From a virus: DNA of 22,817 nucleotides. Shown here in pieces: positions 1 to 22,817 of the stretch. The position numbers were made by a program, and so were the translations under genes. The notes beneath the pieces were generated by a model. The model searched no databases. It was not told the origin of the DNA and was given only the letters and a program-made list of their open reading frames with translations. Location of the stretch: the IMG/VR virus record IMGVR_UViG_3300032092_000279, positions 1-22,817 of that record. One strand, 5' to 3'. Each line of letters begins with the position of its first letter. Positions within the stretch are counted from its first letter, which is position 1.

Positions 1-810
1 CTTGCAGGCAATCACGATACATACTACAAGAATACTAATGATGTAAACTCTCCTGACTTATTGTTGCGTGAATATAATAACATTGACGTTATTGATTCTC
101 CAGAAACAATTGTCATTGATGGAACTAGCATCTGTATGATGCCGTGGATTTGTCCTGAAAACTATCAAGAATCTCTTGATGAAATGAAAAACACTAAAGC
201 AGAAATCTGTATGGGTCACTTTGAGATCGCAGGTTTTGCAATGCACAGAGGAATGGAATCCCATGAAGGTCTTTCTAAAGAAATATTTGACAAGTTTGAT
301 ATGGTGTTTTCTGGTCATTATCATCATCGTTCAGATGATGGTCATATCTATTATCTTGGCAACCCCTACGAACTTACTTGGCAAGATTACAAAGACACTA
401 GAGGATTCCACTTGTTTGATCTTGAGCGAAGAGAACTCGAATTCATACCAAATCCAAATACTATGTTTGAAAGAGTCGAATACGACGACAAAGAATCCGA
501 TCCCATCGATCTCGATTTAATTGATTTGTCTGGTAAGTATGTAAAGTTAGTTGTAGTTAATAAGACTGACTATTATAAATTTGACAAGTTCATTCAGAAG
601 CTGTATAATAAGGGATGCTACGAGATTAAGATTATTGAAGACTTTTCTGAATTTGAAGAAGGTCAGATCGATGAAGAAATTAATCTTGAAGATACCGTAT
701 CTGTTTTATCTAACTACGTTGACTCTATTGAAACAGACGTTGACAAAGAACAGATTAAAACATTCATGAGAACTCTTTATACAGAAGCAGTCAATCAAGA
801 GGTAGTATAA
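1..810 (+). CDS. gp47: Recombination endonuclease subunit, T4 gp47 / SbcD-Mre11 family (5' partial)
   Basis: The reading frame is open from base 1, so the N-terminus lies upstream; 269 residues are visible. It begins next to a GNHD metallophosphoesterase motif (residues 3-6 of the visible part). Further on are GHFEIAG and the metal-binding FSGHYHHR segment, the usual order in Mre11/SbcD nucleases. T4 gp47 is about 339 aa, so roughly 70 residues are missing. Family knowledge: the nuclease works with the gp46 ATPase to resect DNA ends for recombination-dependent replication. The gp46 homologue follows after one micro-ORF, as expected. The acidic C-terminal region (about residues 200-260) fits the gp46-interaction end. 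The start cannot be assigned from this window. Confidence 0.95.
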   Translation, partial: LAGNHDTYYKNTNDVNSPDLLLREYNNIDVIDSPETIVIDGTSICMMPWICPENYQESLDEMKNTKAEICMGHFEIAGFAMHRGMESHEGLSKEIFDKFDMVFSGHYHHRSDDGHIYYLGNPYELTWQDYKDTRGFHLFDLERRELEFIPNPNTMFERVEYDDKESDPIDLDLIDLSGKYVKLVVVNKTDYYKFDKFIQKLYNKGCYEIKIIEDFSEFEEGQIDEEINLEDTVSVLSNYVDSIETDVDKEQIKTFMRTLYTEAVNQEVV

Positions 811-872
811 TGCAACTAGAATTAGATTTCGGGCAATGGAATCAATTGGAATTATTTAATGATAATCTTTAA
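810..872 (+). CDS. Micro-ORF (20 aa) between gp47 and gp46
   Basis: The ATG overlaps the gp47 stop codon as TAATG, and an AGAGGT Shine-Dalgarno-like sequence lies just upstream inside gp47. The 20-residue product starts MQLELDFG and ends NDNL. It overlaps the gp46 start (ATG at 859) by 14 nt, so it bridges gp47 and gp46 by overlapping frames. Its likely role is either a tiny protein or a translational-coupling device. T4 also has small ORFs (46.1, 46.2) at this position, but no homology is claimed. No family is recognised. Confidence 0.45.
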   Translation: MQLELDFGQWNQLELFNDNL

Positions 873-2577
873 ATCAATTAGTTGGAAGAATTTTTTATCT
901 ACTGGTAATTCTCCAAACAAAGTTTTACTAAACAAATCACCTACAACTCTAGTCATTGGTAAGAATGGCGAAGGTAAGAGCACAATCTTAGATGCATTGT
1001 GCTTTTCGCTATTCGGTAAACCATTTCGAAATATCAACAAGGGACAGTTGGTCAACTCCATCAATCAAAAAGGTTGTGTGGTTGAGATTGAATTTGAAAT
1101 TGGTGCACGTCAATACAAAATCATTCGTGGTATCAAACCAAATATTTTCGAGATCTATCTTAATGGTGAGATGATCAATCAAGATGCAGCTTCTCGAGAT
1201 TATCAAAAGGTTCTTGAGCAACAAATCTTAAAGTTAAACTACAAGACATTTACACAAGTTGTTATTCTTGGTTCAGCATCGTTTGTTCCATTCATGCAGT
1301 TGTCCTCTCTACAAAGACGTGAAGTTATTGAAGACATTCTTGATATTCGTATTTTCTCTACTATGAATACTCTGCTGAAAGAAAAGATTAATGAAACAAA
1401 AGATGAGATCTCCAAAGCTGAAGCAGAAATTGCCACAGCAAAAACTCAAGTCGATTCTCAGACACAACTCATCAAAGCCATCACGGAAGCCAAAGCTGAA
1501 AGTATCAACAACATCTTATCCAAGATTTCTGCTAACAATGCTGAAATTTTACAGGCAGAGGGCGAGATCCAACTTATCATTTCGGAGATCGATACTCTTA
1601 AAACAAGCATCAATGATAAAGAAGTTGTTAATGAAGACATCGAAAAGGCAAAGTCAATCAAGTCCAAGTTACTCCAGAAAATCGAAACTTGTGAAGGTCA
1701 CACAGAGTTCTTTAACGAGCATGATGTTTGTCCATCATGTGACCAGAATATCCCAGAGGAACACAAGTCTAAAATTGTCGAAGACCTTAATTCAAAGTTG
1801 CTGGAACAAAACACAAAAATTGGTGAACTTGAAACTATCCTCTCCAATCTTAACCAAAAGTTATCTACGATTACTGAAATCCAATCGAAAATTACCGATA
1901 AAAATATTGAACTATCTACAAGAAACTCAACAGTCACCTTGCTCAATAAACAAGTTAAAGAAATGCAAGCTGAAGTTGAAAGCACAAAAACTGATACGAC
2001 AAATATCGATGAAGAAAAACGTAAGTTAAAAGACTTGGCTAAATCTGCCATGGAAAAGATTACAACCAAAACAACTCTACAAGAACAACGTAATCTTGAA
2101 GAGGTGGCAAGCATCCTATTAAAAGATACTGGTATTAAGACTGCCATCATTCGTGAGTATCTACCTGCCATGAATAAGTTAATCAACAAGTATCTCCAAG
2201 CCATGGATGCGTATATCCACTTCGAGTTGGATGAATCATTTAACGAGATTGTCAAGTCAAGACATCGTGATGATTTTACCTATGCAAGTTTTTCTGAAGG
2301 TGAGAAGATGCGTATTGACTTATCCATTCTATTCACTTGGCGACAAATTGCTAAGATGAAAAACTCTGTCAATACTAATCTTTTACTGCTCGATGAGATC
2401 TTTGATTCTTCTCTTGACACTGCAGGAACAGATTACTTCTTGAACTTAATGAATCAGTTTGGTGAGAACACAAACATCTTCGTTATCTCTCACAAAGGTG
2501 ATCAGTTGTTTGATAAATTCAGATCTGTCATTAAGTTTGAAAAGCGAAACGACTTCAGCCTTATTGCAACTTCGTAA
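859..2577 (+). CDS. gp46: Recombination endonuclease ATPase subunit, T4 gp46 / SbcC-Rad50 family
   Basis: The product is 572 aa, close to T4 gp46 (560 aa). An N-terminal Walker A, GKNGEGKST, lies at residues 34-42. Long heptad-like coiled coils flank a zinc-hook motif CPSC at 291-294. The ABC signature FSEGEKMR is near 478-485 and Walker B LLLLDEIFD has D512 and E513. This is the standard SMC/Rad50 order. By family knowledge it forms a head-hook complex with gp47 that processes DNA ends and feeds UvsX-mediated recombination. The upstream micro-ORF overlaps its start, so translation is probably coupled. The gene is followed by a promoter-bearing intergenic cassette starting at its own stop codon. 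Confidence 0.96.
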   Translation: MIIFKSISWKNFLSTGNSPNKVLLNKSPTTLVIGKNGEGKSTILDALCFSLFGKPFRNINKGQLVNSINQKGCVVEIEFEIGARQYKIIRGIKPNIFEIYLNGEMINQDAASRDYQKVLEQQILKLNYKTFTQVVILGSASFVPFMQLSSLQRREVIEDILDIRIFSTMNTLLKEKINETKDEISKAEAEIATAKTQVDSQTQLIKAITEAKAESINNILSKISANNAEILQAEGEIQLIISEIDTLKTSINDKEVVNEDIEKAKSIKSKLLQKIETCEGHTEFFNEHDVCPSCDQNIPEEHKSKIVEDLNSKLLEQNTKIGELETILSNLNQKLSTITEIQSKITDKNIELSTRNSTVTLLNKQVKEMQAEVESTKTDTTNIDEEKRKLKDLAKSAMEKITTKTTLQEQRNLEEVASILLKDTGIKTAIIREYLPAMNKLINKYLQAMDAYIHFELDESFNEIVKSRHRDDFTYASFSEGEKMRIDLSILFTWRQIAKMKNSVNTNLLLLDEIFDSSLDTAGTDYFLNLMNQFGENTNIFVISHKGDQLFDKFRSVIKFEKRNDFSLIATS

Positions 2578-2664
2578 TCCCCTCAACTCTGTAGGGTCTT
2601 GTAAGTTGTTGTTTTTACAGGGAAAATTAAAACAGTTGTCTTTTATTAGGTTTTGATGCATAAT
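2575..2664 (+). repeat. Intergenic promoter cassette, copy A
   Basis: The cassette starts at the gp46 stop codon with TAATCCCCTCA and continues through GTAGGGTC, which matches copy E at 12365. Next comes a hairpin-capable element, GTAAGTTGTTG...TTTACAGGG at 2601-2622, which is nearly identical to copy B at 5031-5053. It ends in a promoter with -35 TTGTCT at 2636-2641, a 17-nt spacer and -10 CATAAT at 2659-2664. The short inverted repeat CTTGTAA/TTTACAGG could form a stem but lacks a following T tract, so it is not called a terminator. Confidence 0.7.
2636..2664 (+). promoter_or_regulatory. Sigma70-like promoter before the 52-aa ORF and VWA gene
   Basis: -35 TTGTCT (2636-2641), a 17-nt spacer and -10 CATAAT (2659-2664). 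The spacer begins TTTATTA, similar to the other cassette promoters. The predicted start is near 2671, giving a short leader with AGGAG ahead of the ATG at 2690. Confidence 0.75.
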
Positions 2665-2689
2665 TCACTCTATTGAATAGGAGATGAAT

Positions 2690-2848
2690 ATGTGGAAAGA
2701 CTTTAGTGATTTTGAAATTGCAGAACTGGCTGGAAAGTATGGTATTGAAGATAGCTTACTTTTTGCAGGTGACTTGAGTCTTATCAATCGTGAAGAGATT
2801 GAAAATGAATTGACTCTTATTGAACATGAATTTGCATTTGGGGAATAA
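2690..2848 (+). CDS. Small acidic phage protein (52 aa), unknown function
   Basis: The start at 2690 (MWKDFSDFE) is chosen because AGGAG at 2679-2683 sits 6 nt before it; an in-frame ATG at 2684 directly abuts the same AGGAG and is less suitable. The 52-residue product is strongly acidic (many Glu and Asp), predicted helical, and ends HEFAFGE. It has its own promoter and lies 8 nt before the VWA gene, so the two are probably co-transcribed. No family is recognised. Confidence 0.7.
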   Translation: MWKDFSDFEIAELAGKYGIEDSLLFAGDLSLINREEIENELTLIEHEFAFGE

Positions 2849-2856
2849 ATAATATT

Positions 2857-5034
2857 ATGGAAATGAAAGCATCTGATCTATCTGCAAGACTTCTGGCTAC
2901 AGAAAATCTTTCTGTCATTCGTGCCAGAGCAAGAACTGCATCTTTCGACATCAAGAGTCGTATCCTGACTTTGCCGATGTGGAAAGATATGACTCCTGAA
3001 ATTGAAGATATGTTGATTGGTCACGAAGTGGGTCATGCCCTTTATACCAACAATGATTATCTTGAACCATTAAAAGATACCCCTAAGTTACACTCATACA
3101 TGAATGTCTTAGAAGATGTTCGTATCGAGAAACTTATCAAACGTAAGTATCCAGGATTGCGCAAACGCATGAACGAAGGATACAAGCAACTCAATGATCG
3201 TGACTTCTTTGGCACGAAACAAGTTCAAGACTTTGACGAACTGTTACTCATTGACAAAATCAATCTCTACTTTAAAGCTGGATTCCAGTGTGGTGTAACA
3301 TTCACACCTGATGAAAAGGCATTTGTGAATCGTGCTGAACGCACTGAAACAGTTGATGAAGTTATTTCATTGGCAAACGATATCTACGCATACTCAAAAC
3401 AGCAAGCTGAAGAGCGTAAGCAACAACAGCAATTCGAAGAAGCTGAAGAGGGTGAAGAAGACGAAGATCCAATTTATGGCGACTTTGATATCGATGAAGA
3501 TGATGACTTTGAAGAACAAGATGGTGACGATGAAGATCTAAAACCATCTAAACAAAACAAACAGTCTGCTCTCCAAAATGACGACAAGTCTGAAGAGGGT
3601 GATGACTTAGAATCAAAAACAGAAAGAGCATTCCAAAATAAATTGGAAGACCTAGCTGATGATTCTACTGAATACAAATACTGGAAATTTGATACTGATT
3701 ACTTCAAAGATCCAGTTATTGGTTACAAACAGATTCTGAATGAAACTAAATCACCTGAGCAATGGGACATTGATAATCCTGATACGATTGACTATCGTAC
3801 TCGCTACATGGACCAAGAACAGAAGGCTAAATTTAAGTCTGCAGAATCAGCTGACTACACTCAGTTTAAGACTGAATCTATTCGTACTGTAAATTATCTC
3901 GTGAAAGAATTCGAGATGAAGAAGTCTGCACAGATGCATAAGCGTGCAACAGTATCAAAGATTGGTTCGTTGGATATGAAGAAAGTCTATGCATATAAAC
4001 TGCAAGACGATTTGTTCAAGCGTGTGACTTCTCTGCCACAAGGCAAAAACCATGGCATGATTCTTCTTGTTGATTGGTCTGGTTCAATGAACGAAGTATT
4101 GAAAGATACTATGAAGCAGGTTATCAACTTGGCTATGTTCTGTAATCGTGTTCAGATTCCATATCGTGTCTATGCATTTACCACTGATTACAACGATAAT
4201 GTGGCACAAACTGCTGAACAACATGAAGCATATCGTGCTTGGAGAACTATAAGACGAGAGCCCAACGATCTGATTGATTGTGCTGATAGATTTCACTTGT
4301 TGGAGTTCTTCAATAACAAAATGTCCACCACTGAATTCAATTCAATGGCTCGTCGTATCCTTGATTATCGTTTTCACTGGAATGAAGGTTACAACACTGG
4401 TGGCACTCCACTGAATGAAGCATTGGTATATTGCTACCATACATTGGGTAAGTTCATCAAGAACAACAACATCGAGAAAACAACTTTCATCACTCTTACT
4501 GATGGTGAGGGTGGTGCATTGAACACCTATTCGTCTGGTCGTTTCGATGACTCTCGCACTGAAATTGTTAATAGTGTTTACAAGCGAATTAAAATTAAGA
4601 ACTTTATCAAAGATGAAGTTACACAGAAGACTTACGAAATTGGTCGCATGTCTGGTAATCAAACTGAGATGATTCTTCGAATGATGAAAGATCGCTACAA
4701 TATTGCAATGGTTGGATTCCATATCTGTCAGAATCGTGGTCGTGATTTGCGTGGTGTTGCACACTCAAACCTGCCTGATTACAAGGGAGATATTTACTCT
4801 CTGATTGAATCTTGGAAAAAAGATTTCAGAACAAATGGCTTTGCATCGGTGAAGAACACTGGTCGTGATGAATTGTTTTTGATTCCACAGGCATCCACTA
4901 AAATTCAAGAGGGTGAACTGGATGTAAAAGCAGATGCAAATGCAAAATCGATCGCCAAGAACTTTGGTAAGTATTTGAATGTTAAAAAGACTAGCCGAGT
5001 CCTGCTCAATCGTTTCGTGGGTCTGGTAGCGTAA
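2857..5034 (+). CDS. CobT-like protein: HEXXH peptidase-like domain, acidic linker and VWA domain
   Basis: The product is 725 aa. Near the N-terminus HEVGHALYT (H56, E57, H60) followed by NVLEDVRIE (E86) looks like a gluzincin-type zinc site. Residues about 190-260 are highly acidic. The C-terminal half has a complete VWA metal-adhesion site: DWSGS (D406, S408, S410), GGTPL (T517) and TDGEGG (D549). The acidic-linker plus VWA layout is that of CobT-like subunits, which partner MoxR/CobS-type AAA+ ATPases; such a gene follows at 5390. Family knowledge: these pairs act as chelatase- or chaperone-like remodelling machines. A role in cobalamin synthesis is not supported, because the large CobN-type subunit is absent. 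The start at 2857 has only a distant GGGGAA as SD; an ATG at 2863 is an alternative. Confidence 0.85.
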   Translation: MEMKASDLSARLLATENLSVIRARARTASFDIKSRILTLPMWKDMTPEIEDMLIGHEVGHALYTNNDYLEPLKDTPKLHSYMNVLEDVRIEKLIKRKYPGLRKRMNEGYKQLNDRDFFGTKQVQDFDELLLIDKINLYFKAGFQCGVTFTPDEKAFVNRAERTETVDEVISLANDIYAYSKQQAEERKQQQQFEEAEEGEEDEDPIYGDFDIDEDDDFEEQDGDDEDLKPSKQNKQSALQNDDKSEEGDDLESKTERAFQNKLEDLADDSTEYKYWKFDTDYFKDPVIGYKQILNETKSPEQWDIDNPDTIDYRTRYMDQEQKAKFKSAESADYTQFKTESIRTVNYLVKEFEMKKSAQMHKRATVSKIGSLDMKKVYAYKLQDDLFKRVTSLPQGKNHGMILLVDWSGSMNEVLKDTMKQVINLAMFCNRVQIPYRVYAFTTDYNDNVAQTAEQHEAYRAWRTIRREPNDLIDCADRFHLLEFFNNKMSTTEFNSMARRILDYRFHWNEGYNTGGTPLNEALVYCYHTLGKFIKNNNIEKTTFITLTDGEGGALNTYSSGRFDDSRTEIVNSVYKRIKIKNFIKDEVTQKTYEIGRMSGNQTEMILRMMKDRYNIAMVGFHICQNRGRDLRGVAHSNLPDYKGDIYSLIESWKKDFRTNGFASVKNTGRDELFLIPQASTKIQEGELDVKADANAKSIAKNFGKYLNVKKTSRVLLNRFVGLVA

Positions 5035-5093
5035 GTTGTTGATTTTACAGGGGTAAATTAGGTGTTGTCTTTAATTGCAAATTAGGGCATAAT
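5031..5093 (+). repeat. Intergenic promoter cassette, copy B
   Basis: It overlaps the VWA stop codon. GTAAGTTGTTGATTTTACAG, then GGG, at 5031-5053 repeats copy A (2601-2622) with one internal change. It stands 34 nt before the -35, compared with 35 nt in copy A. It ends in TTGTCT, 17 nt, CATAAT. Confidence 0.7.
5065..5093 (+). promoter_or_regulatory. Sigma70-like promoter before the small ORF at 5100/5124
   Basis: -35 TTGTCT (5065-5070), a 17-nt spacer whose second half is AAATTAGGG, and -10 CATAAT (5088-5093). The expected transcription start, about 7 nt downstream, falls on or next to the ATG at 5100. Confidence 0.8.
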
Positions 5094-5099
5094 AGTTGT

Positions 5100-5294
5100 A
5101 TGATTAATACTGAAAGTGAATTTATGACTGACCTTGAACTTATTGCTACCTTATCCTTTACCTCTGAAAATGGCTTGCTTCGTGCTACCTTTCCTAATGG
5201 TGCTGGTTATTATGAAATTGAGGGTTCTACTCTCCGCTGTTTTGAAATTTGTTCTGATGGTTCTTACGTGTGTGAAACAAAAACCCTCACCTGA
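5100..5294 (+). CDS. Small phage protein (64 aa, or 56 aa from 5124), unknown function
   Basis: The first ATG (5100) lies six bases after the -10 element and would give a leaderless message. The second in-frame ATG (5124, MTDLELIATL) has only a weak GAAAG upstream. The product has alternating hydrophobic and polar stretches suggesting a small beta-rich fold: LRATFPNGAGYYEIEG, then a Cys-containing C-terminal half (CFEICSDGSYVCE). It lies between the VWA and AAA+ genes with a promoter on each side, so it may be an accessory of that module. No family is recognised. Confidence 0.65.
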   Translation: MINTESEFMTDLELIATLSFTSENGLLRATFPNGAGYYEIEGSTLRCFEICSDGSYVCETKTLT

Positions 5295-5345
5295 GTGGGG
5301 TTATTGCAATTAATGTTTGTCTTTAATTGCGATTTAGGGAATAAT
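5281..5345 (+). repeat. Intergenic promoter cassette, copy C, with hairpin and palindrome
   Basis: A hairpin formed by AACCCTCAC, loop CTGA and GTGGGGTT (one bulged T) spans the stop codon of the small ORF. It is followed by the near-palindrome TTATTGCAATTAA at 5301-5313 and then TTGTCT, 17 nt, AATAAT. The palindrome ends 3 nt before the -35, the same spacing as in copies D and E. Confidence 0.7.
5317..5345 (+). promoter_or_regulatory. Sigma70-like promoter of the AAA+ (CobS-like) gene
   Basis: -35 TTGTCT (5317-5322), a 17-nt spacer ending TTTAGGG, and -10 AATAAT (5340-5345). The predicted start near 5352 gives a leader of roughly 40 nt before the ATG at 5390. Confidence 0.75.
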
Positions 5346-5389
5346 AATCGTTATCGTTGATTGAAAGTAGTTTTATTATGGAGAATGTG

Positions 5390-6553
5390 ATGGCAAAAAC
5401 TGATACGCAGTTTCGTGATTCGTTTGAATCAAAAATGAGAGAGATGTACCCTGACACTGCCACTAAAGGCACTGTGAGTCGTCCAGAACTTTTGGATGTT
5501 ATGAAAGCACTAAAGACAGAGAAGTATCCTCTTTGGCTTATGAAGAATAAAGTTGGTCGTGGCTTGTACGCTATTGATGGTGGTGCAACCCCTGTTATTG
5601 GAAACACTGCATTGAAAGCACAACCTGTGAAACAAGAATCGTTTAAGGTGGACTACTCTGATATCTCAGCCCTAGTTCCAAAGAAAGATCCAAACTTTGT
5701 ACCATTCGGTAACTATTCCGATTTGGAAAACATTATCAAGTCTGAAATCTTTTATCCTGCATACATCTCTGGTCCAACTGGTAATGGTAAGTCAACAATG
5801 GTTGAACAGATTTGTGCCAAACACAAACGTCCATTGATTCGTGTCAACCTAAACATGATGACAGACGAGGAACAACTCATTGGATCCAAGACACTGGAAG
5901 ACGGTAACGTAGAGATCGTGGAGGGTCCAGTCCTTATTGCAATGCGCAATGGCACTGCACTCTTGCTTGACGAGATCGATGCAGGTTCAGCCAATACGTT
6001 GCTTTGCTTGCAACCTATTCTTGAGGGTAAACCATACTACTTCAAACTCAAGAATGAGATGATTGTTCCAGCTGAAGGATTCAACATCTTTGCCACTGCA
6101 AATACTAAGGGTAAGGGTTCAGACGATGGTCGCTACATTGGCACCAACGTATTGAACGAAGCATTCTTGGAGCGATTCGCTGTAACCTTCGAACAGGATT
6201 ATCCTAATGCGAAGGTCGAAGTTAAGATTATTAAGAATCTCATGGAAACTTATGGCTGTCTAGATGCCGAGTTTGCAGAGACACTCGTAAAGTGGGCTGA
6301 AGCAATTCGTCGTACTTTCGAGGATGGTGGTGTGGATGAAACTATTACGACTCGTCGTATGATTCACATTGTTCGTGCGTTTGCGATTTTCAAGAATCAG
6401 CAGAAAGCAGTTGAGTTGTGTTGCAATCGTTTCGATGCTGCAACGAAAGCTGCATTCATCGACTTGTTCGATAAAGTTGCAAACCCTCAACCTGAACCTG
6501 TTGCAGTTGTGGAAGCACCTGCTCCAAGTCCTTCAGACGAGGTGCCATTCTAA
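5390..6553 (+). CDS. cobS-like: MoxR/CobS-like AAA+ ATPase with N-terminal winged-helix-like domain
   Basis: The start at 5390 (MAKTDTQF) is preferred because GGAG at 5380-5383 lies 6 nt upstream; an ATG at 5378 and a TTG at 5357 are in frame but poorly placed. The product is 387 aa. Walker A GPTGNGKST is at 128-136, Walker B LLLDEIDAG has D194/E195, and a sensor-type FATANT follows, typical of MoxR/CobS ATPases that open a gated site in a hexamer. The N-terminal 60 residues end in YPLWLMKNKVGRGLY (46-60), which resembles residues 57-72 of the protein encoded at 6664. The Pro-rich C-terminus ends SDEVPF. The VWA protein at 2857 is its likely partner. The substrate is unknown. Confidence 0.9.
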   Translation: MAKTDTQFRDSFESKMREMYPDTATKGTVSRPELLDVMKALKTEKYPLWLMKNKVGRGLYAIDGGATPVIGNTALKAQPVKQESFKVDYSDISALVPKKDPNFVPFGNYSDLENIIKSEIFYPAYISGPTGNGKSTMVEQICAKHKRPLIRVNLNMMTDEEQLIGSKTLEDGNVEIVEGPVLIAMRNGTALLLDEIDAGSANTLLCLQPILEGKPYYFKLKNEMIVPAEGFNIFATANTKGKGSDDGRYIGTNVLNEAFLERFAVTFEQDYPNAKVEVKIIKNLMETYGCLDAEFAETLVKWAEAIRRTFEDGGVDETITTRRMIHIVRAFAIFKNQQKAVELCCNRFDAATKAAFIDLFDKVANPQPEPVAVVEAPAPSPSDEVPF

Positions 6554-6617
6554 TCCCCTGCAACTTATGGGGTTATTGCAAATAAGACTTGCCTTTAATC
6601 CCATCTTGTTGTATAAT
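6551..6617 (+). repeat. Intergenic promoter cassette, copy D
   Basis: It begins at the stop codon of the AAA+ gene with TAATCCCCTGCAACT and GGGG, like copies A and E. The palindrome TTATTGCAAATAA occupies 6573-6585, 3 nt before -35 TTGCCT; the promoter spacer is 17 nt and the -10 is a consensus TATAAT. Confidence 0.7.
6589..6617 (+). promoter_or_regulatory. Sigma70-like promoter of the 162-aa Lys/Ala-rich protein gene
   Basis: -35 TTGCCT (6589-6594), a 17-nt spacer starting TTAAT, and a perfect -10 TATAAT (6612-6617). The predicted start near 6624 leaves a 40-nt leader with AAGGAA six bases before the ATG at 6664. Confidence 0.8.
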
Positions 6618-6663
6618 AGAACTTGTTGTGTTGGAAATTTGAAAACTTTTTAAGGAATATATT

Positions 6664-7152
6664 ATGTTGAAATTTAATGCTTTGTCTTTGTCTCAAAAAC
6701 GATTTGTTGTTGCAGTGATTGAATCTAATCCTCAATACAAAAAAGATCCTCAGATTACTCTGAAGGAATGTGCTGCAATCTATTACACTCTACGTGACCA
6801 GCGTACTGGTTCTAAGGGTGAGAAGATTGGTTATCCTAACTGGTTGTTCAACAAGAACAAAGTAGAGCGTGGTGTGTATCAGTTGCCAGTTCCTACTGAT
6901 GCCGAGTTGTCTGCTTTTGCAAAAGAAATTGCAGACAAACAGACTGCTCCAGTTGCTAAAGCCAAAGCCAAAGTTGCGAAACTTGCTAAGGCTAAGACTG
7001 TGAAAGCCAAGACTCCTGCAAAGACTGCAGTCGAGAAAGATGAACAGATGGAGATGTCACGTCTTCAGCGAATCATCGATGATTCTGTTGATGTTGATGG
7101 CGATGTCGAAGACTTCAATGCCATCCTACGTGAAAACGGCATCACTGTTTAA
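6664..7152 (+). CDS. Winged-helix-like protein with histone-H1-like Lys/Ala-rich segment (162 aa)
   Basis: Residues 1-75 form a predicted helical domain ending in YPNWLFNKNKVERGVY (57-72). This closely resembles the N-terminal domain of the AAA+ ATPase one gene upstream (YPxWL, NKVxRGxY shared). Residues about 97-121 are a Lys/Ala-rich tract (AKAKAKVAKLAKAKTVKAK) like the tails of histone H1 or bacterial H1-like proteins, and an acidic helical C-terminus follows. AAGGAA lies six bases ahead of the start. The gene has its own promoter and ends at a strong terminator. Inference: a nucleic-acid-binding protein linked to the CobS/CobT-like module. The exact function is unknown. Confidence 0.85.
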   Translation: MLKFNALSLSQKRFVVAVIESNPQYKKDPQITLKECAAIYYTLRDQRTGSKGEKIGYPNWLFNKNKVERGVYQLPVPTDAELSAFAKEIADKQTAPVAKAKAKVAKLAKAKTVKAKTPAKTAVEKDEQMEMSRLQRIIDDSVDVDGDVEDFNAILRENGITV

Positions 7153-7167
7153 TTAGAGTTTACCTTT

Positions 7168-7204
7168 CATCTGGGGTTCTGCCATCGCCCCAGATGATTT
7201 TTTT
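7168..7204 (+). terminator. Rho-independent terminator after the 162-aa gene
   Basis: A perfect 9-bp stem, CATCTGGGG (7168-7176) with CCCCAGATG (7188-7196), an 11-nt loop, and a run of seven T beginning at 7198. It separates the accessory module from the next gene. Confidence 0.9.
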
Positions 7205-7234
7205 CATTTGATGGTTGTTAATTATGGAGTTATT

Positions 7235-7495
7235 ATGTCTAAACAAGAAATGCTTTTGACGCATCTACAAAAAGGTAAAGAGTTTACTGCTAAGCAGATC
7301 AAGTCCTCTTTCGGTATTGCTCATCCAGCTTCTACTATTCGTGACTTGCGTGAGCAAGGCTATTGCGTGTACTCAAACCCAGCAGTTGTGAATGGTGTTG
7401 AAGTTGTTAAGTACCGTATCGGTAAGCCAACTCGTGCTATGGTTGCTCTTGCAGCTGCAGTTCGTGGCTCTTCAGTGTTTACTCGCACTGCCTAA
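7235..7495 (+). CDS. Small helix-turn-helix-like protein (86 aa)
   Basis: The start at 7235 (MSKQEMLL) is set by GGAG at 7226-7229, five bases upstream; an earlier ATG at 7211 and TTG at 7208 are too near the terminator. Residues about 5-50 (LLTHLQKGKEFTAKQI, then STIRDLREQGYCVYSN) read as a helix-turn-helix or winged-helix unit of the kind found in many phage DNA-binding proteins. A beta hairpin (VEVVKYRIG) and an Ala-rich helix follow. It is probably a small regulator or nucleoid-type protein; the target is unknown. No clear promoter was found; it may depend on read-through of the preceding terminator. Confidence 0.75.
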   Translation: MSKQEMLLTHLQKGKEFTAKQIKSSFGIAHPASTIRDLREQGYCVYSNPAVVNGVEVVKYRIGKPTRAMVALAAAVRGSSVFTRTA

Positions 7496-7504
7496 GTGAG
7501 TTAT

Positions 7505-7531
7505 AAATGGGCATTCTCTGAGTGTCCATTT
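7505..7531 (+). other. Intergenic hairpin
   Basis: AAATGGGCA (7505-7513) pairs with TGTCCATTT (7523-7531) over nine positions, including one G-U, around a 9-nt loop. Only TGTCGTTTC follows, so it is at best a weak terminator. It may instead stabilise an mRNA end or the leader of the gene at 7554. Confidence 0.45.
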
Positions 7532-7553
7532 GTCGTTTCATTTGGAGAATAAT

Positions 7554-7883
7554 ATGGCAACCAAAGAAGATATTAAGAAGTCGCAGAATGCCACAACAGG
7601 TGGTCGTAAATTTGATGGTGGTAAACTTCAGTATGGATTACTACCACCACTGGCATTAAAAGCCACTGTAGAAATTCTAACATTTGGTGCGGAGAAATAC
7701 GAACCAGATAATTGGAAGAATGTCCCAGACTCCAAACGTAGATACTTTGATGCAATGCAAAGACATCTGTGGGCATGGAAAGAGGGAGAGCAAAACGATC
7801 CCGAGACTGGCAAGAATCACTTGGCACATGCAATGTGTTGCTTGATGTTCTTGTATGAACACGATGTCAAGTACTCAAAATAA
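7554..7883 (+). CDS. dATP/dGTP diphosphohydrolase-like protein (DUF5664 type)
   Basis: The start ATG at 7554 follows GGAG by 6 nt; the longer in-frame TTG extension is rejected. The product is 109 aa. GGRKFDGGKLQYGLLPPLAL near the N-terminus and the array H71, E79, D82, H89, H92 (HLWAWKEGE, NHLAHAMCC) match the all-alpha nucleotide pyrophosphohydrolase-like family annotated as dATP/dGTP diphosphohydrolase N-terminal domain. Family-based inference: it hydrolyses purine dNTPs or house-cleans nucleotides, adjusting pools next to the replication genes. Substrate specificity cannot be read from the sequence. The gp45 promoter follows immediately. Confidence 0.75.
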   Translation: MATKEDIKKSQNATTGGRKFDGGKLQYGLLPPLALKATVEILTFGAEKYEPDNWKNVPDSKRRYFDAMQRHLWAWKEGEQNDPETGKNHLAHAMCCLMFLYEHDVKYSK

Positions 7884-7885
7884 AT

Positions 7886-7914
7886 TTGTCAAACACCTCG
7901 TTCTGAGGTATAAT
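7886..7914 (+). promoter_or_regulatory. Sigma70-like promoter of gp45, with inverted repeat in the spacer
   Basis: -35 TTGTCA (7886-7891), a 17-nt spacer and a perfect -10 TATAAT (7909-7914). The spacer holds the inverted repeat ACCTC (7895-7899) / GAGGT (7905-7909), whose last base is the first T of the -10. Confidence 0.85.
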
Positions 7915-7955
7915 GTTTTATACATAGTAATGTAATCATTTGAATGGAGAAAGTA

Positions 7956-8615
7956 ATGAAACTTAGTAAAGAAACCACTGCCCTAATTAAAAACTTTGCT
8001 GGAATTAACAGCAATCTACTTTTAAAGAGTGGCAATAAACTCGCAACAATCTCATCACAGAAAAACGTGATGGCTGATGCGACAGTAACAGAAACATTCC
8101 CTGACTTTGGAATCTACGATCTCAATGAGTTCTTGGGTGCTATGTCTTTGTTTGACGATCCTGAATTGGACTTTCAAGAGAAGTATGTTTCAATTAGTCA
8201 AGGTAGTATGAAGATTAAGTTCTTTGCTGCAGACGCATCTGTATTGGTCGCACCACAAAAAGCCATCACATTCCCTGAAGCAGAAATCAACTTCACGATG
8301 TCTGCTGGTATGTTGAATATGATTAATAAGACTGCATCTGTTCTACGTGCATCTGATGTATCAATTGTTGGTGATGGCACTAATGTTATTGCAGTTGTTG
8401 GTGATAAGAAGAATGTTACTGGTAACTCTTTTAGTGAATCTGTTGGTGCTACTGATAAGACTTTCAAAGTCAATCTGAAAGTAGAAAACCTAAAGATGCT
8501 TCCAGGTGATTATCAAGTATCAATCTCAAGTAAGAAAATCTCTCGTTTTAAATCTCCATCAAGCGACTTGGTATATTATGTTGCAGTAGAAGCTGATTCT
8601 ACATTTGAATTCTAA
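7956..8615 (+). CDS. gp45: Sliding clamp, T4 gp45 family
   Basis: The start at 7956 (MKLSKETT) is chosen because GGAG at 7946-7949 lies 6 nt upstream; the ATG at 7944 overlaps that SD. The product is 219 aa, against 228 aa for T4 gp45. The N-terminal LSKETTALIKNFAGINSNLLLKSG pattern, the DFGIYDLNEFLGAMSLFDDPEL segment and the C-terminal RFKSPSSDLVYYVAVE strand are typical of phage processivity clamps. Family role: a trimeric ring that tethers gp43 to DNA; in T4 it is also the coactivator of late transcription. Clamp-loader genes follow directly. The promoter of gp44 has its -35 within the last codons of this gene. Confidence 0.95.
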   Translation: MKLSKETTALIKNFAGINSNLLLKSGNKLATISSQKNVMADATVTETFPDFGIYDLNEFLGAMSLFDDPELDFQEKYVSISQGSMKIKFFAADASVLVAPQKAITFPEAEINFTMSAGMLNMINKTASVLRASDVSIVGDGTNVIAVVGDKKNVTGNSFSESVGATDKTFKVNLKVENLKMLPGDYQVSISSKKISRFKSPSSDLVYYVAVEADSTFEF

Positions 8616-8633
8616 ATGACGAGAGGGTATAAT
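8605..8633 (+). promoter_or_regulatory. Promoter of gp44 with the -10 inside a perfect inverted repeat
   Basis: -35 TTGAAT (8605-8610, inside the gp45 coding end), a 17-nt spacer and -10 TATAAT (8628-8633). The -10 forms the loop of a perfect 7-bp inverted repeat, GAGAGGG (8621-8627) / CCCTCTC (8634-8640). As RNA this could be a hairpin, but no T tract follows. Confidence 0.7.
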
Positions 8634-8667
8634 CCCTCTCTATTCTTTGTTATGTTTGGAGATTTAT

Positions 8668-9621
8668 ATGATTGAAAGTCGTGATGAACAGTTTCTGTGG
8701 GTGGAGAAATACCGTCCACAGAAAATTGATGATTGTATCCTACCAGAGTCTTTGAAAAAGACTTTCAAGGATTATATTGCACAGGGTGAACTACCACACT
8801 TTTTACTTTGTGGTACTGCTGGTGTGGGTAAAACTACCGTAGCCAAAGCACTGTGTAATGAGATTGGTGCAGAGTATGTGATTCTTAACGGATCGGATAC
8901 TGGTGGTCACATTGATACACTCCGTACTACCATTAAGGGTTTTGCCACATCTGTATCTTTGACTGATGCTAAGAAAGTTATTATCTTAGATGAAGCAGAT
9001 TATCTACAGGCTAACTCTACTCAGCCAGCACTCCGTAATTACATGGAGGAGTTTTCGGCTAACTGTCGCTTTATCTTTACTGCTAACTATAAGAATCGTA
9101 TCATTGAACCCATCCACAGTCGTTGTGCTGTGATTGAATTCAAGATCGATAATAAAGAAAAGCAAGAGATCGCTGCAGCATTCTTTAAACGAGCAACCAC
9201 TATTCTCAAGCAAGAGAATATCGAGTTCGATCCTAAAGTCGTAGCTGAACTTGTCACGAAACACTTTCCTGATTATCGTCGCATTCTAAACGAACTACAA
9301 CGCTATTCTGTTTCAGGTAAGATTGACTCAGGTATCCTAGTCAATATGTCACAAGAGTCTTTTAAAGGTTTAGTTAAACTGATGAAAGACAAAGACTTCA
9401 CTGAGGTTCGTAAGTGGGTTGCCAAGAACTCTGATGCAGATACAACTGCACTGTTCCGTGAATTTTATGACACTGCCACTACTAATATGGATGCCAATAG
9501 TATTCCGCAGATGATTCTTATTTTGGCAGACTATCAATATAAAGCAGCATTTGTTGCTGACCATGAACTAAATATTATGGCAGCACTAACTGAGATTATG
9601 GCTCAGTGTAAATTCAAATGA
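8668..9621 (+). CDS. gp44: Clamp loader large subunit, T4 gp44 family (AAA+)
   Basis: The start at 8668 (MIESRDEQFLWVEKYRP) is supported by GGAG six bases upstream and by length: 317 aa, against 319 for T4 gp44. The RFC-box-like WVEKYRP is at 11-17, Walker A GTAGVGKT at 49-56, Walker B ILDEAD with D108/E109, and the SRC arginine-finger motif at 151-153, all in clamp-loader order. Family role: with gp62 it forms the 4:1 ATPase that opens and loads the gp45 ring. A separate promoter upstream allows expression independent of gp45. Confidence 0.96.
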   Translation: MIESRDEQFLWVEKYRPQKIDDCILPESLKKTFKDYIAQGELPHFLLCGTAGVGKTTVAKALCNEIGAEYVILNGSDTGGHIDTLRTTIKGFATSVSLTDAKKVIILDEADYLQANSTQPALRNYMEEFSANCRFIFTANYKNRIIEPIHSRCAVIEFKIDNKEKQEIAAAFFKRATTILKQENIEFDPKVVAELVTKHFPDYRRILNELQRYSVSGKIDSGILVNMSQESFKGLVKLMKDKDFTEVRKWVAKNSDADTTALFREFYDTATTNMDANSIPQMILILADYQYKAAFVADHELNIMAALTEIMAQCKFK

Positions 9622-9628
9622 GGCTAAT

Positions 9629-9952
9629 ATGGAAATTCTTATTATAATTGGTTCAGTGATCGTAGGTTTCTCTATCGGATGGAATCTTCGTGAACGAGTT
9701 GCTGTGGTTAAAACACATAGAATGCTTGCTAAGATCGAACAAGAACTTGAGCAAGATACAGACCCAGAAGTAGTAAAGATTACTATTGAAAAAGATAATG
9801 GAATCTTATTCGCATATCATAAAGATAGCAGTCAGTTTATCACACAAGCCAATGATAGGAAAGAACTCGAAAAGAAATTAGCAGAGTTATTTCCTGGAAA
9901 AACATTTGGTGTGTCACCAAAAAACCTAATTGACATAGGATTTACATCGTGA
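9629..9952 (+). CDS. Small membrane-anchored protein (107 aa), unknown function
   Basis: The N-terminus MEILIIIGSVIVGFSIGW is a clear single membrane segment followed by Arg/Lys residues, so the rest is probably cytoplasmic. The soluble part is Glu/Lys-rich and includes VVKITIEKDNGILFAYHKDSSQF and a helical segment. It starts 7 nt after gp44 with a GAGG-type SD, and its stop overlaps the GTG of gp62, so it is part of the gp44-gp62-regA operon. No known T4 counterpart is recognised; a membrane protein inside the clamp-loader operon is unusual. Confidence 0.8.
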   Translation: MEILIIIGSVIVGFSIGWNLRERVAVVKTHRMLAKIEQELEQDTDPEVVKITIEKDNGILFAYHKDSSQFITQANDRKELEKKLAELFPGKTFGVSPKNLIDIGFTS

Positions 9953-10326
9953 CACCTTTTGACTTTATCAATGCAATAAATCTTACAAAGAAAAACCTAT
10001 TCGAAGAACCACAGGCTGACAAAGACTATACACCATTTTTAGTCAATCGTGGTTTGTCTTATTTTCCCGATACAGTCCTATATGCAAACGAGATGAATCT
10101 TAACTCGAGCATACCTAAAGACTGGCAGTTTTCTTTTTTCCTAAATACTATACCAAAGAAGAAGAGATTCTCGAAGTGGCATAAGAAAGAAGCCGATACG
10201 ATGGATCTCACTCTTGTAAAAGAGTACTTTGGATATTCTTCCGAGAAGGCAAATGAAGCACTAAGTATCTTGTCTGAAGAACAGTTGAATATGATAAAAG
10301 AAAAATTATACAAAGGTGGAAAATAA
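9949..10326 (+). CDS. gp62: Clamp loader small subunit, T4 gp62 family
   Basis: It starts with GTG at 9949, overlapping the preceding TGA (GTGA), with AGGA eight bases upstream. The product is 125 aa, shorter than T4 gp62 (187 aa). YTPFLVNRGLSYFPDTVLYANEMN is the characteristic N-terminal signature of gp62 proteins, followed by IPKKKRFSKWHKK and a C-terminal helix with LVKEYFGYSSEKA. Family role: the single non-ATPase subunit of the gp44/62 clamp loader. Its position between gp44 and regA is canonical. Its stop overlaps the regA start as TAATG. Confidence 0.9.
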   Translation: MTPFDFINAINLTKKNLFEEPQADKDYTPFLVNRGLSYFPDTVLYANEMNLNSSIPKDWQFSFFLNTIPKKKRFSKWHKKEADTMDLTLVKEYFGYSSEKANEALSILSEEQLNMIKEKLYKGGK

Positions 10327-10745
10327 TGACTGTAGAGATGATTTACTACGACTGGACACCCGAGTCGATGCTTGAAGTGAGTCTGCCAGAACCAGACAAC
10401 TTTTTAAAAGTCCGTGAGACCCTAACTCGCATCGGCATTGCTTCCAGAAAAGAAAACAAGTTGTATCAATCATGCCATATCCTTCATAAGCAGGGTAGGT
10501 ATTTCATTGTACACTTCAAAGAATTATTCGCTCTTGATGGTAAAGAATCAAACATCACTAGCGGAGATATCGAGAGACGAAATGCTATCGCTGGACTGCT
10601 ACAAGACTGGGATCTACTTAAGATCCTAGATAGTCTTAGAGCAGAGCAGAAAGCATCACTCTCTCAAATTAAGGTGGTCTCTTACAAAGAAAAGGACCAG
10701 TGGGAATTAGTTCCAAAATATAACATAGGAAAAAAATCAAAATGA
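10326..10745 (+). CDS. regA: Translational repressor RegA
   Basis: The product is 139 aa. VRETLTRIGIASRKENKLYQ, SCHILHKQGRYFIVHFKELF, the LLQDWDLLKIL helix and WELVPKYNIG closely follow T4 RegA. T4 RegA is 122 aa; the extra length is mainly a short N-terminal extension (MTVEMIYYDWTPE) and the C-terminal Lys-rich end. Family role: it binds AU-rich translation initiation regions of early phage mRNAs, including its own and those of clamp and clamp-loader genes, and blocks ribosome binding. It is coupled to gp62 by TAATG and to the next ORF by ATGA. Confidence 0.95.
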   Translation: MTVEMIYYDWTPESMLEVSLPEPDNFLKVRETLTRIGIASRKENKLYQSCHILHKQGRYFIVHFKELFALDGKESNITSGDIERRNAIAGLLQDWDLLKILDSLRAEQKASLSQIKVVSYKEKDQWELVPKYNIGKKSK

Positions 10746-10912
10746 TTAAACTTGAATTGAGTGTTGATGAGTGCAATATGATTCTTCGTGTATTGGGTAA
10801 GCACCCATTTGAAGAAGTAGTCTCTGTTATTAACAAGATTAAGCAACAAGGCGAACCGCAAGTTGCAGCTATGGCAGAAGCAGAACAATCTGCTGAGTTG
10901 CCAGCAGCATAA
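10742..10912 (+). CDS. Small conserved phage protein (56 aa)
   Basis: The ATG overlaps the regA stop (ATGA). MIKLELSVDECNMILRVLGKHPFEEVVSVINKIKQQ resembles the short helical phage proteins of pattern VNxILxxLGxxPYxxVxxLIxKIxxQ found in many tailed phages; the tail is Ala/Glu/Gln-rich. Function unknown. It ends the coding part of the gp44-regA operon and is followed by about 150 nt without an ORF. Confidence 0.75.
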   Translation: MIKLELSVDECNMILRVLGKHPFEEVVSVINKIKQQGEPQVAAMAEAEQSAELPAA

Positions 10913-11007
10913 AGAATCCACCTTAGGATCCGTTCGTAGCTACGGCAAAAGGCGTCCGAGCAATTGCACTGACACTCGTAGTTGTCGCTGGATAAAGTAA
11001 CCAGCAC

Positions 11008-11035
11008 TACCTTGCCTTCGGGGAGGTAACTTTTT
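11008..11035 (+). terminator. Terminator-like UUCG-capped hairpin before hsp20
   Basis: TACCTT, a bulged G, CC (11008-11016), a TTCG tetraloop and GGGAGGTA (11021-11028) form an 8-pair stem with one G-U, followed by AC and five T (11031-11035). It is consistent with a Rho-independent terminator ending the gp44-regA transcript, or an attenuator within the hsp20 leader. Confidence 0.7.
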
Positions 11036-11042
11036 AATTTAA

Positions 11043-11057
11043 CTCGCTTAATAGGAG
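11043..11057 (+). promoter_or_regulatory. ROSE-like anti-Shine-Dalgarno hairpin of hsp20
   Basis: CTC-G-CT (11043-11048) pairs with the SD AGGAG (11053-11057) around a TAAT loop, leaving a single bulged G. UCGCU at 11044-11048 fits the U(U/C)GCU anti-SD motif of ROSE RNA thermometers, which control small heat-shock genes. The stem is only 5 bp, so it would be weak at moderate temperature. Confidence 0.5.
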
Positions 11058-11064
11058 AAACACT

Positions 11065-11559
11065 ATGGGAAATAATTCATTTCCAAACATCGCATTATTT
11101 GGTCCAGGATTTAAGGACTTCGACAAATTCTTTGTCGGCTTTGAAGATCACGCAAAACAATTACAGTCTTTGCATAATGATCTAACTAAAAACATCCCTA
11201 ACTATCCACCGTATAACATTCGTAAGAATGATGAGAACTCATACACGATTGAAATCGCAGTTGCTGGCTTTGGTCAGAATGAGATTGATATTGAAATTGA
11301 TGGTGGTAAATTAGTCGTTAAGGGTAATGTTGATGCTGCTACTGACGCACTAGAAGATAACTTCTTGTTCAAAGGTATCGCCACACGTGCCTTTACTCGT
11401 GCCTTTGCTATTGATGATCACATTGAAGTTAAGAATGCAGAACTGTTCAACGGTATGCTTAAGATTGCTTTGGAGCGTTTAGTTCCAGAAGAATCAAAGC
11501 CAAAGAAAGTTCCAGTCAAGACTAAAGGTGAGAAACAGTTTCTAAACGAAGGAAACTAA
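11065..11559 (+). CDS. hsp20: Small heat-shock protein, Hsp20/IbpA family
   Basis: The product is 164 aa. The alpha-crystallin domain runs from about residue 48 to 138: YPPYNIRK, SYTIEIAVAGF, the GKLVVKG strand, FLFKGIATRAFTRAFAIDD and the GMLKIALERLVPEE end. The C-terminal tail is Lys/Pro-rich. Family role: an ATP-independent holdase that protects aggregating proteins. Hsp20 genes are found in T4-like cyanophages, also near replication genes. The SD AGGAG lies 7 nt before the ATG and sits inside a possible RNA thermometer hairpin. Confidence 0.93.
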   Translation: MGNNSFPNIALFGPGFKDFDKFFVGFEDHAKQLQSLHNDLTKNIPNYPPYNIRKNDENSYTIEIAVAGFGQNEIDIEIDGGKLVVKGNVDAATDALEDNFLFKGIATRAFTRAFAIDDHIEVKNAELFNGMLKIALERLVPEESKPKKVPVKTKGEKQFLNEGN

Positions 11560-11560
11560 T

Positions 11561-11659
11561 ATGCATATCTTAAAAAGTATTACAGACTTTTTTGTTATGC
11601 TCATGGATTCTTTGCATGAAGCAAAAGAAATGCAGAGAAAAAGTCGGAGGATTCCATAA
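11561..11659 (+). CDS. Micro-protein (32 aa) downstream of hsp20
   Basis: AAGGAA six bases before the ATG and immediate proximity to the hsp20 stop support translation. The product starts MHILKSITDFFVMLMDSLHEA, is amphipathic helical with a hydrophobic first half, and ends in a basic RKSRRIP. Its stop overlaps the next start (TAATG). No family is recognised. Confidence 0.5.
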   Translation: MHILKSITDFFVMLMDSLHEAKEMQRKSRRIP

Positions 11660-11739
11660 TGACTTATTGGATTCCAATGACAGATGATGATTGGGATTGG
11701 GTAAACGGTAAAGCACCAACAAAACCCAACCAACAGTAA
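11659..11739 (+). CDS. Micro-protein (26 aa), Trp/Asp-rich
   Basis: The start overlaps the preceding stop as TAATG, and a strong GGAGG lies nine bases upstream. The product contains MTYWIPMTDDDWDWVNG and a Lys/Pro-rich end. Three Trp in 26 residues and the good ribosome site argue against chance. Function unknown. Confidence 0.5.
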   Translation: MTYWIPMTDDDWDWVNGKAPTKPNQQ

Positions 11740-11741
11740 TC

Positions 11742-11782
11742 GTACAAGCAGGGAGAGTTTCGGCTCTCCCTAAATACTTGTA
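11742..11782 (+). promoter_or_regulatory. Two-part hairpin over the start of the 68-aa ORF
   Basis: The inner stem AGGGAGAG (11750-11757) / CTCTCCCT (11764-11771) with loop TTTCGG is perfect over 8 bp. An outer stem TACAAG (11743-11748) / CTTGTA (11777-11782) reaches the first base of the ATG at 11782. No SD is evident for that ORF, so the fold may control its translation, or mark the 3' end of the hsp20 message. Confidence 0.55.
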
Positions 11783-11988
11783 TGATGAAAGCAAAACTAT
11801 CTCCCAACTTAATCTCATTCGTCACTGTTCGCAGAGGAGAATGGATTCTCAAAGTTTCTGTTTATAAAAATAAACAGATTATGGTTATTGCACAGCATTG
11901 TTATGAATTTGAAAAAATGATTATTCAATGGTTTTCAGATTCAAATACAGCAGCAGATTTTATTGAACTACTTGTTATAGAGGATTGA
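11782..11988 (+). CDS. Small phage protein (68 aa), unknown function
   Basis: It starts MMKAKLSPNLISFVTVRRGEW. Beta-rich N-terminal half (VTVRRGEWILKVSVYKNKQIMVIAQH), then a helical half (FEKMIIQWFSDSNTAADFIELLV). No SD is visible; the start sits at the end of a hairpin, next to ATGATG. It is separated by one base from the next gene. No family is recognised. Confidence 0.65.
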   Translation: MMKAKLSPNLISFVTVRRGEWILKVSVYKNKQIMVIAQHCYEFEKMIIQWFSDSNTAADFIELLVIED

Positions 11989-11989
11989 T

Positions 11990-12289
11990 ATGGAAGATAT
12001 TAAAGTATTTAAACTGATTAATGGTGAAGAACTTATCAGTAAAGCAACTGAAAATGGTTCAGGATGGACATTGGACTCTCCTGCTCAGATTGTTATGCAA
12101 CAAACTAAAGATGGTGTTGGTGTAGCACTGGCTCCATATATGCCATATGCATCTGGTGCGATTACAATGTATCAGCATGCTGTTGCAAGCAAATCAAAAC
12201 CTGACGTGAAGATGGAGAATGAATACAGCCGATTGTTCGGTTCTGGCATTCAAATTGTCTCCTCAACCCCTGCTAGTATCATAGTTTAA
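11990..12289 (+). CDS. Conserved phage protein (99 aa), possibly LSm-like beta-barrel
   Basis: A GAGG SD lies 6 nt before the ATG. The N-terminal IKVFKLINGEELISKATENG resembles small Sm-like or structural phage proteins with a KLxxGExIIxK strand-turn-strand. The middle (GVGVALAPYMPYASGAITMYQHAV) and end (SSTPASIIV) are hydrophobic and beta-prone. The Sm-like reading is a guess from pattern alone. It is the last gene before a strong intrinsic terminator. Confidence 0.7.
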   Translation: MEDIKVFKLINGEELISKATENGSGWTLDSPAQIVMQQTKDGVGVALAPYMPYASGAITMYQHAVASKSKPDVKMENEYSRLFGSGIQIVSSTPASIIV

Positions 12290-12309
12290 GGCTCTCATTT
12301 ACCCCCAAG

Positions 12310-12332
12310 ACCCTCTCTCGTAGAGGGTTTTT
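12310..12332 (+). terminator. Rho-independent terminator ending the hsp20 unit
   Basis: ACCCTCT (12310-12316), loop CTCGT and AGAGGGT (12322-12328), followed by four more T (five in a row, 12328-12332). A perfect 7-bp GC-rich stem with a T tract. Confidence 0.9.
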
Positions 12333-12341
12333 CGCATTCTA

Positions 12342-12363
12342 AACCCTTGTATCTACAGGGGTT
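12342..12363 (+). other. Second strong hairpin after the terminator
   Basis: AACCCTTGT (12342-12350) pairs with ACAGGGGTT (12355-12363) through nine positions, including one G-U, around ATCT. It has no T tract. It sits between the terminator and cassette copy E. Confidence 0.6.
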
Positions 12364-12364
12364 C

Positions 12365-12432
12365 TAATCCCCTCAGACTCGTAGGGTCATTTGCAAATAC
12401 TTGTTGTCTTTAATTCCGTTTTAGGGCATAAT
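12365..12432 (+). repeat. Intergenic promoter cassette, copy E
   Basis: It starts with TAATCCCCTCAGACTC and GTAGGGTC, as in copy A after gp46, although here no gene ends at this TAA. The palindrome CATTTGCAAATAC is at 12388-12400, ending 3 nt before -35, as in copies C and D. It ends in TTGTCT, 17 nt, CATAAT. Confidence 0.75.
12404..12432 (+). promoter_or_regulatory. Sigma70-like promoter of the 12466 gene and downstream unit
   Basis: -35 TTGTCT (12404-12409), a 17-nt spacer starting TTAATT and ending TTTTAGGG, and -10 CATAAT (12427-12432). The predicted start near 12439 leaves a leader of about 27 nt with AGGA nine bases before the ATG at 12466. Confidence 0.8.
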
Positions 12433-12465
12433 AGTTATATTATGATGAGAAAAGGAAATGTGAAT

Positions 12466-12738
12466 ATGTTAAGAAATGCAAGTGTTGCTACCAAAGGTGA
12501 TTTTATCCGTGCTTATGATTTCAAGCCAATGTTGAATCGTGAAGATTGTTTCGTTGAAGGTCAAGTTGTTGAACGTGCTAACACAGAACATGGTTATACA
12601 GCGTTTAAGATTTTTGTTAGCAAAGAAGTTTTCGGTGGCGAAAAAATCTCTGACAACTTGGTTGGCAAATACGTTTATGTTCCGCACGAAGTCAGCTTTA
12701 TGGAATATCCTGGTCGCATTATTAACTTGTCGAAGTAA
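12466..12738 (+). CDS. Small phage protein (90 aa), unknown function
   Basis: The start at 12466 (MLRNASVATKGDFIRAYDF) is chosen because AGGA lies nine bases upstream and the promoter -10 is at 12427; the longer in-frame frame would begin upstream of the transcription start. The sequence reads as a small beta-barrel: CFVEGQVVERANTEHGYTAFKI, a VFGGEKISDNLVGKYVYVPHEV loop, and FMEYPGRIINLSK. The pattern resembles small phage proteins with an OB- or SH3-like fold, but no family is assigned. Confidence 0.75.
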   Translation: MLRNASVATKGDFIRAYDFKPMLNREDCFVEGQVVERANTEHGYTAFKIFVSKEVFGGEKISDNLVGKYVYVPHEVSFMEYPGRIINLSK

Positions 12739-12756
12739 TTGAGGAGAAAATATATT

Positions 12757-12993
12757 ATGGAAAAGAAACAGATCGTTGCAACAATTTACAACAAACCTGT
12801 CATGACAAAAGCTGAGGCACGTGCTGAAAGCGAGAAAGCGATGAAAGCATTCTTGAAGAAGGGTGGTGTTATTCAGGTGAATGAGAAAACACGTAAAGCA
12901 CCTAAGACTAAAATGTCTGGTAAATCTTCACGTGGCTTTATGGGTGGCACTGGTGGATTCGCTACTGGTTATCCACGCAAGACTTTCGTTTAA
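12757..12993 (+). CDS. Small basic phage protein (78 aa)
   Basis: The start at 12757 (MEKKQIVATIYNK) lies downstream of GAGGAG (about 10 nt). The product is basic: a Lys/Ala/Glu helix (TKAEARAESEKAMKAFLKKGG), then a VIQVNEKTRKAPKTK strand and a Gly/Ser-rich flexible C-terminus (SRGFMGGTGGFATGYPRK). This could be a nucleic-acid-binding or unstructured protein. No family is recognised. Confidence 0.75.
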   Translation: MEKKQIVATIYNKPVMTKAEARAESEKAMKAFLKKGGVIQVNEKTRKAPKTKMSGKSSRGFMGGTGGFATGYPRKTFV

Positions 12994-13010
12994 TTGACAG
13001 GAACTATATT

Positions 13011-13346
13011 ATGAAACTACATATCATTACGCAGTACATGGAAAACTATGGTGCTCATGATTGGGATGGCGAAGGTGAGTGTCCTCAGTATTGGAAGATG
13101 AAGGGTGGAGAAGATTACTTCATGTCTCTTGATGGTTACAATGCTGAACACGAGTTCGCTGAGAAGAATCTTGAGATGATTGTTGACTCCGTGCGTGACA
13201 AGATTGAGTGGAATGATATCGGCAGTCGTCAGTACATTATCGGTTATGGTATCGTTGCTGATGACTTCATGACTGAGTTTGAAATTAGTCAGCTGGAGTA
13301 CGATGGCAAGATTACTTGTCCTGCAAAAATATTGGAGATTGCATGA
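13011..13346 (+). CDS. Conserved phage protein (111 aa), unknown function
   Basis: AGGAA is seven bases before the ATG. It starts MKLHIITQYMENYGAHDWDG and contains ECPQYWKMKGGEDYF, a helical middle and EWNDIGSRQYIIGYGIV. The style is that of a compact alpha/beta protein conserved in large phages and some bacteria. The stop overlaps the next ATG (ATGA). Confidence 0.75.
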   Translation: MKLHIITQYMENYGAHDWDGEGECPQYWKMKGGEDYFMSLDGYNAEHEFAEKNLEMIVDSVRDKIEWNDIGSRQYIIGYGIVADDFMTEFEISQLEYDGKITCPAKILEIA

Positions 13347-13546
13347 TTCTCGCCAGAGAAACCACTAAGTGGGATTCTGAACTTCAACCTAACCATACAT
13401 ATCTAATGTCAGATGGTATGACTAAGATTTATGGTTACTTTAAATTCCATAACCCAAAACAATTTACAAAGTTTAAGAATTTTATTCGATTCGATAAACG
13501 ATACAGAACATTTAAGATTATTCAAAAAGGATTGAAAGACGTATGA
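13343..13546 (+). CDS. Small basic phage protein (67 aa), unknown function
   Basis: The start at 13343 (MILARETTKWDSEL) overlaps the preceding TGA and has GGAG five bases upstream; an upstream in-frame TTG is rejected. Aromatic- and Lys-rich (IYGYFKFHNPKQFTKFKNFIRFDKR). The stop overlaps the ligase ATG (ATGA), so it is probably co-translated with the ligase. Confidence 0.7.
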   Translation: MILARETTKWDSELQPNHTYLMSDGMTKIYGYFKFHNPKQFTKFKNFIRFDKRYRTFKIIQKGLKDV

Positions 13547-14859
13547 ATATTAATGCCTTCTTAAACACTCTTGCTGCAAACCCATCTCGCAATTTTAAGA
13601 TTGAAGAGTTGGAGAAGCATGTTGATAATGAAATACTACGTGAGGTTGTTCGTTTGGCACTGTGTCCATTCACTCAGTTCTATCAGCGTAAGATTCCAGC
13701 ATACACTCGAGATCCAAAATTCAATACTATGACTCTTGGGTTTGCCATGGGACAATTGTATAGTCTTTCAAGTAGAGAAGTGACAGGGAATGCTGCAATT
13801 GAATTCTTACGTAATCTTCTTTCATCTCTAGATCCAGATGATGCCAAAGTAATTGAACGTATCATTGACAAAAGTCTTGATTGTGGTGTTCAAGTATCGA
13901 CTGCCAATGCAGTTTGGTCTGGTTTGATTCGAGAATATCCTGTGATGCTTTGCTCACAGTTCGAACAGAAACTGGTGGACAAGATTAAATTCCCAGCCTA
14001 TGCTCAGATGAAGATGGATGGTATGAGATTCAATGCCATTGTTCGTGATGGCAAGGTTGATTATCGTAGTCGCAATGGAAAAGAGATTCAGTTGTTGGGT
14101 AATCTTGACGAACAATTCATTGCAATGGCAGGAGAAGTAGACTGCGTATTCGATGGTGAGTTACTTGTCATGGATGAGATGACGATGCAGTTCGCAGATC
14201 GACAGACAGGCAATGGCATTCTGAACAAAGCGAACAAGGGTACAATTTCTGCAGAACAAGCTGCAATGGTTCATGCTTCTGTGTGGGATGTTATTCCATA
14301 TGCTTACTTTACTGATGGTCATTGTCCAGTTCCATACTCAAAACGATTCTCTAGTTTAGAACAGTTGGTTCAGAAACAAAGTATTAAGGATAAAAAAGTC
14401 TGGTTGGTGTCAAGTCAGATTGTTCAAACAATCGAAGAAGCACAAGAAATGTTTCAAGAGTATTTGTCTTTGGGTTATGAAGGTATCATTCTCAAAGATG
14501 GTTCAGGTGTTTGGGAAGACAAACGTGCAAAGCACCAGATTAAATTCAAAGGCGAGTTGGAATGCGATCTTAAGATTGTTGCAGTTGAAGAAGGTTCTGG
14601 TAAGTATGCAGGAATGCTCGGTGCAATGATTTGCGAATCATCAGATGGAGTTGTAAAGGTATCTGTTGGATCTGGCTTAAATGACGAACATCGAATCAAC
14701 TTGTGGCACATCAAGCAAGAAATACTTGACAAAATCGTTGCTGTGAAGTATAATACTAGAATCAAAAACAAACAAGGTGAAGAGAGTCTGTTTCTTCCAA
14801 TATTTGTAGAACTTCGTGATGACAAAGATGTTGCAGACTCTTCAAAGGATATAAAATGA
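13543..14859 (+). CDS. gp30-like: ATP-dependent DNA ligase, T4 gp30-like
   Basis: The product is 438 aa (T4 gp30 is 487 aa). Motif I KMDGMR carries the adenylated Lys at K157, motif III FDGELLVMDE has D204 and E206, motif IV YEGIILK has E313, and motif V IKFKGE has K334/K336. An N-terminal domain of about 150 residues and a C-terminal OB-fold segment (SVGSGLNDEHR) complete the ligase layout. Family role: sealing of Okazaki fragments and recombination nicks with ATP. It is coupled by ATGA overlaps on both sides. In T4 the ligase gene is far from gene 43; here it sits inside the replication cluster. Confidence 0.94.
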   Translation: MNINAFLNTLAANPSRNFKIEELEKHVDNEILREVVRLALCPFTQFYQRKIPAYTRDPKFNTMTLGFAMGQLYSLSSREVTGNAAIEFLRNLLSSLDPDDAKVIERIIDKSLDCGVQVSTANAVWSGLIREYPVMLCSQFEQKLVDKIKFPAYAQMKMDGMRFNAIVRDGKVDYRSRNGKEIQLLGNLDEQFIAMAGEVDCVFDGELLVMDEMTMQFADRQTGNGILNKANKGTISAEQAAMVHASVWDVIPYAYFTDGHCPVPYSKRFSSLEQLVQKQSIKDKKVWLVSSQIVQTIEEAQEMFQEYLSLGYEGIILKDGSGVWEDKRAKHQIKFKGELECDLKIVAVEEGSGKYAGMLGAMICESSDGVVKVSVGSGLNDEHRINLWHIKQEILDKIVAVKYNTRIKNKQGEESLFLPIFVELRDDKDVADSSKDIK

Positions 14860-15071
14860 TTCTTGATTTAAATCAAAAACAAAAAAGATTATTTAATGCA
14901 AACAGCAAAGAAGATTTGCTAGCGTATAAAACATTTTTACAAAAGGGTTGGGGTAAAAATTGTTGTCCGTTTATCTTAGAATTTCCACATGAAGCAGTCC
15001 CTCATATGATTCAAGATAAAATTATACATAATGTTATATTAGGAGTTAAAAATGACAAAGGTAGCTATTAA
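14856..15071 (+). CDS. Small phage protein (71 aa), unknown function
   Basis: The ATG overlaps the ligase stop (ATGA). The product begins MILDLNQKQKRLFNANSKED and includes KGWGKNCCPFILEFPHEAV, where an aromatic/Cys pair could bind metal. It overlaps the next gene by 20 nt. No family is recognised. Confidence 0.65.
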   Translation: MILDLNQKQKRLFNANSKEDLLAYKTFLQKGWGKNCCPFILEFPHEAVPHMIQDKIIHNVILGVKNDKGSY

Positions 15072-15417
15072 TCGGTGCTTTGGTGGGTTCGGTCTCTCAA
15101 ATGAAGCGTTTGAACTCTTACTCACTCGTAAGGGTATCGCTTTTGAAACAGCAGAAGCAAAAATTAAACTTGGTGGTGAACTTGAATATTACCATGCTGG
15201 ACATGCAGGTAGTGATGACCATTATCTTTCTTATCATCAGTTTTGCAATGATCGATCTGATCCAGATTTGATCGCAGTAATTGAACAATTAGGTGAGTCG
15301 GCTAATGGCTGGGCATCAGAATTATCCATTGTAGAAATTCCAGATGATGTTGAATGGCACATCGATGAATATGATGGACTTGAACATGTGGCAGAAAATC
15401 ATAGGACTTGGTCATGA
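15052..15417 (+). CDS. Conserved phage protein (121 aa), KVAINRCFGGFGLS type
   Basis: A strong SD AGGAG lies six bases before the ATG, which falls inside the preceding ORF. The N-terminal MTKVAINRCFGGFGLSNEAFELLLTRKG matches a widespread uncharacterised phage family. The middle has several Asp/His residues and the C-terminus VEIPDDVEWHIDEYDGLEHV. Function unknown. The stop overlaps the next start. Confidence 0.8.
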   Translation: MTKVAINRCFGGFGLSNEAFELLLTRKGIAFETAEAKIKLGGELEYYHAGHAGSDDHYLSYHQFCNDRSDPDLIAVIEQLGESANGWASELSIVEIPDDVEWHIDEYDGLEHVAENHRTWS

Positions 15418-15938
15418 AACAAGAATTAGATGAAGCACTCTGTGCAAAGTATCCACTGATCTTCAAGGATCGTAATTCGGATATGCGCACCACAGCCATG
15501 TGTTGGGGTATTTGTACTGGCGATGGCTGGTATAATATTCTTGATACTCTTTGTGGTTTGTTGACTAGTAAATATCGTCAAGCCAAAGTAAGATACGACT
15601 ATCGTGCTGAAGTTGGTGTTGGTGGTATTCTTTACGGAACAAAAACAGTTACTCAAGAAGATCTTGATGACGCAAAACAAAAGATGGAAGAAGAAGCAGC
15701 AAAAGTTCCTGTTGCGGTTCAGGTTAAAGAAAAGTTTGGTGGACTTCGATTCTATGTTGGACCAGCAACTGATGAACATTATAACTACATTACCTTTGCT
15801 GAGAGTATGAGTTATAAAACTTGTGAAGTTTGCGGTAGTCCTGGAGAAAGATACACCGATGGATGGCATACAACACTTTGTGATGTCCATGCAAAAGAAC
15901 AAGGTCGTGAAAAATCTCAGGAGGAAGATGATGAGTAA
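15414..15938 (+). CDS. Conserved phage protein with C-terminal zinc-finger-like motif (174 aa)
   Basis: The start at 15414 (MKQELDEAL) overlaps the preceding TGA and has AGGA seven bases upstream. The GDGWYNILDTLCGLL and VKEKFGGLRFYV segments are hallmarks of a common uncharacterised family in tailed phages. The C-terminus has TCEVCGSPG followed by TTLCDVHAKEQG, giving C-x2-C and C-x2-H, a likely zinc-binding knuckle. Function unknown. The C-terminal end is very acidic and overlaps the next gene by 8 nt. Confidence 0.82.
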   Translation: MKQELDEALCAKYPLIFKDRNSDMRTTAMCWGICTGDGWYNILDTLCGLLTSKYRQAKVRYDYRAEVGVGGILYGTKTVTQEDLDDAKQKMEEEAAKVPVAVQVKEKFGGLRFYVGPATDEHYNYITFAESMSYKTCEVCGSPGERYTDGWHTTLCDVHAKEQGREKSQEEDDE

Positions 15939-16239
15939 ATTTGTATTAGTTGAAACACTATCTCAATACCGTATGCGTTATGTGATTGAGGTTCCTGACA
16001 ATCATAATGATGGTGAGTGTCCATGCACTGCTATTCAATGGGCAGAAGATACCGTAACCATGGAAGAAATGAAAGAGTTTTCTCAGAAGTGGATCGGTGA
16101 GACTATTCTTGGCACACGTGAGATTTCTAAGAAAGACATTATCCCATTATGTGATGAAGATAATGATTATCTAAAGAGTTGGACCAAAGAGCAGAAAATG
16201 AATTTGGTTACACCAATTGGTTATAAATCAGAGGATTAA
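15931..16239 (+). CDS. Conserved phage protein (102 aa), MSKFVLVETLSQYRMRY type
   Basis: A full AGGAGG SD six bases before the ATG at 15931 fixes this start; the frame upstream of it is a shadow of the previous gene. MSKFVLVETLSQYRMRYVIE and the acidic IIPLCDEDNDYLKSWT segment recall a small phage family often found next to replication genes. Function unknown. It is followed by the exonuclease gene after two bases. Confidence 0.8.
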   Translation: MSKFVLVETLSQYRMRYVIEVPDNHNDGECPCTAIQWAEDTVTMEEMKEFSQKWIGETILGTREISKKDIIPLCDEDNDYLKSWTKEQKMNLVTPIGYKSED

Positions 16240-16241
16240 TA

Positions 16242-16808
16242 ATGTTTTTATTTGACGTAGAAACTTTGGGTGTTGAATCAACTGCAGTAGTTTTATCTGC
16301 AGCTATGGTTCACTTTGACCCAGAGAAACGACCAACATATCAAGACATGTTAGATAATGCATGTTTTGTTAAGTTCGATGTCAAAGAACAATTGTCAGTT
16401 GGTCGTTCATCTTCTAAGTCTACTTTGGAATGGTGGAAGTCACAACACGAATATGTTCGCAAAGTTTCTCTGGATCCTTCACGTGATGACATGACTGTAG
16501 AAAATGGAATGCAAAAGTTCTATGACTACATGAAACAATTCCCAAATGCAAAGCAACAAACAATGTGGGCACGTGGTTCGTTAGACCAGATGGCAATTGA
16601 TTCCTTGGCAGTTAAATTTGGCTTGGAAGAAATTACAGGGTATAATATGTGGAGAGATGTCAGAACTGCAGTCGATATTCTCTACGGAACTACTAACGGA
16701 TATGTTGAGGTTGTGCACCCACTCTTTGAACGGCACAACGTAATTAAACATCATCCTGTCCACGACTGTGCACTTGACGCAATGCAATTAATGTATGGAA
16801 AGACTTAA
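16242..16808 (+). CDS. dexA: 3'-5' exonuclease, T4 DexA-like (DEDDh)
   Basis: The product is 188 aa (T4 DexA is 227 aa). ExoI FDVETLG has D5 and E7. KSTLEWWKSQ and WARGSLDQMAID match DexA segments; the latter supplies the ExoII Asp. RDVRT precedes HHPVHDCALD, with H174 and D179 as the ExoIII residues. Family role: 3'-to-5' single-strand DNA (or RNA) exonuclease of the DnaQ superfamily. Its stop overlaps the gp43 start as TAATG, so the exonuclease and the polymerase are likely translationally coupled. Confidence 0.88.
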   Translation: MFLFDVETLGVESTAVVLSAAMVHFDPEKRPTYQDMLDNACFVKFDVKEQLSVGRSSSKSTLEWWKSQHEYVRKVSLDPSRDDMTVENGMQKFYDYMKQFPNAKQQTMWARGSLDQMAIDSLAVKFGLEEITGYNMWRDVRTAVDILYGTTNGYVEVVHPLFERHNVIKHHPVHDCALDAMQLMYGKT

Positions 16809-19294
16809 TGGAATTTTACACATCAGCCCATGTATGGGGTGACAAGATCCTCGTTAGAGGTTACGATAAAGGTAGGCAGTATCAGCGTAAGGTAGATTTC
16901 TATCCTACGCTGTATGTCGCTTCTAACAAGACTTCCAACTTCAAAACTCTTGAAGGTACTTACGTAGATGAAATCAAACCTGGAAGTATCAAAGAAACAA
17001 AAGACTTTGTTAAACGATACGAAGATGTTGAAGGGTTTCCTGTTTATGGTAACACCAATTACGCATATCAATATATCAGTGACACCTACGAAGGCGATGT
17101 TAACTGGGATATGGAACAAGTCAAAGTATTCACTATTGACATTGAGACTGAAACTGAGAATGGATTCCCTGATATCAAAACTGCCAATGAGCAGATTCTT
17201 CTAATCACAATCAAAGATCTCCAGACAAAGAGCATCATCACCTTTGGATCAAAAGAGTTTCATACAGATCGTAAAGATGTTAAGTATGTTCGTTGCAATG
17301 ACGAACTTCATTTGCTTAAAGAGTTTATGATTTTCTGGCAACAGAATTATCCAGACTGTATCACTGGTTGGAATACTGACTTCTTTGATATGCCTTATCT
17401 CATTCGTAGGATCTCTCGTGAGTTGGGTGATACATTTGCCAACAAGATGAGTCCATGGGGTAATGTTCTTGAACGTAAGACATTCATTAAAGGTAATGAA
17501 GAGATTCACTACGACATTATGGGTATCAATCAGCTTGACTACCTAGAACTCTACAAGAAATACACATACACAAAACAAGAATCATATCGTCTGGATTACA
17601 TCGCACAAGAAGAACTTGGCGACAGAAAGAAAGAAAATCCTGGAGTTGACTTCAAAGACTTTTACACAAATTATTGGCAACAGTTTGTTGAGTATAACAT
17701 TCATGACGTAGAGTTGGTTGACCAATTAGAAGATAAGATGCGTCTGCTTGAACTGCATCTGACCATGGCATACAATGCCAAGATTAATCCTGAAGATGTT
17801 TACTCACAGGTTCGTATGTGGGATACTATCATTTACAATCACCTGCGTAAGAGGGGTATTGTTATTCCAGCAAAGTCTTTCTCTGGTAAAGATGCTCAGT
17901 TCGAAGGTGCTTATGTCAAAGATCCAATCATTGGACTTCACAAATGGATGGCATCCTTTGACTTGAACTCTCTGTATCCTCACTTGATTATGCAGTATAA
18001 CATCAGTCCTGAAACTCTTACAAGCGAGAAGATTTCTGTCACTGTTGATAAGCTACTCAATCAAGAGATTGATACATCATATGCAAAGCGTAGAGATTTG
18101 GCATTGACTGCTAACGGATGGACTTATCGCAAAGACGTTAAGGGTTTCATGCCTGAATTGATGGAAACGATGTATGCGAATCGCTCCAAGTTTAAGAAGC
18201 AGATGCTCAAGATTGAACAGGAGTATCAAAACGACAAGAGCAAGAAGCACCTGTTGAAAGATATCTCTCGTCTCAACAACCTGCAAATGGCGATGAAGAT
18301 TGCTTTGAACTCTGCTTATGGTGCGATGGGCAATCAATACTTCCGTTACTTTGATATTCGTATGGCTGAAGGTATTACCACTTCTGGTCAGTTGTCCATT
18401 CGTTGGATGGCAAACAAGTTGAATGCATTTCTCAACAAAACTCTTAAGACAGAGGGGCAAGACTTTGTTGTTGCGATTGATACTGACTCAATCTATCTTA
18501 CATTGGAACATCTGGTTGAGAAAGTATGTGCTGGTAAATCCACTGAAGACAAAATCAAATTCATGGACAAGATATGTGAGGAAGTTTTTCAACCATTTAT
18601 TGATTCTGGTTATCAAGAACTATCCGAGTACATGAATGCATATTCTCAGAAGATGGTAATGAAGCGAGAAGTTCTAGCTGACAAAGGTATCTGGACTGCC
18701 AAGAAACGCTATGTTCTAAACGTGCATAACTCTGAGGGTGTTCAATTCGCAAAGCCTAAAGTCAAGGTGATGGGTCTTGAGATGGTCAAGTCATCTACAC
18801 CTGCGGTTATTCGTGATAAGTTAAAAGAATCCATTGACGTCATTCTGCTTGGTGATCAAAAAGTTCTACATAAGTATGTTATGGATTTCAAGAAAGAGTT
18901 CGAGAAACTTCCTGTTGCAGAGATTGCATTCCCTCGTGGTGTTAATGGTATCAAACAGTATGCTGGTTCGCCAGTGTATGCCAAAGGAACACCGATTCAT
19001 GTTCGTGGTGCTTTGTTGTTCAATCATCACTGCAAGAGATTTGGTATTGATAAAAGATATCAACCTATTCGTGATGGTGACAAGATTAAATTTGTTTATG
19101 TCAAGACTCCAAATCCACTTCAAGAAGATGTTATTGCATTCCCTCAAGTTCTTCCAAAAGAGTTTGGATTGGATGCATACATAGATTATGACAAACAGTT
19201 TGAGAAAGTATTCTTGGATGCCCTGCAGATTGTTATTGAACCACTAGGTTGGAAAACTCAAGAAGAAAGTTCATTGGAGGATTTCTTTGGCTAA
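16808..19294 (+). CDS. gp43: DNA polymerase, T4 gp43 family (family B)
   Basis: The product is 828 aa (T4 gp43 is 898 aa). The 3'-5' exonuclease domain has FTIDIETE with D111/E113. Polymerase motif A DLNSLYPHL starts at D385, motif B is KIALNSAYGAMGNQ, and motif C DTDSIYL has D558/D560. A KKRYVL segment precedes the thumb. The C-terminus SSLEDFFG resembles a clamp-binding peptide, consistent with gp45 upstream. Family role: replicative polymerase with proofreading. The coding frame is intact, without intein or intron. It overlaps the next gene by 8 nt. Confidence 0.97.
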   Translation: MEFYTSAHVWGDKILVRGYDKGRQYQRKVDFYPTLYVASNKTSNFKTLEGTYVDEIKPGSIKETKDFVKRYEDVEGFPVYGNTNYAYQYISDTYEGDVNWDMEQVKVFTIDIETETENGFPDIKTANEQILLITIKDLQTKSIITFGSKEFHTDRKDVKYVRCNDELHLLKEFMIFWQQNYPDCITGWNTDFFDMPYLIRRISRELGDTFANKMSPWGNVLERKTFIKGNEEIHYDIMGINQLDYLELYKKYTYTKQESYRLDYIAQEELGDRKKENPGVDFKDFYTNYWQQFVEYNIHDVELVDQLEDKMRLLELHLTMAYNAKINPEDVYSQVRMWDTIIYNHLRKRGIVIPAKSFSGKDAQFEGAYVKDPIIGLHKWMASFDLNSLYPHLIMQYNISPETLTSEKISVTVDKLLNQEIDTSYAKRRDLALTANGWTYRKDVKGFMPELMETMYANRSKFKKQMLKIEQEYQNDKSKKHLLKDISRLNNLQMAMKIALNSAYGAMGNQYFRYFDIRMAEGITTSGQLSIRWMANKLNAFLNKTLKTEGQDFVVAIDTDSIYLTLEHLVEKVCAGKSTEDKIKFMDKICEEVFQPFIDSGYQELSEYMNAYSQKMVMKREVLADKGIWTAKKRYVLNVHNSEGVQFAKPKVKVMGLEMVKSSTPAVIRDKLKESIDVILLGDQKVLHKYVMDFKKEFEKLPVAEIAFPRGVNGIKQYAGSPVYAKGTPIHVRGALLFNHHCKRFGIDKRYQPIRDGDKIKFVYVKTPNPLQEDVIAFPQVLPKEFGLDAYIDYDKQFEKVFLDALQIVIEPLGWKTQEESSLEDFFG

Positions 19295-19838
19295 CATAAG
19301 AGTAATTAAACGAGGTATCAATGTATCAAAGATCCTCAAACAACTGCATCAGAATCCAAGTGATTGGGGTGCTCAAAAAGATATTGAAGGAGTCCATGAT
19401 CTCGTGAACGAGTGTGGATTTCCTGCAGTACAAGCAGGTGTTCTACAATTAAAAATTGGTGCTGTAAAAGACCTAAATCAATATGTAGGTGATAGTGAAA
19501 TATCAGTTGAAACACCTGCTTACAAACGACACACAGAGATTGTAGGATTCTTGAAACGCAATTTCAAGAAATTCGACAGATGTGGCTTTCTTTCTTTACC
19601 TATTGGTGGTGAAGTTGGACAGCATATTGATATTGGAACCTACTATCAAACAAGAGACAGATATCACCTTGCAATACAAGGAACATATGACTATACAGTG
19701 GGAGGAGAAACTGTAAGAGTTGAATCTGGGGATTTGATTTGGTTTAACAATAAGTTGTCACATGGAACAAAGAATACTGGAGATGTAGTGAGAATTACAT
19801 TTGTGTTCGATGTTCCACATAGCAAGAACAATCCATAA
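19287..19838 (+). CDS. Aspartyl/asparaginyl beta-hydroxylase-like 2OG-Fe(II) oxygenase
   Basis: The start is TTG at 19287, inside the end of gp43, with GGAGG six bases upstream and no better in-frame ATG. The product is 183 aa. GQHIDIGTYYQTRDRYHLAI, VGGE, GDLIWFNNKLSHGTKN and VRITFVFDVPHS match the Asp/Asn hydroxylase fold: iron ligands H113 and H159 (with D115 as the possible third), 2OG-contacting R125 and R169. Family role: hydroxylation of a protein side chain, or of another small substrate, with oxygen and 2-oxoglutarate. The target is unknown. It is transcribed with gp43 and followed immediately by the uvsX promoter. Confidence 0.82.
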   Translation: MANIRVIKRGINVSKILKQLHQNPSDWGAQKDIEGVHDLVNECGFPAVQAGVLQLKIGAVKDLNQYVGDSEISVETPAYKRHTEIVGFLKRNFKKFDRCGFLSLPIGGEVGQHIDIGTYYQTRDRYHLAIQGTYDYTVGGETVRVESGDLIWFNNKLSHGTKNTGDVVRITFVFDVPHSKNNP

Positions 19839-19867
19839 TTGTCTTGCAATAACAGATACTGTATAAT
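19839..19867 (+). promoter_or_regulatory. Sigma70-like promoter of uvsX
   Basis: -35 TTGTCT (19839-19844) follows directly on the preceding stop codon; spacer 17 nt; -10 TATAAT (19862-19867). The spacer begins TGCAATAA, so a TTGCAA sequence overlaps the -35, compared with its upstream position in the repeated cassettes. The predicted start near 19874 leaves a short leader with AAGGA before the ATG at 19894. Confidence 0.85.
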
Positions 19868-19893
19868 ACTAATATTACATAAAGGATAACGCT

Positions 19894-20967
19894 ATGGGCA
19901 TTCTAGATAAAATCAAAAAAAATAGTACGATTAAAGACTCTGCTATTCTCTCTGAATCAAAGTTCTTCAAAAAGAAAGACATGATTCCTACTTCAGTTCC
20001 TATCATTAACGTGGCTTTATCTGGTCGCTTGGATGGTGGTTTGACTCCAGGTATTACAATGTGGGCTGGTCCAAGTAAACACTTCAAGACAGCATTCTCT
20101 TTGCTAATGGCTAAGTCATACATGGACAAGTATGAAGATGCAGCTTTGTTGTTCTATGATTCAGAGTTCGGCACTCCACAGTCTTACTTCGATACATTTG
20201 GTATTGATACAAAGCGTGTTGTTCATACTCCATTGACTGATGTAGAACAATTGAAGTTCGACATTATGCAACAGTTGTCCAATGTAGATCGTGGTGATCA
20301 TTTGATTATCGTCATTGACTCTATTGGTAATCTGGCTTCTAAGAAAGAAGTTGAAGATGCCATGGAAGGTAAATCTGTTGCAGATATGTCAAGAGCAAAA
20401 CAGATGAAGTCATTGTTCCGTATGGTAACTCCACACTTGAACTTGAAAGACATTCCACTCGTTGTAGTGAACCATACATATATGGAGATCGGAATGTTTC
20501 CTAAAGCAATCGTTGGTGGTGGTACTGGTGCTATGTACTCAGCTGATAACGTATACATCCTTGGTCGCCAACAAGAAAAAGAAGGCACTGAGATTGTTGG
20601 TTACAATTTTATTATCAACGTAGAGAAGAGTCGTTATGTTAAAGAAAAATCTAAGATACCTGTTAGCGTATCTTTTGATGGTGGTCTTAGTAAGTGGTCT
20701 GGTCTACTTGACCTTGCTCTTGAATCCAAGCATGTGGTCAAGCCAAGCAACGGATGGTATTCCAAATGTGACCCTGAGACTGGTGAAGTAGAAACTAAGA
20801 AATATCGTCTCAAAGAAACTGATGATAAAGATTTCTGGTTACCAATTCTTACAAACAAATCATTCTACGATTTTGTAAAGAGTAAGTATTCAATCGGTCA
20901 AGGTGGTCAAATGATGCAAGAAGATGAACTTGATAAAGCATTAGAGGAATTAGAATTCGATGAGTAA
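19894..20967 (+). CDS. uvsX: RecA-like recombinase, T4 UvsX family
   Basis: The product is 357 aa (T4 UvsX is 391 aa). The N-terminal MGILDKIKKN helix and the IPTSVPIINVALSGRLDGGL segment are typical. The Walker A is the UvsX-type AGPSKHFKTAF (about 58-68), where the usual GKT/S is FKT. LFYDSEFGTP and Walker B LIIVIDSIGNLAS follow. The acidic C-terminus ends EELEFDE. Family role: single-strand DNA filament formation and strand exchange in recombination-dependent replication, with ends supplied by gp46/47. It has its own promoter and overlaps the next ORF by 8 nt. Confidence 0.96.
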   Translation: MGILDKIKKNSTIKDSAILSESKFFKKKDMIPTSVPIINVALSGRLDGGLTPGITMWAGPSKHFKTAFSLLMAKSYMDKYEDAALLFYDSEFGTPQSYFDTFGIDTKRVVHTPLTDVEQLKFDIMQQLSNVDRGDHLIIVIDSIGNLASKKEVEDAMEGKSVADMSRAKQMKSLFRMVTPHLNLKDIPLVVVNHTYMEIGMFPKAIVGGGTGAMYSADNVYILGRQQEKEGTEIVGYNFIINVEKSRYVKEKSKIPVSVSFDGGLSKWSGLLDLALESKHVVKPSNGWYSKCDPETGEVETKKYRLKETDDKDFWLPILTNKSFYDFVKSKYSIGQGGQMMQEDELDKALEELEFDE

Positions 20968-21289
20968 TCCACGATACGTTGTAGTGGAGTCTAAACAAGA
21001 TGGACTCCAAGCAATAAAGTTGACAGAAGGTGCTTTTGATGGTATAATCTATACTTACGGTAAAGTTGAATTCGATGAAGACGAAGAGAATGATAAGGTT
21101 CATATTCGTTTTGAATACGACATCCTTGATTATAATGATAAAGGTTTAACTGATAAAGCACCATTCGAGCAATACATTGGAGACATTCTACAAGAGTTGA
21201 TCCATGAAGGTATTGAACGAAATAATTTGACATACACAGGCGGAGTTGATGAGAATAGAACAAAAGATTCTGAGCAATCTGATTCATGA
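20960..21289 (+). CDS. Acidic phage protein between uvsX and gp41 (109 aa)
   Basis: The ATG lies within the last codons of uvsX, with GAGGA upstream. RYVVVESKQDGLQAIKLTEGAFDGIIYTYGKVEF, an acidic turn (DEDEEND) and VHIRFEYDILDYND form a likely beta-sheet protein. A helical segment (FEQYIGDILQELIHEGI) and a polar tail follow. T4 gene 40 occupies this position, but sequence similarity cannot be judged here. It overlaps the helicase gene by 41 nt. Confidence 0.75.
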   Translation: MSNPRYVVVESKQDGLQAIKLTEGAFDGIIYTYGKVEFDEDEENDKVHIRFEYDILDYNDKGLTDKAPFEQYIGDILQELIHEGIERNNLTYTGGVDENRTKDSEQSDS

Positions 21290-22646
21290 TGAGCAGTACT
21301 GCCGTAAGGTAATCCCATTTATTAAACGAGAATACTTCTCGGATAAAAAAGAAGCAATCCTAGCAACTGAACTTGTAGACTTCTTTAGTAAGTACAATAA
21401 ACCAGCCACAAAAGAAATTCTCACGATTGAAGTTTCAAATCGTAAGGATCTCACAGATAAAGAACTAACTGAACTAACTGATTACATTAACACAATGTCT
21501 CATGAGCCAGTCAATGAAGACTGGATGCTTGAGAATACTGAGAAGTTTTGTAAGGATCGTGCCGTTTATAATGCCATCTTGGGTTCGATTAAAATTATTG
21601 ATGGTGGTGATAAGGTAAATTCTAAAGATGCCATACCTTCTATTTTATCTGACGCACTGGCTGTTTCTTTTGATAATCACATTGGTCATGATTACATCGA
21701 TGACCATAATGCAAGGTTTGATTTTTATCACAGGGTTGAAGAGAAGATTCCTTTCGATCTTGACATGTTTAATAAAATCACCAAAGGTGGACTTTCAAAG
21801 AAAACCTTAAACATTGCATTGGCTGGTACTGGTGTTGGTAAATCATTATTCATGTGTCACATGGCTGCAGGAGTTTTGACACAGGGTAAAAATGCCTTAT
21901 ACATAACTATGGAAATGGCAGAAGAACGAATCGCTGAACGTGTTGATGCGAATCTATTAAATCTAACCATGGACGAGTTGAAGGTTATTGATAGAGACAT
22001 TTATGAATCTCGTATCGATAAAATTTCTAAAAAGAGTGCAGGTAAGTTTATCATTAAAGAATATCCAACTGCTGGTGCTCATGCTGGTCACTTCCGTGCT
22101 TTGTTGGAAGAATTAAAGCTGAAGAAAGATTTTAAACCTGATATTATCTTCATTGACTATCTCAATATCTGTGCGAGTCAGCGAATGAAACAAGGTGGAA
22201 GTATTAACTCTTATACATATATCAAGAGCATTGCTGAAGAGTTGCGTGGACTGGCAGTTGAATATAATGTTCCAATTGTATCTGCCACTCAAACTACTCG
22301 TGGTGGATTCACTAACAGCGATCCAGGACTTGAAGATACATCTGAGTCTTTTGGTCTGCCTGCAACTGCTGACTTTATGTTTGCTCTTGTCAGCAATGAA
22401 GAACTTGAAGGATTAAATCAAATTATTGTAAAGCAGTTGAAGAATCGCTACAACGATCCTAGTTTTTACAAGAGATTCGTAGTTGGTATTGATAGAGCAA
22501 AGATGAAACTCTATGATGTTGAAGCATCAGCGCAGACTGGATTGTCTGATGCTGGTCAAGATAAAGACGATGGTCCAATGTTTGACAAATCTGCTTTTGG
22601 CAAACGCATACATAGTACAGAGAGTTTTAATGGATTTAAGTTTTAG
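21249..22646 (+). CDS. gp41: Replicative DNA helicase, T4 gp41 family (DnaB-like)
   Basis: The start at 21249 (MRIEQKILSNLI) is the first ATG in frame, inside the preceding gene, with AGG and GGAG upstream; a TTG at 21246 is possible. The product is 465 aa (T4 gp41 is 475 aa). The N-terminal helical domain has the DnaB-like QxxLxxLI opening. RecA-like domain: Walker A AGTGVGKS (about 192-199), ITMEMAEERIAERVDANLL, Walker B IIFIDYLN (D303), SATQTTRGG and KNRYNDPS. Family role: hexameric 5'-3' helicase that drives the fork and works with a primase. Confidence 0.95.
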   Translation: MRIEQKILSNLIHDEQYCRKVIPFIKREYFSDKKEAILATELVDFFSKYNKPATKEILTIEVSNRKDLTDKELTELTDYINTMSHEPVNEDWMLENTEKFCKDRAVYNAILGSIKIIDGGDKVNSKDAIPSILSDALAVSFDNHIGHDYIDDHNARFDFYHRVEEKIPFDLDMFNKITKGGLSKKTLNIALAGTGVGKSLFMCHMAAGVLTQGKNALYITMEMAEERIAERVDANLLNLTMDELKVIDRDIYESRIDKISKKSAGKFIIKEYPTAGAHAGHFRALLEELKLKKDFKPDIIFIDYLNICASQRMKQGGSINSYTYIKSIAEELRGLAVEYNVPIVSATQTTRGGFTNSDPGLEDTSESFGLPATADFMFALVSNEELEGLNQIIVKQLKNRYNDPSFYKRFVVGIDRAKMKLYDVEASAQTGLSDAGQDKDDGPMFDKSAFGKRIHSTESFNGFKF

Positions 22647-22654
22647 GAGAGAAT

Positions 22655-22817
22655 ATGACTAAGGTAATCGTAGCAAAACAGAAACATGATATGACTCATA
22701 TGTTGGGACAATTTCCTGATGAGTCTCATTATGATTTCCTCATTGAAGAGGACTGTGATGTTTATATGCCAGAAATTCCTGGACATCCAGAGTTGACATA
22801 CTCTGAAGAAAGGATTG
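22655..22817 (+). CDS. Unknown phage protein (3' partial, 54 aa visible)
   Basis: TAGGAGAGAAT precedes the ATG, giving a strong SD just after gp41. The visible part starts MTKVIVAKQKHDMTHMLGQF and contains YDFLIEEDCDVYMPE. The EDxDVY segment resembles the N-terminus of some phage proteins annotated as 2OG-Fe(II) oxygenase-like, but the diagnostic part lies beyond the window, so no function is assigned. Confidence 0.7.
   Translation, partial: MTKVIVAKQKHDMTHMLGQFPDESHYDFLIEEDCDVYMPEIPGHPELTYSEERI

Follow-up and report, generated by a model that had tools for sequence, protein, structure and literature searches.

The cobS gene is counted as a core auxiliary metabolic gene of cyanophages and is often cited as vitamin B12 metabolism carried by phages. 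Whether such a gene and its VWA partner serve that purpose is the question raised by a T4-like phage contig, of which a 22,817-nucleotide stretch (IMGVR_UViG_3300032092_000279; the window, below) was analysed. Its plus strand encodes p54, a VWA protein, p64, a MoxR/CobS-type AAA+ ATPase and p162 (Table 1); all of these ORFs, reported in an initial annotation together with residues H56, E57, H60 and E86 and a VWA metal site, were located. Our analysis suggests, with slightly better than even confidence, that the pair is best read as a remodelling metallopeptidase machine of the replication/recombination stage, its peptidase activity being predicted. An ATP-driven, metallopeptidase-like machine would be a better reading of the phage cobS pair than B12 metabolism and, if this is true, the function assigned so far is wrong for a pair that hundreds of sequenced marine phages carry, and for its plasmid cousins.

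Table 1. Features of the locus, with positions in the window
Feature	Position	Strand	Basis or description
Promoter of p54 and VWA gene	2636..2664	+	sigma-70-type, TTGTCT-17-CATAAT; promoter scan
p54	2684..2848	+	54-aa conserved ORF, stops just upstream of VWA gene
VWA protein	2857..5034	+	725 aa; PHROG 459 'peptidase', E 4e-184
Gluzincin-like domain (predicted), residues 1-197	2857..3447	+	model pLDDT 92.2 and PDB fold matches
HEVGH, residues 56-60	3022-3036	+	
N83 to D87, including E86	3103-3117	+	
Acidic disordered linker, residues ~198-248	3448..3600	+	pLDDT <50 at 199-248
VWA domain	4048..5034	+	MIDAS D406, S408, S410, T517, D549
Promoter before p64	5065..5093	+	resembles AAA+ gene promoter; promoter scan
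p64	5100..5294	+	64-aa ORF, private to window contig
Promoter of AAA+ gene	5317..5345	+	sigma-70-type, TTGTCT-17-AATAAT; promoter scan
MoxR/CobS-type AAA+ ATPase	5378..6553	+	PHROG 249 'porphyrin biosynthesis', E 2.7e-106
Promoter of p162	6589..6617	+	sigma-70-type, TTGCCT-17-TATAAT; promoter scan
p162	6664..7152	+	162 aa, AAA+ N-terminal domain and Lys/Ala-rich stretch

The pair and its neighbours in phages

The VWA protein and the ATPase match PHROG 459 and PHROG 249, respectively, and are encoded next to each other. The ATPase, whose start is uncertain (5357/5378/5390: ATG at 5378, or ATG at 5390 after GGAG), also matches the AAA_5 (2.5e-17) and CbbQ_C (1.4e-5) profiles and the structures of CobS and CbbQ/NorQ. 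Profile matches and adjacency therefore agree with the initial description of a CobS/CobT-like MoxR AAA+/VWA couple. Among the 135 phage loci with enough downstream sequence, the AAA+ gene follows the VWA gene at 129, with a median gap of 96 bases, and six show no AAA+ neighbour, which bears out the conserved linkage that had been proposed as a check. Interruptions in L048 and L055, which resemble a single in-frame stop and a deletion or assembly fault, were set aside.

The pair is not new. It is already present in PHROGs, PMC7824862, PMC8651126 and PMC7029224, and is a standard, uncharacterised component of cyanophages and pelagiphages. In these isolates the 'peptidase' and 'CobS' genes (T4-GC 146 and 150) belong to the identical families and have the same order and gp46-gp45 location, although the VWA protein of the window is only ~28-37% identical to theirs and the ATPase roughly 51-58%, and p54 and p162 are detected in closer relatives only. 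The pair lies between gp46 and gp45 in S-PM2, P-HM2, HTVC008M and Ochrobactrum phage OC, and outside this interval in DLP6. T4-like gene clusters stay conserved for many reasons, a caveat on any argument from neighbourhood. A MoxR-VWA pair with an N-terminal metallopeptidase has also been reported in group 2.2 jumbo phages (Iyer et al. 2021, PMC7824862); its architecture, compared by the text description only, matches that of the window.

The two small ORFs, both suggested to be matched accessory parts, fared differently. p54 is syntenic in most relatives whose sequence extends that far; two of its homologues, searched against PHROG, gave no match. For p64, matches were confined to the window and L001, a copy of it, and relatives carry ~100 bases of promoter and leader at that position. 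Since it has no counterpart in relatives, p64 is rejected as a component and is, judging by these comparisons, an insertion or a spurious ORF outside the conserved machine. p162 is syntenic in close relatives and, as initially described, shares a domain with the N-terminus of the ATPase (approximately the first 75 residues; hhalign probability 94%, E 1.3e-7); a PDB sequence search with p162 found no match. A Pfam VIT match in p162 (4e-4) was set aside as spurious because it is below cut-off and falls in the Lys/Ala-rich region.

The VWA protein and its relatives on mobile elements

The N-terminus of the VWA protein is predicted, from sequence conservation and a structural model, to be an intact gluzincin-like zinc-peptidase domain. 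A set of 25 proteins, with identity down to ~21%, shows no variation at H56, E57, H60, N83, E86 or D87; every one of 135 full-length phage loci, some of which share a contig, keeps HExxH and NxxED, so that the loss in homologues that would have spoken against the domain is not seen; and H56, E57, H60, T64, N83, E86, D87, R89 and G100 are kept in 82 phage and bacterial N-termini. Conservation of the active-site residues across these three samples is far beyond chance. In the model, HEVGH lies on helix 47-63 and N83, E86 and D87 on helix 76-97, and the leading PDB fold matches are nearly all zincins, with a top probability of 1.00 and E-values of 0.036 or worse. For residues 1-190 the nearest solved folds, also with weak E-values, are the minigluzincins jannalysin, abylysin and selecase, together with ArdC and PprI/IrrE, all of which, unlike the phage protein, lack a fused VWA domain. 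A PDB sequence search with the zincin profile gave no match. The probably zincin-like fold of the model is consistent with the gluzincin assignment first made from the motif. The 'peptidase' label of the VWA partner, which PMC8651126 regarded as a mistake, is backed by the active-site residues.

The remainder of the protein also agrees with the initial description, the acidic linker being modelled as disordered and the MIDAS complete (D406-x-S408-x-S410, T517, D549). The strict MIDAS pattern is matched in 131 of the 135 phage loci, and in Foldseek the VWA model matches the NorD VWA domain in NorQ complexes and the Midasin MIDAS. NorQ/NorD, CbbQ/CbbO and RavA/ViaA likewise combine a MoxR AAA+ protein with a MIDAS-bearing VWA partner; the VWA partners in these three couples are not known to have a zincin domain. 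For NorD a finger-in-pore mechanism has been described (PMC9976466).

Related pairs occur outside phages. An HExxH-bearing, CobT-like VWA protein and a MoxR ATPase are encoded near ssb, recT/bet and an exonuclease gene in SXT/R391-type elements (the s067-s070 region), in IncC and in another conjugative plasmid, and a comparison of the N-terminal profile from phages with that from bacteria gives an alignment E-value of 1e-19. The SXT/R391 and IncC sets resemble the phage pair but have DUF3150, and often another gene, in between, adjoin ssb-recT-exo, lack p162 and lie outside a phage replication cluster. IncHI2 carries an ATPase-DUF3150-VWA set with no annotated recT close by, and cousins are found on over two thousand plasmid records.

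Cobalt insertion, virion assembly and host take-over

A role for CobST has been proposed in archaeal tailed viruses and others (PMC8651126), in which viral CobST and a host CobN would raise cobalamin levels, for example for ribonucleotide reductase. This proposal matches the standard annotation, and the ATPase does resemble CobS, CobS/CobT being another AAA+/VWA couple. However, the ATPase scores 91.1 bits against TIGR01650 (CobS), far below the cut-off of 558.55; the window VWA protein matches neither CobT profile, PF06213 or PF11775, and both are matched by one of the 25 members of set A1. True CobT also lacks the HExxH that is universal in the phage proteins: of 30 genuine cobaltochelatase CobT proteins, 29 show no such motif, and the sole exception is HEPAH in L270, an open frame that is longer than usual (951 aa). 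CobN was not found in 12 complete or near-complete related phages (phage genomes only), eight of nine related phages encode a class I, B12-independent ribonucleotide reductase, and six of eight hosts of the SXT-type cousin have no CobN-type protein. Absence of CobN from the 22.8-kb window itself carries little weight. On profiles, zinc motif, CobN and reductase class the identity of the pair as a cobalt chelatase is rejected, as the initial annotation had anticipated, and a helper role in cobalt insertion is very unlikely. Homology of the N-terminus to CobT rests on a bacterial bridge only, since the direct comparison of phage and CobT profiles is non-significant (E 0.04) and it is the ICE proteins that tie the CobT N-terminal region to the family (PF06213, 1.3e-12). 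As cellular CobT, with a related domain but without the motif, still works with CobS, the zincin domain might be a structural or recognition module in a pure remodelling chaperone; but even very divergent phages show no change at any ligand or catalytic residue, E57 included, a constancy that would be needless in a scaffold, and we regard this as the most improbable reading of all.

For the jumbo-phage pair, Iyer et al. 2021 proposed a role for the MoxR-VWA couple in the late stage of infection, namely to fold or process structural proteins, by analogy with the tail system of Acidianus two-tailed virus (PMC7824862), and phages often need maturation proteases. In this phage group, however, TTGTCT-17-TATAAT-like sigma-70 promoters of early/middle type precede p54-VWA, AAA+, p162, gp45, gp44 and uvsX, and the pair lies in the replication cluster. 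No T4-type late promoter NATAAATA was found at the usual distance from the pair genes; the AATAAATA at 2844 shares bases with the stop codon of p54 and lies 13 bases upstream of the VWA ATG. Upstream of p54 homologues, a -10-like NATAAT is present in 36 of 39 distinct regions, against 9.1 expected from shuffles, and no late promoter was found in the 39. In a 161-kb relative, strong promoters of the sigma-70 kind precede eight of 25 ORFs in the replication region but none of the 31 in the structural region (Fisher p 0.0008), and late-type boxes precede seven of those 31. A late virion gene class is rejected on these promoters. Conjugative plasmids and integrative elements, which carry relatives of the pair, make no virion, and this also counts against virion assembly; the pair is probably not a virion-assembly factor, and we consider that role unlikely. 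Early-type promoters, and an occurrence on phages, plasmids and ICEs alike, would also suit early action on the host, in which the machine removes or cuts a defence or nucleoid protein; the antirestriction protein ArdC, to which the fold is weakly similar, points the same way. Yet defence-specific factors are seldom so very strongly conserved or part of the core genome, and on mobile elements the linkage is specifically to recombination genes. A search of the PADLOC defence families returned no meaningful match, and a defence-family identity was dropped on that result. Host take-over or counter-defence is accordingly rather unlikely.

A putative replication-stage machine

The remodelling or proteolytic machine predicted in the initial annotation is supported by the domains, the conservation of the active site and the conserved pairing. 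The target suggested there, possibly a host protein or the nucleoid, stays a candidate; promoters and neighbours indicate DNA replication and recombination more broadly. In the replication-stage machine that we favour, the AAA+ ring would engage the VWA domain in the way that NorQ engages NorD, and the MIDAS site would grip the target. ATP hydrolysis by the ring would then pull or open the target, which the zincin domain may clip. p162, with the N-terminal domain of the ring protein, is a possible competing or bridging adaptor. The likeliest targets, and this is the weakest step, would be DNA-bound proteins, from phage or host, while the phage replicates or recombines its DNA. Counting against this reading are the six loci with no AAA+ neighbour, the position of the pair in DLP6, the IncHI2 set with no annotated recT close by, and the modest effect of deleting s067, s068 or s070 in SXT, which lowered transfer by no more than 10-fold (PMC2791158).

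More tentatively, the phage and bacterial pairs may represent one mobile, AAA+-driven metalloprotease dedicated to DNA recombination and replication intermediates and common to T4-like phages, ICEs and conjugative plasmids; CobT would then be a relative of it that has lost the zinc site.

Domains, partner genes and neighbourhood

The VWA protein and AAA+ ATPase encoded by this 22.8-kb IMG/VR virus contig belong to a conserved machine that is real, already catalogued and partly described; computational analysis establishes its domains, conserved catalytic residues, pairing and predicted promoter class. The contig bears a T4-type replication cluster in the order gp47, gp46, the p54/VWA/AAA+/p162 region, a dATP/dGTP diphosphohydrolase-type gene, gp45, gp44, gp62/regA-like genes, hsp20, ligase, gp43, uvsX and gp41, as read from the ORF list with Pfam and PHROG searches on part of the genes; this order parallels that of phage relatives. 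Its polymerase is nearest to those of marine viruses and cyanophages (~54%), phage isolates resemble the contig only slightly at the nucleotide level, and a tRNA scan of the window found no tRNA genes.

Features of the VWA/AAA+ region and of two related loci (window ORFs lie on the + strand)
Feature	Record	Position	Length	Description
p54	window	2684-2848	54 aa	small ORF
VWA protein	window	2857-5034	725 aa	HEVGH 56-60; N83-x-x-E86-D87; acidic stretch; VWA domain with metal site (MIDAS) D406-x-S408-x-S410, T517, D549
p64 flanks	window	5035-5380		similar sigma-70-type promoter sequence on both sides of p64
p64	window	5100-5294	64 aa	small ORF
AAA+	window	~5378-6553		MoxR/CobS-type ATPase
p162	window	6664-7152	162 aa	
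Winged-helix protein	window	7208-7495	95 aa	HTH_39, 2.7e-6
Diphosphohydrolase-type protein	window	7530-7883		PF18909, 5.8e-35; PHROG 801
Promoter-like repeat	window	12402-12443		resembles the p64 flanks
gp46-to-peptidase spacer	HTVC008M (L081)	6100-8810		three extra genes
DUF3150 protein	locus L222	5436-7258		accompanies the MoxR/VWA pair

The VWA protein matches PHROG 459 'peptidase' (E 4e-184) in profile searches and nothing significant in Pfam. The HEVGH and downstream N-x-x-E-D motifs, acidic linker and intact VWA metal site that the initial annotation had described are all present, and the zinc-motif residues are kept in homologues. Homologues were collected in two IMG/VR scans (158 loci, some sharing a contig); HExxH followed by NxxED occurs in all 135 that are full-length, and the strict MIDAS pattern in 131. 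Residues H56, E57, H60, N83, E86 and D87, together with D406, S408, S410 and D549 of the MIDAS, are invariant in 25 aligned proteins with identities down to ~21% (including those of S-PM2, HTVC008M, P-HM2, DLP6, Ochrobactrum phage OC and a Rhizobium phage), and the six N-terminal residues are also kept in an 82-sequence alignment that includes bacterial members.

The N-terminal model (mean pLDDT 92) has three short strands, with HEVGH on helix 47-63 and E86 on helix 76-97. Its leading PDB matches are the minigluzincins jannalysin, abylysin and selecase, as well as ArdC, PprI/IrrE and BlaR1, with Wss1 ranking lower; the best match is weak in E-value (0.036; probability 1.00). The predicted fold suggests a gluzincin-like N-terminus, as proposed earlier. 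In a viral structure library the strong matches are the protein's own family and phage proteins named CobT-like, followed further down by haloarchaeal virus proteins. The full-length model (pLDDT 76) has a disordered linker, and its VWA region matches the VWA domains of NorD, solved with NorQ, and the MIDAS domain of Midasin.

The AAA+ protein matches PHROG 249 'porphyrin biosynthesis' (E 2.7e-106) and Pfam AAA_5 and CbbQ_C. Where the sequence continues for 2.5 kb or more beyond the VWA gene (135 loci), the AAA+ open frame follows in 129, a median of 96 bases away, which bears out conserved linkage in related phages. INPHARED holds 463 matching records for the VWA protein and 831 for AAA+; the two sets are equal in size for Synechococcus (365), Cyanophage (61) and Prochlorococcus (24). 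As first noted, p162 shares a domain with the AAA+ N-terminus. The two small ORFs had been viewed as matched accessories; p54, like p162, is syntenic in close relatives (neither was detected in phage isolates), and the view is not supported for p64, which is private to the window. Relatives have one promoter only where p64 is flanked by two, and the p64 region looks like a promoter-plus-ORF insertion; similar promoter sequence recurs at 12402-12443.

The winged-helix gene is kept 3' of p162 in nearly all relatives, and the diphosphohydrolase-type gene keeps its position in most; the family of the latter is presumably that of MazZ, from modified-base phages. The gp46-peptidase spacer is a variable spot, since it holds three extra genes in HTVC008M.

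Predicted promoters

A predicted sigma-70-type promoter (TTGTCT/TTGCCT-17-NATAAT) precedes p54, the AAA+ gene and p162, and the same type precedes gp45, gp44 and uvsX; these assignments are consensus matches rather than mapped transcripts. Scanning the window gave 16 sites on the + strand and 4 on the other, against ~6 in shuffled sequence. Among relatives, 36/39, 36/43 and 37/43 distinct regions upstream of p54, AAA+ and p162 have a -10-like box (shuffled expectation about 9, 12 and 16), and no late box was found upstream of these homologues in 39, 43 and 43 distinct regions. In a 161-kb relative, sigma-70-type promoters scoring at least 11 precede 8/25 replication-region ORFs versus 0/31 structural-region ORFs (Fisher p 0.0008). 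Late boxes there precede 7/31 structural versus 0/25 replication-region ORFs (p 0.013), the latter count excluding a box that lies 8 bases ahead of the VWA gene; this contrast is softer than the sigma-70 one, since one of the seven structural boxes is also close to its gene (-13).

Chelatase, virion assembly or remodelling

The usual annotation implies a cobalt chelatase. HExxH-bearing CobT-like VWA proteins of bacteria, ICEs and conjugative plasmids (here, cousins) link the phage family to CobT: profile comparisons give E 1e-19 between phage proteins and bacterial cousins and 1e-5 between these and CobT, the direct phage-CobT comparison not being significant. A full-length Pfam CobT match to the ICE protein (1.3e-12) shows that the domain is shared. 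Among 30 genuine CobT proteins (PF06213 scores 267-331 bits), 29 lack HExxH; that of Azospirillum has no counterpart motif at the position of the phage HEVGH, and a CobS-like gene adjoins CobT in the one neighbourhood read. Because of this profile chain and the missing motif, CobT looks, from sequence, like a relative that has lost the zinc site. CobN is absent from 12 related phages, and a CobN-type protein from 6/8 hosts of the ICE cousin, in keeping with the initial view that cobalt insertion is unlikely; an argument from B12 supply to reductase is weak, since 8/9 phages encode a class I ribonucleotide reductase small subunit. The CobN and reductase evidence goes against the chelatase annotation.

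Virion assembly was proposed for group 2.2 jumbo phages, where the VWA partner of a MoxR ATPase has a metallopeptidase at its N-terminus (PMC7824862); a literature search without most subscription journals found no functional test of the pair in a phage. Of the readings compared, a replication-stage remodelling peptidase accords best with the evidence, ahead of vitamin B12 metabolism and virion assembly. This is in line with the remodelling or proteolytic complex envisaged initially; cleavage itself is something we only infer. By analogy with NorQ/NorD (PMC9976466), a VWA finger would enter the AAA+ pore and the MIDAS would hold the target. The zincin domain might then cleave that target, and candidate targets would be DNA-bound proteins during replication and recombination.

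Cousins on mobile elements

A bacterial genome scan found cousins with HEAAH or HEASH. In Vibrio and many other genera their cluster comprises ssb, recT, YqaJ exonuclease, MoxR ATPase, a further gene, DUF3150, the VWA protein, radC and a primase-like gene, which we infer, from gene order and PMC2791158, to be the SXT/R391 region; removing bet, exo, s067, s068 or s070 singly from SXT reduced transfer by no more than 10-fold (PMC2791158). The copies in Methylocaldum, Methylococcaceae, Allochromatium and Azospirillum are more divergent, and most of them still have recT and/or the exonuclease beside them. The same gene set, with HEAAH intact, is carried by IncC and another MOBH plasmid; IncHI2 has the ATPase, DUF3150 and VWA genes, with recT not annotated. 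Matching plasmid records number 2,326, of which 1,927 are conjugative.

A DUF3150 protein accompanies the MoxR/VWA pair in L222 and its relatives, and many ICE and plasmid copies add a further gene without a Pfam match. Phage-type copies (L169-L186) turn up as well in bacterial and archaeal genome bins, on contigs that are probably of phage origin. In four bacterial cousins (L248, L193, L195 and L197) the zinc motif has one extra residue (HEAGGH in L248, HEGVGH in L195), and these may be natural active-site variants.
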